Shown here one piece after another: positions 1 to 64,000 of a stretch of DNA of 64,000 nucleotides (position 1 is its first letter; every line of letters starts with the position of its first letter). A model generated the notes under the pieces. That model saw only the letters and a program-made list of their open reading frames with translations, had not been told where the DNA came from and did not search any database. The position numbers and the translations under genes were made by a program. Source of the stretch: Stutzerimonas stutzeri (GTDB taxonomy: Bacteria; Pseudomonadota; Gammaproteobacteria; Pseudomonadales; Pseudomonadaceae); the NCBI RefSeq assembly GCF_000935215.1, contig NZ_JXXD01000240.1, positions 1 to 64,000 of the forward strand, given 5' to 3'.

Positions 1-1
1 C

Positions 2-418
2 CAGCGCCTTGCGCTGGAGCGCAGCCTCAATCAGGTATTCGCCGAAGCACTGAGCGACGGCGCCTTTGACGTGCTTGACGGCCACTGGATGAAGCTCGAA
101 GTCGCCGACCTCGGCCTTGCCTGGTGCCTGACCTGCGAGCGCGAGCAGCTGCGCATTGCGGCGCAGGCACCGGTGGAGGTGACCATTCGCGGCAACTGGC
201 GCGAGTTCCTGCTGTTGGCCAGCCGTCAGGAAGACCCGGATACGCTGTTCTTCCGCCGCCGGCTGGTTATCGAGGGTGATACCGAGCTGGGCCTGGCGAT
301 CAAGAATCTGATCGACAGTCTCGACCCCGACACGCTGCCGAGCTGGCTGTGGAAACTGCTGCAGGGTGCCGGCGAGGAGGTGGCGGCGGCCGGCCGGGCA
401 CAGGCGGCCAGAGCCTGA
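2..418 (+). CDS. ubiT: UbiT (YhbT) SCP2-domain protein, 5' truncated by window edge
   Basis: The frame is open from base 2 to the stop at 418, so the N-terminus lies outside the window. The visible 138 residues form an SCP2-like lipid-binding fold with the family signature of UbiT: an LNQVFAEAL helix near the start, an acidic GAFDVLDGHWMKLEV strand pair, and TIRGNWREFLLLASRQEDPDTLFFRR in the centre followed by the helical LGLAIKNLIDSLD end. UbiT is known in E. coli and P. aeruginosa as the lipid-carrying partner of the UbiUV hydroxylases in oxygen-independent ubiquinone synthesis. The neighbours (Dnr regulator, class III ribonucleotide reductase) fit an anaerobic role. ubiU and ubiV are not visible and would be expected to the left. 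A GTG at 71 is internal and not the true start. Confidence 0.85.
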   Translation, partial: QRLALERSLNQVFAEALSDGAFDVLDGHWMKLEVADLGLAWCLTCEREQLRIAAQAPVEVTIRGNWREFLLLASRQEDPDTLFFRRRLVIEGDTELGLAIKNLIDSLDPDTLPSWLWKLLQGAGEEVAAAGRAQAARA

Positions 419-577
419 CCGATTGTTCCGCCCGCAGCCGTCGCAAACTGCCTGCGCCTGCAAGGCTCAGGCTGGCGGACCGCCCCGGCGCGGCGCAGCA
501 GTGCGGGGGGCGCAGGGCGCGCTACCCGCTGGAACGAACTGTTCCGCGATTCCAGCGACACGCTCAGTCCGTGGGTT

Positions 578-964
578 TCAGGCCGTGCGCAACTGCATCC
601 GGTCACTGGCGATAATGTCTTTCATGTCATCGAACAGCGCGCTGATCTCCTCCTCGCTGCAGTCTTCCCGATAGCGCTTGCGCAAGCCGTAGCTGCTGAG
701 GGTGATGTGCACGTCGGGTGTCACGCCGTGCTGCGCGAGGCAGGCGCGGGCGCAATGCATCGGGCAGCCGTCGATGGCGAGAATGGGGCGGCCGGAGTTG
801 GCTTTCTTCACCAGCGCTGCAACGCGCCCGCCGACGCCGGCGATGCAGGACATTTCCGCCAGCCCGGCGCGATCGAGACGCACCGCCAGGGTGTTGGCCA
901 GCTGCGCGACATTCGAACAACCGGAGCATGAATAGACCAGGGGCGCAGGCGTTGTGGTGATCAT
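578..964 (-). CDS. DGC-domain putative zinc-binding protein
   Basis: This 128-residue protein is rich in paired cysteines: CSGC at residues 13-16, Cys40, and the family hallmark DGCPMHCARAC (Cys67, Cys71, Cys75). The DGC motif gives the family its name. It is described only as a putative zinc-binding protein, and no reaction is established. It is convergent with ubiT and shares an anaerobic neighbourhood with a Dnr-type regulator and nrdD. A perfect FNR/Dnr box is centred about 67 bases upstream of the ATG at 964, which would place a class II activated start roughly 25 bases before the gene. I infer anaerobic or nitric-oxide-dependent induction. A role in metal or Fe-S handling is a guess from the cysteines alone. 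Confidence 0.8.
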   Translation of the reverse strand: MITTTPAPLVYSCSGCSNVAQLANTLAVRLDRAGLAEMSCIAGVGGRVAALVKKANSGRPILAIDGCPMHCARACLAQHGVTPDVHITLSSYGLRKRYREDCSEEEISALFDDMKDIIASDRMQLRTA

Positions 965-1024
965 CGCGTTTTCCTGACGGTGGCGTGGCGCGGGTCATTT
1001 TCCAAGGCGCGCCGGCGACTGGCT

Positions 1025-1038
1025 TTGACAGCAATCAA
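1025..1038 (-). promoter_or_regulatory. FNR/ANR/Dnr box upstream of the DGC gene
   Basis: TTGACAGCAATCAA is a full match to the FNR-family consensus TTGAY-N4-RTCAA. Its centre lies about 67 bases from the ATG at 964, which suits activation at -41.5 of a start near base 990. Which regulator binds (Anr/FnrA or a Dnr) cannot be told from the box. Confidence 0.75.
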
Positions 1039-1063
1039 GAACACTGGGGCGTTCTGCCGCAGG

Positions 1064-1741
1064 TCACTCGTCATAGGCGGCGAGCTTGCGGTTGTCGAGA
1101 ATCTCGATGCGTCGCCGCTGGACCGATATGGTTCCGGCGTCGATCAGCCGATGCAGGATGCGCGAGAAGGTTTCCGGCTGAATGCCCAGTTTCGACGCGA
1201 TCAAGCGTTTCGGCACATCGAGCACCACCACGCCGCTGTCGTCCTGCTGCGATTGCGCGAGAAAGCGCACCACGCGATGGCTGGCGTTGGCCAGGGTGAG
1301 GGTGTCGATCTCGGTCATACGCTGGTGCAGACGAATGCTCAGGGTGGCGAGGATGTCTAGGCAGATATCCGGGTGCTGCTCGAGAATTCGCCGGTAATGC
1401 GGCCCGTTCAGGCTCGCCACCAGGCTGGCCTTTAGCGCGGTGGCGCTGACCGGATAGCTCGGCGTGCCCTTGAACAACAGCGCTTCGGCGAACGATTCAC
1501 CGGCACGCATCACTTCCACCAGCTTCTCCTGCCCGTCGCAGACTACGCGGTGCAGCTTGATCTGGCCGCTGAAGAGGAAATAGAAGCGGTCGGCCTTATC
1601 GCCCTGATGAAACAGCGAGGCCCCCGCAGGCAGGCGCTTCAGGTTGGCAGAGGTGCACACCTCCTGTAACGCCGCCTCGGGCAGTCGGCTGAACAGATGG
1701 TGGCGGCGCAATTCCGCGACCAGGGTTTTTTCAGTGAGCAT
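1064..1741 (-). CDS. dnr: Dnr-type Crp/Fnr family transcription regulator
   Basis: This 225-residue protein has an N-terminal cyclic-nucleotide-like beta barrel (about residues 15-125: FHQGDKADRFYFLFSGQIKL, then GESFAEALLFKGTPSYP), a long dimer helix (RLHQRMTEIDTLTLANASHR), and a C-terminal winged helix with recognition segment KLGIQPETFSRILHRL. It resembles P. aeruginosa DNR closely and lacks the N-terminal cysteine cluster of Anr/Fnr, so it is expected to be a haem/NO-type rather than an Fe-S oxygen sensor. I chose the ATG at 1741 because GGGGGAGGA lies just ahead of it; a longer frame to 1822 has no such site. P. stutzeri is known to carry several Dnr paralogues. I recall DnrS as the one linked to nrdD, but cannot verify it here. 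Confidence 0.9.
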   Translation of the reverse strand: MLTEKTLVAELRRHHLFSRLPEAALQEVCTSANLKRLPAGASLFHQGDKADRFYFLFSGQIKLHRVVCDGQEKLVEVMRAGESFAEALLFKGTPSYPVSATALKASLVASLNGPHYRRILEQHPDICLDILATLSIRLHQRMTEIDTLTLANASHRVVRFLAQSQQDDSGVVVLDVPKRLIASKLGIQPETFSRILHRLIDAGTISVQRRRIEILDNRKLAAYDE

Positions 1742-1872
1742 GTGTCCTCCCCCGGATTGAACCGGGTTTATCAGCCTGCATCCTAGGAGTCCGGTGTCCG
1801 CCGCTTCCTTGATCACGGACAAGAGTGTCGGCCATGAGCCGTCGGCGCCGTCGGGCGATCACTTGCCTGTGC

Positions 1873-1886
1873 TTGACGATGATCAA
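1873..1886 (+). promoter_or_regulatory. FNR/ANR/Dnr box upstream of nrdD
   Basis: TTGACGATGATCAA matches TTGAY-N4-RTCAA in full. It lies between the divergent dnr and nrdD genes, with its centre 92 bases from the nrdD ATG and about 138 from the dnr ATG. Activation at -41.5 would start nrdD transcription near 1921. The half-sites are identical to those of the box at 1025, which suggests one regulator for both. Confidence 0.75.
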
Positions 1887-1971
1887 TTCGGTAATGAGGT
1901 TCCACCTCTAAAGTCACACCATATTGTGTTTCTTGCGAATAAATTCACTACATATGGTTATGGAGGCGTTG

Positions 1972-3990
1972 ATGCCCAGGCAGGCAGAGGTGGCGAAACC
2001 GGTTTCACTGCGCAAGCGCGATGGCCGACTGGCGGCGTTCGAAGTGGACAAGATCGAGCGCGCCATCGCGGCGGCGGGCGCGGCGACCGGCGAGTTCGAG
2101 TTGGCAGTGGCGCAGGCATTGGCCCAGGCCGTTCGTCAGCAACTGGCCCATCGCACGGCGGTGGAGGTGGAGCAGGTGCAGGACGGCGTCGAGCGTGCCC
2201 TGATGGCAGCCGGCTACTTCGATACCGCCCGGGCCTACATCGTCTACCGCGAACGCCATGCGCGTCTGCGCCGAGATCGCAAGGTGGTGGTCGACGTCGC
2301 CGCCTCGATGAACGAATACCTCTCCCGCGAAGACTGGCGGGTGCGCGCCAACGCCAACCAGGGCTACTCACTCGGCGGGCTGATCCTCAACGTGTCTGGC
2401 AAGGTCACCGCCAACTACTGGCTGGACGAGGTCTACAGCCCGGAGATCGGCACGGCGCATCGCGAAGGCGATCTGCATATCCATGACCTGGACATGCTCG
2501 CCGGCTATTGCGCTGGCTGGTCACTGCGGACCCTGCTCAATGAGGGCTTCAACGGGATTCCGGGGCGGGTTGAGGCCGGCCCGCCCAAGCACCTGTCCAG
2601 CGCGCTGGGGCAGATGGTCAATTTTCTCGGCACGCTGCAGAACGAGTGGGCCGGCGCGCAGGCGTTCAGCAGCTTCGATACCTACCTCGCACCGTTCGTG
2701 CGCAAGGACAACCTTGGCTTCGCCGAAATCCGCCAGGCCATTCAGGAGTTCATCTACAACCTCAACGTGCCGTCGCGCTGGGGCACGCAGACCCCGTTCA
2801 CCAACCTGACCTTCGACTGGGTCTGCCCGGAAGACCTGCGCGAACAGATCCCCTACATCGGCGGCGAGGAGATGCCCTTCGCCTACGGCGAGCTGCAGGC
2901 CGAGATGGAGCTGATCAACCGTGCCTATATAGAAGTGATGCAGGCCGGTGACGGCCTCGGCCGGGTTTTCACCTTCCCGATCCCGACCTACAACATCACC
3001 CACGACTTCCCCTGGGACAGCGAGAACGCCGAGCGCCTGTTCGAGATGACGGCGCGCTACGGGCTGCCGTACTTCCAGAACTTCCTTAATTCGGACATGC
3101 AGCCGAACCAGGTGCGTTCGATGTGCTGCCGCCTGCAGCTGGACGTGCGCGAGCTGCTCAAGCGCGGTGGCGGGCTGTTCGGCTCTGCCGAGCAGACCGG
3201 TTCGCTGGGCGTGGTGACGGTCAACTGTGCGCGGCTGGGCTATCTCTACCGTGGTGACAAGGCGGCGCTGCTCGAACAGCTGGATGCGCTGCTGGACATG
3301 GCGCGGCAGAGTCTGGAGGTCAAGCGCAAGGTCATCCAGCACCATATGGATGCCGGGCTCTACCCCTACACCAAGCGTTATCTGGGCACGCTGCGCAATC
3401 ACTTCTCCACCATCGGGGTGAACGGCTTGCACGAGATGGTGCGCAACTTCACCGACGACACCGAGGGGCTGCAGACCGCTGGCGGTCGCGCCCTGGCGAT
3501 CGAGGTGCTCGACCACGTGCGGGCGCGGCTGGTGCAGTTCCAAGAAGACACTGGGCACCTCTACAACCTCGAGGCGACGCCGGCCGAAGGCACCACCTAT
3601 CGTTTCGCCAAGGAAGACCGCAAGCGCTTCCCCGACATCCTCCAGGCGGGTTCGGCCGAGGCGCCGTACTACACCAACTCCTCGCAACTGCCGGTCGGCT
3701 TCACCGACGACCCCTTCGAGGCCCTGGAGCTGCAGGACGAGCTGCAGTGCAAGTACACCGGCGGCACCGTGCTGCACCTGTACATGGCCGAGCAGATTTC
3801 GTCGGCTGAGGCCTGCAAGAAGCTGGTACGCAATGCGCTGTCGCGTTACCGCCTGCCTTACCTGACGGTAACGCCCACCTTCTCGATCTGCCCGGTGCAC
3901 GGTTATCTCGCTGGCGAGCACGAGTTCTGCCCGAAGTGCGATGAGGCGCTGCTGCACAAGCAGCAAGCCGAAGCGGCCCTGGCGGTCTGA
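1972..3990 (+). CDS. nrdD: Class III anaerobic ribonucleoside-triphosphate reductase, large part without glycyl-radical loop
   Basis: This 672-residue protein makes deoxyribonucleotides without oxygen. Residues about 8-95 form an ATP-cone (LRKRDGRLAAFEVDKIERAI). The ten-strand barrel follows, with candidate active-site cysteines at 180 (GYCAGW) and 385/386 (MCCRLQ). A zinc site closes the protein: Cys640 and His643 in CPVHG, Cys653 and Cys656 in CPKC. The family normally continues within about 15-20 residues into the glycyl-radical loop RVxGY. Here the frame stops 16 residues after Cys656, and that loop is in the next gene. The ATG at 1972 has GGAGG five bases upstream; upstream TTG/ATG codons are less well placed. 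An FNR/Dnr box precedes the gene. Confidence 0.93.
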   Translation: MPRQAEVAKPVSLRKRDGRLAAFEVDKIERAIAAAGAATGEFELAVAQALAQAVRQQLAHRTAVEVEQVQDGVERALMAAGYFDTARAYIVYRERHARLRRDRKVVVDVAASMNEYLSREDWRVRANANQGYSLGGLILNVSGKVTANYWLDEVYSPEIGTAHREGDLHIHDLDMLAGYCAGWSLRTLLNEGFNGIPGRVEAGPPKHLSSALGQMVNFLGTLQNEWAGAQAFSSFDTYLAPFVRKDNLGFAEIRQAIQEFIYNLNVPSRWGTQTPFTNLTFDWVCPEDLREQIPYIGGEEMPFAYGELQAEMELINRAYIEVMQAGDGLGRVFTFPIPTYNITHDFPWDSENAERLFEMTARYGLPYFQNFLNSDMQPNQVRSMCCRLQLDVRELLKRGGGLFGSAEQTGSLGVVTVNCARLGYLYRGDKAALLEQLDALLDMARQSLEVKRKVIQHHMDAGLYPYTKRYLGTLRNHFSTIGVNGLHEMVRNFTDDTEGLQTAGGRALAIEVLDHVRARLVQFQEDTGHLYNLEATPAEGTTYRFAKEDRKRFPDILQAGSAEAPYYTNSSQLPVGFTDDPFEALELQDELQCKYTGGTVLHLYMAEQISSAEACKKLVRNALSRYRLPYLTVTPTFSICPVHGYLAGEHEFCPKCDEALLHKQQAEAALAV

Positions 3991-4064
3991 TCTGCGATCC
4001 CGTGTCACGCCGCTCCAATAGGTGCGGCGCCGCATAATCAACCCTAAGCAAAAGGAGCGTCACC

Positions 4065-4220
4065 ATGAACCCAGCCAGCCAACTGCCCCAGGACCAGCGC
4101 CAACGTTGCGAAGTCTGGACCCGCGTGATGGGCTATCACCGCCCGGTTACCGCTTTCAACCCGGGCAAGCAGTCCGAGCATCGCGAGCGCCTGCATTTCA
4201 CTGAAGCAGCGGCGCGGTGA
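4065..4220 (+). CDS. Stand-alone glycyl-radical domain of class III ribonucleotide reductase
   Basis: This 51-residue protein has its own ribosome site (AAAGGAG, ATG at 4065). Its core TRVMGYHRPVTAFNPGKQ matches the C-terminal glycyl-radical segment of NrdD (RVxGY, then FNxGK and a basic tail). Gly23 would be the radical residue made by NrdG. nrdD stops 74 bases upstream, right after its zinc site, so the two proteins together equal one normal NrdD. The nrdG GTG overlaps this stop by four bases, implying coupled translation. The separate start and ribosome site argue against a simple frameshift. I infer that it docks on NrdD as the radical subunit; a spare-part role like YfiD/GrcA for pyruvate formate-lyase is the alternative, but NrdD itself lacks the loop. 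Confidence 0.85.
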   Translation: MNPASQLPQDQRQRCEVWTRVMGYHRPVTAFNPGKQSEHRERLHFTEAAAR

Positions 4221-4912
4221 CCGCAGCACTTCGCGTCGGGGGGCTGGTCCCCCTGACCACGCTGGATTTCCCAGACCATCTGGCCTGCGTGCTGTTCTGC
4301 CAGGGTTGCGGCTGGCGCTGCCGCTACTGCCACAACCCGCAGCTGATCCCCGCCTGTGGCAGTGAGGAAAAGCCCTGGCCGGAGATTCTCGCCTTTCTCG
4401 AACAGCGCGTCGGCCTGCTCGAGGCGGTGGTGTTCAGCGGTGGCGAGCCGACCCTGCAGACCGCGCTGCCCGAGGCCATCGCCCAGGTGCGGGCGCTGGG
4501 CTACAAGGTCGGCCTGCACAGCGCCGGCATCAAGCCGAAGCTGTTCGCCAACATCCTGCCGCTGGTGGATTGGGTCGGTTTCGACATCAAGGCGCTACCC
4601 GAGCACAGCAGCGCGATCACCGGCGTGGATGGCAGCGGCAAGGCCAACTGGAAGAGTCTCGAACACCTGCTGGAAAGCGGCGTCGAGCATGAGTGCCGGA
4701 CCACCGTGCACTGGCAACTGTTCGACGCCGACATGCTGTGGGACATGGCTCAGCGCCTGCGCCGGCTGGGTGTCGAACGCTTCGCCGTGCAGTGCGTGCG
4801 CACCGCGCGCATGCTCGACGACAGCCTCGCCGAGAGCCGCGCACCCTACGATCAGCAGCGCCTGTGGGAACGGCTGGACCAGCTGTTCCCTTCGTTCGTT
4901 TTGCGAGGTTAG
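4217..4912 (+). CDS. nrdG: Anaerobic ribonucleotide reductase activating enzyme (radical SAM)
   Basis: This 231-residue radical-SAM enzyme would abstract hydrogen from the glycine of the upstream small protein using S-adenosylmethionine and a 4Fe-4S cluster. Cys31, Cys35 and Cys38 (CGWRCRYC) form the CxxxCxxC cluster site, and SGGEPTLQ is the SAM-binding GGE motif. It is longer than E. coli NrdG (about 154) and fits the NrdG2 subfamily, which has a full C-terminal part of the barrel. The GTG start overlaps the preceding stop (GTGA), so its output is tied to the radical-loop peptide. It is the last gene of the nrdD operon and is followed by a strong hairpin. Confidence 0.92.
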   Translation: MTAALRVGGLVPLTTLDFPDHLACVLFCQGCGWRCRYCHNPQLIPACGSEEKPWPEILAFLEQRVGLLEAVVFSGGEPTLQTALPEAIAQVRALGYKVGLHSAGIKPKLFANILPLVDWVGFDIKALPEHSSAITGVDGSGKANWKSLEHLLESGVEHECRTTVHWQLFDADMLWDMAQRLRRLGVERFAVQCVRTARMLDDSLAESRAPYDQQRLWERLDQLFPSFVLRG

Positions 4913-4918
4913 GTGTAT

Positions 4919-4941
4919 GTGGGCCGCAGCGGGCGGCCCAC
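4919..4941. terminator. Hairpin between convergent nrdG and ftrD
   Basis: GTGGGCCGC and GCGGCCCAC pair perfectly over nine bases around a five-base loop. It stands between two convergent genes and could stop both. There is no clear U-tract on either side, so termination is inferred from position. Confidence 0.5.
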
Positions 4942-4958
4942 TCAATGCCTCATCGACC

Positions 4959-6335
4959 TCAGCTCCAGCCCCAGAACTGCAGCCACCAGCCATAGCCCAC
5001 CAGCGCGCAACCGGCGTTGACGCAGGCGAACGCCAGCAGCCGGCGCAGGCCGTTGCCGCCGTGACGGCTGATCACGTTCCAGGCCAGGTACAGACTCCAC
5101 GCCACGGCGCCGATCAGCAGCGCGGCGCGAGCCGGTTGCGCCCAGGCCAGCAGGAAGCCCTCGTAGCGCAGCAGCTTGACCGTGGTGGCGGACAGGCCGA
5201 GAAACAGCCCGGCGCCACCCAGCGGCACCAGTGCCAATGCGAGGTGCTGGAACACATTGTCGCCACGGCGCATCACCCGCACGGCCGCACGCAGCAGCAG
5301 CCACAGCGCGCCGCCAACGAGCAACGAGGCACCGAAGATGTAGGTGAGGATCACGGCGCCATCGAGCCAGGTGAAGGCGTCGTTGGCCTGCGGATAATGG
5401 GTCAGCAGCCACCAGGGCGCATTGGCTTCCAGCGGCCAGAAGATGTCGCGATCCACCAGCCATTCCGCCGCGGCCTGCTTGAGGGTGATGAACCAGGGAC
5501 TGACCGTCCACTGGAAGGCGCCCATCGCCAGACCGATCATGCCGAACAGCAACAGGGTGCTGTCCCAGTGATCGCTTTGCTGCTGACCGCCGACGATGAG
5601 GATTTCAGAATTGGGCGAACGGGCGCTCAGCTGCACTGCGCCCCGCTGGCTGCTGCAGCGGCCACAGGCATGGCAATCGGCATTACCCTGCATGCGACGG
5701 ATGTCGATCAGCGGGGCGCAGTTGGGTGTCGGCAGGTGCGGTTCGCGATTTTCCAGCCAGCGCTGTTCGTCGACCTTGTAGTGCACCGGCGCCAAGCGGG
5801 CGAGGAGGGCGAACACGCCGCTGACCGGGCACAGATGGCGGCACCAGACCCGCTTGCCGCGGCCGTAGAGAAAGCCCACCAGCATCGCCGCGACGGTGGA
5901 GCCGCCGAGGATCAGCAGTGCCGCCTGGGCGTAGTCATAGACGCTGATCAGCTGGCCGTAGACGGTGGTGAGGATAAAGGCGATGGTCGGCCAGCCGCTC
6001 CAGCGCACCCAGCGCGGCGTGCGTTTGTTCAGCCCGCGCCAGCTGATCCATTCGCTGAGCGAGCCTTCGGGGCAGAGCACGCCGCACCACAGGCGACCGA
6101 AGAAGATCATCGACAGCAGCACGAAGGGCCACCACAGGCCCCAGAAGATGAACTGCGCCAGTACCGTCAGGTTATCGAGCATGCCGGCCTGGGCCGGCGG
6201 CAGATCAAGAAAGGCGGGGATCACCAGCAGCGTCAGGTAGAACCCCACCACCAGCCACTGCAGCGCGCGAATGGCTTTCGCATGCTGGCGCAGCAGGTCA
6301 CCGAGTCGCGCCAGCCACGGCGCCTGGGTGATCAT
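4959..6335 (-). CDS. ftrD: FtrD-like membrane polyferredoxin of ferrous iron uptake
   Basis: This polytopic membrane protein of 458 residues has cysteine motifs of the NapH/CcoG polyferredoxin type: CGVLCPEGSLSEW, CRHLCPVSG, and CHACGRC. Several hydrophobic segments flank these motifs and fill the C-terminal half. It is the last of four overlapping or closely spaced genes in the order known for FtrABCD of Brucella and Bordetella, where FtrD is proposed to pass electrons through the membrane to the permease system. I chose the ATG at 6335, which overlaps the ftrC stop as ATGA; an upstream extension would lie wholly within ftrC. Confidence 0.85.
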   Translation of the reverse strand: MITQAPWLARLGDLLRQHAKAIRALQWLVVGFYLTLLVIPAFLDLPPAQAGMLDNLTVLAQFIFWGLWWPFVLLSMIFFGRLWCGVLCPEGSLSEWISWRGLNKRTPRWVRWSGWPTIAFILTTVYGQLISVYDYAQAALLILGGSTVAAMLVGFLYGRGKRVWCRHLCPVSGVFALLARLAPVHYKVDEQRWLENREPHLPTPNCAPLIDIRRMQGNADCHACGRCSSQRGAVQLSARSPNSEILIVGGQQQSDHWDSTLLLFGMIGLAMGAFQWTVSPWFITLKQAAAEWLVDRDIFWPLEANAPWWLLTHYPQANDAFTWLDGAVILTYIFGASLLVGGALWLLLRAAVRVMRRGDNVFQHLALALVPLGGAGLFLGLSATTVKLLRYEGFLLAWAQPARAALLIGAVAWSLYLAWNVISRHGGNGLRRLLAFACVNAGCALVGYGWWLQFWGWS

Positions 6336-7189
6336 GCTGGCCTCGCAGCGAGCTGCACCTGCGCCCGCGGTTTGAGCCAGGCCCATGCGGCGAGCCAGTA
6401 CAGGGCAAGTGTCACCACCGCGGCCAGTGACGGCATGGCGCGGTAGCCGGTGAGGCCGGCGAGGGTGCCGCCCAACGCGCTGCCGTCATCCAGCAGGGCG
6501 GAGGTGTCCCAGAGCGGATCGCCGAACACCGTATAGAACACTTCCGGCACGTCCATGCCCATCAGCTGGCCGCTGAAGCGATCCAGCGCGGCCATCAGCA
6601 GGGCGCCACCGAGCAGCAGCAAAATCACCTCGCTGACCTGGAAGAAACGCCGCCAGCTGAAGTAGCGGCTGCCGGCCTGCAGGGCTGCATAACTGAGCAC
6701 TGCGAGGACGAAACCGAGTACACCGCCGATGACGAAGCGGGTGAGGTCCATACCCGCCTGCTGGTTACCGATGCCGTAGAGGAACACCACTGTCTCGCTG
6801 CCTTCACGGCCCACGGCGAGCATGGCCAGCAGCAACAGGCCGATGCCGCTGCCCTGGCTGAGCTTTTCCGCGGCGCTGTTCTGCAGGCTGGTCTTCAGCG
6901 TGCGGCCATGCTGATGCATCCAGCCGACCATGTGCAGGATCAGCAGGCTGGCTACCAGCAACATCGCGCACTGGAACCATTCGCCACCGCTGCCCGCCAG
7001 CCAGTCGCCGGCCTGCAGTACGCCCCAGCCCAGCGCAGCGGCCAGACCGAGACCGGCGGCGACACCGGCCCAGAGCATGCGCAACGCATTGCCCGCGCCT
7101 GGTTGCTGGCGCAGCCAGGCATGCAGGATGCCGATGACCAGCAGAGCCTCGACGCTTTCGCGCCAGACGATGAACATGGATTGGCCCAT
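6332..7189 (-). CDS. ftrC: FTR1-family iron permease FtrC
   Basis: This integral membrane protein of 285 residues belongs to the Ftr1/EfeU family. Two REXXE iron-binding motifs sit in transmembrane helices: RESVE near residue 10 and REGSE near residue 128. About seven hydrophobic segments are visible. It would carry iron across the inner membrane after handling by the periplasmic FtrA and FtrB proteins. The start at 7189 has AGGAGAG just upstream. The stop overlaps the ftrD start. The rest of the operon distinguishes this from an EfeUOB system, since no EfeO/EfeB genes are present. Confidence 0.93.
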   Translation of the reverse strand: MGQSMFIVWRESVEALLVIGILHAWLRQQPGAGNALRMLWAGVAAGLGLAAALGWGVLQAGDWLAGSGGEWFQCAMLLVASLLILHMVGWMHQHGRTLKTSLQNSAAEKLSQGSGIGLLLLAMLAVGREGSETVVFLYGIGNQQAGMDLTRFVIGGVLGFVLAVLSYAALQAGSRYFSWRRFFQVSEVILLLLGGALLMAALDRFSGQLMGMDVPEVFYTVFGDPLWDTSALLDDGSALGGTLAGLTGYRAMPSLAAVVTLALYWLAAWAWLKPRAQVQLAARPA

Positions 7190-7211
7190 GGGACTCTCCT
7201 CAGAAAAGCAA

Positions 7212-7550
7212 CTACTTGGCGACGATCTCGCCTTCGGGAAGATCCATATGGAATTCGTCGAAGAATGGGTAGCGGCCCGGCTTCAGCGGGTGGATCACGA
7301 CGAAGGAGGTCACCCCGGGTGACAGCACCTTCTCGACGCGTAGCGGGGTGCTCTCGAACTCGGTCGGCCCGCTACCGGCGTTGTGCACGATGATCTTGAA
7401 GCGCTGGCGGGCAGGGACTTCGATGGTCGCTGGTTCGAAGTGGCCGTCACGTATGGTCAGCTCGTACGTCGGCAGCGCGGCCTGCGCCGGGCTCGCGAGC
7501 CCGACCAGTAGCGGCAGCACGCCGAGCAGCGATTGCCCGGCGCGACGCAT
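7212..7550 (-). CDS. ftrB: FtrB-like periplasmic cupredoxin
   Basis: This small exported protein of 112 residues has a signal peptide ending near PAQA (residue 24) and one cupredoxin-like beta-sandwich domain (YELTIRDGHFEPATIEVPA, then VIHPLKPGRYPFFDEFHMD). In the FtrABCD model the cupredoxin partner oxidises Fe(II) or relays electrons for uptake by the permease. The classic C-x-H-x-M blue-copper ligand set is not evident; His and Met occur in FHMD. The ATG shares one base with the ftrA stop (TGATG), showing tight coupling. Confidence 0.85.
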   Translation of the reverse strand: MRRAGQSLLGVLPLLVGLASPAQAALPTYELTIRDGHFEPATIEVPARQRFKIIVHNAGSGPTEFESTPLRVEKVLSPGVTSFVVIHPLKPGRYPFFDEFHMDLPEGEIVAK

Positions 7551-8092
7551 CAGTAGCCCCCTTTCTTGCCGATGCCGGCGTAGGTGAACTCGTACGTCAG
7601 CTCGCAGCCTTCGAACCAGGGGGCGACGCCGGTTTCCTTGTCGGTGTGGCGACCGAACATGTTGTGCCCCGAGCCTGGCGGCAGGATCTTGTAGGTCAAC
7701 TGGTACTTGCCTGGGCCGAGCAGCTTGACGTTGTCACCGTAGTGCGGGCCGTCGTTTGCCACCATCGGATGGAAATCGCCTTCGACGACTTCGTCGGAAC
7801 CCTTCTTGCGCAGCGTGTAGTGGATGCTCAGATATGGCACGAAGCTGCCTTCCTGCCAGCCGTTGCGGTTGTCTTCGGTGGCGCTGATATCGGCCTCGAG
7901 ATGCACGTCGGACTCGGCCGCGGCACGCATCATGCCCGGTGGGTCCATTTCGACCGGCTGTAGATACACCGCGCCGACCTCCATGCCGCCGCACTGCTGC
8001 GGTTCGCCGATGGGGTATTCCTTCGCCTGGGCGAGCGGGGCGAGCGGGGTGAGCAGCAGAGTGGTGATGGCCAGTGTGGCGGGGATGCGCAT
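7550..8092 (-). CDS. ftrA: FtrA, P19-type periplasmic iron-binding protein
   Basis: This exported protein of 180 residues has a signal peptide ending at AQA (residue 23). Its body is of the P19/Tp34 high-affinity iron transport family: MEVGAVYLQPVEM, the conserved DVHLEADI strand with a metal-ligand histidine, HYTLRKKGSDE, and PMVANDGPHYGDN with another candidate ligand histidine. Such proteins bind metal in the periplasm and deliver it to an Ftr1 permease. It is the first gene of ftrABCD, and a likely Fur box lies about 65 bases upstream, so iron-starvation induction is inferred. Confidence 0.92.
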   Translation of the reverse strand: MRIPATLAITTLLLTPLAPLAQAKEYPIGEPQQCGGMEVGAVYLQPVEMDPPGMMRAAAESDVHLEADISATEDNRNGWQEGSFVPYLSIHYTLRKKGSDEVVEGDFHPMVANDGPHYGDNVKLLGPGKYQLTYKILPPGSGHNMFGRHTDKETGVAPWFEGCELTYEFTYAGIGKKGGY

Positions 8093-8147
8093 TGGGAATT
8101 CTCCGGAAACAGAAAAGGACGGAGCGAAGATTGCACTTGCGCTTCCG

Positions 8148-8166
8148 AATGATAATGATTCGCGTC
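8148..8166 (-). promoter_or_regulatory. Likely Fur box for ftrABCD
   Basis: The sequence holds TGATAATGATT, a perfect left arm and centre of the Fur consensus, with a degenerate right arm (CGCGTC). Its place 56-74 bases upstream of ftrA is typical for an iron-repressed promoter. Confidence 0.6.
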
Positions 8167-8256
8167 AATTTCCCAAGAAATATTTTGTTACCGGTGTCTG
8201 AATGCAAAGCTGTATGCCGCTGCAGACGGCTGTTTGCGGGCGCTGCAGGCTAACTG

Positions 8257-8279
8257 CGACAGGTCGTCACAGTGGCGCT
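8257..8279 (+). repeat. 23-bp near-direct repeat, copy 1 (upstream of mdtD)
   Basis: This 23-base segment recurs at 9818-9840, just after mdtD, in the same orientation with 21 of 23 bases identical (differences at positions 9 and 13). The two copies flank the mdtD gene. They could be a shared regulatory site or a trace of an insertion event. Confidence 0.5.
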
Positions 8280-8364
8280 TGGTGTGGGTGTGCGGGGAGC
8301 AGCGACCCGAACCGGCGCCGAACGAATCCTCTAAGATGGTGCACCTTTCGTATCCGGGGACTTC

Positions 8365-9792
8365 ATGCAACCGCCCGTCTCACTCGACGCCCGTACCGCG
8401 CGGATTTTGCCGTGGCTGGTGGCCATCGCCTTCTTCATGCAGACGCTGGACGGCACCATTCTCAATACCGCGCTGCCCGCCATGGCGCGCGATCTGGCGG
8501 AAAACCCGCTGCGTATGCAGGGCGTTGTGATCGCCTACATGCTCACGGTGGCGTTGCTGATTCCGGCATCCGGCTGGATTGCTGACCGCTTCGGTAGCCG
8601 GCGCATCTTCGTGACCGCCATCGTGCTGTTTTCCGTGGGCTCGCTGTTGTGCGCGTTGTCTACCAGCTTCAACCAGCTGGTGGCTTCCCGCGTGCTGCAG
8701 GCGCTGGGCGGAGCGCTGATGCTGCCGGTGGGGCGGCTGGTGGTGCTGCGGGCATTTCCGCGCAGCGACTTCGTGCGGATCATGGCCTTTATCGCGCTGC
8801 CAGGACTGGTCGGCCCGTTGCTCGGGCCAACCCTGGGTGGCTGGCTGGTGGAGTACGCCTCCTGGCACTGGATATTCCTGATCAATCTGCCGGTGGGCGT
8901 GATTGGCTGCATCGCCGCGCTGCGCTTCATGCCCGATCTCAAAGGGCCCGAGCGGGTACGCTTCGATACGCTCGGCTTCCTGCTGTTCGGCGCAGCGATG
9001 GTGCTGGTCACCATCGCGCTCGAGGGGCTCGGCCAGATGCACATGTCGCATGCCCGCGTGATGCTGCTGCTGTTCGGCGGCGCAGCTTGCATGGCGGCCT
9101 ACTGGCTGCGCGCCGGGCGCATCGATGCGCCGCTGTTCAGCCCCAAGCTGTTCCATACGCGCAGCTTTGCGGTGGGCATCTTCGGCAACCTGTTTGCCCG
9201 GCTGGGTGGTGGCGCGCTGCCGTTCCTGTTGCCATTGCTGCTGCAGGTGGCGCTTGGCTATTCGCCAGCGCAGGCCGGGATGAGCATGATTCCGCTGGCC
9301 TTGGGTGCGATGGCGGTCAAATCCCTGGCCAAGCCGATCATCGATCGTCTCGGTTATCGCCGTCTGCTGATCGGCAACACGCTGCTGCTCGGCTGCCTGA
9401 TCGCCAGTCTGGCGACCATCGATGGACAAACGCCGACGTGGCTGCTGCTGGTGCATCTGGGCCTGATCGGCATGGTCAACTCGATGCAGTTCACCGCGAT
9501 GAACACCGTCACCCTGGTCGGCCTTAGTCATGCCGACGCCAGTAGCGGCAACAGCCTGCTGTCGGTGGTGGTGCAGCTATCAATGAGCCTTGGCGTCGCC
9601 ACCGCCGGTGCGCTGCTGGGAGGCTTCACCGTGGACGACGCGCAGGGCAGCGAGGTGCTGCGGGCATTTCAGCTGACGTTTCTCTGCGTCGGCGGTATGG
9701 CGATGCTCGCTGCCGCATTGTTCCTGCAGCTGGAACATCGCGACCCTGGCCATGACGACGATGTGCGGCGACCGGTGGACGTCGGCGAGTAA
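8365..9792 (+). CDS. mdtD: MdtD-like MFS multidrug exporter (DHA2 family)
   Basis: This 475-residue major facilitator protein matches E. coli MdtD along its whole length. The landmarks are FFMQTLDGTILNTALPAMA in helix 1, ASGWIADRFGSRR (motif A), GPLLGPTLGGWLVEYASWHWIFLINLPVG (motif C region), GYRRLL in the second half, and SSGNSLLSVVVQLSMSLG near the end. About 14 transmembrane segments are expected, with a proton-driven export role at the inner membrane. No membrane-fusion or outer-membrane partner gene is adjacent. It is a single-gene unit flanked by a pair of near-identical 23-base repeats. The substrate is unknown. Confidence 0.88.
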   Translation: MQPPVSLDARTARILPWLVAIAFFMQTLDGTILNTALPAMARDLAENPLRMQGVVIAYMLTVALLIPASGWIADRFGSRRIFVTAIVLFSVGSLLCALSTSFNQLVASRVLQALGGALMLPVGRLVVLRAFPRSDFVRIMAFIALPGLVGPLLGPTLGGWLVEYASWHWIFLINLPVGVIGCIAALRFMPDLKGPERVRFDTLGFLLFGAAMVLVTIALEGLGQMHMSHARVMLLLFGGAACMAAYWLRAGRIDAPLFSPKLFHTRSFAVGIFGNLFARLGGGALPFLLPLLLQVALGYSPAQAGMSMIPLALGAMAVKSLAKPIIDRLGYRRLLIGNTLLLGCLIASLATIDGQTPTWLLLVHLGLIGMVNSMQFTAMNTVTLVGLSHADASSGNSLLSVVVQLSMSLGVATAGALLGGFTVDDAQGSEVLRAFQLTFLCVGGMAMLAAALFLQLEHRDPGHDDDVRRPVDVGE

Positions 9793-9817
9793 TCCTCTGT
9801 CGACCTGTAAGGAATCA

Positions 9818-9840
9818 CGACAGGTGGTCGCAGTGGCGCT
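9818..9840 (+). repeat. 23-bp near-direct repeat, copy 2 (downstream of mdtD)
   Basis: Second copy of the segment at 8257-8279, 21 of 23 bases the same, 26 bases after the mdtD stop. Confidence 0.5.
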
Positions 9841-9923
9841 GCGTCATGCTGGCACATCGCCGGGCGGCCTGCGTGGTCCATAGCCGTCCTTCACTAGCAG
9901 ATGGCGGCAATGACCTGCTGCAA

Positions 9924-9947
9924 ATGTTTACCTGTGCAAGTAAACAT
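9924..9947. promoter_or_regulatory. Perfect 8-8-8 palindrome, operator-like
   Basis: ATGTTTAC (9924-9931) and GTAAACAT (9940-9947) are perfect inverted repeats around an 8-base spacer. The site is A+T-rich against GC-rich surroundings and lies 77 bases before the start codon of the small gene at 10025. It has the shape of a TetR- or GntR-type operator; the regulator is unknown. Confidence 0.5.
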
Positions 9948-10024
9948 TATCGACCTGTCGTCATAAGCTACATATCGTTGAGCCTCTGGAAGCGGCATTG
10001 CGCCGCAAGCAAAGGAGCGAAACG

Positions 10025-10285
10025 ATGAGTGCAATGAGCCTCGCCTGGCTGCTGATCGGCACCTCGCTGTGCGGCGTGATGGTGCTACTGGTACTGCTCT
10101 GGCTGCTATGGATGGGCCGGCAGAGCCAATGCCGAGAACTGGAAGTGCTACGCGAACTGCTGGATGGCCTCGGTCAGGTGATCGTGCGCCTGGAGCAGGA
10201 CAAGGCTGAGTTGACTTCCGGGCTGCGGGCGGAAAAGGCGCAAGCCGCCCAGCTACGTCGTCAGCTAGAACTGCTACGTCGTTGA
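10025..10285 (+). CDS. Small membrane protein with C-terminal coiled coil, unknown function
   Basis: This 86-residue protein has one long hydrophobic segment (residues about 5-33, LAWLLIGTSLCGVMVLLVLL...) followed by a heptad-rich charged helix to the C-terminus (LRELLDGLGQVIVRLEQDK, then LRAEKAQAAQLRRQLELLRR). This predicts a single-span inner membrane protein with a cytoplasmic coiled coil. I do not recognise a family. AAAGGAG seven bases before the ATG supports the start. It lies alone between mdtD and edd, behind a perfect palindrome at 9924-9947. It might be a scaffold or a small regulator of a membrane complex, but nothing in the sequence says which. Confidence 0.65.
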   Translation: MSAMSLAWLLIGTSLCGVMVLLVLLWLLWMGRQSQCRELEVLRELLDGLGQVIVRLEQDKAELTSGLRAEKAQAAQLRRQLELLRR

Positions 10286-10299
10286 GGGTGGTGAGTTTG

Positions 10300-10315
10300 T
10301 TGTTTTAATAAACAT
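10300..10315. promoter_or_regulatory. Candidate HexR operator, distal, upstream of edd
   Basis: The segment TTGTTTTAATAAACAT contains a 14-base palindrome-like core (TGTTT-TAAT-AAACA). It nearly fits the published Pseudomonas HexR pattern TTGT-N7/8-ACAA. It is 77 bases or more upstream of the edd start. Confidence 0.45.
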
Positions 10316-10343
10316 ATTTCTTCGAAATCGTCCCGCTCGTCGT

Positions 10344-10377
10344 TATGATGCCGCCTGATTGTTTATAAAAACTACAA
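10344..10377 (+). promoter_or_regulatory. edd promoter -10 and proximal HexR-like operator
   Basis: A -10-like TATGAT stands at 10344-10349. The segment 10359-10377 has TTGT and ACAA ends around an A+T-rich centre and shares TTGTTT...ACTACA with the site before zwf (14209). The site would cover the transcription start and sits just before AGGAGG, a suitable place for HexR repression. The spacer is longer than the usual 7-8 bases. Confidence 0.5.
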
Positions 10378-10391
10378 ATCAGGAGGTTTTC

Positions 10392-12218
10392 ATGCATCCC
10401 GTAGTGGTCGAAGTTACCGAGCGCCTGATCGAGCGTAGCCGGCCTACGCGCGAAGCCTATCTCGCCATGGTTCGCGGCGCTGCCAGTGCCGGGCCTGCTC
10501 GCAACGGCGCGCAATGCGCGAACTTCGCCCATGGCGTTGCCGGTTGCGGCGCGCAGGACAAGCAGCGCCTGCGGCTGCCGGATGCGGCCAACATCGCCAT
10601 CGTCACGGCCTACAACGACATGCTCTCGGCGCATCAGCCCTATGAGGACTACCCCGAGCGCCTGCGCCAGGCGCTGCGCGATATCGGCTCGGTGGGGCAG
10701 GTGGCCGGCGGTGTGCCGGCGATGTGTGACGGTGTCACCCAGGGCGAGCCGGGCATGGAGCTGGCCATTGCCAGTCGCGAGGTGATCGCCATGAGCACCG
10801 CGGTGGCGCTGTCGCACAACCTGTTCGATGGGGCGCTGCTGCTCGGCATCTGCGACAAGATCGTTCCCGGGTTGCTGATCGGTGCGCTGCGCTTCGGGCA
10901 TCTGCCCGCTGTGTTCGTGCCGGCCGGGCCGATGCCGTCCGGCCTGGCCAACAAGGACAAGGCCGCGGTGCGCCAGCGCTACGCCGAAGGCAAGGCAGGT
11001 CGCGACGAGCTGCTGGCGGCGGAAATGCAGGCCTATCACAGTCCCGGTACCTGTACCTTCTACGGCACCGCCAATACCAACCAGATGCTGATGGAGGTCA
11101 TGGGCCTGCACTTGCCGGGCTCTTCCTTCGTCAACCCGGGCACGCTATTGCGCGATGCGCTGACCGCCGAGGCCGCGCGGCAGGTCACTCGACTGACGCC
11201 ACAGGGCGGCAGCTTCACGCCGCTCGGTGAGCTCGTCGACGAGCGCGTATTGGTCAACGCCATCGTCGCGCTGCATGCCACCGGCGGCTCGACCAATCAC
11301 ACCCTGCACATGCCGGCCATCGCCCAGGCGGCGGGCATCCAGCTGACCTGGCAGGACATGGCCGACCTTTCCGCAGTGGTGCCGACGCTGGCGCGGGTCT
11401 ATCCCAATGGTTCAGCCGACATCAATCACTTCCATGCCGCGGGCGGCGTCGCGCTGCTGGTGCGCGAGCTGCTCGCGGCCGGCCTGCTGCACGAGGATGT
11501 GCATACCGTGATGGGTCGCGGCCTCAATCGCTACACCCAGGAGCCCTTCCTCGAAGACGGTCGGCTGACTTGGCGTGAAGGCGCTGCGGCGAGCCTGGAC
11601 GAAAGCATCCTGCGGCCGGTCGCGCGGCCGTTCTCGGCTGAAGGCGGGCTGCGGGTGATGAGCGGCAATCTCGGTCGTGGCGTGATGAAGGTGTCCGCCG
11701 TGGCGCCCGAGCATCGCGTCGTGGAAGCGCCGGCGCGGGTCTTTGCCGATCAGCTGGAGCTGGTCGAGGCGTTCAAGGCGGGCGAGCTGGAGCGCGACGT
11801 CGTTGCAGTGGTGCGCTTCCAGGGGCCGCGTGCCAACGGTATGCCCGAGTTGCACAAGCTGACGCCCTATCTCGGTCTGCTGCAGGACCGCGGTTTCAAG
11901 GTCGCGCTGGTCACCGACGGGCGCATGTCCGGTGCGTCGGGCAAGGTGCCGGCGGCGATCCATGTGTGCCCCGAGGCAATCGATGGCGGCCCGCTGGCGC
12001 GCGTGCGTGACGGCGATCTGCTGCGTGTGGATGGGCAGAGCGGCGTGCTTGAGGTGCTGGTCGATGCCGCCGAGCTGGCCGATCGTTCCCCGGCAGCAGC
12101 GCCTGCGGCACAGGTGCAGGGCTGCGGGCGCGAGCTGTTCGGCTTTATGCGCTCGGCGTTCAGCTCCGCCGAGCAGGGCGCCAGTGTGTTCACGGCCGGG
12201 CTGGAGGCGCTGCGATGA
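10392..12218 (+). CDS. edd: 6-phosphogluconate dehydratase
   Basis: This 608-residue protein of the IlvD/Edd family removes water from 6-phosphogluconate to give KDPG, the first step specific to the Entner-Doudoroff path. Visible landmarks are the [13 protein letters not shown] segment, the [14 protein letters not shown] motif with a cluster-ligand cysteine, CDKIVPG with a second, [14 protein letters not shown] with a third, and [11 protein letters not shown]. The 4Fe-4S cluster makes it oxygen-labile. The length equals that of P. aeruginosa Edd. The ATG at 10392 follows AGGAGG by five bases. It overlaps glk by four bases (ATGA), forming an edd-glk operon controlled from the HexR-like sites upstream. 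Confidence 0.96.
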
Positions 12219-13174
12219 CACTGGCGCTGGTCGGAGATATCGGCGGAACCAATGCGCGCTTCGCGCTGTGGCGCGACTCGCAGTTGGAGGCGGTGCAAGT
12301 GCTGGCTGCGGCGGATTTCGAAACCCCGGAACAGGCAGTCGAACATTACCTGTCAACGCTCGGCCTGGCGCCGGGCAGCATTCGCGCCATGTGCCTGGCC
12401 TGCGCCGGGCCGGTCAAGGGCAAGCAGTTCACTTTCACCAACAATCACTGGCGGCTGACGCGCCGCGACTTCTGTGGTGCCCTGCAGTTGGACGAGCTGC
12501 TGCTGATCAATGACTTCGCCGCGATGGCGCTGGGCATGACGCGGGTAGGCGAAGCGGGGCGGCGCATGATCTGTGCTGGCGAGGCCGAGCCCGATGCGCC
12601 GGCACTGGTCATCGGGCCGGGCACGGGGCTTGGCGTCGCCGCGTTGCTGCCCTTGGGTGGTGGCAGCTGGCGCGCGCTGCCGGGGGAGGGCGGACACGTC
12701 GATCTGCCCGTAGCGGATGCGCACGAGGCGGCGCTGTGGCAGATGCTGTTCGCCCAGCTTGGCCATGTGCGTGCCGAAGACGTGCTCAGTGGCGGTGGCC
12801 TGTTGCTGCTCTATCGTGCGGTCTGTGCCCTGGCCGGTTTGATGCCGCGACTGGCGTCGCCGGCTGAGGTCACGGCGGCTGCGCTCGCTGGTGATCATGT
12901 CGCGGTGGCGACCCTGGAGCAGTTCTGCGTGTGGCTCGGGCGGGTCGCCGGCAACAACGTGCTCACGCTCGGCGCGCGCGGTGGGGTGTATATCGTCGGT
13001 GGTGTGGTGCCGCGTTTCGCCGATTTTTTCGCGGCCAGTGGTTTCGCCCGAGGCTTCGCCAGCAAGGGTTCCATGAGCAGCTATCTCGGCGATGTACCGG
13101 TGTGGCTGGTCACCGCTGACTATCCGGGGCTGGAGGGCGCCGGGGTGGCGCTGGAGCAGGCGCTGGCATGCTGA
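12215..13174 (+). CDS. glk: Glucokinase
   Basis: This 319-residue protein belongs to the E. coli Glk-type bacterial glucokinases and phosphorylates glucose with ATP in the cytoplasm. The N-terminal phosphate loop [12 protein letters not shown], the catalytic-aspartate segment [23 protein letters not shown], and the glucose-contacting EGGHVDL are all present. It is translationally coupled to edd. In P. aeruginosa the corresponding glk is followed by gltR-gltS sensor genes and glucose transport genes. Here glk is followed directly by the convergent hexR, so the transport genes lie elsewhere. Confidence 0.95.
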
Positions 13175-13202
13175 CGTGGCGGTATTGGGCGTGGTGATGG
13201 CG

Positions 13203-13224
13203 GGATGTTGTTATAGCAACATCC
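13203..13224. terminator. Hairpin between convergent glk and hexR
   Basis: GGATGTTG and CAACATCC form a perfect eight-base stem with a six-base loop, placed midway between the two convergent genes. A U-tract is lacking, so this is a probable rather than certain bidirectional terminator. Confidence 0.5.
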
Positions 13225-13249
13225 GGCATCTCGCGCCGGCGCGGTTGCC

Positions 13250-14119
13250 TTAGCTCGGCTCTTCATCCGCCGGGTAGCGGCTGGCATTGAGGCTTTCCTT
13301 TACCTTGCGCAGGTGCGGCTGGAAGTCCACGCCGCGGCGCAGGGTCATGCCGGTGGCGAGCACGTCGAGCACGGTGAGCTGGATGATGCGTGAGGTCATC
13401 GGCATGTAGATGTCGGTGTCCTCGGGCAGCGGAATGTTCAGGCTCAGCGTGCTGGCCTGCGCCAGTGGTGAGCCGGCGGCAGTCAGGCCGAGTACCGAGG
13501 CGCCGTTCTGCCGCGCGATACGCGCCACCTCCACCAGTTCGCGGGTGCGCCCGGTGTAGGAAATGATCACGAACAGCTCGCCGGTATGCGCCACCGAGGC
13601 CAGCATACGCTGCATCAGCACGTCCGAATGCGCGGTCACTGCCAGGTTGAAGCGGAAGAATTTGTGCTGCGCATCCAGTGCCACCGAGGCTGAGGCACCG
13701 AGGCCGAAGAAGTGGATCTGCCGGGCCTGGATCATCAGGTCGACGGCTCGGCTGACCAGCTGCGGATCGAGGCTCTGGCAGGCGCTGTCCAGCGAGGCGA
13801 TGGCCGAGCCGAAAATCTTGCGCGTGTATTCCGCCGGGCCGTCGTCGGGCTCCACTGCCTGGCTGACGTAGGCGGCGCCGCTGGCCAGGCTCTGCGCCAG
13901 TTGCATCTTCAGTTCCGGATAGCCGCTGACGCCGAACGAGCGACAGAAGCGATTCACTGTCGGTTCGCTGACCTGCGCGGTCTGCGCCAGGGTGGCGATG
14001 CTGAAGCGGGTCGCCTGCTGCGGATTGCGCAGGATCACCTCGGCGACCTTGCGCTCGGCCTTGTTGAGGTCTTCGATGCGGCGCTGGATCTGCTCGAGCA
14101 GGTTGTGTACGCGGTCCAT
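13250..14119 (-). CDS. hexR: HexR, RpiR-family repressor of glucose catabolism
   Basis: This 289-residue regulator has an N-terminal RpiR helix-turn-helix (residues about 10-85: [13 protein letters not shown], then [21 protein letters not shown]) and a C-terminal SIS sugar-phosphate domain ([33 protein letters not shown]). HexR is known in Pseudomonas to repress zwf, edd and gap operons and to be released by KDPG. It is divergent from zwf, and the shared 171-base gap holds a HexR-like site. I chose the ATG at 14119 ([11 protein letters not shown]), preceded by AGGA and matching other Pseudomonas HexR proteins; a start at 14143 would add eight residues. Confidence 0.94.
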
Positions 14120-14208
14120 GTCGGTCCTGATGCGGCTTGCCAAAGGGGTGGCCTATGCTACTGAGCGAGATGCGGAGCGACCATAGGAATCTTGTTTTGC
14201 AGTAAATG

Positions 14209-14226
14209 TTGTTTTTATTACTACAT
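14209..14226. promoter_or_regulatory. HexR operator in the hexR-zwf gap
   Basis: The segment TTGTTTTTATTACTACAT lies 65-82 bases upstream of zwf. It resembles the HexR operator reported for the P. putida zwf promoter and shares TTGTTT...ACTACA with the proximal edd site. Confidence 0.6.
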
Positions 14227-14290
14227 TGAACTTGAATAACAGGGCATCGCCGTGTATTCATAGTGCAGTTTTAGTAGAAGAACAAACATC

Positions 14291-15760
14291 ATGACGCCAC
14301 TATCTGTCGAACCCTGCACCCTGGCGCTGTTCGGCGCCCTCGGTGATCTGGCCCTGCGCAAGCTGTTCCCCGCGCTCTATCAGCTCGATCGCGCCGGTCT
14401 GCTGCCAACCGAAACGCGTCTGCTCGCGCTGGCTCGTGAGAGCGGCGAGGCGGCAAGCCATCTGGCGATGATCGAAGAACATCTGCGCCGCCATGTCGGC
14501 GAACGCGACCTCGATGAAGCCGTGCTGCAGCGCTTCATGGCGCGCCTGGACTACCTGAGCATGGATTTCCGCCGCGCCGAGGATTTTGCCGCGCTGGCGG
14601 ACAAGGCCGGCAACGCGGATAGCATCGTCGCCTTCTTTGCCACGCCTGCATCTGTCTACGGTGCGATCTGCGCCGGGCTGGCCGAGGCGGGCCTGGCCGA
14701 GCGCACCCGCGTAGTGCTGGAAAAGCCCATCGGCCACGACCTGGAGTCGTCCCGCGAAGTGAACGACGCGGTGGCGCGCTTCTTCCCGGAAGACCGCACC
14801 TATCGCATCGACCATTACCTGGGCAAGGACACGGTGCAGAACCTGATCGCCCTGCGTTTCGCCAACAGCTTGTTCGAAACCCAGTGGAACCAGAACCACA
14901 TCTCCCACGTGGAGATCACCGTTGCCGAAACCGTCGGTATCGAAGGCCGCTGGGGCTACTTCGATCAGGCCGGCCAGTTGCGCGACATGATTCAGAATCA
15001 CCTGCTGCAGCTGCTCTGCCTGATCGCCATGGACCCGCCCAGCGACCTCTCGGCCGACAGCATCCGCGACGAGAAGGTCAAGGTGCTCAAGGCGCTGGCG
15101 CCGATTGCACCGGAACAGCTCGGCCAGCAGCTGGTGCGCGGCCAGTACGTCGCCGGCAGCATCCTCGGCCGCCACGTACCGGGCTATCTGGAGGAAGAAA
15201 ACTCCAACACCCAGAGCGACACCGAAACCTTCGTCGCGCTGCGGGCGGAAATCTGTAACTGGCGCTGGGCGGGCGTGCCGTTCTACCTGCGTACCGGCAA
15301 GCGAATGCCGCAGAAGCTCTCGCAGATCGTTATCCACTTCAAGGCGCCGCCGCACTACATCTTCGCCCCGGAACAGCGCCAGCTTATCGGCAACAAACTG
15401 ATCATCCGCCTGCAGCCGCAGGAGGGCATCTCGCTGCTGGTGATGACCAAGGACCAGGGCCTGGACAAGGGCATGCAGCTGCGCAGCGGCCCGTTGCAGC
15501 TGAATTTCTCGGAAACCTACAAGAGCCCGCGCATCCCCGACGCCTACGAGCGGCTGTTGCTGGAAGTGATGAAGGGCAACCAGAACCTCTTCGTGCGCAA
15601 GGACGAAATCGAATACGCCTGGAAGTGGTGCGACCAGCTGATCGACGGCTGGCAGCGCGTCGGCGCCCCACCCAAACCGTACGCAGCAGGCAGCTGGGGA
15701 CCGGCTGCTTCGATTGCCCTGATCAGCCGTGATGGCAGGAGTTGGTATGACGATCTCTAA
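14291..15760 (+). CDS. zwf: Glucose-6-phosphate 1-dehydrogenase
   Basis: This 489-residue enzyme oxidises glucose-6-phosphate to 6-phosphogluconolactone with NAD(P)+. The nucleotide site is [19 protein letters not shown] near the N-terminus. [12 protein letters not shown], the active-site [13 protein letters not shown] with the catalytic histidine, and the RTGKRMPQK substrate loop follow in order. It heads the zwf-pgl-eda-gapN-aldo/keto reductase cluster and is divergent from hexR. Its ribosome site is weak (AGAAGAAC). Its 3' end overlaps pgl by 14 bases. Confidence 0.97.
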
Positions 15761-16460
15761 TCTCGATCTGCCGGTGCAGACCCTGGGTTTCAGCCTTGGT
15801 GACGCCGAGCAGCTGGCCGGCGAACTGGCGCTGACCGTGAGCAACGCCCTGCGCAGCGCGATTGCCGAACGTGGCGCGGCGACGCTGGTGCTTTCCGGCG
15901 GCCGCAGCCCGATCGCCTTCTTCGAGCGCCTCGCGCAGCAGGAACTGGACTGGGCCAAGGTCACCGTCAGCCTCGCCGACGAGCGCTGGGTGCCGGTCAG
16001 CCATCCCGACAGCAATGAAGGCCTGCTGCGTCGCCACCTGCTGCAGGGGCCGGCCGCCGCGGCGCGCCTGGTCGGCCTCTACCAGAGCGCGACAAGCCTC
16101 GAGCAGGCCGCTGATCGTGCCGATGCCGTATTGGCTGAACTGCCGCCAATCGACGTGCTGGTGCTGGGCATGGGTGAAGACGGCCACACCGCCTCGCTGT
16201 TCCCCGACAGCCCGAATCTGCAGCAGGCGCTCGACCCGCGTGGCACGCGGCGCTGCCTGCCGATGCAGGCGCCGACTGTGCCGCGCCAGCGCCTGAGCAT
16301 GACCCTGGCGCTGCTGGCCAGCGCGCGGCTGACGCTGCTCGCCCTGCATGGTCGCGGCAAGCTGGCCACGCTCAATCAGGCCTTGGCTGGCGAGCCCTAC
16401 GAAGCGATGCCGATTCGCGCCTTCCTCGCCCGTCCCCTCGAAATCTACTGGTGCCCCTGA
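15747..16460 (+). CDS. pgl: 6-phosphogluconolactonase
   Basis: This 237-residue member of the DevB/glucosamine-6-phosphate isomerase fold hydrolyses 6-phosphogluconolactone. [23 protein letters not shown] and [13 protein letters not shown] (with the catalytic His) are the three family signatures. The ATG at 15747 has AGGAG six bases upstream, inside the end of zwf. An upstream ATG at 15729 would add six residues but has no better ribosome site. The overlap with zwf implies coupled translation of consecutive enzymes. Confidence 0.94.
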
Positions 16461-16478
16461 GGCCGCAAGGAATTTTCC

Positions 16479-17216
16479 ATGACATCTATCCAAACCAGCG
16501 TCGACGCCATGACCGACAAGATCGCCCTGATCGACCAGTGGTGCAGCGCCGCGCGCATCCTGCCGGTGATCACCATCGAACGTGAGGCGGACATCCTGCC
16601 GCTGGCCGATGCTCTGGCCGCCGGCGGCCTGCGCGTGCTGGAAATCACCCTGCGTTCGGCGCTGGGCCTTGGCGCGATTCGCCTGCTGCGCGAGCAGCGC
16701 CCGGAGCTGATGGTCGGCGCCGGCACCGTGCTCGACGCCAACATGCTGGAGCAGGCCGAGGCCGCCGGGGCGCAGTTCATCGTCTCGCCCGGCAGCACCC
16801 CGGCGCTGCTCGAGGCCGCGTTGCAAGGGCCGCTGCCGCTGCTGCCGGGCGTCGCCAGTGCTTCGGAAATCATGCTCGGCTACGCCATGGGCTATCGCCG
16901 CTTCAAGCTGTTCCCCGCCGAGATCTGCGGCGGCGTGGCAGCACTCAAGGCGCTGGGCGGGCCGTTCGGTGACATCCGCTTCTGCCCGACCGGTGGCGTC
17001 AATGCGCGCAACGCGCGGGACTACCTCGCCCTGACCAATGTGATGTGTGTCGGCGGCACCTGGATGGTCGATGCCAAGGCCGTGCGTGCCGGCGACTGGG
17101 CCGCCATCGAAAGCGCCACGCGCCAGGCCCTGCAGGCGCTGGACAGTGCGCCGGCGGCCGAGCTGCCACGTGACTTCGACCTGCGCGCCGAGCGTGCCGA
17201 GCAGCGCGAGCTGTAA
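16479..17216 (+). CDS. eda: KDPG aldolase
   Basis: This 245-residue class I aldolase splits KDPG to pyruvate and glyceraldehyde-3-phosphate. VLEITLRS carries the catalytic glutamate, VGAGTVLD binds substrate, and RRFKLFPAE holds the Schiff-base lysine. The C-terminus is some 20 residues longer than E. coli Eda (LPRDFDLRAERAEQREL). The ATG at 16479 follows AAGGAA; an internal ATG at 16509 would give a core-length enzyme. Together with edd it completes the Entner-Doudoroff path within this window. Confidence 0.95.
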   Translation: MTSIQTSVDAMTDKIALIDQWCSAARILPVITIEREADILPLADALAAGGLRVLEITLRSALGLGAIRLLREQRPELMVGAGTVLDANMLEQAEAAGAQFIVSPGSTPALLEAALQGPLPLLPGVASASEIMLGYAMGYRRFKLFPAEICGGVAALKALGGPFGDIRFCPTGGVNARNARDYLALTNVMCVGGTWMVDAKAVRAGDWAAIESATRQALQALDSAPAAELPRDFDLRAERAEQREL

Positions 17217-17286
17217 CAGTCCCATCCCCTGCGGCGGGCGAAGGGCCGCCGCCTCTTTCACCATCTTCTCGCTACCTGGAGGTTGC

Positions 17287-18915
17287 ATGAGCAACGCGCG
17301 CCCGCTTTCCGAGCTTTTCCCCCGTCTGGATGAGATTCCCGAAGCCTATCGTCCGGATGCACCGGTTACGCAGCGCGATTATCTGGTCGATGGCGAGCTG
17401 ATGAACTGGGACGGTCCTTTGGCCGAGGTACGCAGCCCGGTGTTCCTGCGTGAGGCGGACGGCAGCGAGCGCCAGGTAGTCCTGGGCAGTACGCCGCTGC
17501 TGGATGCCGACGCCGCGCTGCGTGCGCTGGACGCCGCTGTCGCCGCCTATGACTACGGTCGCGGTGCCTGGCCGACCATGCGCGTGGCCGAGCGCATTGC
17601 CCATGTCGAGAGCTTTCTGGCGCGCATGCGCGAACAGCGCGACGCGGTGGTCAAGCTGCTGATGTGGGAGATCGGCAAGAACCTCAAGGACTCCGAGAAG
17701 GAGTTCGATCGCACCTGCGATTACATCGTCGACACCATTCACGCACTGAAGGAGCTGGACCGTAGCTCCAGCCGCTTCGAACTGGAGCAGGGTACGTTGG
17801 GGCAGATCCGTCGGGTGCCGATGGGCGTGGCGCTGTGCATGGGGCCGTACAACTATCCACTCAACGAAACCTTCACCACGCTGATCCCGGCGCTGATCAT
17901 GGGCAACACGGTGGTGTTCAAACCGGCCAAGTTCGGCGTGCTGTTGGTACATCCGCTGCTCGAAGCCTTCCGCGACAGCTTCCCGGCCGGCGTCATCAAC
18001 GTCATCTACGGCCGTGGTCGCGAGACGGTCAGCGCACTGATGGCCAGCGGCAAGATCGACGTGTTCGCCTTTATCGGCACGCACAAGGGCGCCGCCGATC
18101 TGAAGAAACTTCACCCGCGCCCGCACCGCCTGCGCGCCGCGCTGGGGCTGGACGCGAAGAATCCGGGCATCGTCCTGCCGCAGGTCGATCTGGACAATGC
18201 GGTGGAAGAGGCGGTGACCGGCGCGCTGTCGTTCAATGGCCAGCGCTGCACTGCGCTGAAGATTCTCTTCGTGCATGAGGCGGTGCTCGATGGCTTCCTC
18301 GAACGCCTTGCTGCGCGGGTCAACGCCCTCAAGCCGGGCATGCCCTGGGAGCCGGGCGTGGCGCTGACGCCGCTGCCGGAGCCGGGCAAGACCGATTACC
18401 TGCATGCGGTGCTGGAAGACGCCGTGGCCAAGGGCGCGCGGGTGATCAACGCCGGCGGTGGCGAGTCGCACCAGACCTTCTTCCAGCCGGCCGTGCTGAG
18501 CCCGGTGGATTCGTCCATGCGTGTCTACCACGAAGAGCAGTTCGGTCCGCTGGTGCCGGTGGTGCCGTATCGCGAGCTGCAGGAGGTGATCGACTACGTC
18601 ACCGCCTCCGACTACGGCCAGCAGCTGTCGATCTTCGGCAACGACCCGGCGCAGGTCGGCGAGCTGGTCGATGCTTTCGTCAACCAGGTCGGCCGCATCA
18701 ACATCAACGCCCAGTGCCAGCGCGGACCGGACAGCTATCCGTTCAATGGTCGCAAGAATTCCGCCGAAGGCACGCTGTCGGTACATGACGCCCTGCGCGT
18801 GTTCTCCATCCGCACTCTGGTGGCGACCCGCTTCAACGAGGCCAACAAGCAACTGGTCGACCAGATCATTCGTGACCGCCAGTCGAGCTTCCTGACCACC
18901 GATTACATCTTCTGA
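17287..18915 (+). CDS. gapN: GapN-like NADP-dependent glyceraldehyde-3-phosphate dehydrogenase (ALDH family)
   Basis: This 542-residue aldehyde dehydrogenase has GPYNYPLNE with the catalytic Asn, KPAKFG for NADP binding, NGQRCTALK with the catalytic Cys, and the GapN-like EEQFGPLVPVVPY and INAQCQRGPDSYPFNGRKNS segments. It would oxidise the glyceraldehyde-3-phosphate made by Eda to 3-phosphoglycerate, yielding NADPH without ATP. The usual ELGGK motif carrying the general-base Glu reads GLDAK, so that Glu seems missing. The ATG at 17287 follows GGAGG. The substrate is inferred from family resemblance and context; a related sugar-aldehyde dehydrogenase is possible. Confidence 0.82.
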   Translation: MSNARPLSELFPRLDEIPEAYRPDAPVTQRDYLVDGELMNWDGPLAEVRSPVFLREADGSERQVVLGSTPLLDADAALRALDAAVAAYDYGRGAWPTMRVAERIAHVESFLARMREQRDAVVKLLMWEIGKNLKDSEKEFDRTCDYIVDTIHALKELDRSSSRFELEQGTLGQIRRVPMGVALCMGPYNYPLNETFTTLIPALIMGNTVVFKPAKFGVLLVHPLLEAFRDSFPAGVINVIYGRGRETVSALMASGKIDVFAFIGTHKGAADLKKLHPRPHRLRAALGLDAKNPGIVLPQVDLDNAVEEAVTGALSFNGQRCTALKILFVHEAVLDGFLERLAARVNALKPGMPWEPGVALTPLPEPGKTDYLHAVLEDAVAKGARVINAGGGESHQTFFQPAVLSPVDSSMRVYHEEQFGPLVPVVPYRELQEVIDYVTASDYGQQLSIFGNDPAQVGELVDAFVNQVGRININAQCQRGPDSYPFNGRKNSAEGTLSVHDALRVFSIRTLVATRFNEANKQLVDQIIRDRQSSFLTTDYIF

Positions 18916-18927
18916 CGGAGCCGTGCC

Positions 18928-19791
18928 ATGGCGTCGCCCGTGCTCGCCCAGCCGCTGTTGCTGGGCATGATGCGCCTGCTGGAATACCCCGAGCTGGGTG
19001 AACCCCAGGCACTGCTGGCGTTCATCGAACGCTGTGTCGAGCGCGGGCTGAACGGTTTCGACCATGCCGATCTCTATGCTGGCGGGCGCTGCGAGGCGCA
19101 CTTCGGCGCGGCGCTGCGCCTGGCGCCGGGGCTGCGCCAGCGTCTGCAGATCATCGGCAAGGTCGATATCGTGCCGGCGGAGCAGGATTGCTCGCGCTGG
19201 CAGGTCAAGCACTACGACACCAGTGCCCGTTATCTGCGCGAGGCGGTGGACGGCAGCCTGGCGCGTCTGGGTGTCGAGCGGCTCGACGGTTTTCTGCTGC
19301 ACCGGCCGGACCCGCTGTTGCAGGTCGACGAGGTGGCGGACACGCTGAACGACCTGATCGCCAGCGGCAAGGTCGGCTGGGTAGGGCTGTCAAACGCCGA
19401 GGTGTTGCATTGCCAGGCATTGGCGCAACGCGTGCCGCTGCGCTGCAACCAGATCGAGCTCTCGCTGCAGGCCCAGCACTGGGTATGGGATGGCAGCCTG
19501 CATGCGCTGCAGGCTGCCGGCCTGCAGGTACTGGCCTGGTCGCCCATGGGCGGAGGACGCTTCGGTGAGCGCTTGTGCAGCGCACTCAGTGAGGTCGCCG
19601 CCGAGCTGGGCGCAACGGCCAATCAGGTGGCGCTGGCCTGGCTTCGGGAATTGCCCGGCCGCCCGTTGCCGATCCTCGGCAGCCTGCGCTGGGGACGGAT
19701 CGAGGAGGCGCTGCTGGGCGCTGAATTAGCGCTGGACCGCCCCGCCTGGTTCTACCTGAGCGAAGCGGCCCGCGGGCATGAGGTGGCGTAG
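18928..19791 (+). CDS. Aldo/keto reductase
   Basis: This 287-residue protein belongs to the aldo/keto reductase barrel family. The tetrad is visible: Asp and Tyr in FDHADLYAGG, Lys in IIGKVDIV, and His in LLHRPDP. It then has GLSNAEV, QIELSL and LAWSPMGGG, which point to the YdhF-type subgroup. It lies 12 bases after gapN and is probably cotranscribed with the zwf-eda operon, so it may reduce a sugar-derived aldehyde or dispose of a toxic one. The substrate is not deducible. The ATG at 18928 follows GGAG. Confidence 0.85.
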   Translation: MASPVLAQPLLLGMMRLLEYPELGEPQALLAFIERCVERGLNGFDHADLYAGGRCEAHFGAALRLAPGLRQRLQIIGKVDIVPAEQDCSRWQVKHYDTSARYLREAVDGSLARLGVERLDGFLLHRPDPLLQVDEVADTLNDLIASGKVGWVGLSNAEVLHCQALAQRVPLRCNQIELSLQAQHWVWDGSLHALQAAGLQVLAWSPMGGGRFGERLCSALSEVAAELGATANQVALAWLRELPGRPLPILGSLRWGRIEEALLGAELALDRPAWFYLSEAARGHEVA

Positions 19792-19818
19792 GCAGGGGCT
19801 CATCTGTCCGCTATCCAA

Positions 19819-19890
19819 GGTGGAAAATGCTTCGCAGTTTTCCACCCTACGGGGTGGTTCGTAGGGTGGATGACGCTTCACCCATCCACC
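19819..19890. repeat. REP-like cluster of interlocking hairpins
   Basis: Three perfect inverted repeats overlap here. GGTGGAAAA (19819-19827) pairs with TTTTCCACC (19838-19846). CCACCCTACG (19842-19851) pairs with CGTAGGGTGG (19860-19869). GGTGGATG (19865-19872) pairs with CATCCACC (19883-19890). The middle hairpin competes with both outer ones. The pattern resembles the short extragenic palindromic repeats common in pseudomonads. It also lies where an operon terminator is expected. Confidence 0.6.
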
Positions 19891-20091
19891 GCGTGGCATT
19901 CGCGATGGGACCGCATCGGCTACATCTTTGATGACCATACCCACGCTCCGGCGCGGACACGGGAGCTGCTGATGGTTCCACGCTGGAGCATGGGACCAAC
20001 ATCGATCTCCGTTCAGCAATCAGTAAACCTGCGATCGACGGGCGCTGCGAGTGGTCCAAAACAGTGCGCCGCTGTGCTAGGGTCGCGTCCG

Positions 20092-20140
20092 CCGCGGGAC
20101 GACCCGCTGGCATGTCGACTCGTGCGGGGACGACCCTGCA
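20092..20140 (+). ncRNA. Guanidine-II (mini-ykkC) riboswitch
   Basis: Two hairpins carry the diagnostic ACGA tetraloop. The first is GCGGG-ACGA-CCCGC (20094-20107, extended by CC/GG with a bulge). The second is TGCGGGG-ACGA-CCCTGCA (20123-20140, one G-U pair). They are 12-15 bases apart and end seven bases before the GGAG of sugE. The mini-ykkC motif is defined by exactly this pair of ACGR-loop hairpins and is known to bind guanidine and control guanidinium exporters. Translational control of sugE is inferred from the closeness to the ribosome site. Confidence 0.9.
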
Positions 20141-20158
20141 GTTGATGGAGTCATCGTC

Positions 20159-20479
20159 ATGCATTCGGCCTGGATCATGCTGATCGTAGCCGGCCTTCTG
20201 GAAGTGGGTTGGGCCATTGGCCTCAAGGCTTCCGAAGGCTTCACCCGCCCGCTACCCAGTGTGCTCACCATAGCGGCCATGGCTGGCAGCTTTTTCCTGC
20301 TCGCGCGTGCCATGCAGGTTCTGCCGGTGGGCACCGCCTACGGCATCTGGGTCGGTATCGGCGCATTGGGTACCGTGCTGCTGGGCATTCTCATCTTCGG
20401 CGAAAGCGCCTCGCCCGCGCGGCTGGTGAGCGTGCTGCTGTTGCTGGCTGGGCTGGTTGGTCTGAAGCTGAGCGCCTGA
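20159..20479 (+). CDS. sugE: Guanidinium exporter Gdx (SugE), SMR family
   Basis: This four-helix small multidrug resistance protein has 106 residues. The central glutamate of helix 1 is Glu15 ([16 protein letters not shown]), and the SugE/Gdx-type segments [27 protein letters not shown] and GLKLSA follow. It acts as a dimer in the inner membrane, exchanging guanidinium for protons. The guanidine-II riboswitch directly upstream supports a guanidinium rather than a quaternary-ammonium role. It is a single-gene unit convergent with the hypothetical gene at 20517. Confidence 0.95.
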
Positions 20480-20516
20480 GGAGTCTCTGCGGCGCTCACT
20501 CCCGAACGTGTGCCCG

Positions 20517-21083
20517 TCAGTCCTGCAGCTTCAGATGCGATATATCCGGCACCACGGCGGTGGTGTCGCGCGGCTTTTCGCCCATGTCGCTGCCCACCGG
20601 GGCAAGGCTGAACTGAGAAAGGTCCACGCGCGGCGCCTCTGGCTCGGGCCGGACGTCCTGCAGGTCGACGCCGATCGGCGCAATACCGAAGTCCGGTGCC
20701 TCGACGTCGGCGAAGGCTGCCATGTATTCGTCACGCGGCGTCACCTTGAGTGTGGCCGGGGCGTCGCTCGTTTTTCCTGCGCTGCTCTCGGTGCTGGCCG
20801 TGCTGGTCGCCGTCGATGCCGGAGGCGGCGCCAGTTCGATTTCCTCCACATCGACGGGCAGCGGTTTGAGTTCTACCTGCGCGCCGGCACGCTCCATCGC
20901 CTGGCGATATTTTTCGGCCGCGGCGAAGTCCAGATTCTGCTTGATCACGATGCGCCGGCCGGAGAACAGCAGCGCGATACGCTGGGCGTCGGCCTGGAAC
21001 AGCTTGGTCAGGTTGGCCTCGACCTGCTCGAGCTTGGCGCCCGGGAGCAGTTGGCCGGAAAAGGCGATCTCGTAGAGACTCAT
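20517..21083 (-). CDS. Conserved hypothetical protein with a disordered tail
   Basis: This 188-residue protein has a compact N-terminal domain (residues about 1-72: MSLYEIAFSGQLLPGAKLEQ, LTKLFQADAQRIALLFSGRR, VIKQNLDFAAAEKYRQAMER). It is followed by a low-complexity Pro/Ala/Ser/Thr stretch and a tail with three hydrophobic-acidic repeats (DFGIAPIGVDL, DLSQFSLAPVGSDM, PDISHLKL). I do not know a function. There is no signal peptide or membrane span. The ATG at 21083 is preceded by AAGGAA; a longer frame upstream lacks support. The tail motifs look like short linear binding motifs. Confidence 0.7.
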   Translation of the reverse strand: MSLYEIAFSGQLLPGAKLEQVEANLTKLFQADAQRIALLFSGRRIVIKQNLDFAAAEKYRQAMERAGAQVELKPLPVDVEEIELAPPPASTATSTASTESSAGKTSDAPATLKVTPRDEYMAAFADVEAPDFGIAPIGVDLQDVRPEPEAPRVDLSQFSLAPVGSDMGEKPRDTTAVVPDISHLKLQD

Positions 21084-21228
21084 GGTGCGGTTCCTTTTGT
21101 AACCGATGCCAGTGATCGTGGAGGCGGCGGGGCGCCTCGGGACGGAAACGTAAGCGAGGTGGCGATGATCTGGCAAAGCGCAAACTGCTGCACTCGCCGG
21201 TGTCACAAGTTTGCATGCCGCCATAGCG

Positions 21229-23559
21229 TCAGGGTAGCGGTGCGAACAGGGCGTCGATGTCGCGTTCGCCAAGCTGCAAGCTGCCGTCGACTGCACCTTC
21301 GAGCACACCGGCCGCGAGTTCGGCCTTGCGCGCCTGCAACTCGCGGATGCGCTCCTCGACGGTGCCGCGGCTAATAAGACGATAGACGAAGACCGGCTTG
21401 TCCTGGCCGATGCGATAGGCGCGGTCGGTCGCCTGGTTCTCCGCAGCGGGATTCCACCAGGGATCGTAGTGGATCACCGTATCCGCCGCCGTCAGATTGA
21501 GCCCGGTGCCACCGGCCTTCAGGCTGATCAGGAACAGCGGCACTTCGCCGGCCTGGAAGCGCTCGACCGGCGTGCGTCGATCATCGGTCTCACCCGTCAG
21601 CTTGACGTACTCGATGCCGCGCTTGTGCAGCGCCTGCTCGATCAACGCCAGCATCGAGGTGAACTGGGAAAACAGCAGCACCCGTCGGCCTTCGCTCATC
21701 AGCTCGTCGAGCATCTCCAGCAGGCTGTCGAGCTTGCCGGAGCTGCTGCCGCGTGCGGCTCGTGCCGACTCACCCTTCAGCAGGCGCAGGTCGCAGCAGA
21801 CCTGACGCAGCTTGAGCAGCGCCTCAAGGATGACCATCTGGCTGCGCGCGAGTCCCTTGCGCTCGATCTCGTCGCGCACCTTGCGATCCATTGCCAGCCG
21901 CAAGGTCTCGTAGACCTCGCGCTGGACGTCATTCAGTTCGACCCAGTGGACGAACTCGTTCTTGGCCGGCAGCTCAGTGGCTACCTGTTCCTTGGTGCGC
22001 CGCAGCAGGAACGGCCGAATGCGAGCGCGCAGATGCGCCAGTCGTGCATCGTCGCCGTGTTTTTCGATCGGGTTGCGGTACTCCTGGGTGAAGCTTTTGG
22101 CGTCTCCAAGCCACCCGGGCATGAGGAAGTGGAATAGCGACCAGAGCTCGCCGAGGTGATTCTCCAGCGGTGTGCCGGTCAGGCACAGGCGCTGTCGGGT
22201 CTGCATTTCGCGTACGGCCTGGGCCGCTTTGCCGGACGGATTCTTGATGTGCTGCGCCTCATCGAGAATGAGTAGGTGCAGCGGCTGCTCACGCAGTGCG
22301 GCTATGTCGCGCGTCAGCAGCGCATAGCTGGTCAGCAGCAGATCGTGCTCGCCAAGTTCGCCGAAGTGTTTCTGCCGGGTGCTGCCCTTGAGCGTCAATA
22401 CCCGTAGCTGCGGGGCGAAACGGCTGGCCTCGTCCTGCCAGTTGGGAATCAGGCTGGTCGGCATCACCACCAGCGCCGGACGATCGAGCCGTCCTGCCTG
22501 CTTTTCGGCGAGGATGTGGGCGAGGCTCTGCAGTGTCTTGCCCAGCCCCATGTCGTCGCCGAGGATGCCGCCTGCGCCCAGCTCACGCAGCGTCTGCATC
22601 CAGACCAGGCCCTGCTGCTGGTAGGGCCGCAGTTTGCCAGCGAGCCCGGTTGGGGGCGGGCAGGCCTTGATGTCAGGGTTGCGCAGGCGCCCGGCGAACT
22701 CACGCAGTCGTTCACCGCCTTTCCATTGCGGTGCCAGGCTGTCGAGCCCAGCCAGGCGCGCGCCGTCGGCCTTGCTCATACGCAGCGATGGCCCATCCAT
22801 CTGTTCGCGCATGTAGAGTTCACCGAGGGTCGCCAGAATCGGCTTGATGCGCCCCAGCGGCAGCGTCACCTGCAGCGCCTGCTTGTCGTGTTGTCCCGGC
22901 CGGTCCAGTTGCACGCGCAGCTGCTCCTCATCGCTACGCAGCGCGATGGCGCGAGGGCTGAGCAGTTGAGGGTTCTGGCGGATCAGCCGCAACAGGACCG
23001 GCAGCATGCCGATGCGCTGCCCGTTGACGATGATGCCGAGATCGAGATCGAACCAGTCGTCATCAGCTGACTCGTCAATCTGCGCGTACCAGCTGTCGAT
23101 GGCGGTCAGGTCGTAGGCGAAGCCGGGATGGATATCGATCTGCCAGCCTTCTCGGCGCAGTTCGGGCAGTTGCTCCTGAACGAACCTGAGCCAGGCATCT
23201 TCGCCGGGCAGCTGGAACATCTCCGCCGACTCCTTCGGCAGCGCCAGGCTCTGGCGCAGCGCCGGCCGGAAGCCCAGTTGTTCAAGTTGTCTGCGCAGTG
23301 CCTGTTCGGCCTGAGGGTGGCGTGCGATCAGCTGCAGCTCGTTGCCGACCAGATGACGGACACGTTCGCCGTCGCGTTTGCCATGAATACATGCCTCCCC
23401 GTAGAGGAACGACAGGCCGGCGCGATGCTGATGGTCGCTGACCATGCGCTGGTTGCCCGGCTGGTAGTTGATTGCCAGATGACTGCCGAGACTGAGCAGC
23501 GGTACGGGCGGCAGATCGTCGATCAGTCGTTCGTCGCGAGGCGCCAGCGGAGGGCTCAT
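21229..23559 (-). CDS. SNF2-family DEAD/DEAH-box helicase
   Basis: This 776-residue Swi2/Snf2 ATPase has a bacterial SNF2-associated N-terminal region (residues about 1-310). The helicase motifs then run in order: GDDMGLGKTLQS (Walker A), VVMPTSLIPNW (Ia), LILDEAQHIKNP (DEAQ box), LTGTPLENHLGELWSLF (III), LLFSQFTSML (IV), SLKAGGTGLNLTAADTVIHYDPWWNP (V) and ATDRAYRIGQDKPVFVYRL (VI). Such proteins translocate on DNA or remodel protein-DNA complexes, with links to RNA polymerase recycling. Many pseudomonad relatives start with a SWIM zinc finger; none is seen here. Confidence 0.88.
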   Translation of the reverse strand: MSPPLAPRDERLIDDLPPVPLLSLGSHLAINYQPGNQRMVSDHQHRAGLSFLYGEACIHGKRDGERVRHLVGNELQLIARHPQAEQALRRQLEQLGFRPALRQSLALPKESAEMFQLPGEDAWLRFVQEQLPELRREGWQIDIHPGFAYDLTAIDSWYAQIDESADDDWFDLDLGIIVNGQRIGMLPVLLRLIRQNPQLLSPRAIALRSDEEQLRVQLDRPGQHDKQALQVTLPLGRIKPILATLGELYMREQMDGPSLRMSKADGARLAGLDSLAPQWKGGERLREFAGRLRNPDIKACPPPTGLAGKLRPYQQQGLVWMQTLRELGAGGILGDDMGLGKTLQSLAHILAEKQAGRLDRPALVVMPTSLIPNWQDEASRFAPQLRVLTLKGSTRQKHFGELGEHDLLLTSYALLTRDIAALREQPLHLLILDEAQHIKNPSGKAAQAVREMQTRQRLCLTGTPLENHLGELWSLFHFLMPGWLGDAKSFTQEYRNPIEKHGDDARLAHLRARIRPFLLRRTKEQVATELPAKNEFVHWVELNDVQREVYETLRLAMDRKVRDEIERKGLARSQMVILEALLKLRQVCCDLRLLKGESARAARGSSSGKLDSLLEMLDELMSEGRRVLLFSQFTSMLALIEQALHKRGIEYVKLTGETDDRRTPVERFQAGEVPLFLISLKAGGTGLNLTAADTVIHYDPWWNPAAENQATDRAYRIGQDKPVFVYRLISRGTVEERIRELQARKAELAAGVLEGAVDGSLQLGERDIDALFAPLP

Positions 23560-23632
23560 CTGCCAGGTCCTCTGTGTCGGGATGCGGCAAGGCAGGTCAG
23601 CCTACTGTGGGCCGGATATCGGTGCGAAGTGC

Positions 23633-24151
23633 TCATAGTGGCTTCATTTCGATAAGCAGCCCGAGGCTGTCATGGTCGATGTAGGTCAGCCGGCCAGGGA
23701 TCAGGCGAACCCGCTGCGTCAGGCGCTCGCTGGTGAGCAGTTGGCCGTACTCGCCGAAGCGGTTCACCCAGAAGGTCATGTCGGTCTGCATATAGCGCCC
23801 GGGTCTGACCCTCAGCAGACCCTGAATCGGGTAGTGCTCGAAATGGCGTTGCCCCTGGTGCAGTGCAATGGTCGGCGCATCTTCGCTGACTGCTTGCTGC
23901 CAGGCCCGTTGCAACAGTACCTGGTAGCCCTGGTCCGGCGTAAGCCTGGCGGCGACATGCTCGAGGGTTGGTTGGCGTTCGGCGCGCCTGTCCAGCACCT
24001 GCGCACTATCGGCCCAGTCGTAGGGCGCGTGCTGGCTGGCTTCCAGTGGCGGGGCGTGGCGAAACAGGATCAGCTCGACGCGATATAGCGCCTCGGCGTG
24101 AGCCTGAGGCGCCAGCAGCGTCAGCAGCAAGACCAGATAGCGAAGTGGCAT
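23633..24151 (-). CDS. CsiV-family periplasmic protein
   Basis: This 172-residue protein has an N-terminal signal peptide (LVLLLTLLAPQAHA, residues 6-19). The mature part shows the CsiV/peptidoglycan-binding family features: YRVELILFRH at the front, LLRVRPGRYMQTDMTFWVN in the middle, and RLTQRVRLIPGRLTYIDHDSLGLLIEMKP at the end. The family is named from a Shewanella peptidoglycan-associated protein; its role in pseudomonads is unknown. It starts directly after the mfd stop on the same strand, an adjacency I remember from P. aeruginosa, so the two are probably cotranscribed. Confidence 0.8.
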   Translation of the reverse strand: MPLRYLVLLLTLLAPQAHAEALYRVELILFRHAPPLEASQHAPYDWADSAQVLDRRAERQPTLEHVAARLTPDQGYQVLLQRAWQQAVSEDAPTIALHQGQRHFEHYPIQGLLRVRPGRYMQTDMTFWVNRFGEYGQLLTSERLTQRVRLIPGRLTYIDHDSLGLLIEMKPL

Positions 24152-27100
24152 CTACGATCCTTGCTCATTGGGCGCCAGCCGCTCGAGCAGCGCTTCCAGC
24201 GTATTGAAGCGTTCCTCCGGGCGTTCCATCGGCACCTGGAATTTGAACAGCGTGGCGCCTTCGAACTTGTAGCGATTCGGCTGACTCTGGATCAGCTTGA
24301 TCAGCACCATCGGGTCGACCGAGGTGTCGGCCGAGAACTCGATGCGCCCACCCTGCGGGCCTGCGTCGATCTTGGTAATGCCGAGCTTTTCCGCCTGCAG
24401 CTTGAGCAGCGTCAGGCGCACCAGGTTCTTCGTCGGTTCCGGTAGCAGGCCGAAGCGGTCGATCATCTCCACCTGCAGTTCTTTCAGCCCGTCTTCGTCG
24501 GCCGCATTGGCAATGCGCTTGTAGAGGATCAGGCGGGCATGCACATCCGGCAGGTAGTCTTCCGGGATCAGGGCTGCCAGGCGCAGGTTGATTTCCGGCC
24601 CGCCGCCGAGCGGCTGCTCCAGATTCGGCTGCTCGCCCTTGCGGATCGCCTTGACCGCGCGCTCGAGCATTTCCATATAAAGGGTGAAGCCAACCGCCTG
24701 GATCTGCCCGCTCTGACCCTCGCCGAGCAGCTCGCCGGCGCCGCGGATTTCCAGGTCGTGGGTGGCGAGGACAAAGCCTGCACCGAGGTCCTGGGCATTG
24801 GCGATGGCTTCCAGGCGCTTCTGCGCGTCATCGGTCATTGCCTTGCGGGTCGGGGTCAGCAGATAGGCATAGGCTTGGTGGTGGCTACGGCCTACCCGGC
24901 CACGCAGCTGGTGCAGCTGCGCCAGGCCGAACTTGTCGGCGCGCTCGATGATGATGGTGTTGGCGCTGGGCACGTCGATGCCGGTTTCGATAATGGTCGA
25001 GGCCACCAGCACGTTGAAACGCTTGTGGTAGAAGTCGCTCATGACCTGTTCGAGGTCACGCTCGCGCATTTGCCCGTGGCCGATCGCGACGCGTGCCTCC
25101 GGCACCAGTGCCTGCAGGTCGGCGGCGCATTTCTCGATGGTCTTCACATCGTTGTGCAGGTAATAGACCTGGCCGCCGCGCAACAGCTCGCGCAGCAGCG
25201 CCTCCTTGATCACGGTGTTCTGCTGTTCCATGACGAAGGTGCGAACCGACAGCCGGCGCGCCGGCGGCGTGGCGATGATCGACAGGTCGCGCATGCCGGC
25301 GATGGACATGTTCAGCGTGCGTGGAATCGGCGTGGCGGTCAGCGTGAGAATGTCCACCTCGCTGCGCAGCGCCTTGAGCTGTTCCTTCTGACGCACGCCG
25401 AAACGGTGTTCCTCATCGATGATGACCAGGCCCAGGTTGCTGAACTTGACGTCATCCTGCAGCAGCTTGTGGGTGCCGATGAGAATGTCGATCTTGCCCT
25501 CGGCAAGCTCGGCGATAGCGTTCTGCACTTCCTTGGCGGACTTGAAGCGGCTCATCACCTCGACCCGCACCGGCCAGTCGGCGAAGCGGTCGCGGAAGCT
25601 GTTGTAGTGCTGCTGAGCGAGCAGGGTGGTCGGCACCAGTACGCCAACCTGCCGGCCGCCATGGACGGCGATGAAGGCGGCACGCATGGCTACCTCGGTC
25701 TTGCCAAAGCCGACGTCACCACAGACCAGACGATCCATCGGCTTGGCCGACAGCAGGTCCTCGCGTACCGCGTCGATGGCGGCCTGCTGATCGGGCGTTT
25801 CTTCGAACGGAAAGCCTGCGGCGAACGTTTCGTAGTCGACCTGCGGGTCCTTGAAGGCATAACCCTCGCGTGCGGCGCGGCGGGCGTAAATATCCAGCAG
25901 CTCGGCCGCGACATCGCGGACCTGCTCGGCCGCCTTACGCTTGGCTTTCTGCCAGGTTTCCGAGCCGAGCCGGTGCAGTGGCGCGAGCGCGTCGTCGCTG
26001 CCTGTATAGCGGGCGATCAGGTGCAGGCTGGCGACCGGTACGTAGAGCTTGGCGTCCTCGGCGTACTGCAGCAGCAGGAATTCCTGCGCCTGGCCTTCGA
26101 TCTCCAGGGTGACCAGGCCCTGGTAGCGACCGACACCGTGATCGATGTGCACCACCGGCGAGCCTTCGCGCAGCTCGGTGAGGTTCTTGATGACGTTCTC
26201 GCCACCGTCGCGACTCTTCTCGCGTCGCCGGCGCTGCATGACGCGCTGACCGAACAGCGGGCTTTCCGCAACCAGTGCGACGTCGTCCAGTTGCAGGCCT
26301 TCGTCGAGCGGGGCGATGGTGATCGCCAGGCGCTCCTGGCTGGCGAGGAATTCCTCCCAGCCTTCGACTTCTTGCGGGCGCAGCTTCAGACGGGCGAGCA
26401 GCTCGAGCAATACTTCGCGGCGGCCGGCTGATTCGGCAGTAAACAGCACACGCCCGGCATATTCGTCGAGGAAGCGTCGCAGCTTGCCCAGCGGTTCGCT
26501 CGCCTTGGCCTCGATTGCCAGTTCCGGCAGGGCCTGCGCGGTGAAGCGTTCGCGGCCGATGCCAGGCTCGACATCCTGTTGGCTGGCGACCACACGCGGC
26601 CAGAGCTTGAGCCGAGCGAAGCAATCCTCCACCGGCATGAACAGTTCGGCCGGCGGCAGCAGCGGTCGCTCGGGGTCGACGCGGCGTTCTTCGTAGCGAT
26701 TGCGAACGTCGCTCCAGAACTGCTCGGCGGCCTGCTCGATGCCGGGCAGGGAGAACACCTGGCTGTCTTCAGGCAGGTAGTCGAAAAGCGTCGCGGTTTC
26801 TTCGTAGAACAGCGGTAGGTAATACTCGATGCCCGCTGGGGTGATGCCGGTAGAGAGGTCCTGGTAGATCGGGCAGCGGCGGAAGTCGACGTCGAAACGC
26901 TCGCGGAAACGCGCGCGGAAGCCGGTGACTGCCTCCTTCTTCAGGGGGAACTCGCGTGCTGGCAACAGGCGGATCGACTCGACCTTGTCGATCGAGCGCT
27001 GGTTCTCCGGATCGAAGGTGCGCAGTGTCTCGATCTCGTCATCGAACAGGTCGATGCGGTAGGGCAGGGGGCTGCCCATGGGGAACAGGTCGATCAACGC

Positions 27101-27598
27101 GCCGCGCACGGCGAACTCGCCGTGCTCGTACACGGTGTCCACGCAGCGATAGCCGGCTGCTTCCAGGCGCAGGCGCATCTGCTCCACATCCAGCTTCTGC
27201 CCGACGTCCAGCACCAGGCTCGAACCCAGCAGGAAGCGCTTTGGCGCCAGCCTGTGTAGGGCGGTGGTGATCGGCACTACCAGCACGCCGTGGCTCAGCT
27301 CCGGTAGCTGGTAGAGGGCGGCAATGCGCTGGGAGACGATGTCCTGGTGCGGCGAGAAGATGTCGTAGGGCAGCGTTTCCCAGTCAGGAAAATGCAATAC
27401 CGCCAGCTGTGGCGCGAAGAAGGCGAGTTCTTCCTGCAGGCGCTCGGCGCTTTGGCTGTCGGCAGTGAGCAGGAGCGTGAAGCGTTTGGCGTTGCTGGCT
27501 GCTTCGGCAATCGCCAGGCTTAGCGCAGCTCCTGGAAGATTGCCCCAATGTTGCTTGCCGCTGGCGGCAGGCAGGGGGGGAAGGCGCAAGACGGACAC
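24152..27598 (-). CDS. mfd: Transcription-repair coupling factor Mfd
   Basis: This 1148-residue protein releases RNA polymerase stalled at DNA lesions and recruits UvrA. The N-terminal third is UvrB-like. The RNA-polymerase-interacting CarD-like domain lies about residues 475-560 (VHIDHGVGRYQGL). The translocase motor has GDVGFGKTEVAMRAA (Walker A), LVIIDEEHRFGVRQKEQ (DEEH box), LTATPIPRTLNMS, and VGRSHHQAYAYL (motif VI). The TRCF domain closes the protein. The length equals that of P. aeruginosa Mfd. The start is GTG at 27598 with only a distant GGAG. It is divergent from gap. Confidence 0.97.
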   Translation of the reverse strand: MSVLRLPPLPAASGKQHWGNLPGAALSLAIAEAASNAKRFTLLLTADSQSAERLQEELAFFAPQLAVLHFPDWETLPYDIFSPHQDIVSQRIAALYQLPELSHGVLVVPITTALHRLAPKRFLLGSSLVLDVGQKLDVEQMRLRLEAAGYRCVDTVYEHGEFAVRGALIDLFPMGSPLPYRIDLFDDEIETLRTFDPENQRSIDKVESIRLLPAREFPLKKEAVTGFRARFRERFDVDFRRCPIYQDLSTGITPAGIEYYLPLFYEETATLFDYLPEDSQVFSLPGIEQAAEQFWSDVRNRYEERRVDPERPLLPPAELFMPVEDCFARLKLWPRVVASQQDVEPGIGRERFTAQALPELAIEAKASEPLGKLRRFLDEYAGRVLFTAESAGRREVLLELLARLKLRPQEVEGWEEFLASQERLAITIAPLDEGLQLDDVALVAESPLFGQRVMQRRRREKSRDGGENVIKNLTELREGSPVVHIDHGVGRYQGLVTLEIEGQAQEFLLLQYAEDAKLYVPVASLHLIARYTGSDDALAPLHRLGSETWQKAKRKAAEQVRDVAAELLDIYARRAAREGYAFKDPQVDYETFAAGFPFEETPDQQAAIDAVREDLLSAKPMDRLVCGDVGFGKTEVAMRAAFIAVHGGRQVGVLVPTTLLAQQHYNSFRDRFADWPVRVEVMSRFKSAKEVQNAIAELAEGKIDILIGTHKLLQDDVKFSNLGLVIIDEEHRFGVRQKEQLKALRSEVDILTLTATPIPRTLNMSIAGMRDLSIIATPPARRLSVRTFVMEQQNTVIKEALLRELLRGGQVYYLHNDVKTIEKCAADLQALVPEARVAIGHGQMRERDLEQVMSDFYHKRFNVLVASTIIETGIDVPSANTIIIERADKFGLAQLHQLRGRVGRSHHQAYAYLLTPTRKAMTDDAQKRLEAIANAQDLGAGFVLATHDLEIRGAGELLGEGQSGQIQAVGFTLYMEMLERAVKAIRKGEQPNLEQPLGGGPEINLRLAALIPEDYLPDVHARLILYKRIANAADEDGLKELQVEMIDRFGLLPEPTKNLVRLTLLKLQAEKLGITKIDAGPQGGRIEFSADTSVDPMVLIKLIQSQPNRYKFEGATLFKFQVPMERPEERFNTLEALLERLAPNEQGS

Positions 27599-27684
27599 GA
27601 GTGGGCGTGGCTCCGATCAAAAAATAGGCCGCCGGGATTGTAACTATCGAGGCGGTTGGCTGTCAGTGTTTCGTCCGCTGCAGA

Positions 27685-27713
27685 TTGCCGGCGCTAGGGT
27701 GCGCCGTCATAAT
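27685..27713 (+). promoter_or_regulatory. Candidate sigma-70 promoter for gap
   Basis: TTGCCG (27685-27690) and CATAAT (27708-27713) are 17 bases apart, giving a start near 27720, about 37 bases before the gap GTG. Confidence 0.45.
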
Positions 27714-27756
27714 GTAGCCCCTTTTCTCAGCCCCTACATGTTGGAAGGAACTGCCC

Positions 27757-29208
27757 GTGACTCAGAAGCCCGACCAGTGTCTTGGTGAATGGATTGACCG
27801 CGAAGCGCTCGCCGAAGCGATGATTCCGCTGATTGGTCAGCTGTATCGCAACAATAACGTGGTGACTTCGATCTACGGCCGTGGCCTGATCAATCGTTCG
27901 GTGATCGCCATCCTCAAGGCACACCGTTTCGCCCGTCACCGCATCGCCGACGAAACCGAGCTGTCGGTGCACGACACCTTCCAGATCCTCAAGACGATGA
28001 GCGAAATGAACCTGGGCGCCGCTTCGGTGGACCTGGGCAAGCTGGTCGCCAAGTACAAGGAAGCGGGCAACGGTCGCAATCTCGAGCAGTTCGTCCGTGA
28101 AGAGCTGGCTGAGGTGGCCGACAAGCGTCACGCTGCAGCTGGTCACAAGGGCACTGACGTGGTTCTCTACGGTTTCGGCCGTATCGGCCGTCTGCTGGCG
28201 CGTATCCTGATCGAGAAAACCGGTGGTGGCGACGGCCTGCGCCTGCGCGCCATCGTCGTGCGCAAGGGCGCGGACAACGATCTGGTCAAGCGTGCCAGCC
28301 TGCTGCGTCGCGACTCGGTGCATGGTCCTTTCGATGGCACCATCACCATCGACGAAGAGAACAGCACCATCACCGCCAACGGCAACCTGATCCAGGTGAT
28401 CTACTCCAACGATCCGTCCTCGGTGGATTACACCCAGTACGGCATCGAGAACGCGCTGCTGGTCGACAACACTGGCAAGTGGCGTGACGCCGAAGGCCTG
28501 GGTCAGCACCTCAAGTGCCCGGGTGTTGCTCGCGTCGTATTGACCGCGCCGGGCAAGGGTGAGCTGAAGAACATCGTGCATGGCATCAACCATGGCGACA
28601 TCACCGCCGATGACAAGATCATCTCCGCTGCATCCTGCACAACCAACGCCATCGTGCCGGTGCTCAAGGCGGTGAACGATCAGTACGGCATCGTCAACGG
28701 TCACGTGGAAACGGTGCATTCGTACACCAACGACCAGAACCTGATCGACAACTTCCACAAGGGCAGTCGTCGTGGTCGCAGCGCTGCGCTGAACATGGTG
28801 ATCACCGAAACGGGTGCCGCCACCGCTGCAGCCAAGGCGCTGCCGGTGCTCAAAGGCAAGCTGACTGGCAACGCGATCCGCGTCCCTACGCCGAACGTGT
28901 CCATGGCAATTCTCAACCTGAACCTGGAGAAGGCCACCAGTCGCGAAGAGATCAACGAGTACCTGCGCCAGATGGCCATGCACTCGGATCTGCAGAAACA
29001 GATCGACTTCGTCAACTCGCAGGAAGTTGTATCCACTGATTTCGTCGGATCGCGCCATGCCGGCGTGGTGGATGCCGAAGCGACCATTTGCAACGACAAC
29101 CGTGTCGTGCTTTACGTCTGGTACGACAACGAGTTCGGCTACAGCTGTCAGGTCGTGCGGGTGATGGAAGACATGGCAGGGGTTAACCCGCCAGCCTTCC
29201 CGCGCTAA
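27757..29208 (+). CDS. gap: Glyceraldehyde-3-phosphate dehydrogenase, long form
   Basis: This 483-residue protein is a phosphorylating GAPDH with an extra N-terminal region of about 130 residues (helical, with NNNVVTSIYGRGLINRS). The NAD fold begins at VVLYGFGRIGRLLARIL. The catalytic cysteine is in AASCTTNAIVPVLKA, the histidine in HVETVHSYTNDQN, and YVWYDNEFGYSCQVVRVM ends the domain. It corresponds to the long Pseudomonas GAPDH (PA3001-like, GapB type) generally linked with gluconeogenesis, distinct from the HexR-controlled glucose-induced Gap. The start is GTG at 27757 after GGAAGGA. A strong terminator follows. Confidence 0.93.
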   Translation: MTQKPDQCLGEWIDREALAEAMIPLIGQLYRNNNVVTSIYGRGLINRSVIAILKAHRFARHRIADETELSVHDTFQILKTMSEMNLGAASVDLGKLVAKYKEAGNGRNLEQFVREELAEVADKRHAAAGHKGTDVVLYGFGRIGRLLARILIEKTGGGDGLRLRAIVVRKGADNDLVKRASLLRRDSVHGPFDGTITIDEENSTITANGNLIQVIYSNDPSSVDYTQYGIENALLVDNTGKWRDAEGLGQHLKCPGVARVVLTAPGKGELKNIVHGINHGDITADDKIISAASCTTNAIVPVLKAVNDQYGIVNGHVETVHSYTNDQNLIDNFHKGSRRGRSAALNMVITETGAATAAAKALPVLKGKLTGNAIRVPTPNVSMAILNLNLEKATSREEINEYLRQMAMHSDLQKQIDFVNSQEVVSTDFVGSRHAGVVDAEATICNDNRVVLYVWYDNEFGYSCQVVRVMEDMAGVNPPAFPR

Positions 29209-29227
29209 ACGCTGCGGACGGTGAAAT

Positions 29228-29261
29228 CGAAACGGGAGCCTCGGCTCCCGTTTCGCTTTTC
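29228..29261 (+). terminator. Rho-independent terminator of gap
   Basis: CGAAACGGGAGC and GCTCCCGTTTCG form a perfect twelve-base stem around a CTCG loop, followed by CTTTTCT. It lies 20 bases after the gap stop. Confidence 0.9.
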
Positions 29262-29388
29262 TGGGCGGTAAGTAATAGCGCGAGCTGCCGGGGTTGAGCG
29301 GCCGAGCGGTGGGCTCGATTTCGTGCGCCGCTAATTTTGCTTCTCTTGTTTCGAGTCAAAAATCCGCAATGCTTGGGTGGTCAGTCAA

Positions 29389-29436
29389 GGTCCGCGACCT
29401 CTATAATCGGGCGGATTTTTTACCTGGGTCCGCGAC
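29389..29436 (+). promoter_or_regulatory. nqr promoter region with paired GGTCCGCGAC repeats
   Basis: The gap between the gap terminator and nqrA (29262-29543) contains a perfect TATAAT at 29402-29407 without a good -35. The ten-base GGTCCGCGAC occurs in direct orientation at 29389-29398 and 29427-29436, one copy on each side of the -10 element. Transcription would start near 29414, leaving a leader of about 130 bases to nqrA. No other feature was seen in this stretch. Confidence 0.45.
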
Positions 29437-29522
29437 ATGGTGTCGCGTCAATAACGTATTGGCGCGCGCGGCGCAATCCTACTTTGCGCCATGCCGCTGG
29501 GCCTGCAAAAAAAGCTTTCTAA

Positions 29523-30881
<1,359 letters not shown>

Positions 30882-30884
30882 GGC

Positions 30885-32096
30885 ATGGGCATTCGCGCAT
30901 TCCTCGACAAGATCGAGCATCATTTCGAAAAAGGCGGCAAGTACGAGAAGTGGTACGCGCTTTACGAAGCGGCCGACACTTTCCTCTATCGTCCCGGCAG
31001 CGTCACCAAGACCACGGCCCACGTGCGCGACGGCATCGACCTCAAGCGCATGATGATCACCGTCTGGATGTGTACCTTCCCGGCGATGTTCTTCGGCATG
31101 TGGAACACCGGCTACCAGGCCAACCTGATCTTCGCGCAGAGCCCTGATCTGCTCGCAGCTCAAGAAGGCTGGCGCTTCGGTCTGATCGGCGCACTGGCGG
31201 GCTTCGATCCGAACAGTCTCTGGGATAACTTCATCCAGGGCGCAGCCTACTTCCTTCCGATCTACGCGGTGACCTTCATCGTCGGTGGGTTCTGGGAAGT
31301 GCTGTTCGCTTCGATCCGCAAGCACGAGGTCAACGAGGGCTTCTTCGTTACATCCGTGCTGTTTGCCCTGATCCTGCCGCCGAGCATTCCGCTGTGGCAG
31401 GTCGCGCTGGGTATCAGCTTCGGCGTGGTAATCGGCAAGGAAATCTTCGGTGGTACCGGCAAGAACTTCCTGAACCCGGCGCTGACTGCGCGGGCGTTCC
31501 TGTTCTTTGCCTACCCGGCACAGATGTCCGGTGACGGCGTCTGGACTGCGGTCGATGGCTATGCCGGCGCAACTGCGCTGAGCCTCGGCTTCGTCGGCGG
31601 TATCGAAAACGTGATCGACAACGGCATCACCTGGATGGACGCCTTCGTCGGTACCATTCATGGCTCGATCGGTGAAACCAGCACGCTGGCGATCTTTATC
31701 GGCGGCGTTATCCTGATCGGTAGCAAGATTGCCTCCTGGCGCATCGTTTCCGGTGTGATGCTCGGCATGATCGGTCTGAGCTTCCTGTTCAACCTGATCG
31801 GTTCGGACACCAACCCGCTGTTCGGCATGCCCTGGTACTGGCACATGGTCGTCGGTGGCTTCGCCTTCGGCATGATCTTCATGGCGACCGACCCGGTGTC
31901 GGCCTCCATGACCAATACCGGCAAGTGGGTGTTCGGCATCCTGATCGGTGTGATGGTCGTGCTGATCCGCGTGGTCAACCCCGCCTTCCCGGAAGGCATG
32001 ATGCTGGCGATCCTGTTCGCCAACCTGTGTGCGCCGCTGATTGACCATTTCGTCATTCAGGCCAATATCAAGCGGAGGCTGGCACGTAATGTCTAG
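30885..32096 (+). CDS. nqrB: Na+-NQR subunit B (FMN-bearing membrane subunit)
   Basis: This 403-residue protein has about ten membrane segments of the NqrB/RnfD type. The flavinylation motif DGYAGATAL supplies the threonine that ApbE loads with [38 protein letters not shown] is the conserved family region. It forms part of the sodium path and the quinone site. It starts three bases after the nqrA stop and overlaps nqrC by eight bases. Confidence 0.96.
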
Positions 32097-32883
32097 TCAG
32101 AAAGAATCCACCGTTCGCACGCTGACGGTAGCCCTGTTGGTCTGCCTGGTGTGCTCCATCTTCGTGGCTGGCGCCGCCGTGGCGCTTCGCCCGACTCAGC
32201 AGGAAAACCGTCTGCTGGACAAGCAGCGCAGCATCCTGGCGATCGCCGGTCTGGGCGAGGCGGGCATGTCCGGTAATCAGGTCAAGCAGTTGTTCAACGA
32301 GCGCATCGTCGCCCGTCTGGTCGATCTGGAAACCGGCAAGTTCAGCGATGAATTCGAAGCCAAGACCTTCGATCCGCTCGCCGCTGCCAAGGACCCTGCG
32401 CTGTCCCAGGCGCTGCCTGGGGAGCAGGATATTGCCTCGATCAAGCGTCGCGAGCGTTACAGCACCGTTTATATCGTCGAAGGGCAGGGCGAGGGCGAGA
32501 TCGATACGCTGATCCTGCCGGTTCGTGGCTACGGTCTCTGGTCGACGCTCTATGGCTTCATGGCAGTCGAGGGTGACCTGAATACCGTTGCCGGCTTCGG
32601 CTTCTACCAGCACGGTGAAACCCCGGGCCTTGGCGGTGAGGTCGACAATCCGAAGTGGCGCGGCATGTGGCCCGGCAAGGAACTGTACGACGACAACGGC
32701 AAACTGGCGGTGCAGATCGTCAAGGGCGGTGTCGACCCTCAGAGCCCGAAAGCCGACCACCAGGTCGATGCCCTGGCCGGTGCGACCCTGACCAGCAACG
32801 GCGTCAACTCGCTGTTGCACTTCTGGTTGGGCGAGAACGGCTTCGGTCCATTTATCGCTAATCTGCGCGCTGGGGAGGCTTGA
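32089..32883 (+). CDS. nqrC: Na+-NQR subunit C (FMN-bearing periplasmic subunit)
   Basis: This 264-residue protein has one N-terminal membrane span ([22 protein letters not shown]) and a periplasmic FMN-binding domain. The flavin-acceptor motif is [12 protein letters not shown] near residue 226, the target threonine of Apb[18 protein letters not shown] and [11 protein letters not shown] are family signatures. I chose the ATG at 32089, inside the end of nqrB, because it gives the family N-terminus; an earlier start at 32041 would lie in nqrB coding sequence. Confidence 0.95.
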
Positions 32884-32885
32884 TC

Positions 32886-34162
<1,277 letters not shown>

Positions 34163-34177
34163 GGACGGAACGAACTG

Positions 34178-35401
34178 ATGAGTTACGAAATTTTCCTCGC
34201 CATCGGTATGTTCACCGCCATCGTGCTTGCGCTGGTGGTGATCATCCTGGCTGCACGCGCCAAGCTGGTATCCAGCGGTGACGTGTCAATCGAAATCAAC
34301 GGTGAGCGTACGATTACCGTGCCCGCCGGTGGCAAGTTGCTGCAGACCCTGGCCGCCAACAACATCTTCCTCTCGTCAGCCTGTGGTGGCGGCGGTACCT
34401 GCGCGCAGTGCAAGTGCATCGTCGAGAGCGGTGGTGGCGAGATGCTGCCTACCGAGGAGTCGCACTTCACCCGTCGTGAGGCGGGCGAGGGCTGGCGCCT
34501 GTCCTGCCAGACTCCGGTCAAGGCGGACATGAAGATCGAAGTGCCGGAAGAAGTCTTCGGCGTGAAGAAGTGGGAATGCACCGTCGAGTCCAACCCCAAC
34601 GTCGCGACCTTCATCAAGGAACTGACACTCAAGCTGCCGGAAGGCGAGAACGTCGACTTCCGCGCTGGTGGTTATGTGCAGCTCGAGTGCCCGCCGCATG
34701 AAGTGCGTTACCGGGACTTCGACATTCAGGAAGAGTATCGCGGCGACTGGGACAAGTTCGACCAGTGGAAGTACGTGTCGAAGTGCGACGAGACCGTTAT
34801 TCGCGCCTACTCCATGGCGAACTATCCGGAAGAGCGTGGCCTGGTGAAGTTCAACATCCGTATCGCCTCACCGCCGCCAGGCCGTGACGATATTCCGCCG
34901 GGCAAGATGTCATCCTATGTCTTCAGCCTGAAGCCGGGCGACAAGATCACCGTTTACGGACCGTTCGGCGAGTTCTTCGCCAAGGACACCGACGCCGAGA
35001 TGGTGTTCATCGGCGGTGGTGCGGGGATGGCACCGATGCGCTCGCACATCTTCGACCAGCTCAAGCGCCTGAAGTCCAAGCGCAAGATGAGCTTCTGGTA
35101 TGGCGCGCGCTCCATGCGCGAGGCCTTCTACGTGGAAGAGTACGACCAGTTGCAGGCGGAGAATCCGAACTTCCAATGGCATCTGGCCCTGTCCGATCCG
35201 CTGCCGGAAGATAACTGGGATGGCCCGACCGGCTTTATCCACAACGTGCTGTACGAGAACTATCTGAAGGATCATCCGGCTCCGGAAGATTGCGAGTTCT
35301 ACATGTGTGGCCCGCCCATGATGAATGCATCGGTGATCAAGATGCTCACCGACCTCGGCGTCGAGCCGGAGAATATTCTGCTCGACGACTTCGGCGGCTA
35401 G
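34178..35401 (+). CDS. nqrF: Na+-NQR subunit F (NADH-oxidising)
   Basis: This 407-residue protein has an N-terminal membrane anchor, then a plant-type ferredoxin domain ([15 protein letters not shown], with a distal cysteine in WRLSCQTP). An FAD domain ([11 protein letters not shown]) and an NADH domain ([34 protein letters not shown]) follow. It takes electrons from NADH into the complex. It is preceded by AAGGACGGAAC, and the ApbE gene starts one base after its stop. Confidence 0.96.
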
Positions 35402-35402
35402 C

Positions 35403-36455
35403 ATGACCCGAGCGTCACTGCAGGCTCTCCATGCTGTCGTGTACCTCCGGCCCGTCATCGCTGTCGCTCTCGCGGCAGCCCTGACGGGCTGTCTGTTTCA
35501 GGACAGGGTCGAGGTCATCAGCGGCCCAACGATGGGCAGCACCTATACCGTCAAGTACGTAAGCAGCGGCGACGTCCCCTCCAGGGAAGAGCTGCACGGT
35601 GAGGTCGAGGCCATTCTCGGTGACATCGATAAACAGCTGTCCACCTACCGTAGCGATTCCGACGTCGAGCGCTTCAATGCGCTGCCCGCCGGAAGCTGCG
35701 AGCCGATGCCGGATACGGTGCGCGAATTGGTCGCAGCGGGCGATCAGCTATCGGCCGACAGCGATGGCGCGTTCGATCTTACACTCGAGCCATTGCTGAA
35801 CCTTTGGGGCTTCGGTCCGCAAGGTCGTGGCGAACAGGTTCCATCCGCGGCGGATATCGAGGCGGCGCGGGCGTTGACCGGCCATCGGCATCTACGTATC
35901 GATGGCGATCAGTTGTGCAAGACGGTGGCGCTGCAGCTGGACTTCAACAGTATTGCTGCCGGTTATGCGGTTGATCGCGTTGTCGATCGTTTGAAGGCGC
36001 TCGGCGTAGAGAGTTACCTCGTTGAGATCACTGGCGAGCTCAAGGCTGAGGGCCGCAAGCCCGATGATTCACCGTGGCGCATAGCCATTGAAGCGCCCAG
36101 GGATGACCAGCGGGTTGCGCAGAAGATCGTCGAACTCGATGGTCTGGGCGTATCCACCTCCGGCGACTATCGAAACTATTTCGAGCAGGACGGCCGGCGT
36201 TATTCACATACCCTGGACCCGCAAAGCGGCAGACCGATCGAGCATCACCTCGCTGCGGTGACGGTCATCGATAAATCGACTTTGCGTGCTGACGGGTTGT
36301 CTACCGCGTTGATGGTGCTCGGCCCCGAGCGGGGGCTGGCACTGGCAGAGCGTAATGCGATCGCCGCGTTCTTCGTCGTGCGCGAGGGGCAAGGCTTCGT
36401 AACAACGAGCACCAAGGCTTTTGACGAGCTGTTCGGTGCGGGAGTAGAGCAATGA
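35403..36455 (+). CDS. apbE: FAD:protein FMN transferase (ApbE), lipoprotein
   Basis: This 350-residue enzyme attaches FMN covalently to threonines of NqrB and NqrC. A lipoprotein signal ends at LTGC (Cys30), placing it on the periplasmic side. The ApbE signatures are SGPTMGSTYTVKY, the FDLTLEPLLNLWGFGP segment, DFNSIAAGYAVDRV, GELKAEGRKPDDSPWRIAIE, and the HTLDPQSGRPIEHHLAAVTVI metal/FAD motif. Its place directly after nqrF and before nqrM makes this a self-contained assembly operon. Confidence 0.95.
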   Translation: MTRASLQALHAVVYLRPVIAVALAAALTGCLFQDRVEVISGPTMGSTYTVKYVSSGDVPSREELHGEVEAILGDIDKQLSTYRSDSDVERFNALPAGSCEPMPDTVRELVAAGDQLSADSDGAFDLTLEPLLNLWGFGPQGRGEQVPSAADIEAARALTGHRHLRIDGDQLCKTVALQLDFNSIAAGYAVDRVVDRLKALGVESYLVEITGELKAEGRKPDDSPWRIAIEAPRDDQRVAQKIVELDGLGVSTSGDYRNYFEQDGRRYSHTLDPQSGRPIEHHLAAVTVIDKSTLRADGLSTALMVLGPERGLALAERNAIAAFFVVREGQGFVTTSTKAFDELFGAGVEQ

Positions 36456-36679
36456 CTTGGTTACTGGTTTTTCTGGTGATGCTGCTTGTGGTATTCGGCA
36501 TGGCCATCGGCGTGATCATGGGCCGCAAGCCCATCGCGGGTTCCTGCGGGGGTATCGCCAATCTGGGCATCGAGAAGGAGTGCTCCATCTGTGGCGGTAG
36601 CCGCGAGAAGTGCGAAGAAGTGAACGAGGCGAAGAACGCGGGTAACGCCGATCTCGCCTACGACGCCACCAAGCGTTGA
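36452..36679 (+). CDS. nqrM: NqrM, Na+-NQR maturation protein
   Basis: This 75-residue protein has one N-terminal membrane helix (WLLVFLVMLLVVFGMAIGVIM) and a cysteine-rich tail: GSCGG, KECSICGG and a final REKCEE, four cysteines in the family spacing. NqrM (DUF539) is known to be required for assembling the iron centre between NqrD and NqrE. The ATG overlaps the apbE stop (ATGA), marking the end of the nqr operon. Confidence 0.94.
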   Translation: MTWLLVFLVMLLVVFGMAIGVIMGRKPIAGSCGGIANLGIEKECSICGGSREKCEEVNEAKNAGNADLAYDATKR

Positions 36680-36844
36680 TGTGAACCTTTGCGCGTCCAG
36701 GCAGCCCTGAGCGGGCTTGCCTGACCGGGCTCCTGATGGGCACGGCGCGCGCAGAGCTTGAAAGAAGTGGCTGGTTTGCGTCCTTGGACATCGGCGAATT
36801 CGTTGACAGCAGCGGCGTCTCCCGCTGCGTTTTCAGGAGTGTAT

Positions 36845-38239
36845 ATGGCGGTCTATAACTACGATTTGGTGGTATTGGGTTCCGGTCCAGCCGGGGAGGG
36901 CGCGGCAATAAATGCCGTCAAGGCGGGACGCAAGGTCGCCGTGGTAGATAACCGTCCGCTGGTTGGAGGCAACTGCACACACCTGGGCACCATTCCGTCC
37001 AAGGCCTTGCGCCATTCGGTACGGCAGATCATGCAGTACAACACCAACCCGCTGTTCCGCCAGATCGGCGAACCACGGTGGTTCTCCTTTCCGGACGTGC
37101 TGAAGAGTGCCGAGAAGGTCATCAGCAAGCAGGTCACTTCCCGCACGAGTTACTACGCGCGTAACCGCATCGATACCTTCTTCGGGACTGCCAGCTTCTC
37201 CGATGAGCAGAGCGTCGAAGTGGTTTGCCTCAATGGCATGGTGGAAAAGCTGGTTGCCAGCCAGTTCGTCATCGCCACCGGCTCGCGCCCGTATCGACCG
37301 GCTGATATCGACTTTAATCACCCGCGTATCTACGACAGCGACACCATTCTTACTCTCAGTCACACGCCGCGCCGGATGATCATATACGGGGCCGGCGTCA
37401 TCGGTTGCGAATATGCATCGATCTTCAGCGGTCTGGGCGTGCTGGTCGACCTGATCGACAACCGCGAGCAGCTGCTCAGCTTCCTCGATGATGAGATTTC
37501 CGATGCGCTCAGCTATCACCTGCGCAACAACAACGTGCTGATTCGCCACAACGAAGAGTACGAGCGGGTCGAGGGGCTGGAGAACGGCGTCATCCTGCAT
37601 CTCAAGTCGGGCAAGAAGATCAAGGCAGACGCATTCCTCTGGAGCAACGGACGTACCGGCAATACCGACAAGCTCGGGCTGGAGAACATCGGGCTCAAGG
37701 CCAACAGTCGTGGTCAGGTCCAGGTTGATGAGCACTACCGCACCGAGATCGGCAATATCTACGCTGCCGGCGATGTGATCGGTTGGCCGTCGCTGGCCAG
37801 TGCCGCTTATGACCAAGGCCGTTCGGCAGCGGGCAGCATCGTCGAGAATGACTCCTGGCGTTTCGTCGATGACGTACCGACCGGTATCTACACCATTCCC
37901 GAGATCAGCTCGATCGGCAAGAATGAGCGCGAACTGACCCAGGCGAAGATTCCCTATGAAGTCGGCAAGGCGTTCTTCAAAAGCATGGCGCGGGCGCAGA
38001 TTTCGTTCGAGCCAGTGGGCATGCTGAAGATTCTCTTCCACCGCGAAACGCTGGAAGTGCTCGGTGTGCACTGCTTCGGTTATCAGGCTTCGGAGATCGT
38101 GCACATTGGCCAGGCGATCATGAACCAGAAGGGGCCGGCGAACAGCATCAAGTACTTCGTCAACACCACCTTCAACTACCCGACAATGGCCGAAGCCTAT
38201 CGCGTCGCTGCGTTCGACGGGCTCAACCGGCTTTTTTGA
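36845..38239 (+). CDS. sthA: Soluble pyridine nucleotide transhydrogenase
   Basis: This 464-residue flavoprotein moves hydride between NADPH and NAD+. The FAD-binding [16 protein letters not shown] is followed by [18 protein letters not shown], in which only one of the two redox cysteines of lipoamide-dehydrogenase relatives remains, as expected for SthA. NAD-binding [15 protein letters not shown] and [23 protein letters not shown] follow. The length equals P. aeruginosa Sth. The ATG at 36845 has AGGAG. It fits with the NADPH-forming zwf and gapN enzymes elsewhere in the window. Confidence 0.96.
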
Positions 38240-38336
38240 GAAGCTCCGGCCGCTGGCCTGAGGCGGCTGGAGAGGGCGGCGACTCCCGTGATTGGCATTG
38301 GCCTAACCGGGAGAGCTTCTGATCAGGTGAGGGCGA

Positions 38337-38363
38337 ATCCGGCAGCGACCTGCGCTGCCGGAT
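38337..38363. terminator. Hairpin between convergent sthA and glycerophosphodiesterase genes
   Basis: ATCCGGCAGC and GCTGCCGGAT form a perfect ten-base stem with a seven-base loop. It is located between convergent genes, without a U-tract. A second weaker pair (CTCCCG/CGGGAG, 38283-38313) precedes it. Confidence 0.5.
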
Positions 38364-38384
38364 CGTGCCGCGGTGTGTTGGCTG

Positions 38385-39107
38385 TCAGGATCGCGATAGC
38401 GTACTGACAGCCAGGCCGGGGTAGTCGGTGATCAGGCTGTCGACGCCGAAGTCGGTCAGGCGGCGCATCAGGGCTGGTTCATTGACTGTCCACACCGATA
38501 CATGCAGGCCCTGTTTACGCGCTTTTTCCAGACGCTCCGGGGTGCACAGCGTCCACTTCAATGCCAGCAGGCTGCAGCCATATTGACGGGCGACCTTCAG
38601 TGGGTCTAGCCAGTTGTACTCGGCTACCAGCCCGCGTGATATCTCCGGCGCCAGCCGGTTCAGCGCACGCAGGACTTCACGAGAACTCGACGTGACGGTG
38701 ATGCGATCGAGCAACCGATGCTGTTCGGCCAGCTCCTTGATTGCCATGACCGTACGCGCGGCGCGCACCCGTGAAGCACTCTTGACCTCAAGCTGCCAGT
38801 GCTCGAAATCGCATTTTTCGAACAGCTCGCTCAGCCTCGGAATAGGGCAGGGTGTCTTCCAGCCAGGCCCGCCTTCCCGGGCGTCGTAGTTCACAAGCTC
38901 GTCGGCATCATGTTGCACGACTTTTCCCCGGTGACCGGTGGTGCGCTTGAGTGTCGGGTCGTGGATGACCATCAATTCGCCGTCGCGGGAAAGATGCAGA
39001 TCCAGCTCGCAGCGGCGCACGCCGTGCTGGAGGCATTGCTCGAAGCTCACCAGGGTGTTTTCTGGCGCTTCGCCCTTGGCGCCGCGATGGCCGTAGATGA
39101 GTGTCAC
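38385..39107 (-). CDS. Glycerophosphodiester phosphodiesterase, cytosolic type
   Basis: This 240-residue GDPD-family protein lacks a signal peptide, unlike periplasmic GlpQ, and so resembles UgpQ. The active-site run YGHRGAKGEAPENTLVSFEQ holds the catalytic His and metal-binding Glu. CELDLHLSRDGELMVIHDPTLKRTTG contains the remaining ligands (E, D, H). The likely role is hydrolysis of glycerophosphodiesters to glycerol-3-phosphate and an alcohol. Its start overlaps the stop of the preceding small gene by four bases (39104-39107), giving a two-gene operon. Confidence 0.93.
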   Translation of the reverse strand: MTLIYGHRGAKGEAPENTLVSFEQCLQHGVRRCELDLHLSRDGELMVIHDPTLKRTTGHRGKVVQHDADELVNYDAREGGPGWKTPCPIPRLSELFEKCDFEHWQLEVKSASRVRAARTVMAIKELAEQHRLLDRITVTSSSREVLRALNRLAPEISRGLVAEYNWLDPLKVARQYGCSLLALKWTLCTPERLEKARKQGLHVSVWTVNEPALMRRLTDFGVDSLITDYPGLAVSTLSRS

Positions 39108-39412
39108 GGTTGCAAGTCTTCCTTAGGGGGTGATGGGGTGCGTTGATGATGGCGCACGCTGTTGATCACCCGGTCGCCTTCGAAGTACACGGAAAACTCC
39201 CGGTAATCCCAGCGGGTGATCGGCGGCTGGCCGACGGCGGGTCGCTCTTCATCGGCCAGGCCGAAGCGGTCCAGAACCTGGTTCTTCGAGTCGCCACGAC
39301 TAGGCATGGTCATTTCCGGCAGGCCTTGTTGACCAACAGGTATCCGAATGTCTTCGGCGAACAGGGGTGGACTGAATGTCAGTACGAGCAGCAGAGTCGC
39401 CAGGCGGCGCAT
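39104..39412 (-). CDS. Small exported protein, SmpA/OmlA-like in layout
   Basis: This 102-residue protein has a signal peptide ending at LFAED (residues 17-20). The mature part has SKNQVLDRFGLADEE followed by ITRWDYREFSVYFEGDRVINSV, a helix-then-strand pattern like that of small SmpA/OmlA-type outer membrane assembly proteins. No lipobox cysteine is present, so it is likely a soluble periplasmic protein. It is translationally coupled to the downstream phosphodiesterase. A precise function is unknown. Confidence 0.75.
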   Translation of the reverse strand: MRRLATLLLVLTFSPPLFAEDIRIPVGQQGLPEMTMPSRGDSKNQVLDRFGLADEERPAVGQPPITRWDYREFSVYFEGDRVINSVRHHQRTPSPPKEDLQP

Positions 39413-39415
39413 CGG

Positions 39416-39988
39416 TCAATCTCCTTGCAGGCTTTCCAGGGCCAGGCGCCGCTCCAGCGCCTGTTTCTGCAGGATATGTCGTGCGAGCAACTGTCGCTGT
39501 GCATCAGTCAACGCTTCGAACTCTGTGCCGATATCGTAACGCCCGTCATCCATCGGCGTGCAGTAGATGACCCGCGCGGCCAGCACAAGGCCAAGCCCCT
39601 GGGGCAGCAGAATCAGCTTCAGTGTGAGCCCCTCTCCTTCAGCCTTGGGCTGCTCGCTGGCGAAGCTGATACCGCCTTCGGACAATATCACCGGCTGCGG
39701 TGCGCCCTGATCCTTCAGCAGATCCTGCGCCAGTGCCTGGCCCAGGAGTTCGATTCGTTTGTTCTGCACCTTCAGGTAATTGGCCAGCGTGCGATTGCTC
39801 TCGGCAATCTGCCGCAACAAATGCTGCGCTTCGAAATCAAGTTGGTGCAGCTCGCCGAGCAGGCTGAAAAGCGGCGGTAGGGGCGCTGCGTCGGCCTCCT
39901 GGCCTTGGTCGGCCGGGATGATTTCCAGTGCCACACGATCCTCGATACGGTAGTATTCGCGGCGTTCTTCAGTGTCTTGTGTCGGCAT
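39416..39988 (-). CDS. PilZ domain protein, possible c-di-GMP effector
   Basis: This 190-residue protein starts with RREYYRIEDRVALEI, the arginine-rich front of PilZ c-di-GMP sites. After a helical middle (LLGELHQLDFEAQHLLRQIAES) it has SEGGISF, a variant of the DxSxxG motif, then a beta-rich end. The N-terminal extra helix bundle resembles the PilZ-associated cyclic-di-GMP receptors of pseudomonads. The ATG at 39988 is the first after the divergent lolC; longer frames run antisense through lolC. It is three bases from the downstream exported protein gene and probably cotranscribed. Confidence 0.8.
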   Translation of the reverse strand: MPTQDTEERREYYRIEDRVALEIIPADQGQEADAAPLPPLFSLLGELHQLDFEAQHLLRQIAESNRTLANYLKVQNKRIELLGQALAQDLLKDQGAPQPVILSEGGISFASEQPKAEGEGLTLKLILLPQGLGLVLAARVIYCTPMDDGRYDIGTEFEALTDAQRQLLARHILQKQALERRLALESLQGD

Positions 39989-40087
39989 GGCGATACCCGG
40001 GATGCAGTAATGGCCAGAGTGTATCAGGCCCCGCGGTGACGTCAGCTGCATGTTGTTTTTTCCCCCGCCAGCGAACCCGTCGATCTT

Positions 40088-41335
40088 ATGTTCAGACCGC
40101 TGTCCGTCTTTATCGGCGCGCGTTACACCCGCGCCAGACGTCGTAGCCTCTTCGTCTCCTTCATCTCCCTGACATCCATGATCGGTCTCGCCCTGGGTGT
40201 GCTGGTGATGATCGTCGTGCTTTCCGTGATGAACGGCTTTGATCACGAGATGCGTACCCGCGTCTTGGGCATGGTGCCGCATGCGACGATCGAAAGCCCG
40301 ACGCCAATTGGCGACTGGCAGACACTTGGGAAGCGCCTCAAAGGGCACTCCCAGGTCGCGGCGACGGCACCTTTCATTCAAAGCCAGGGGTTGCTGACCC
40401 ATCAGGGGCAGGTGACCAAAATCCTGATCAACGCAGTGGACCCCGAGGCTGAACGGCGGGTTTCGATCATCGATCAGTTTTTCCGCGAGGGTTCGCTGGA
40501 CGATCTCGCCGCAGGCGAGTTCGGCATCGTCATCGGTGACAAGGCTGCGACCAAGCTCGGTGTCGGCGTGGGGGACAAGATCACCTTCGTGGCGCCCGAA
40601 GTCATCGTGACTCCAGCTGGGGTGTTCCCGCGCATGAAGCGTTTTACCGTGACCGGAATCTTTCATGTCGGAGCCGGCGAGATCGATGGCTACGTTGCGC
40701 TGGCGAACATCGCTGACATAGCACGGCTGCAGCGCTGGAAGCCGGACCAGGTCCAGGGAGTTCGTCTGCGTTTCGACGACCTGTTCCAGGCGCCCCGCAT
40801 TGCCTGGGAGCTGGCCGGCCAGCTCGGCGATGATTTCTATTCCCGTGACTGGACCCGCACCCATGGCAACCTGTACCAGGCGATTCGCATGGAGAAGGCC
40901 ATGATCGGACTGTTGTTGCTGCTGATCGTGGCGGTGGCGGCGTTCAACATCATTTCGACGCTGGTGATGGTAGTAACCGACAAGCGCGGCGATATCGCCA
41001 TTCTTCGCACGCTGGGCGCGACGCCGAAACAGATCATGGCGATATTCATGGTCCAGGGTACGGTGATCGGCGTCGTCGGCACCTTGGTCGGGGCGCTGCT
41101 GGGCATGTTCGCGGCAGTCAATGTCAGCAGCTGGATCGCTGCCCTGGAACGCCTGATCGGACATAAGTTTCTCAGCGCCGACGTCTATTTCATCGACTAT
41201 CTGCCGTCACGGCTGATGGCGGCCGACGTCATCCAGGTCTGTGTTGCCGCGCTGGTCCTGAGTTTCCTCGCGACCCTGTATCCGGCCTGGCGCGCTGCGC
41301 GCACCCAGCCGGCAGAGGCGCTACGTTATGAGTGA
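40088..41335 (+). CDS. lolC: Lipoprotein-releasing ABC transporter permease (LolC/LolE type), first copy
   Basis: This 415-residue permease has four membrane helices. Helix 1 is [26 protein letters not shown], a large periplasmic domain spans about residues 50-265, and three C-terminal helices include [25 protein letters not shown] and [27 protein letters not shown]. With LolD and LolE it extracts lipoproteins from the inner membrane and hands them to LolA. lolD overlaps its end by eight bases. The sequence ahead of its ATG lacks an evident Shine-Dalgarno run. Confidence 0.94.
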
Positions 41336-42041
41336 ACAGGTTATGAACGAGCTTTCTTCGCAAAAGCACGCGGTGCTGAGCTGCCGCAATCTTGGCAAAC
41401 GCTACGAGCAGGGTCCGGAGTCGGTGGAAGTGCTGTCCGGCCTGCAACTCGAGTTGTTCCCGGGGCAGCGCGTCGCCATCGTCGGCAGTTCCGGCTCGGG
41501 CAAGAGCACCCTGTTGAACCTGCTTGGCGGGCTGGATACGCCCAGTGAGGGCAGTGTCTGGCTGGCCGGTGAAGAGCTTTCGGCGCTCAACGAAAAGGAT
41601 CGCGGGTTATTGCGTAACCGCGCGCTGGGCTTCGTTTACCAGTTCCATCACCTGCTCGCCGAATTCACTGCACTGGAGAACGTCTGCATGCCGTTGCTGA
41701 TCGGCCGGACGCCGATCCCGGAAGCGCGGCAGAAGGCCGCTGCGCTGTTGACGCGTGTCGGACTCGGGCATCGCCTCGAGCACAAGCCGGCGGAGCTCTC
41801 GGGCGGTGAACGCCAGCGTGTGGCGATTGCACGGGCGCTGGTGAACGAGCCGGCGCTGGTACTGCTCGACGAACCTACCGGAAATCTTGACCATCACACG
41901 GCGCAAGGCATCCAGGACCTCATGCTGGAGCTCAGCAAGTCGTTGCAGACCGCCTTCCTGGTGGTTACCCATGACCGTCAGCTTGCCGCGCAGATGGATC
42001 AGATCCTGCGGTTGGAAGACGGACGTCTGGTGGTCGAATGA
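41328..42041 (+). CDS. lolD: Lipoprotein-releasing system ATP-binding protein LolD
   Basis: This 237-residue ABC ATPase drives the LolC/LolE permease. Walker A is [19 protein letters not shown], the Q-loop lies in [20 protein letters not shown], the signature is [16 protein letters not shown], and Walker B is [14 protein letters not shown]. The LolD-specific FVYQFHHLL is intact. It overlaps lolC and touches lolE by one or four bases. An in-frame ATG at 41343 (MNELSSQ) is an equally possible start. Confidence 0.95.
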
Positions 42042-43285
42042 TGTTCAGGCCTCTGAGTGTCTTTATCGGCAGCCGCTACACCCGTGCCAAGCGGCGCAAC
42101 CATTTCATCTCGTTCATCTCCCTGACCTCGCTGATCGGCCTGGCACTTGGCGTGTTGGCGATGATCATGGTCCTGTCCGTGATGAACGGATTTCAGCGCG
42201 AGATGAGCTCGCGCATTCTCGGGATGGTGTCCCACGCCACCGTCATCGGTGATCAGCCATTGGACGACTGGCAGGCCGTCGCGTCGCGCCTGTCGGCGCA
42301 TCCTCAGATTGTCGGCAGCGCACCCGTCACCCAGCTCGAAGGCATGCTGTCATTCAAGGGCAGCATGCAGCCGATTCAGATCAGCGGTATCGATCCGCAG
42401 GCTGAGGCGGATGTTTCCATCGTCGGTGATCGGTTGGTCGGAGGCAGACTGGATGCGCTGAAACCGGGTGAGTTCGGCGTCATCATCGGCTTGATGACCG
42501 CCCGGCGCTTCGGTCTGAAGCTGGGCGACAAGTTGACGCTGATCGTGCCGGAAGTGAGCTCCTCGCCCGGTGGAGTCACGCCTCGCATGCAGAGGCTGAA
42601 TGTGGTTGGCGTTTTCAAGGTGGGCGCCGATCTGGACGGCAGCCTGGGGATGATCCACCGCGCCGATGCTGCGCAGATACATCGTTGGGCGCCGCAGCAG
42701 GTGCAGGGCGTGCGGCTCAAGCTGAGCGACCTGTATCGGGCGCCGGAAGTGGCAGCGCAGGTGGCTGAAATGCTCGGTGATGGCTACCGCGTGGAGGACT
42801 GGTCTTATACGCAGGGCAGCCTATTTAACGCGATGAAGATGGAAAAGACCATGATTGGCCTGTTGTTGATGCTGATCGTTGCGGTGGCGGCCTTCAATAT
42901 CATTGCGACGCTGATCATGGTCGTTGCCGACAAGCGGGCCGATATCGCGATTCTGCGCACGCTTGGCGCGACTCCACGGCAGATCATGGCGATCTTCATG
43001 GTTCAGGGCAGCATCATTGGCTTCAGTGGCACCGTGATAGGCGTGATTCTGGGCGTACTCGGTGCGCTGAACGTAAGTGCTCTGGTGGCATGGCTGGAAA
43101 AAGTGTCAGGCCAGCATATCTTTAGTTCCGACGTCTACTTCATCAGCACCCTGCCATCGGAGCTGCGTCTGGAGGACGTCGTGCTGGTATCGGTCGCGGC
43201 GCTGACCTTGAGCTTCTTGGCTACGCTCTATCCGGCATGGCGAGCCGCGCAGACCCAGCCGGCCGAGGCACTGCGCTACGAGTGA
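42041..43285 (+). CDS. lolE: Lipoprotein-releasing ABC transporter permease (LolC/LolE type), second copy
   Basis: This 414-residue paralogue of the first permease shares almost the same front ([15 protein letters not shown]) and tail ([20 protein letters not shown]). The periplasmic domain has diverged more. The pair presumably forms the LolCDE heterodimer. An ATG at 42038 lies directly ahead; I chose 42041 because it aligns with the lolC N-terminus. The near-identical ends of the two genes show an old duplication around lolD. Confidence 0.93.
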   Translation: MFRPLSVFIGSRYTRAKRRNHFISFISLTSLIGLALGVLAMIMVLSVMNGFQREMSSRILGMVSHATVIGDQPLDDWQAVASRLSAHPQIVGSAPVTQLEGMLSFKGSMQPIQISGIDPQAEADVSIVGDRLVGGRLDALKPGEFGVIIGLMTARRFGLKLGDKLTLIVPEVSSSPGGVTPRMQRLNVVGVFKVGADLDGSLGMIHRADAAQIHRWAPQQVQGVRLKLSDLYRAPEVAAQVAEMLGDGYRVEDWSYTQGSLFNAMKMEKTMIGLLLMLIVAVAAFNIIATLIMVVADKRADIAILRTLGATPRQIMAIFMVQGSIIGFSGTVIGVILGVLGALNVSALVAWLEKVSGQHIFSSDVYFISTLPSELRLEDVVLVSVAALTLSFLATLYPAWRAAQTQPAEALRYE

Positions 43286-43291
43286 TGGCCG

Positions 43292-43807
43292 TTAGCGCCG
43301 GCCGTTCTGTCGCCGGCGCCAGCTGCGCCCGACCCACCAGCGCCAGTAGGCCTGAGTTAGAACGTAGCCGAGAATGGCGAAAACGACGCCCGAAACCAGC
43401 GAGCCCAGATACAGCGGCTGCCAGTTGTGCTGCAGCATGTGACTTACCCAGGCCAGGCTCAATTCTGCCGGCATGTCAGAGGCCGGTGTATCCAGCAGCC
43501 AGGTTCCGACCTTGTAATTGCAATAGAACACCGGAGGCATGGTCAGCGGGTTGGTCAGCCAGACCAAACCTACCGCGATGGGCAGATTGGCTCTCGCGGG
43601 AAGCGCACAGACGGCCGCCGCGAGCATCTGCATGGGCATCGGAATCATCGCCCAAAACAGGCCGATAGCCATGGCTCGCGCCACCGAGTGCCTATTGAGA
43701 TGCCAGAGATTGGGATCGTGAATCAGCGCGCCGAGAAAACGCAGGGACTTGTTAGTCTTGATGCGATCGGGGTGCGGCATGTAGCGTTTGAAAAAGCGAC
43801 GCGGCAT
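43292..43807 (-). CDS. DUF2062 membrane protein
   Basis: This 171-residue protein begins with a basic segment (MPRRFFKRYMPHPDRIKTN) and has the DUF2062 core: LHDPNLWHLNRHSVARA-type helix, MAIGLFWAMIPMPMQMLAAAVCALPARANLPIAVGLVWLTNPLTMPP, and a C-terminal hydrophobic stretch LGSLVSGVVFAILGYVL. It is an inner membrane protein of unknown role. I chose the ATG at 43807; a longer frame to 43921 would start with atypical sequence. It is convergent with lolE with only six bases between stops. Confidence 0.82.
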   Translation of the reverse strand: MPRRFFKRYMPHPDRIKTNKSLRFLGALIHDPNLWHLNRHSVARAMAIGLFWAMIPMPMQMLAAAVCALPARANLPIAVGLVWLTNPLTMPPVFYCNYKVGTWLLDTPASDMPAELSLAWVSHMLQHNWQPLYLGSLVSGVVFAILGYVLTQAYWRWWVGRSWRRRQNGRR

Positions 43808-43957
43808 GAAGGTTCTCTGGCAGGCTGCAGCCCGGCGATTATGCCTCGAATCGCGATGCGGCGCTGACAGGAGTTTTGTGACATTAGGTCTACGCCCGCG
43901 ACAAATTGACCATCCGCCCACAGCGGTCCCGGAATGGATTCCAGGAGTCGAAAAAGC

Positions 43958-46183
43958 ATGCGCACATGGATGTTGGCGCTCGCGGCAGGCCTCGTCTTGC
44001 CCCGTTTCTTACCGGCGTTGCCCTCTGTCTGGATCTTGTGCGTGCTTGGCATGCTGGGGGGCTTGCTGCTTTCGCGTCGGCGCTGGGCGTCGTCCGGGTT
44101 GCTTCTCCTCGGGTTCGCCTGGGCATGCTGGCAGTGCCAGAGTGCCATTGATGATCGCCTGCCCGTTTCGCAAGATGGCCGGACATACTGGATCCAGGGG
44201 ACGGTCAGTGGATTGCCCACCAGCACGGGCGATGTCGTGCGCTTCGAGTTGGAGGATATCGAGTCGAGGCATGCTGGGCTGCCGTCGAAGGTGCGTCTGT
44301 CCTGGTACGGCGGCCGGCAAGTGCGGGCCGGCGAGCGCTGGCGGCTTGCGGCTCGACTGAAACGTCCGCGTGGCCTGGTCAATCCGCATGCGTTCGACTA
44401 CGAAGCCTGGTTGCTGGCGCGTCGCATTGGCGCGACTGGTTCGGTCAAGGCGGGAGAGCGCCTCTTCGCGCCGTACTCCGTGAATAGTTGGCGCGACCGC
44501 TTGAGGCTCCGTCTGATGGAGGTCTCCGCGTCCGGTCGACAAGGCGCGATCGCGGCACTGGTGGTCGGTGATGACTCCGGCCTGAGTCGTGAGGATTGGC
44601 AGGTGTTGCAGGACACCGGCACGGTGCACCTGATGGTCATATCCGGACAGCACATCGGCATGCTGGCTGGCTTGCTATACGGACTGGTTGCGCTAGCAGC
44701 TCGATGGGGCTTCTGGCCCAGCCGTTGGCCCTGGCTTCCATGCGCATGCGCGTTGGCTCTCGCTGGTGCGCTTTCCTATGGATGGCTCGCGGGGTTCGAT
44801 GTGCCGGTGCGTCGTGCGTGTCTCATGGTCGCCGTGGTCCTGCTCTGGCGCTTGCGCTTTCGTCATCTGGGTGTCTGGCAGCCGCTGTTGCTGGCGCTGA
44901 ATGGTGTCCTGCTGGTCGATCCCCTGGTCTCGTTGCAGCCGGGGTTTTGGCTCTCATTCGGGGCCGTTGCGGTGCTCGCGCTGGCGTTCTCCGGTCGGCT
45001 CGGCCGATGGAAGTGGTGGGCGACGCTGACGCGCGCCCAATGGGCAGCTTCCCTCGGCCTGCTGCCTCTGTTACTGACGCTGGGACTGCCGGTCAGCGCC
45101 AGCGGGCCTTTGGCCAATCTGATTGCCGTACCCTGGATAAGCCTCACCGTTCCCTTCGCGCTGCTCGGTACGTTGCTTCTGCCGTTGGGCGCTATCGGCG
45201 AGGCGCTACTCTGGTTGGTCGGCACCTCGCTGGCGCTGCTGTTCGAGCTGCTGTCCGCCATGGCTACCTGGCAACCCGCCTGGCTGGCGGTCGATATACC
45301 CATCTGGGCCTTGCTGATGATTGGGCTGGGTGTGCTGTTGATGTTATTGCCGTCAGGTGTGCCGGTGCGTGCGCTCGGACTGGTGCTCCTGGCGCCGTTG
45401 GTGTATCCCCCGTATTCCGAAGTAGCCGAAGGACGGGCGCGGGTCTCGGTGCTGGATGTGGGGCAGGGGCTTTCGGTACTGGTGCGGACCCGGGAGCACG
45501 CGTTGCTCTACGATGCGGGACCGAGGCAGGGTGATTTCGATACCGGCGAGCGTGTCGTGTTCCCGTCGCTGCGAAGCCTGGGCGTGAAGAGGCTGGACAT
45601 ACTGCTGCTGAGCCATGCGGATAACGATCATTCCGGTGGCGCTCAGGCGATCCGTCGACTGCTTCCGGTCGCGCGGACCGTCAGTGGGGAGCCGCAACGA
45701 CATGCGACCGATCTGAATGCCAAGCCCTGTGAAAACGGTGCCGAGTGGCGGTGGAACGGCGTGCGTTTCAGTCTCTGGCAATGGCAGGCGGCCCGGGAGA
45801 GCAATCAGACGTCATGCGTTCTGCTGGTCGAGGCCAATGGCGAACGGGTGCTGCTTACCGGCGATATCGATCAGGCCGCGGAGCAGGCGTTGCTGCTCAG
45901 CGGACAGGACGTAAAGGCGCAGTGGTTGCTATTGCCTCATCACGGCAGCCGCAGCTCATCGTCGGAGCCATTCCTGCGAGCGGTGGAACCGAGCGCCGCG
46001 CTGATCTCGCGCAGCCTGCACAACGCTTTCGGTCATCCTCATCCGACTGTGACCGCTCGCCTCGAAGCGTCCGCGATCGACATTTACGACACCGCCTTGC
46101 ACGGCGCGATCCGCATCGATCTCGGCGATTTCTCGGGGGCGGAGATACAACGTGCGGAACGTCGGTTCTGGCGGGAAAAATGA
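43958..46183 (+). CDS. comEC: DNA internalisation competence protein ComEC/Rec2
   Basis: This 741-residue channel protein for uptake of single-stranded DNA has an N-terminal DUF4131 region, a central Competence domain with many helices (EDWQVLQDTGTVHLMVISGQHIGMLAGL), and a C-terminal metallo-beta-lactamase domain (VLDVGQGLSVLVRT, LLLSHADNDHSGGAQAI, LLTGDIDQAAE, LLPHHGSRSSSSE). The zinc-ligand motif HxDxDHSGG is complete. P. stutzeri is a classic naturally transformable species, which fits. The ATG at 43958 is preceded by AGGAG 12 bases away; one at 43970 is possible. Confidence 0.93.
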   Translation: MRTWMLALAAGLVLPRFLPALPSVWILCVLGMLGGLLLSRRRWASSGLLLLGFAWACWQCQSAIDDRLPVSQDGRTYWIQGTVSGLPTSTGDVVRFELEDIESRHAGLPSKVRLSWYGGRQVRAGERWRLAARLKRPRGLVNPHAFDYEAWLLARRIGATGSVKAGERLFAPYSVNSWRDRLRLRLMEVSASGRQGAIAALVVGDDSGLSREDWQVLQDTGTVHLMVISGQHIGMLAGLLYGLVALAARWGFWPSRWPWLPCACALALAGALSYGWLAGFDVPVRRACLMVAVVLLWRLRFRHLGVWQPLLLALNGVLLVDPLVSLQPGFWLSFGAVAVLALAFSGRLGRWKWWATLTRAQWAASLGLLPLLLTLGLPVSASGPLANLIAVPWISLTVPFALLGTLLLPLGAIGEALLWLVGTSLALLFELLSAMATWQPAWLAVDIPIWALLMIGLGVLLMLLPSGVPVRALGLVLLAPLVYPPYSEVAEGRARVSVLDVGQGLSVLVRTREHALLYDAGPRQGDFDTGERVVFPSLRSLGVKRLDILLLSHADNDHSGGAQAIRRLLPVARTVSGEPQRHATDLNAKPCENGAEWRWNGVRFSLWQWQAARESNQTSCVLLVEANGERVLLTGDIDQAAEQALLLSGQDVKAQWLLLPHHGSRSSSSEPFLRAVEPSAALISRSLHNAFGHPHPTVTARLEASAIDIYDTALHGAIRIDLGDFSGAEIQRAERRFWREK

Positions 46184-46254
46184 GAACGGCGGCCGTCGGC
46201 GACCCCTCGACCCTATGCTAGAGTGGCGCCACTTTTTCGAGGGGGATTCATCTC

Positions 46255-46887
46255 GTGTGGGAGCTGGTCAAAGCAGGCGGCTGGATAATGCTGCCAATCA
46301 TCCTGTGTTCCATCGCCGCCGCCGGCATCGTTGCTGAGCGCCTGTGGACGCTGCGCCCGAGTCGTGTCACGCCGCCGCATCTGCTTGGCCAGGTGTGGAA
46401 GTGGATCAAGGACAAAAAACTCAGCAACCAGAAACTCAAGGAACTGCGCGCGGATTCGCCTTTGGGTGAGATTCTTGCCGCCGGCCTCAGCAACTCCAAG
46501 CGTGGTCGCGAGATCATGAAGGAATGCATCGAGGAAGCCGCGGCCAGGGTCGTTCACGACCTCGAGCGTTACCTCAACGCGCTGGGCACCATTGCCGGCA
46601 TCGCGCCCTTGCTCGGGCTGCTGGGTACGGTGCTGGGCATGATCGAAATCTTCAGTGCCTTCATGGACTCGGGCATGGCCAATGCGCCCCTGCTCGCCGG
46701 CGGCATCGCCAAAGCGCTGATCACCACCGCGGCGGGCCTGATGGTCGGTATCCCAGCGCTGTTCTTCCATCGTTTCCTGCAGCGTCGCGTCGACGAGCTG
46801 GTCGTTGGCATGGAGCAGGAAGCGATCAAGCTGGTGGAGGTGGTGCAGGGTGACCGCGATGTCGATCTCGGTGAGGACAAGGCGTGA
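46255..46887 (+). CDS. exbB: ExbB/TolQ/MotA-family proton channel protein
   Basis: This 210-residue protein has three membrane helices: MLPIILCSIAAAGIVAERLW, IAGIAPLLGLLGTVLGMIEIF, and IAKALITTAAGLMVGIPALFFHRFL, with a cytoplasmic loop between the first two. It pairs with the next gene as a proton-driven energy module for a TonB-like or envelope process. The GTG start at 46255 follows GAGGGGG. It overlaps exbD by four bases (GTGA) and matches the ExbB-type gene ahead of lpxK in P. aeruginosa. No tonB is adjacent, so its partner is unclear. Confidence 0.9.
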   Translation: MWELVKAGGWIMLPIILCSIAAAGIVAERLWTLRPSRVTPPHLLGQVWKWIKDKKLSNQKLKELRADSPLGEILAAGLSNSKRGREIMKECIEEAAARVVHDLERYLNALGTIAGIAPLLGLLGTVLGMIEIFSAFMDSGMANAPLLAGGIAKALITTAAGLMVGIPALFFHRFLQRRVDELVVGMEQEAIKLVEVVQGDRDVDLGEDKA

Positions 46888-47312
46888 AATTCCGTCGCAA
46901 ACCCCGGGAGAACGTGGAGATTGGGCTGGCACCGCTGATCGACGTGGTGTTCATCCTGCTGTTGTTCTTCGTGGTCACCACGACCTTCACCCGTGAAACG
47001 CAGCTCAAGGTCGATCTTCCGGAAGCCGCCAGCGGTACGCCGCCGCAGGATGCCGAGGTCCGCCAGCTGGAAGTGCTGATCGACGTGGCCGGCAATTATT
47101 CGCTCAACGGCAAAGCGCTCTTGAAGAGCGACCTCAATTCGCTGATGGCGGCGTTGAGCAAGGAATCAGGGGGCGACAATCGGCTGCCGATGGTCATCAG
47201 CGCCGATGGCAAGACCCCGCATCAGGCGGTGATCACCGCGATGGATGCCGCCGGCAAGCTGGGCTTCGGCCAACTGCGCATCACCACGGTCGAGGCGCAG
47301 GCCTCTCCCTGA
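46884..47312 (+). CDS. exbD: ExbD/TolR-family protein
   Basis: This 142-residue protein has a basic N-terminus, one membrane helix with the essential aspartate ([21 protein letters not shown]), and a periplasmic ExbD/TolR fold ([38 protein letters not shown]). It works with the preceding ExbB as a proton-conducting complex. The GTG start overlaps the exbB stop, and its own stop overlaps the lpxK start (TGATG). This links the energy module to a lipid A gene. Confidence 0.92.
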
Positions 47313-48316
47313 TGTCATTCGCCGATCGCCTGCAACGCGCCTGGTATCAGGGGCATCCGGCCCTATGTGTGCTGGCTCCGCTGGAGCTACTCTATCGGCG
47401 CGTGGTCGAGGCAAAGCGACGGCGTTTTCTCAAAGGTGAAAGCGCTGCCTATCGCGCACCAGTGCCGGTCATCGTGGTGGGTAACATCACCGTAGGTGGA
47501 ACAGGCAAGACTCCACTGATTCTCTGGCTGATCGAACATTGCCGTAGCCGCGGGCTGCGCGTCGGCGTCGTCAGCCGTGGCTACGGTGCCAAGCCGTCGG
47601 CGCTGCCCTGGCGCGTTCAACCCGAACACTCGGCGGAGCAATCAGGCGACGAGCCGCTGTTGATCGTGCAGCGTACCGGCGTACCGCTGATGATAGATCC
47701 CGACCGATCACGCGCGGTACGGTGCCTGCTGGAGACCGAATCGCTTGACCTGATCCTTTCCGACGATGGCCTGCAGCACTATCGGCTGGCCAGGGACCTC
47801 GAACTCGTACTGATCGACGCGGCACGCGGGCTGGGCAACAGGCGCTGCCTGCCGGCTGGCCCCTTGCGCGAACCGGCCGAACGCCTGAATAGCGTGGATG
47901 CTGTGCTGGTCAACGGCACCGATTCGGATACCGCCGACGGCTATGCGTTCAGCCTCAAGCCGGTCGCGCTGGTCGAACTGTGCTCCGGCGAGCGCTGGCC
48001 ACTCGATCACTTTCCCGCCGGCCAGCTGCTGCACGCGGTGGCTGGCATCGGCAACCCGCAGCGTTTCTTCACCACGCTCGAAACGCTACACTGGCGTCCG
48101 ATTCCGCACCCCTTCGCCGATCACGCCGCCTACAGCCAGGAGCAGCTGGAGTTCAGCCCAGCCCTGCCGTTGGTGATGACCGAGAAGGATGCGGTGAAAT
48201 GCCGGGCATTCGCACCGCCGGGTTGGTCATATCTTCAGGTGCACGCCGTACCTTCTGCGGCTTTCGTCACCTGGTTCGACGGCCAGTTGGCGCGATTGCT
48301 GCCCGATCACTCTTAA
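47312..48316 (+). CDS. lpxK: Tetraacyldisaccharide 4'-kinase
   Basis: This 334-residue inner-membrane-associated kinase phosphorylates the lipid A precursor disaccharide. The P-loop is [18 protein letters not shown], followed by [38 protein letters not shown] and [12 protein letters not shown]. The start shares one base with the exbD stop. The position between exbD and the Trm112-like gene and kdsB follows the P. aeruginosa order and gathers envelope synthesis genes together. Confidence 0.96.
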
Positions 48317-48361
48317 GCCGCTCGCACTGCCATCGCAGTCGAACGCTTCCAAGGACTGCGC

Positions 48362-48547
48362 ATGGATACCAAACTGCTCGACATACTGGCCTGCCCACTA
48401 TGCAAGGGGCCGCTGAAGCTGACCGATGACAAGTCGGAACTGATCTGCAAGGCCGACGCCCTGGCGTTTCCCGTGCGCGATGGCATCCCGGTGATGCTCG
48501 AGAGCGAGGCCCGTACGCTGGACGTGGATGAGCGCCTCGACAAATGA
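48362..48547 (+). CDS. Trm112/YcaR-family small protein
   Basis: This 61-residue protein begins [20 protein letters not shown] and ends with [17 protein letters not shown]. That is the bacterial Trm112-like (UPF0434/YcaR) fold with its CPxC motif. Eukaryotic Trm112 activates methyltransferases; the bacterial role is not settled. AAGGA lies 11-15 bases before the ATG, and it is coupled to kdsB by an ATGA overlap. lpxK-ycaR-kdsB is a conserved trio in gammaproteobacteria. Confidence 0.93.
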
Positions 48548-49308
48548 GCACTGCCTACACTGTCGTGATTCCCGCCCGCTATGCCTCGACCCGCCTGCCT
48601 GGCAAGCCGTTGCAGGACATTGCCGGCAAGCCGATGATCCAGCACGTGTGGGAGCAGGCAAGCAAGAGCACGGCTCAGCGCGCGGTCATCGCCACCGACG
48701 ACTCACGCATCGTCGATGCCTGCTCGGCATTCGGTGCGCAGGTTGTTTTGACCCGCCCCGACCACAACTCCGGCACCGACCGGCTGGCTGAGGTGTGCGA
48801 GCAGCTTGGTCTGCCGAGTGACGCCATCGTGGTCAACGTGCAGGGCGACGAGCCGCTGATTCCCCCGGCAGTCATTGATCAGGTTGCCGCCAATCTGGCT
48901 GCGCACCCCGAGGCGGCCATCGCCACGCTCGCCGAACCATTGAGCGATGTGCAGGCGCTGTTCAATCCAAACGTGGTAAAGGTGCTCTCGGACACCAATG
49001 GCCTGGCGCTGACCTTCAGCCGGGCGCCGCTGCCCTGGGCAAGAGATGCGTTTGCCGCCGATCGCAGCGTACTGCCTGTTGGCGTGCCGTACCGCCGGCA
49101 TATTGGTATCTACGCCTATCGCGCCGGTTTCCTCGCTGATTTCGTTTCCTGGGGTCCTTGCTGGCTGGAGGACACCGAGTGTCTGGAGCAGTTGCGCGCG
49201 CTCTGGCACGGCCAGCGTATTCATGTTGCAGACGCGGTACAGGCACCGCCTGCGGGGGTGGATACCGCGGAAGACCTGGAGCGGGTCCGTCGTCTGCTGG
49301 GCGGCTGA
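48544..49308 (+). CDS. kdsB: 3-deoxy-manno-octulosonate cytidylyltransferase
   Basis: This 254-residue enzyme makes CMP-Kdo for the lipopolysaccharide core. [20 protein letters not shown] is the nucleotide-binding start. [18 protein letters not shown] and [17 protein letters not shown] are the family signatures. The ATG overlaps the Trm112-like stop by four bases. It is cytosolic and acts in the same pathway as lpxK upstream. Confidence 0.97.
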
Positions 49309-49309
49309 G

Positions 49310-49774
49310 ATGAGAATCCTGTTCGTCTGCATGGGCAACATCTGCCGCTCGCCCACCGCCGAAGGCGTGTTTCGCCAGCGCGTCGAGCAGGCTGGGCTCG
49401 GCAGTCGGATCGAGATCGATTCTGCTGGGACCGGCGATTGGCATGTGGGCAAGGCTCCGGACTCGCGTGCTTGCGCCGCAGCCGGCAAACGCGGCTATCG
49501 GCTGACAGCGCTGCGCGCGCGCCAGGTGCAGCCGGAAGACTTCCTGCGTTTCGACCTTATTCTGGCGATGGATCACGACAACCTGGCTCGACTGGAGGCC
49601 TTGCGCCCCGAAGCGAGCAGGGCGGAGCTTGATCTGTTGCTACGCCGTTACGACCTGGCGCGTGGCGTGGTGCCAGACCCTTACTACGGCGAGACAGATG
49701 GCTTCGAGGAAGTACTGGATCTCCTCGAGGAGGCCTGTGATGCGCTGCTCGTGGAATTGAAGGGACGACTGTGA
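49310..49774 (+). CDS. Low-molecular-weight protein tyrosine phosphatase
   Basis: This 154-residue phosphatase begins MRILFVCMGNICRSPTAEG; the P-loop CMGNICRS is the C-x5-R-S active site with the nucleophile Cys8. The general acid lies in VPDPYYGETDGF. Relatives act on protein phosphotyrosine, often in exopolysaccharide control; no tyrosine kinase is visible nearby. The ATG at 49310 comes two bases after the kdsB stop. The GTG of murB overlaps its end. Confidence 0.93.
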   Translation: MRILFVCMGNICRSPTAEGVFRQRVEQAGLGSRIEIDSAGTGDWHVGKAPDSRACAAAGKRGYRLTALRARQVQPEDFLRFDLILAMDHDNLARLEALRPEASRAELDLLLRRYDLARGVVPDPYYGETDGFEEVLDLLEEACDALLVELKGRL

Positions 49775-50790
49775 GCCTGACCCTAGAATCAAACCGATCA
49801 CTCAAGGCATTCAACACGTTCGCTGTCGATCAGCGTGCGCGCTACTTCGCGGCCGCTCATAACGATGAGGATGTTCGTGACGCGCTCGCCCAGGCGCGTC
49901 GGCTCGACGTTCCGCTGCTGCCGATCGGAGGAGGCAGCAACTTGCTGCTGACTCGTGACGTGCCGGCGCTTGTCCTGCATATGGCCAGCCGTGGCAAACG
50001 CATCGTCGATGAGTCTGCCGAGCAGGTTCTGGTCGAGGCGGAGGCAGGCGAGCCCTGGCACCCATTCGTGCTCTGGACGCTGGAGCAAGGCTTGGCGGGC
50101 CTCGAGAATTTGAGCCTGATACCAGGTACCGTTGGTGCATCACCAATCCAGAACATCGGTGCCTACGGTGTCGAGATCAAGGACGTATTTGCAGGGCTCA
50201 CTGCACTGGATAGTGAAACTGGGATCATCCGTGAGTTCAGCGAGGACGACTGCGCATTCGGTTATCGCGACAGTCTGTTCAAACAGCAGCCAGGGCGTTT
50301 TCTGATTCTGCGAGTGCGTTTCGCGTTGCGTCGCCAGGCAGCGCTGCATCTTGAGTATGGGCCGATCCGCCAGCGTTTGGCGGAGCAGGGGATTACCGTA
50401 CCTTCCGCGCAGGATGTGAGCCGAGCTGTTTGTGCCATCCGCAGTGAAAAGCTGCCGGATCCACAGCAGCTGGGCAATGCCGGGAGTTTCTTCAAGAATC
50501 CGCTGGTGCCGGCTGCCGCTGCTCAGACGCTGCGCGATCGTTACCCCGAGCTGGTCGGTTATCCGCAAGCCGACGGTCAAGTGAAACTGGCGGCTGGCTG
50601 GCTGATCGAGAAGGCTGGCTGGAAGGGATTTCGTGACGGCGACGCAGGGGTTCATCGGCTGCAGGCGTTGGTGCTGGTCAATCATGGCCTGGCCACGGGG
50701 GTGCAGCTGCTGGACCTGGCGCGACGTATCCAGGTCGATGTGCTGGAGCGCTTCGGCGTCAGCCTTGAGATCGAGCCAAATGTGCTCTGA
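49771..50790 (+). CDS. murB: UDP-N-acetylenolpyruvoylglucosamine reductase
   Basis: This 339-residue FAD enzyme of peptidoglycan precursor synthesis belongs to the type I MurB group. It has LKAFNTFAVDQRARYF near the N-terminus, LPIGGGSNLLLT in the FAD domain, IPGTVGASPIQNIGAYGVEIKD, GYRDSLFK, and NAGSFFKNPLV with the catalytic serine. The start is GTG at 49771, overlapping the phosphatase stop. It is the last gene of the rightward run that begins near comEC. Confidence 0.96.
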   Translation: MSLTLESNRSLKAFNTFAVDQRARYFAAAHNDEDVRDALAQARRLDVPLLPIGGGSNLLLTRDVPALVLHMASRGKRIVDESAEQVLVEAEAGEPWHPFVLWTLEQGLAGLENLSLIPGTVGASPIQNIGAYGVEIKDVFAGLTALDSETGIIREFSEDDCAFGYRDSLFKQQPGRFLILRVRFALRRQAALHLEYGPIRQRLAEQGITVPSAQDVSRAVCAIRSEKLPDPQQLGNAGSFFKNPLVPAAAAQTLRDRYPELVGYPQADGQVKLAAGWLIEKAGWKGFRDGDAGVHRLQALVLVNHGLATGVQLLDLARRIQVDVLERFGVSLEIEPNVL

Positions 50791-51129
50791 CTACGACTCG
50801 TACGGTCAGTTTTGGCTGCTTTAAAGCCAGGCCGTGCGGTGTTGTAGATATCTGGTTCTGGTCGCTCGCGTCCTTCTTGAGTTGTACTGATCGCGCACTT
50901 CGGTTCGCCTAGCGCGGGCAACGAAGCAGAATCTGTGATGTGCATCGGATGTAAGCGAGCTCAATTTCGACCTGCAGCCGGTCCGGCTTCTCAAGCTCGC
51001 AGTGACGGCTTTTTCGGGGAGAGATGGGGCAGTGAGTAGCCTTGCTGACTGCGCCGCACCCCTTCTGCCATGAGCGTTCTCCCGATGAATAAGACGAAGG
51101 TGTAAACCTTATTCAGGACGGGACAGTGC
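50791..51129. other. murB-rne gap: no gene seen; one inverted repeat
   Basis: This stretch lacks a convincing coding frame. It contains a perfect inverted repeat TGAATAAG (51086-51093) / CTTATTCA (51108-51115) with a 14-base spacer, which itself holds an alternative small hairpin (AAGGT/ACCTT). No clear terminator for murB is visible before the shared one at 51130. A small RNA is possible but not shown. Confidence 0.4.
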
Positions 51130-51161
51130 AAAAAAAAAGGGATGCCGAAGCATCCCTTTTT
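51130..51161 (-). terminator. Rho-independent terminator of rne (bidirectional form)
   Basis: GGGATGC and GCATCCC form a seven-base stem with a four-base loop. It is flanked by a run of eight A and a run of six T, so it can work on both strands. It lies 14 bases after the rne stop. Confidence 0.93.
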
Positions 51162-51174
51162 TGGCCAGCGGTGT

Positions 51175-54100
51175 TTAGCCTTGCGGCTTCTCACGGTTAT
51201 CTGGCTGGTCACCTTCTGCAGCTTGTTCCGACTCCTGGGGTGATGGCTGAACCACTTCCTCAGTTGTCGGTGCTTCTGGCTTCTGCTCGTCTACTTCAGC
51301 GGTCGACACCTGTGCTTGTTCGGCGGACTCGTCAGCCTCGGCGAGCGGCTGCTCGTGGAGGGTGGTGACTGGCTCGGCGAACTGCTCAGGCTGGGCGTCG
51401 GCAGGCACCGGCTCCGCAACTTGTTCAACTTGCGCTTCGACGACTGGCTCGCTGGCGACGATCTCCGGGCTGGCCAGAGGTTGCTCCGCTGCGGCCTTGG
51501 CGTCGGCTTCTGCCGCTTCCTTGACCAGACGCTCGGCTTCACGCTGACGGCGACGGACCTCGCGCGGATCATTAGGCGCGCGTCCGCTAGGCGTCAGTAC
51601 TGGCGCCAGGGTCGGTGCGACTTCGACTTTCTCGACCACCGGCTCCGGGGCAGGCTGTGGGGTGTCGTTGGCTTGGACGACCTGTGGTGCTTCGCTCGGC
51701 GCAACTTCGGCAGCGTGTGTCGATGTCTCGTCTGCAGCTTCGATAGCTATCGACTGCTCGGCCACAGTGCGCTGCTCGTCCGTACTTTCCACGCTTGGCG
51801 CATGCTCGACAATCGTCGCTACACCATCGGTGCTGGTTTGAATCACGGCGTCATCAGCGAGCTTGGCCTGTGGAGCCGCTTCGGTGTCGGCGGTGTTCGC
51901 GGCCAAGGCGGCGGCTGTTGCTGCTATGGCGATTTCCTCGGTTTTCACCGGGGCGTTGCTCTCGTCGACCTCGTCGATTTCGTTACCGTTGGCGTCACGC
52001 TGACGCTCACGGCGATTGCTGCGACGACGCTGGCCGCGGGAGCGGCGGCGTGGGCGGTCGCCGTCGTTGCCTTCGCTGCCCTCGTTGGAGTCCTGGGTGT
52101 CCTCGGCTTCGTTCGCATCCTCGGTTTGCTGCAGCAGCTCATCGGCGGCTACCGGGGCTTGCCGTTCGGCGCGCGGCTTGCGCTCTTCGCGCGGGGCGCG
52201 TGGTTGCCGCTCGGCCTGCTCTTCTTCTGCTGCTACAGCGATCGGAGCTTCGTCGATTGGTGCTCGCAGTTCGCGCTTGCGCTCCTCGCGGGGCTTGCGG
52301 TCCTCGCGTGGGGCTCGCTCGCGGCGCGGCTGGCTTTCGGCAACTTCGGCCTGTTCACGGGGTTTGCGTTCCTCGCGTGGTGGGCGCGGCTGGCGCTCTT
52401 CGCGGGGCTGACGCTCCTCGCGAGCTTGGCGCTCCTCACGGGGCTGACGTTCTTCGCGCGGCTTGCGCTCCTCATCACGGCCACCGCGCGAATCGCGGCG
52501 ACGGTTCTGCTGGCGTCCGCTGCGGCGCTCGTCATTGCGCTGTGGGCGCGGCGAGGCGGGCTTCTTCTCGACTTCGGCTGTGGCTTGCGGTTCTTTCGTC
52601 TCGCCTGCGAACAGTCCGACCAAGGATTTGATCAGGCCCTTGAACAGACTTGGTTCCTGCACCGGCGCGGCAACGGGTGCTTCGGCTGGCGCTGCGGCGG
52701 CTGCCGCCGGTGCGGTGCGCTGCGGTGCGGTCTTGACCGCCGCTTCCTGGCGAACCAGGGTGCGTGTGGAGCTGACCGGCTGAGCTTCTTCGGCCTCGGT
52801 CGGGCTCATTTCGTAGCTGGCTTGGCCTGCCATGATTTCTGGGCTGTCGTCACGCAGTCGCTGAACTTCGAAGTGCGGCGTTTCCAGGTGATCGTCCGGC
52901 AGGATGAAGATGCGCGCACGGGTGCGCAGCTCGATCTTGGTGATCGCGTTGCGTTTCTCGTTGAGCAGGAATGCTGCAACCTGGAACGGCACGCGGGCGC
53001 GAACCTCGGCGGTGCGGTCCTTGAGGGCTTCTTCTTCGATCAGGCGCAGAATCGCCAGCGACAGCGATTCGACGTCACGAATGATGCCTTGGCCGTTGCA
53101 GCGTGGGCAGACGATGCCGCTGGTCTCGCCCAGAGAGGGGCGCAGACGCTGGCGGGACATTTCCAGCAAACCGAAGCGCGAGATGCGGCCGACCTGGATA
53201 CGTACACGGTCGGCTTCCAGTGCTTCGCGCATCTTCTCCTCGACTGCGCGCTGGTTCTTGGCCGGGGTCATGTCGATGAAGTCGATGACGATTAGTCCGC
53301 CGATGTCGCGCAAACGCAGCTGGCGGGCGATTTCCTCGGCTGCCTCCAGATTGGTCTGCAGGGCGGTTTCTTCGATGTCGCCACCCTTGGTGGCGCGAGC
53401 CGAGTTGATGTCGATGGATACCAGTGCTTCGGTCGGATCGATGACGATGGAGCCGCCGGAAGGCAGTTTTACTTCACGCTGGAAGGCCGTCTCGATCTGG
53501 CTTTCGATCTGGAAGCGGTTGAACAGCGGTACGGAATCTTCGTACAGCTTGATCTTGCTGGCGTACTGCGGCATCACCTGCTGGATGAAGCTCAATGCCT
53601 CGTCCTGTGCTTCGACACTGTCGATCAGCACTTCGCCGATGTCCTGGCGCAGGTAGTCGCGGATGGCGCGGATGATGACGTTGGATTCCTGATAGATCAG
53701 GAATGGCGCGGGGCGATCCTGGGACGCATCCTTGACTGCGGTCCAGAGCTGCAACAGATAGTCGAGGTCGCACTGCAGCTCTTCGCTGGAGCGGCCCAGG
53801 CCGGCAGTGCGGACGATCAGACCCATGTCAGCGGGGATATCGAGACCATTCAGGGCTTCACGCAGTTCATTGCGTTCTTCACCTTCGATGCGTCGCGAAA
53901 TGCCACCAGCACGCGGATTGTTCGGCATCAGGACCAGATAACGGCCGGCTAGACTGATGAAGGTGGTCAGTGCAGCGCCTTTGTTACCGCGCTCTTCTTT
54001 TTCGACCTGAACGATGACTTCCTGGCCTTCGCGCAGGACGTCCTTGATGTTCACGCGGCCTTCAGGCGACTTGCTGAAGTATTCGCGAGAAATTTCCTTG

Positions 54101-54309
54101 AGGGGGAGGAAGCCATGGCGCTCGGCGCCGAAGTCGACGAAAGCAGCTTCGAGACTAGGCTCGACGCGGGTGATCTTGCCCTTGTAGATGTTGGCTTTTT
54201 TCTGCTCGCGGGCACCTGATTCGATGTCCAGATCGAACAGACGTTGGCCGTCGACCAGTGCGACACGCAACTCTTCGGGCTGAGTTGCGTTAATTAGCAT
54301 TCTTTTCAT
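51175..54309 (-). CDS. rne: Ribonuclease E
   Basis: This 1044-residue endonuclease organises the RNA degradosome. The N-terminal half has the S1 domain (about residues 35-120), the RNase H-like and 5'-sensor parts, the DNase I-like catalytic core ([14 protein letters not shown], with magnesium aspartates in [39 protein letters not shown]), and the zinc link CPRCNGQG. The C-terminal half is disordered. It has an arginine-rich zone (residues about 605-715) with seven REER units and a late conserved [18 protein letters not shown] motif. Such motifs are reported to bind RNA and PNPase in P. aeruginosa. The ATG at 54309 gives [10 protein letters not shown] as in E. coli; its Shine-Dalgarno is weak. 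Confidence 0.96.
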
Positions 54310-54804
54310 GTAGTACCGTCGGTTTCCGTGGCATCCGGAAACGGCGTTCGGCACACACGACTCTCGCGGTCGGTGTCAGGTGAGTCAGGAATGGTTGTAA
54401 AGCACTCCAGTGTCCAGCGATGTGCGGCCAAATGGGCCGGCGTCGCGACGACGTCTCCTGCTTGCTGTCGGAACAGAAGCAATGGTTCGGGAGGAGGAAT
54501 CAGGCATCGGTAGCGGACGGAATGAAGCGTCTGTGAAAGCCTTTGCTACGCAATCCGATGCTGTGCATCTCCACCCAACACGCATACTTTGAAAATCGGG
54601 TGCCGCTCGCAGAATCCGGGGAGCGGGTTGTCGATTATCGCGATTCCCATAGGGGGCACGCATCATGTCTTCAAGGCTTGTTTCGCAACTTCTCCGCTAC
54701 TTGAGGGAAGCTCCGTCGGACGGCCTCACGTCCTAGAACATTTTTTTGCCGGTCTGGGTTGGCGGTATCGCTGGCATCCCTGGACCTGACCGCTTTTGGC
54801 GGCG
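54310..54804 (-). promoter_or_regulatory. Long 5' leader of rne mRNA
   Basis: From the promoter at 54811-54839 transcription would start near 54804, about 495 bases before the rne ATG. No convincing gene lies in this stretch. A long structured leader is known in E. coli, where RNase E cleaves its own message to limit its level. I infer the same kind of feedback here, but have not identified the specific hairpins. Confidence 0.6.
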
Positions 54805-54810
54805 TTCGCG

Positions 54811-54839
54811 ACTATAACAGCAATGTTTAAGTGCTTCAA
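54811..54839 (-). promoter_or_regulatory. Sigma-70 promoter of rne
   Basis: Read on the minus strand, TTGAAG (54834-54839) and TATAGT (54811-54816) are separated by exactly 17 bases. Its -35 end lies within the upstream region of the divergent rluC promoter. Confidence 0.75.
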
Positions 54840-54854
54840 TTCCATGAAAATTGA

Positions 54855-54866
54855 TATGATGCCGCG
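54855..54866 (+). promoter_or_regulatory. rluC -10 element directly before the start codon
   Basis: TATGAT at 54855-54860 ends six bases before the rluC ATG at 54867, and no Shine-Dalgarno run lies in between. Normal spacing would put the first transcribed base at or next to the A of the ATG, so a leaderless mRNA is predicted. The -35 region is poor. Confidence 0.5.
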
Positions 54867-55820
54867 ATGACCAATACCCCCTCCCAGACCTCCGGTGTGC
54901 AAATACTCGAGGTCGCGCCGGAACTTGCCGGCCAGCGCATTGATAACTTTCTCCGCAACCAGCTCAAAGGCGTGCCCAAGACGTTGATCTACCGCATCTT
55001 GCGCAAGGGCGAGGTGCGTGTGAACAAAGGGCGCATCAAGCCTGAGTACAAGTTGCAAGCCGGTGATCTGGTGCGCGTGCCGCCGCTGCGCCTAGCCGAG
55101 CGCGACGAGCCTGAGCCGCTTGCTCAAGGACTGTTGGAAAGGCTGGAAAAGGCCATCGTGCACGAGGACAAGGCGCTCATCGTACTGAATAAACCGGCCG
55201 GCATAGCTGTGCATGGTGGTAGCGGGCTCAGCTACGGGGTGATCGAGGCTTTGCGGCAGCTGCGCCCTGACGCCAAGGAGCTTGAATTGGTGCATCGACT
55301 GGATCGCGATACCTCCGGTCTGCTGATGGTCGCCAAGAAGCGCAGCATGTTGCGCCACCTGCATCAGGCGTTGCGCGGTGACGGTGTAGACAAGCGTTAT
55401 ATGGCTCTGGTGCGTGGCCGCTGGGAAACCTCGAAGAAGCAGGTCAATGCGCCGTTGCTGAAGAACACGCTGCGCTCTGGTGAGCGAATGGTCGAGGTGA
55501 CCGAGGATGGCAAGGAAGCGCTGACATTGTTTCGCGTGCTTCGTCGCTTTGGTGACTTCGCAACACTAGTGGAGGCCAAGCCAGTTACCGGTCGCACGCA
55601 CCAGATTCGTGTGCACGCGCGCCATGCCGGGCACAGCATCGCCGGCGACAGCAAGTACGGTGATGAGGAGTTCACTCGCGAGATTCGCGAGCTAGGCGGC
55701 AAGCGATTGTTCCTGCATGCATACGCGCTGAAGGTTCCGCTGCCTGATGGCGGTGAGTTATCCCTGGAGGCGCCCGTCGACGAAATGTGGGCGCGAACGC
55801 TGGAGCGTCTCGGTGAGTGA
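54867..55820 (+). CDS. rluC: 23S rRNA pseudouridine synthase RluC
   Basis: This 317-residue enzyme modifies 23S rRNA (positions 955, 2504 and 2580 in E. coli). The S4 domain comes first ([42 protein letters not shown]). The catalytic domain follows with [19 protein letters not shown] (catalytic Asp) and [28 protein letters not shown]. The start matches the E. coli RluC N-terminus. It lacks an evident ribosome site and sits next to a -10 element. It is divergent from rne, as in E. coli. Confidence 0.95.
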
Positions 55821-56499
55821 GTACCGGGTTCTGATATTTGATTGGGATGGCACGCTGGTCGACTCGATCGGGCGTATTGTCGAGTCGATACATGTTGCGG
55901 CGCAAAATTGTGGTTTGCCGGAGGTCGATGATGCCTCGGTCAAAGGCATCATCGGGTTGGCCTTGCCGGAAGCGATTGGCGTGTTGTATCCGGATCAGGC
56001 GGATGTCGCGCTGATCGAGGATTTTCGTCACTGCTATAGCGAGTATTATCTGTCCCTGGAGACCCAGCCTTCAGCTCTTTATCCGGGAGTCGCCAAGGCG
56101 CTATCCGAGTTCCGTGACGCCGGGTATATGCTCGCTGTCGCGACTGGAAAGGGGCGTCGCGGCCTTGATCGCGTTTTGGCTGGGCAGGGGTGGGAGGACT
56201 TCTTCGATATCACCCGTTGTTCGGACGAGACGGCAAGCAAGCCCGATCCGCTGATGATTCACCAGATTCTTTCTCACTGCGGTGCTCGTCCGGAGCAGGC
56301 GCTGATGGTCGGTGATTCGGTGTTTGACCTGCAGATGGCTCATCGCGCGGGTGTGGATGGCGTAGCTGTCGCTTATGGCGCACAACCACTGCACATCCTG
56401 CAGCAGTGCAAGCCGCGCACTGTGATCAATCATTTTTCGGAGCTTGGTGATTGGCTGCGCTCCTTGGCGGTTTCTGAGGTGAATGCAAATGTCGGATGA
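55813..56499 (+). CDS. HAD-superfamily hydrolase, phosphoglycolate phosphatase-like
   Basis: This 228-residue protein is of HAD subfamily IA. Motif I is [12 protein letters not shown] with the nucleophile Asp and acid Asp. The helical cap follows, then [11 protein letters not shown] (motif II Thr), a Lys in ASKPDP (motif III), and [25 protein letters not shown] (motif IV). The substrate is unknown; phosphoglycolate-like small phosphates are typical. The GTG at 55813 overlaps rluC by eight bases and has GGAG upstream. Confidence 0.88.
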
Positions 56500-57472
56500 G
56501 TGGAAGGCTCCGGTAGACGAGTCCAAGAATGATCGTAACAGCTGGAAGCTGCTGGAGAAGACGCTGCTTGCAGGGGTTCAGGAGCAGCGGCGCGCTAGGC
56601 GCTGGGGTATCTTCTTCAAGTTATTGACCTTCATTTACCTGTTCGGCGCGCTGGCCCTGTTTTCCCCGGCGCTGCAGTTTGGTTCCAGCAAGGGCGCGGA
56701 GGGTAGTCATACGGCGGTCATCAATGTGCGCGGCATGATCGCGGATGAAGAGCCTGCCAGCGCCGATAACGTCGTCGGTGCCTTGCGGGCGGCCTTCGAG
56801 GACGCCAATACCAAGGGTGTGGTGCTGCGAATCAATAGCCCGGGGGGCAGTCCGGTGCAGTCGGGCTATATATATGACGAAATCCGGCGTTTGCGCGGCG
56901 AATATCCGACCATCAAGGTCTATGCGGTGATTACCGACCTGGGGGCGTCGGGTGCGTACTACATCGCTAGCGCCGCGGACGAAATTTATGCTGACAAGTC
57001 CAGTCTGGTGGGGTCGATCGGTGTAACCGCGGCCACCTTTGGCTTCGTTGAAACCATGGAAAAGCTCGGCGTCGAGCGGCGTGTCTATACGGCGGGTGAG
57101 CACAAGGCTTTTCTGGATCCGTTCCAGCCGGAAAAGCCTGAGGAGACCCAGTTCTGGCGAGGCGTGCTGGCTACCACCCATCAGCAGTTCATCGACAGCG
57201 TCAAGCGTGGTCGCGGCGATCGCCTTCAGGAGGAGCAGCATCCGGAGTTGTTCTCAGGTTTGATCTGGTCTGGGGAGCAGGCATTGGAGCTCGGGCTGAT
57301 CGATGGTTTGGGAAGTGCGGCGCATGTCGCGCGCGAGGTGATCGGTGAGCCCGAGCTGGTGGACTTCACTGTCAAAGAGTCGCCGCTGGATCGTTTTACC
57401 AAGAAACTTGGTGCTGGCGTCGCCGAACGCTTGGCTGTTCTGGTTGGGGTGCAGGGGCCGGTGTTGCGATAG
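56489..57472 (+). CDS. sppA: Signal peptide peptidase SppA, short form
   Basis: This 327-residue membrane-bound serine protease has a single N-terminal anchor (residues about 32-55: FFKLLTFIYLFGALALFSPAL). The protease core includes GVVLRINSPGGSPVQSGYIYDEI, the nucleophile region LGASGAYYIASAADEIYADKSSLVGSIGV, and the Lys in TAGEHKAFLDPF. It degrades leftover signal peptides in the inner membrane. It has the length of the 36-kDa form rather than the double-length E. coli form. The ATG at 56489 has GAGG nine bases upstream and overlaps the HAD gene. Confidence 0.92.
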   Translation: MSDEWKAPVDESKNDRNSWKLLEKTLLAGVQEQRRARRWGIFFKLLTFIYLFGALALFSPALQFGSSKGAEGSHTAVINVRGMIADEEPASADNVVGALRAAFEDANTKGVVLRINSPGGSPVQSGYIYDEIRRLRGEYPTIKVYAVITDLGASGAYYIASAADEIYADKSSLVGSIGVTAATFGFVETMEKLGVERRVYTAGEHKAFLDPFQPEKPEETQFWRGVLATTHQQFIDSVKRGRGDRLQEEQHPELFSGLIWSGEQALELGLIDGLGSAAHVAREVIGEPELVDFTVKESPLDRFTKKLGAGVAERLAVLVGVQGPVLR

Positions 57473-57486
57473 CAGCCGGCTCGCGC

Positions 57487-58065
57487 TCACGGAACGTCGT
57501 AGCCTGCGTTCAGTAGCATGTCCACCAGGCGGATGAGCGGAAGGCCTACCAGGCTGGTAACGTCCTCGCCTTCGGTGGCGCGGAAAAGACTGATGCCTAA
57601 TCCTTCAGCCTTGAAACTGCCCGCGCAATCGTAGGGCTTTTCGATTCTCAGATAGCGCTCGATTCGGGCTTCATCTAGTTCTCTGAAGTGTACGGTGAAC
57701 GGTATGCAGTCGGTCTGAATTCTGCCTGTCGCGCTGTCGAGGAGCGCCAGTCCGGTCAGAAATCGGACGCTGTTGCCGCTGGCGGATTGCAGTTGCTGTT
57801 TTGCCCGTTCGAACGTGTGCGGTTTGCCGATAATCTTCGAGTCCAATACTGCAGCCTGATCGGAGCCGATAATCAGGTGATTCGGATACTGCTCGGCAAG
57901 TGCTCTGGCCTTCTGCTCGGCGAGTCGGTTTACGAGTTGTTCGGCGCTTTCTCCGGGTAGATAGGTTTCATCGATATCCGGGGCGCAGCTTTCGAACGGT
58001 AGTCCCAGCCGGGAGAGCAATTCCTGTCGATAGGGTGAGCTGGATGCAAGCAGCAGGCGGCGCAT
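57487..58065 (-). CDS. Maf-family nucleoside triphosphate pyrophosphatase (YceF type)
   Basis: This 192-residue protein has LLLASSSPYRQELLSRLGLPFE at the start, DETYLPGESAEQLVNRLA, IIGSDQAAVLDSKIIGKP, and YDCAGSFKAEGLGISLF. The AGSFKAEGLG form places it with YceF, the 7-methyl-GTP pyrophosphatase branch of Maf proteins. It is divergent from yceD and has a strong AAAGGAGGAATC ribosome site. It is convergent with sppA. Confidence 0.92.
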   Translation of the reverse strand: MRRLLLASSSPYRQELLSRLGLPFESCAPDIDETYLPGESAEQLVNRLAEQKARALAEQYPNHLIIGSDQAAVLDSKIIGKPHTFERAKQQLQSASGNSVRFLTGLALLDSATGRIQTDCIPFTVHFRELDEARIERYLRIEKPYDCAGSFKAEGLGISLFRATEGEDVTSLVGLPLIRLVDMLLNAGYDVP

Positions 58066-58130
58066 GATTCCTCCTTTATATATAGGTGCGAGATTGTATG
58101 CGTTGCGTCGTGAAGCTGGGCGGAATTCCT

Positions 58131-58159
58131 TTGACAGGCTGCGGGCGCGTCCCTAGAAT
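58131..58159 (+). promoter_or_regulatory. Strong sigma-70 promoter of the yceD-rpmF-fab operon
   Basis: A perfect -35 TTGACA (58131-58136) is followed after 17 bases by TAGAAT (58154-58159). The first transcribed base should be near 58166, only two to three bases before the yceD ATG at 58169. No Shine-Dalgarno run exists in between, so the message appears leaderless. Confidence 0.8.
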
Positions 58160-58168
58160 GCCGCGCTT

Positions 58169-58696
58169 ATGTTGAAAGGACCGATACCACCGCACGTTGA
58201 TCCGCGCAAGCTAGCCGACCGAGCGGCCACCCTAGCCGGTGAGCTGCAATTGTCGCAGCTGAAGCGGCTCGCCGATCCTCTTGAGGATGATCAGGGTGTG
58301 GTGCGCGCCAGTTTTGCCTTTGGGCGCGACGAGCAGCGTACTGCGGTTATCCGTAGTCAGCTCGACGTTGAAGTCAAAATGATTTGCCAGCGTTGTCTGG
58401 AGCCGGTTGTTCTGCCGATTCACAGCGAGTGCGATTACGCGGTTGTGAATGAAGGGGCGAGCAGCCAGCACCTGCCCAAAGGGTATGACGTGCTGGAAGT
58501 GGGAGAGGATCCTCTGGATCTGCTGGCGCTGGTCGAAGACGAGCTGTTGCTCGCTCTGCCGATTGTTCCACTCCATGACCCTGAAATTTGCCAGCCGCCG
58601 GTTGGGCCAGATGAGCCTGAACCGAGTGAGGACGAGGTAACGCGGTCCAACCCGTTCAGCGTACTGGCGCAGTTAAAGCGTGACCCAAACGTTTAG
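58169..58696 (+). CDS. yceD: YceD (DUF177), large-subunit rRNA accumulation protein
   Basis: This 175-residue protein precedes rpmF as in most proteobacteria. It has a MICQRCLEP motif (two cysteines), DVLEVGEDPLDLLALVEDELLLALPIVPLH, and NPFSVLAQLKRD at the end, all family features. YceD/DUF177 is linked to 23S rRNA accumulation and ribosome assembly. The start codon lies nine bases after the -10 element, with no ribosome site. It begins the run rpmF-plsX-fabD-fabG. Confidence 0.93.
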   Translation: MLKGPIPPHVDPRKLADRAATLAGELQLSQLKRLADPLEDDQGVVRASFAFGRDEQRTAVIRSQLDVEVKMICQRCLEPVVLPIHSECDYAVVNEGASSQHLPKGYDVLEVGEDPLDLLALVEDELLLALPIVPLHDPEICQPPVGPDEPEPSEDEVTRSNPFSVLAQLKRDPNV

Positions 58697-58708
58697 GAGT
58701 TGATCCAA

Positions 58709-58891
58709 ATGGCTGTTCAGCAGAACAAAAAATCCCGTTCCGCCCGTGACATGCGTCGTTCCCATGACGCTCTCGAGCCGAACGCTCTGTCCGTGGAAAA
58801 GAGCACCGGTGAAGTTCACCTGCGTCACCACGTGTCCCCGGACGGTTTCTACCGTGGTCGCAAGGTGATCGACAAGGGCGCTGACGAGTAA
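58709..58891 (+). CDS. rpmF: 50S ribosomal protein L32
   Basis: This 60-residue ribosomal protein reads [20 protein letters not shown], then [18 protein letters not shown]. It is the cysteine-free, zinc-independent form. AGGAG lies seven bases or so before the ATG at 58709, in contrast to the upstream yceD. It ends three bases before the plsX start. Confidence 0.97.
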
Positions 58892-58894
58892 TCC

Positions 58895-59965
58895 TTGTCC
58901 GCTCCGGTCATCGCGATCGATGCAATGGGTGGGGACTTCGGTCCCCACTGCATTGTTCCTGCCAGTCTGTCCTGTCTGGCTGAAAGCCCCTCGCTGCATC
59001 TGGTCCTTGTCGGCCAATCTTCCCTTCTCGAACAGCTTGTCGCCCAGCATCCTGGGGTCGATCGTTCGCGCCTGAAAATCGTCGATGCGTCTGAAATCAT
59101 TGGTATGGCTGAACGCCCGGCTCAGGCTTTGCGTGGCAAGCCACGCTCTTCCATGCGTATTGCCCTCGAGCAGGTTCGCGACGGTAAAGCCAATGCTTGT
59201 GTAAGCGCCGGTAACACCGGCGCGCTGATGGCATTGGCGCGCCAGGTTCTGAGAACGCTGCCAGGTATCGATCGGCCGGCGATGGTGACAGCGCTCCCTA
59301 CGCAGGCTGACCCATGCCTGCTGCTGGACCTGGGCGCAAATGTCGATTGCCCACCCGAGCAGCTTTTCCAGTTTGCTGTCATGGGGGCTGTGGCGGCCGA
59401 ATCGCTGGGACGACAGCAGCCTAGGGTCGCGCTGCTGAATGTCGGTACCGAAGAGATCAAGGGCAATCAGCAGGTCAAGCAAGCCGCGCTGCTGTTGCAG
59501 CAGGCCGCTGATCTCAACTATCAGGGCTTCATCGAGGGGGATGGTCTGTATCGCGGTGAAGCCGACGTGGTCGTATGCGATGGCTTTGTCGGCAACATAT
59601 TGCTCAAATCCAGCGAGGGCTTGGCTGGGATGCTGGTCGCCAGAGTCGAGGCGCTTTTCAAGCGTTCGCTTGGCGCGCGCATTGTCGGTGCTGTCGTATT
59701 GCCGTTGTTGCGCCGTCTGCGGGCGGATCTCAATCCGGCTCAGTACAACGGTGCGAGCTTTCTCGGGCTGCAGGGAATTGTCGTCAAGAGTCATGGTAGT
59801 GCCGGCGCGGACGGCTTCAAAGCAGCGATCCGGCGCGCGGCGCAGGATGTCGAGCATGATCTCCCTGGGCAACTGAGGAGCAGGCTGGGGCATTTTCTGC
59901 GGCCGCCTCATCCGTACGATGATGTGGATGATGTGACCGCAGGTGGTGGCCAGCCATCCAACTGA
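58895..59965 (+). CDS. plsX: Phosphate acyltransferase PlsX
   Basis: This 356-residue protein converts acyl-ACP to acyl-phosphate for phospholipid synthesis. It starts [19 protein letters not shown] and carries [29 protein letters not shown] and [31 protein letters not shown]. The start is TTG at 58895, three bases after rpmF, with only a weak ribosome site (GACGAG); translation is probably coupled to rpmF. In E. coli fabH follows plsX; here it does not. Confidence 0.95.
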
Positions 59966-60027
59966 AATTCGCGACGCCGGTCCCTGGCGTATTCTTCAGA
60001 CGAACAGAACCACAAGAGAGTCGTTTC

Positions 60028-60966
60028 ATGTCCGCATCACTTGCTTTCGTCTTTCCCGGTCAGGGGGCTCAGTCCCTTGGCATGCTGGCCGAGCTGGGTG
60101 CCCAGCAAAGCGTGGTCGTCGATACTTTTGCCGAGGCATCTTCGGCGCTCGGGTACGACCTTTGGGCGTTGACCCAGACCGGTCCGGAAGAACAGCTGAA
60201 TCAGACCGACAAGACCCAGCCGGCGATTCTTGCCGCCTCCATCGCAATCTGGCGTTTGTGGCAGACAGAAGGCGGCGCGCAGCCCGCATTCGTTGCCGGA
60301 CACAGCCTCGGTGAGTACTCCGCTCTGGTGGCGGCGGGCAGCCTGCCGTTCGCTGACGCCATCAAGCTGGTTGAATTGCGCGGTCAATTGATGCAGCAGG
60401 CAGTGCCGGCCGGGCAGGGCGGCATGGCCGCCATTCTCGGGCTGGAAGATGCCGATGTATTGGCCGCCTGTGCCGAGGCCGCGCAAGGTGAGGTGGTCAG
60501 TGCGGTCAACTTCAACGCTCCGGGTCAGGTGGTGATTGCCGGCAGTGCGGCGGCGGTAGAGCGCGCGATCGAAGCGTGCAAGGCCAAAGGTGCCAAGCGT
60601 GCGATGGCTTTGCCGGTGAGTGTCCCCTCTCATTGCGATCTGATGCGTCCGGCTGCCGAACGCTTCGCTTCCTCGGTGGAGTCGATCGAATGGCAAGCGC
60701 CGCAGATTCCGTTGGTGCAGAACGTCAGCGCAGCAGTCGTCGCGGATCTGGAAGTGCTCAAGCGTGATCTGCTGGCACAGCTCTACAGTCCGGTGCGCTG
60801 GGTCGAGTCCATGGTTGCTCTGGGAGACCGTGGCGTCACCTCGCTGGTCGAGTGCGGACCCGGCAAGGTTCTGTCGGGCCTCAACAAACGCTGCGTCAAG
60901 GGCGTCAGCACCTACAATCTGGATACCCCCGAGGCCTTCGCGGCCGCTCGTGCCGCATTGGCTTGA
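60028..60966 (+). CDS. fabD: Malonyl-CoA:ACP transacylase
   Basis: This 312-residue enzyme loads malonate onto acyl carrier protein. It has AFVFPGQGAQS (oxyanion Gln), GHSLGEYSALVAAG with the nucleophile Ser, and LPVSVPSHCDLM with the catalytic His. It is soluble and cytosolic. The ATG is preceded by AGAGAG. It lies 62 bases after plsX and 14 before fabG, in the usual fatty acid gene cluster. Confidence 0.97.
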   Translation: MSASLAFVFPGQGAQSLGMLAELGAQQSVVVDTFAEASSALGYDLWALTQTGPEEQLNQTDKTQPAILAASIAIWRLWQTEGGAQPAFVAGHSLGEYSALVAAGSLPFADAIKLVELRGQLMQQAVPAGQGGMAAILGLEDADVLAACAEAAQGEVVSAVNFNAPGQVVIAGSAAAVERAIEACKAKGAKRAMALPVSVPSHCDLMRPAAERFASSVESIEWQAPQIPLVQNVSAAVVADLEVLKRDLLAQLYSPVRWVESMVALGDRGVTSLVECGPGKVLSGLNKRCVKGVSTYNLDTPEAFAAARAALA

Positions 60967-60980
60967 ACAAGGAGAATGCT

Positions 60981-61724
60981 ATGAATCTGCAAGGTAAGGT
61001 GGCGTTGGTAACCGGCGCGAGCCGCGGTATTGGCCAGGCCATTGCCCTTGAGTTGGGCCGCCAGGGCGCGATCGTAATTGGTACTGCGACCACGCCAACC
61101 GGCGCCGAGCGCATCGCCGAGACACTGAAGGAAAACGGTATCGAAGGCGCTGGGCTGGTGCTCGATGTTGGCAACGATGAATCTGTCAGCAGCACTCTTG
61201 AGCACATTCAGCAGCATCTCGGACAGCCGGCAATTCTGGTCAACAATGCCGGTATTACCCGCGATAACTTGATGCTGCGCATGAAGGATGATGAGTGGCA
61301 TGACGTCATCAACACCAACCTGAATAGCCTGTATCGCCTTTCCAAGGCCGTGCTGCGCGGCATGACCAAGGCTCGCTGGGGTCGAATCATCAATATCGGT
61401 TCGGTGGTTGGTGCCATGGGCAACGCCGGACAGGTAAACTACGCGGCAGCCAAGGCCGGTCTGGAGGGTTTCAGCCGTGCATTGGCTCGTGAGGTCGGTT
61501 CTCGTGGTATCACGGTGAATTCCGTGGCGCCTGGTTTCATCGATACCGACATGACTCGCGAGTTGCCGGAAGCCCAGCGTGATGCGCTCGTGGGGCAGAT
61601 TCCCCTGGGGCGTCTCGGTCAGGCCGAAGAAATTGCAAAGGTCGTTGCGTTTCTCGCTTCGGACGGCGCTGCCTACGTCACCGGTGCTACCGTTCCGGTG
61701 AATGGCGGCATGTACATGAGCTGA
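60981..61724 (+). CDS. fabG: 3-oxoacyl-ACP reductase
   Basis: This 247-residue short-chain dehydrogenase reduces beta-ketoacyl-ACP with NADPH. It has LVTGASRGIGQAIA, ILVNNAGITRDNLMLRM, the Ser-Tyr-Lys triad in IINIGSVVGAMGNAGQVNYAAAKAG, and VAPGFIDTDMTREL. The ATG at 60981 follows AAGGAGAATGCT. A terminator-like hairpin follows before acpP. Confidence 0.97.
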   Translation: MNLQGKVALVTGASRGIGQAIALELGRQGAIVIGTATTPTGAERIAETLKENGIEGAGLVLDVGNDESVSSTLEHIQQHLGQPAILVNNAGITRDNLMLRMKDDEWHDVINTNLNSLYRLSKAVLRGMTKARWGRIINIGSVVGAMGNAGQVNYAAAKAGLEGFSRALAREVGSRGITVNSVAPGFIDTDMTRELPEAQRDALVGQIPLGRLGQAEEIAKVVAFLASDGAAYVTGATVPVNGGMYMS

Positions 61725-61745
61725 GTGTGACGCCCGACGCAGGAG

Positions 61746-61772
61746 GACAGTCTTAGAGGCTGTCTTTAAATT
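61746..61772 (+). terminator. Terminator-like hairpin between fabG and acpP
   Basis: GACAGTCT and AGGCTGTC form an eight-base stem with one G-U pair and a three-base loop, followed by TTTAAATT. It would separate the fabG message from the acpP unit, fully or in part. Confidence 0.6.
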
Positions 61773-61840
61773 AGCTATAAAACCGCAGCTGGTTTATAGA
61801 CAGAAGGTTGAAGGCGGCGTCATGCTTGCCTGCTTCCAGC

Positions 61841-61868
61841 TTGAAATGCGGAAAACGCTTTCTATACA
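61841..61868 (+). promoter_or_regulatory. acpP promoter
   Basis: TTGAAA (61841-61846) and TATACA (61863-61868) are 16 bases apart, giving a start near 61875 and a leader of about 44 bases. This fits the need for very high acyl carrier protein levels. Confidence 0.7.
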
Positions 61869-61918
61869 CTACCGCGCAAACCAGCTGCCTGATTTTTCCA
61901 TAGGAGTGAAAACAAGGT

Positions 61919-62155
61919 ATGAGCACCATCGAAGAACGCGTCAAGAAAATCGTTGCCGAGCAACTTGGCGTTAAAGAAGAGGAAGTAACCAACAGTGCTT
62001 CCTTCGTCGAAGACCTGGGTGCCGACTCTCTTGACACCGTTGAGCTGGTGATGGCTCTGGAAGAGGAATTCGAGACCGAGATCCCGGACGAGCAAGCTGA
62101 GAAGATCACCACCGTTCAGGAAGCCATCGATTACATCAACGCGCACGCGCAGTAA
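61919..62155 (+). CDS. acpP: Acyl carrier protein
   Basis: This 78-residue acidic protein carries growing acyl chains on phosphopantetheine. [20 protein letters not shown] is followed by [21 protein letters not shown], in which the Ser of DSL is the prosthetic-group site, and [21 protein letters not shown] lies 12 bases or so before the ATG. It is insulated by its own promoter and by hairpins on both sides. Confidence 0.98.
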
Positions 62156-62182
62156 GTTGTAATCTGCTTCAGAAACAGGAAC

Positions 62183-62222
62183 AGCCGCACTGCCTTTGAA
62201 CGAGGTAGTGCGGCTTTTCTTT
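62183..62222 (+). terminator. Rho-independent terminator of acpP
   Basis: AGCCGCACT and AGTGCGGCT pair perfectly, extended by a CCT/AGG pair after one mismatch, and are followed by TTTTCTTT. The stem begins 27 bases after the acpP stop. Confidence 0.88.
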
Positions 62223-62328
62223 GAGAGGGATTCATCCAGGTCGCGGGGGCTCCATTGCACCCAACCGGGGATGGTTCCTGTCTTGGCGGGAACCGAGCCA
62301 AGTACGTTTAGGTATAGGAGTAATCGCT

Positions 62329-63573
62329 GTGTCGCGTAGACGCGTCGTAGTCACCGGGATGGGCATGCTATCGCCACTGGGTAACGATGTGCCAAGCAGC
62401 TGGCAGGGAATTCTCGCCGGCCGCAGTGGTATCGGCCTGATCGAGCACATGGATCTTTCTGCCTATTCCACTCGTTTTGGCGGGTCGATCAAAAGCTTCG
62501 ATGTCGAGCAGTATCTGCCGGCAAAAGAGGCACGCAAGCTCGACCTCTTCATTCAGTACGGCCTTGCCGCGAGTTTCCAGGCGGTGCGTGATTCCGGGCT
62601 GGAGGTCACTGACGCCAATCGGGAGCGCATCGGCGTCGCGATGGGGTCCGGTATCGGCGGCCTGACCAATATCGAAAACAGCTGCAAGGCACTTATCGAG
62701 CAAGGTCCGCGGCGTATATCTCCCTTCTTCGTGCCGGGCTCCATCATCAACATGGTGTCTGGTTTCCTGTCGATCCATCTGGGATTGCAGGGCCCCAACT
62801 ATGCGATCGCTACCGCCTGTACCACGGGCACCCACTGCATTGGCATGGCCGCCCGTAACATTGCCTATGGCGAGGCGGATGTCATGGTGGCCGGCGGTTC
62901 CGAGATGGCTGCCAGTGGGCTTGGTATTGGAGGCTTTGCGGCAGCACGCGCACTGTCCACCCGCAACGATGACCCGGCGGCTGCGAGCCGGCCCTGGGAC
63001 AAGGGGCGCGACGGTTTCGTCCTCTCCGATGGTGCCGGTGCGCTGGTGCTGGAGGAGCTGGAGCATGCCAAGGCCCGGGGGGCGCACATCTACGCCGAAC
63101 TGATCGGTTTCGGCATGAGCGCCGATGCGTTCCACATGACCTCGCCGCCCGACGACGGCGCCGGTGCTGCGCGCTGCATCCGCAATGCGCTGAAGGACTC
63201 CCAGTTGAATGTCGATCAGGTGCATTACATCAATGCACACGGCACCTCGACTCCCGCAGGTGACAAGGCCGAGGCTGCTGCTATTCGCAGCGTATTCGGT
63301 GATCACGCCTATGAGCTGTCGGTCAGTTCGACCAAATCAATGGTCGGCCACCTGCTGGGTGCTGCCGGTGCGGTGGAAGCGATCTTCAGTGTTCTGGCTA
63401 TTCGTGATCAGGTCGCGCCGCCGACCATCAATCTGCATGAGCCGGATGAAGGCTGCGACCTCGATTTCGTTCCGCACGAGGCCAAGCCCCGACCGATCGA
63501 AGTGGCGGTGTCCAACTCGTTCGGTTTTGGCGGAACCAACGGTTCGCTGGTATTCCGCCGGTTCGCCGAGTGA
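62329..63573 (+). CDS. fabF: Beta-ketoacyl-ACP synthase II
   Basis: This 414-residue elongation enzyme has the nucleophile in [15 protein letters not shown] and catalytic histidines in [19 protein letters not shown] and [35 protein letters not shown] closes the protein. The GTG at 62329 follows AGGAG by eight bases and gives the usual [18 protein letters not shown]-terminus. An earlier in-frame codon near 62221 lacks support. Confidence 0.97.
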
Positions 63574-64000
63574 CATTGAGCTGGCTGAACGGGGAGCCCT
63601 GTGATGGGCTGCCCATTCATGATCGAGGACTGGCCTACGGCGATGGGCTGTTCGAGACTATTCGCGTCGCAGGTGGCCAGGCGCGGTTGGTCGAACGCCA
63701 TCTGCAGCGGCTGCAAGATGGGTGTGAGCGCCTCGCCATTCCCGTTGATGCAAATCTGCTGCGCAATGAGCTGATGCGCTTCTGCCGGGCACTGGGGCAG
63801 GGCGTCGCCAAGCTCATCGTCACGCGTGGCGCCGGACAGCGTGGTTATGCAACGCCACAGCCGTGTCAGCCGCAGCGTCTGCTGTTAGGCTCGTCCTCTC
63901 CAGCTTATCCGCCACAGCATGCTGAAACCGGCATCAGGCTGTTTCCGTGCGAGACCCGGCTTGCCGAGCAACCGCGACTCGCCGGCATCAAGCATCTGAA
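63570..64000 (+). CDS. pabC: Aminodeoxychorismate lyase PabC, 3' truncated by window edge
   Basis: The first 143 residues of a fold-type IV PLP enzyme are visible: [61 protein letters not shown], and LAGIKHL at the window end. The expected PLP lysine is the K of GIKHL. PabC makes 4-aminobenzoate for folate. The GTG at 63570 overlaps the fabF stop (GTGA); a TTG at 63576 is also possible. The fabF-pabC order is that of E. coli and P. aeruginosa. Confidence 0.93.

Follow-up and report, generated by a model that had tools for sequence, protein, structure and literature searches.

Can the radical residue of a class III ribonucleotide reductase (RNR) reside on a polypeptide of its own? The question is raised by a locus of Stutzerimonas stutzeri (contig NZ_JXXD01000240.1; the window, meaning the whole stretch of DNA analysed, is 64,000 nt long), in which a small gene lies between nrdD and nrdG (Table 1). 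A sequence-only reading had proposed that NrdD stops 16 residues past its zinc site and that the missing radical loop follows as an independent gene, with its own ribosome site and overlapping nrdG. Profile searches bore this out. The nrdD body, the C-terminal end of which reads ...CPVHGYLAGEHEFCPKC before the final 16 residues, matched Pfam NRDD over profile positions 2-528 of 562 (583.7 bits), as well as the Pfam ATP-cone, and NF006126 over positions 4-653 of 684 (1138.7 bits). The small ORF, which begins 74 nt beyond the body's stop, matched the C-terminal NRDD positions 531-562 (E 1.4e-8; 34.3 bits, cut-off 26.2), and the GTG of nrdG falls within its last codons, giving an overlap of 4 nt. 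The locus has the class III barrel with active-site cysteines, the C-terminal zinc-site columns and an NrdG encoded alongside; a loop on the same chain, also a feature of the family, is absent, the body ending at profile position 528 and the loop forming a separate ORF. No intron, intein or endonuclease was found in the 74 nt at the break.

Table 1. The divided nrdD locus; positions are those of the window
Feature	Position	Strand	Remarks
Anr/Fnr-like box TTGACGATGATCAA	1873-1886	+	one mismatch to TTGATNNNNATCAA; 86 nt 5' of nrdD start
nrdD body	1972-3990	+	672 aa, stop TGA; ATP-cone, barrel, zinc site; without glycyl-radical loop
Zinc-site segment CPVH...CPKC, close to body C-terminus	3889-3939	+	from sequence; then 16 residues and stop
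Ribosome-binding site AAAAGGAG of small gene	4050-4057	+	from sequence; 7 nt 5' of its ATG
Small gene (tail), predicted 51-aa glycyl-radical subunit	4065-4220	+	ATG start; Pfam NRDD 531-562
Cys15 of tail	4107-4109	+	four residues ahead of TRVMGY; in 117/117 unique split tails
Gly23, predicted radical glycine	4131-4133	+	alignment with Gly621 of Thermotoga maritima NrdD (residue named in PMC4493059, in the part available)
nrdG, radical SAM activase	4217-4912	+	GTG start; TIGR02495 NrdG2, E 6e-64

Taken alone, a single genome could suggest a decayed or misassembled nrdD. However, a whole-genome NRDD search of S. stutzeri returned no further NrdD beyond the body and tail matches, and only one tail. 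Moreover, when 56 genomes of the genus were searched, body and tail were two matches in all 45 that bear nrdD, single-contig assemblies included. Fifteen of the other 44 were examined at base level (L003-L014, L111, L328 = G048 and L329 = G011), and each was divided by at least one stop. Of the G-genomes whose two matches had been listed with a single open-frame length, 13 were also read, and the 12 that parsed, as well as G132, all carry one or more stops separating body from tail; G132, a metagenome-assembled genome, also has a stop inside the tail, which reflects either error or decay. Beyond the genus, the split was found in 55 of 56 members of a family sample, the remaining one being a contig-end fragment, and in 21 of 28 members of a class sample. 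It recurs across Proteobacteria and reaches well beyond pseudomonads. Two loci, L081 and L087, showed no tail, but their contigs end soon after nrdD (by eye, the end of L087 resembles a repeat array), and L127 and L130 are contig-end pieces.

Selection on the tail also argues against decay. Over 2314 pairs of relatives, which are not independent of each other, the tail core gave a dN/dS of 0.107 and the body end 0.140; the tail is under purifying selection. Cys15 is invariant among the unique tails, and the radical glycine was kept in 106/106 unique tail cores, the motif having served to find them. In alignment A3 the zinc-site columns (C, H/C, C, C; putative metal ligands) and the active-site cysteines, C172 and C378 of L048, were kept in 49/49 rows. 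Decay, chance or assembly error is excluded by the genome survey, and we give it practically no weight.

Could the two frames nevertheless be joined into one chain, by read-through of the stop or by ribosomal frameshifting? The tail does lie in the body's frame in 27 of 127 distinct loci, but it lies in frame 2 in 54 and in frame 1 in 46, and the 117 body-tail gaps measured among relatives run from -38 to 483 nt. A ribosome-site match of at least 4 bases precedes 118 of the 127 tails when the best-scoring start is chosen; start-codon calling found none in 7 of the 127, an out-of-frame TRV having set its limit there, and chose a wrong start far upstream in a few; by eye, a near-motif start is visible. 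In G689, tail and nrdG lie together 9 kb upstream of the body. Joining of the frames is refuted for most loci by these data, and we consider it very improbable in general. The body-tail-nrdG layout itself is also found on plasmid pHG1 of Cupriavidus necator H16, where NrdDG is reported, in the part of the paper available, as essential for complete denitrification (PMC2864759).

A distant NrdD type was independently broken at the same place, and the tail cysteine is absent from that split. In addition, two plasmid-borne one-chain proteins have the look of re-fusions. The underlying tree has 25 of its 45 inner branches open, bootstrap being not settled, and the program warned that L168 and one more sequence meet the long branch of L166.

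In the second structure model, the alignment for which also included unsplit viral NrdDs, a single chain gave pLDDT 83.9 and pTM 0.81, with tail blocks at 74-86, and its alignment to 8p2s_B continued through the loop (Z 34.8). An earlier model from a shallower alignment (pLDDT 65.6) had left the tail unplaced. The tail is thus predicted to dock in the canonical loop position, although docking is partly built into the model, since body and tail were modelled as one chain read through the in-frame stop and the alignment holds one-chain homologues.

These results suggest, with a probability of roughly 0.8, a working class III RNR of two polypeptides in which the radical hairpin is on the 51-residue one, docked non-covalently. 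That the radical residue is on a tiny separate subunit, as the sequence-only reading held, is strongly supported by loop homology to solved NrdDs, by conservation, by unlinked and mobile copies and by the predicted docking. In such an enzyme, the large polypeptide would contribute the ATP-cone, the barrel with its active-site cysteines and the zinc site, and the small one the glycyl-radical hairpin, which would bind without a covalent link at the site of a one-chain NrdD's C-terminal loop. NrdG would take a hydrogen from Gly23, and the radical would then pass to the active-site cysteine. Cys15 was considered as a candidate zinc ligand or disulfide tether; it is absent from T. maritima NrdD and from the one-chain relatives L168, L103, L119 and L186. 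Oxygen cleaves glycyl radical enzymes at the glycine that bears the radical. Should this happen here, it would suffice to remake the 51-residue part. One consequence is that the NrdD bodies of these bacteria should show no activity when the small gene is left out of the assay.

Viral sequences that hold the small protein by itself bear on whether it is replaceable. It was found in 71 viral contigs, and in 69 of these no NrdD body exceeded the cut-off anywhere in the record; all are fragmentary records, 4-108 kb long and for the most part from metagenomes, and 17 of the 71 hold less than 800 nt on one side of the motif. By comparison, control loop queries from two types of unsplit NrdD returned no stand-alone loop among 27 viral loci. 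Viral scans based on L168, a fused relative, returned no locus, and those based on body alignment A2 returned 4; since the patterns differ, these numbers cannot fairly be set beside the 71 tails. Structural or packaging genes adjoin 11 of the 21 viral tails tested. In an annotated phage collection the same query gave 14 records, all below 60% identity and most annotated as full NrdD. A viral tail would be surplus where the host encodes its own; this holds for the one known host, G419, the genome of which has both. The occurrence of the small protein alone on viral contigs suggests a replaceable part; indeed, supply of the tail in trans, as indicated by 69/71 viral tails without a body against 0/27 controls, is what a detachable part allows. 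We take the enzyme as an obligate two-part class III RNR, the radical subunit of which can be supplied in trans. Most simply, phages that bring only the small subunit would thereby maintain or re-establish the class III reductase of the infected host.

It is conceivable that the viral tails are instead decoys: bound to the host body, they would shut off anaerobic dNTP synthesis, to the detriment of the host or of a rival phage. They keep the docking motif, and a small competitor could prevent assembly. However, the radical glycine, which a decoy would not need, was present in 61/61 unique viral cores; this argues only weakly, since motif conservation in viral tails is partly by construction, the scan patterns including the motif. 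Cys15 was missing from 4 of the same 61 cores. We regard the decoy as improbable.

A further account accepts the obligate two-subunit enzyme and denies it a repair role: the tail binds once and does not leave again, the division reflects neutral gene fission that lasted because the product functions, and the viral copies are accidental or otherwise used. Exchange is so far inferred, and the two apparent one-chain re-fusions on plasmids imply that separateness of the tail is not indispensable. Such an account fits poorly with the many viral records that hold a tail and no body and with the lack of stand-alone loops among the control loci, and we consider it unlikely but far from negligible. Somewhat more probable than not, in our view, is that class III RNR has a radical subunit that can be exchanged, which would be without precedent among RNRs: a throw-away peptide that bears the fragile glycine across Proteobacteria, that many phages carry alone (phrog_4132) so that anaerobic dNTP supply in the host is kept up or started again, and that is the counterpart of GrcA in DNA synthesis. 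If so, it offers DNA synthesis a concrete and widespread spare-part candidate.

The likeness to YfiD/GrcA of pyruvate formate-lyase (PFL), which the sequence-only reading had drawn loosely, holds in part. YfiD/GrcA and Y06I, the latter a phage T4 protein, are, like the tail, small stand-alone glycyl-radical-loop proteins that complete a much larger radical enzyme, and one of them is phage-borne. The bodiless viral tails favour a similar way of working, and exchange after oxygen cleavage is plausible by this analogy. The likeness does not extend to family or to the role of a mere spare. YfiD/GrcA belongs to a different Pfam family and serves a different enzyme; Pfam scans of the tail and nine related stand-alone tails found NRDD only and no PFL-type glycyl radical family, so the tail is not a GrcA family member. 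PFL, moreover, keeps a loop of its own and resorts to the spare only after damage, whereas the host NrdD body has no loop, which makes the tail obligate. In the part of PMC8683613 available, the two PFL proteins YfiD and Y06I are the only validated spare parts, and such parts are considered possible for other glycyl radical enzymes.

With one-chain NrdDs (T. maritima 4coi, T4 1h7a, P. copri 8p2s) the divided enzyme shares the fold, the zinc site, the active-site cysteine columns, the loop sequence and its modelled position; it differs in having the loop on a separate gene and, relative to T. maritima, in the invariant cysteine before it. NrdJa/NrdJb of Pseudomonas aeruginosa is likewise a divided RNR, encoded by two genes, and many of the same bacteria have it; the available part of PMC4520616 presents it as the only split RNR found outside viruses. 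It is, however, class II, and its detached part comprises C-terminal domains without the radical residue. Phage nrdD frames with introns or homing endonucleases are also in pieces (PMC3653736, part available), but those breaks are due to selfish elements at varied places, whereas the S. stutzeri break is clean, at the boundary of zinc site and loop. A literature search found no report of the present split; a mention of the small gene may occur in the 2014 N. bacilliformis or the 1999 A. eutrophus nrdDG paper. A class III enzyme split in this way is not stated in the available parts of PMC4860495, PMC9669993, PMC11226230, PMC4390871, PMC4493059, PMC9176816, PMC9531940, PMC11194802, PMC2864759, PMC3019208, PMC2795772, PMC3653736, PMC3267527, PMC4520616 and PMC8683613.

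Two smaller observations concern the phage family and the promoter region. The window tail and ten other stand-alone tails tested, all except that of ANMV-1, match positions 111-157 of 179 of phrog_4132, an unnamed family of 'unknown function'; we propose that it contains stand-alone NrdD radical subunits, which would give this phage family a function. Finally, the Anr/Fnr-like consensus upstream of nrdD, a consensus match only, occurs 3 times in the 64 kb against 0.78 expected, a count reached by 3 of 100 shuffles.

The sequence-only reading had divided the class III ribonucleotide reductase of the window between an NrdD body and a separate small gene carrying the radical loop, the latter with its own ribosome site and coupled by overlap to the activase gene nrdG, and all of these assignments held. 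The body reaches its TGA stop 16 residues beyond the zinc site (CPVH...CPKC), and the Pfam NRDD profile (562 positions) aligned to it over positions 2-528. The product of the small gene, MNPASQLPQDQRQRCEVWTRVMGYHRPVTAFNPGKQSEHRERLHFTEAAAR, matched the missing C-terminus (positions 531-562, E 1.4e-8, over cut-off). A second full-length nrdD in the source genome had been raised as a counter-explanation; a whole-genome profile search found no NRDD match beyond body and tail. The bodies of Stutzerimonas kunmingensis BUN14 and S. chloritidismutans AW-1 share 99% identity with the window body. A Crp/Fnr-type regulator gene (by eye; 1064-1822, reverse strand) adjoins nrdD divergently, and a second Fnr-like box lies near it at 1025-1038.

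Coordinates of split nrdD genes and of stand-alone tails (window positions for the first three; otherwise positions within the named locus)
Feature	Position	Strand	Details
nrdD body	1972-3990	+	672 residues: ATP-cone, barrel, zinc site CPVH...CPKC
Small gene	4065-4220	+	74 nt after nrdD body; ribosome site AAAAGGAG before start
nrdG	start 4217	+	TIGR02495; 4-nt overlap with small gene
Split in distant NrdD type (genomes G674, G738)	L169 4057-4248; L159 3400-3591		61-aa ORF with RRITGYL
ANMV-1 stand-alone NrdD C-terminus	L191 2686-3120 (KP703175)		144 aa; Cys before loop
G419 spare tail	L267 8511-8699	reverse	near class II reductase-like, YqaJ-like and DnaN-like genes (by eye)

The small ORF is a gene in its own right. 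Body matches of at least 300 bits were found at 153 loci, a set that takes in the window and repeated loci, and 143 of these were split, 6 one-chain and 4 cut by contig ends. Across 127 distinct split loci the tail lay in frame 2, 1 or 0 relative to the body in 54, 46 and 27 cases, with gaps of -38 to 483 nt (117 measured). A ribosome-site match of at least 4 bases preceded 118 of the 127 tails, a figure biased upward by the choice of the best-scoring start. Among 78 named loci, compared as 2,314 non-independent pairs, dN/dS came to 0.107 in the tail core and 0.140 in the final 200 body codons. In one genome (G689) the tail is paired with nrdG at a site 9 kb upstream of the body. The same break is independent in origin in a distant NrdD type, where two genomes have a body, a TAG stop, a 61-residue ORF with ARTRRITGYL and then an nrdG-like frame.

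A survey of other genomes showed that the layout extends well beyond the window. Within the genus, 45 of 56 genomes searched had an NRDD match, and in all 45 body and tail were two matches. In the family sample, where 56 of 148 genomes matched, 55 were divided by frame or in-frame stop, the remaining one (G125) being a contig-end fragment; one of the 55, a MAG (G132), has a stop inside the small gene beside the radical glycine codon, either an error or decay. Of 276 genomes in the class sample, 28 matched: 21 were split, 5 one-chain and 2 partial. Of 397 in the phylum sample, 66 matched: 17 had the window type of split and 2 a split in another type, while 46 were one-chain and 1 partial. Some genomes occur in more than one sample. 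Most one-chain enzymes belonged to a distant type: against the window body, the E. coli-like loci L132-L158 scored only 54-120 bits. Among the matches listed, the best 80 named relatives range from Pseudomonas and Stutzerimonas to Thioalkalivibrio, Thiobacillus and Methylococcaceae; 78 were split, and the remaining two stop short of any tail position. The order body, small gene, nrdG was also present on plasmids of Cupriavidus, Bradyrhizobium, Shinella, Sulfuricystis and Sulfuricurvum (Campylobacterota), where the annotation gives the small protein as 'nrdD: anaerobic ribonucleoside-triphosphate reductase'. G047, a genus genome with the split operon, has in addition a one-chain nrdD next to an nrdG-like frame on another contig of 0.9 Mb (C2:133633-135291).

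A one-chain relative (L168) reads CPKCGEETKVWTRVMGYHRP, and the break of the split enzyme therefore falls between the zinc site and the loop. The loop glycine of the split enzyme aligned with Gly621 of Thermotoga maritima NrdD, the residue named in the available text of PMC4493059. Structure prediction had been suggested for the complex, and we modelled the P. flexibilis body and tail (L048) as a single chain through the in-frame stop (pLDDT 83.9, pTM 0.81; tail blocks 74-86, artificial linker 56). The model aligned through the loop with P. copri 8p2s_B (553 residues, 2.8 A, Z 34.8), and its residues 123-702 with 27-589 of the T4 chain 1h7a, whose radical residue is Gly580. Docking of the tail in the canonical loop position is thus supported but not proven, since an earlier model from a shallower alignment left the tail unplaced and the second alignment included one-chain homologues; nor does a single-chain model prove binding of separate chains.

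A cysteine four residues ahead of TRVMGY is a mark of detachment. It was present in all 117 unique split tails, in 57 of 61 unique viral cores and in the archaeal virus ANMV-1, and absent from the one-chain enzymes L168, L103, L119, L186 and T. maritima and from the independent split of the distant type. Two one-chain plasmid proteins (L181 and L185) have the cysteine and a longer linker, and in a tree of 48 bodies L181 groups with a split enzyme (98/93), so both look like re-fusions. On its well-supported branches the tree requires at least three split/one-chain changes, although its bootstrap had not settled and long-branch attraction may account for one join.

With the window small protein as query, 71 IMG/VR contigs were recovered. 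An NRDD search of the whole records (4-108 kb, often fragments) found no other NRDD part over cut-off in 69, and a body in the other two (L258, L259). Among the 69, the loop match of G848 itself fell slightly below cut-off, G865 had a weak second match under it and G883 a second weak loop. The motif had at least 800 nt on both sides at 54 of the 71 loci, and no NrdG was found in the flanks examined except at L259. Virion proteins (terminase, portal, head, tail and other) were found at 11 of 21 viral loci (PHROG search, 30 neighbouring proteins); the tails themselves match phrog_4132, annotated 'unknown function'. As a control, searches with the C-terminal 60 residues of two unsplit NrdD types retrieved 27 viral loci, none stand-alone, because 25 lay in ORFs with at least 400 residues upstream and the other two, by eye, look like genes broken by inserted endonuclease-like ORFs. 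As a counterweight, an annotated phage collection contained just 14 tail-matching records, all below 60% identity; in the one inspected, ANMV-1, the loop forms the end of the protein, which is stand-alone within 3-kb flanks. Lone tails also occur outside viral records. G419 combines a split operon with a spare tail that lies between recT-like and ssb-like genes (named by eye), and pALVIN01 of the purple sulfur bacterium Allochromatium vinosum carries a tail annotated nrdD (L190 3492-3701), with no body or nrdG within 3.5-kb flanks. One IMG/VR contig (3300028887_000018; L262 near 4001-4111) has TGA at the position of the conserved Gly of NxGK in relatives, which suggests a phage that reads TGA as Gly. 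Viral tails L203, L205, L215, L220, L238 and L250 bear a Cys-rich extension at the N-terminus (PCAH...C...C..C.AY) that may be a metal-binding domain.

The best reading is that the window enzyme is an obligate two-chain enzyme, probably held together non-covalently. The small chain would dock on the body before NrdG activates its predicted radical residue, Gly23. Oxygen cleavage at this glycine would then cost 51 residues and leave the 672-residue body intact, and a phage might benefit by supplying the cheap 51-residue part. For pyruvate formate-lyase, the available text of PMC8683613 gives only two validated spare parts, with others possible. We found no prior report of this class III split in the literature searched, whose coverage of the most relevant work was incomplete. 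Mutation of nrdD gives thinner biofilms in P. aeruginosa (PMC4860495, available text). Plasmid pHG1 of C. necator H16 encodes a 676-aa body, a 66-aa small protein and nrdG, and complete denitrification in H16 is reported to require NrdDG (PMC2864759, available text); the CH34 locus is likewise split.
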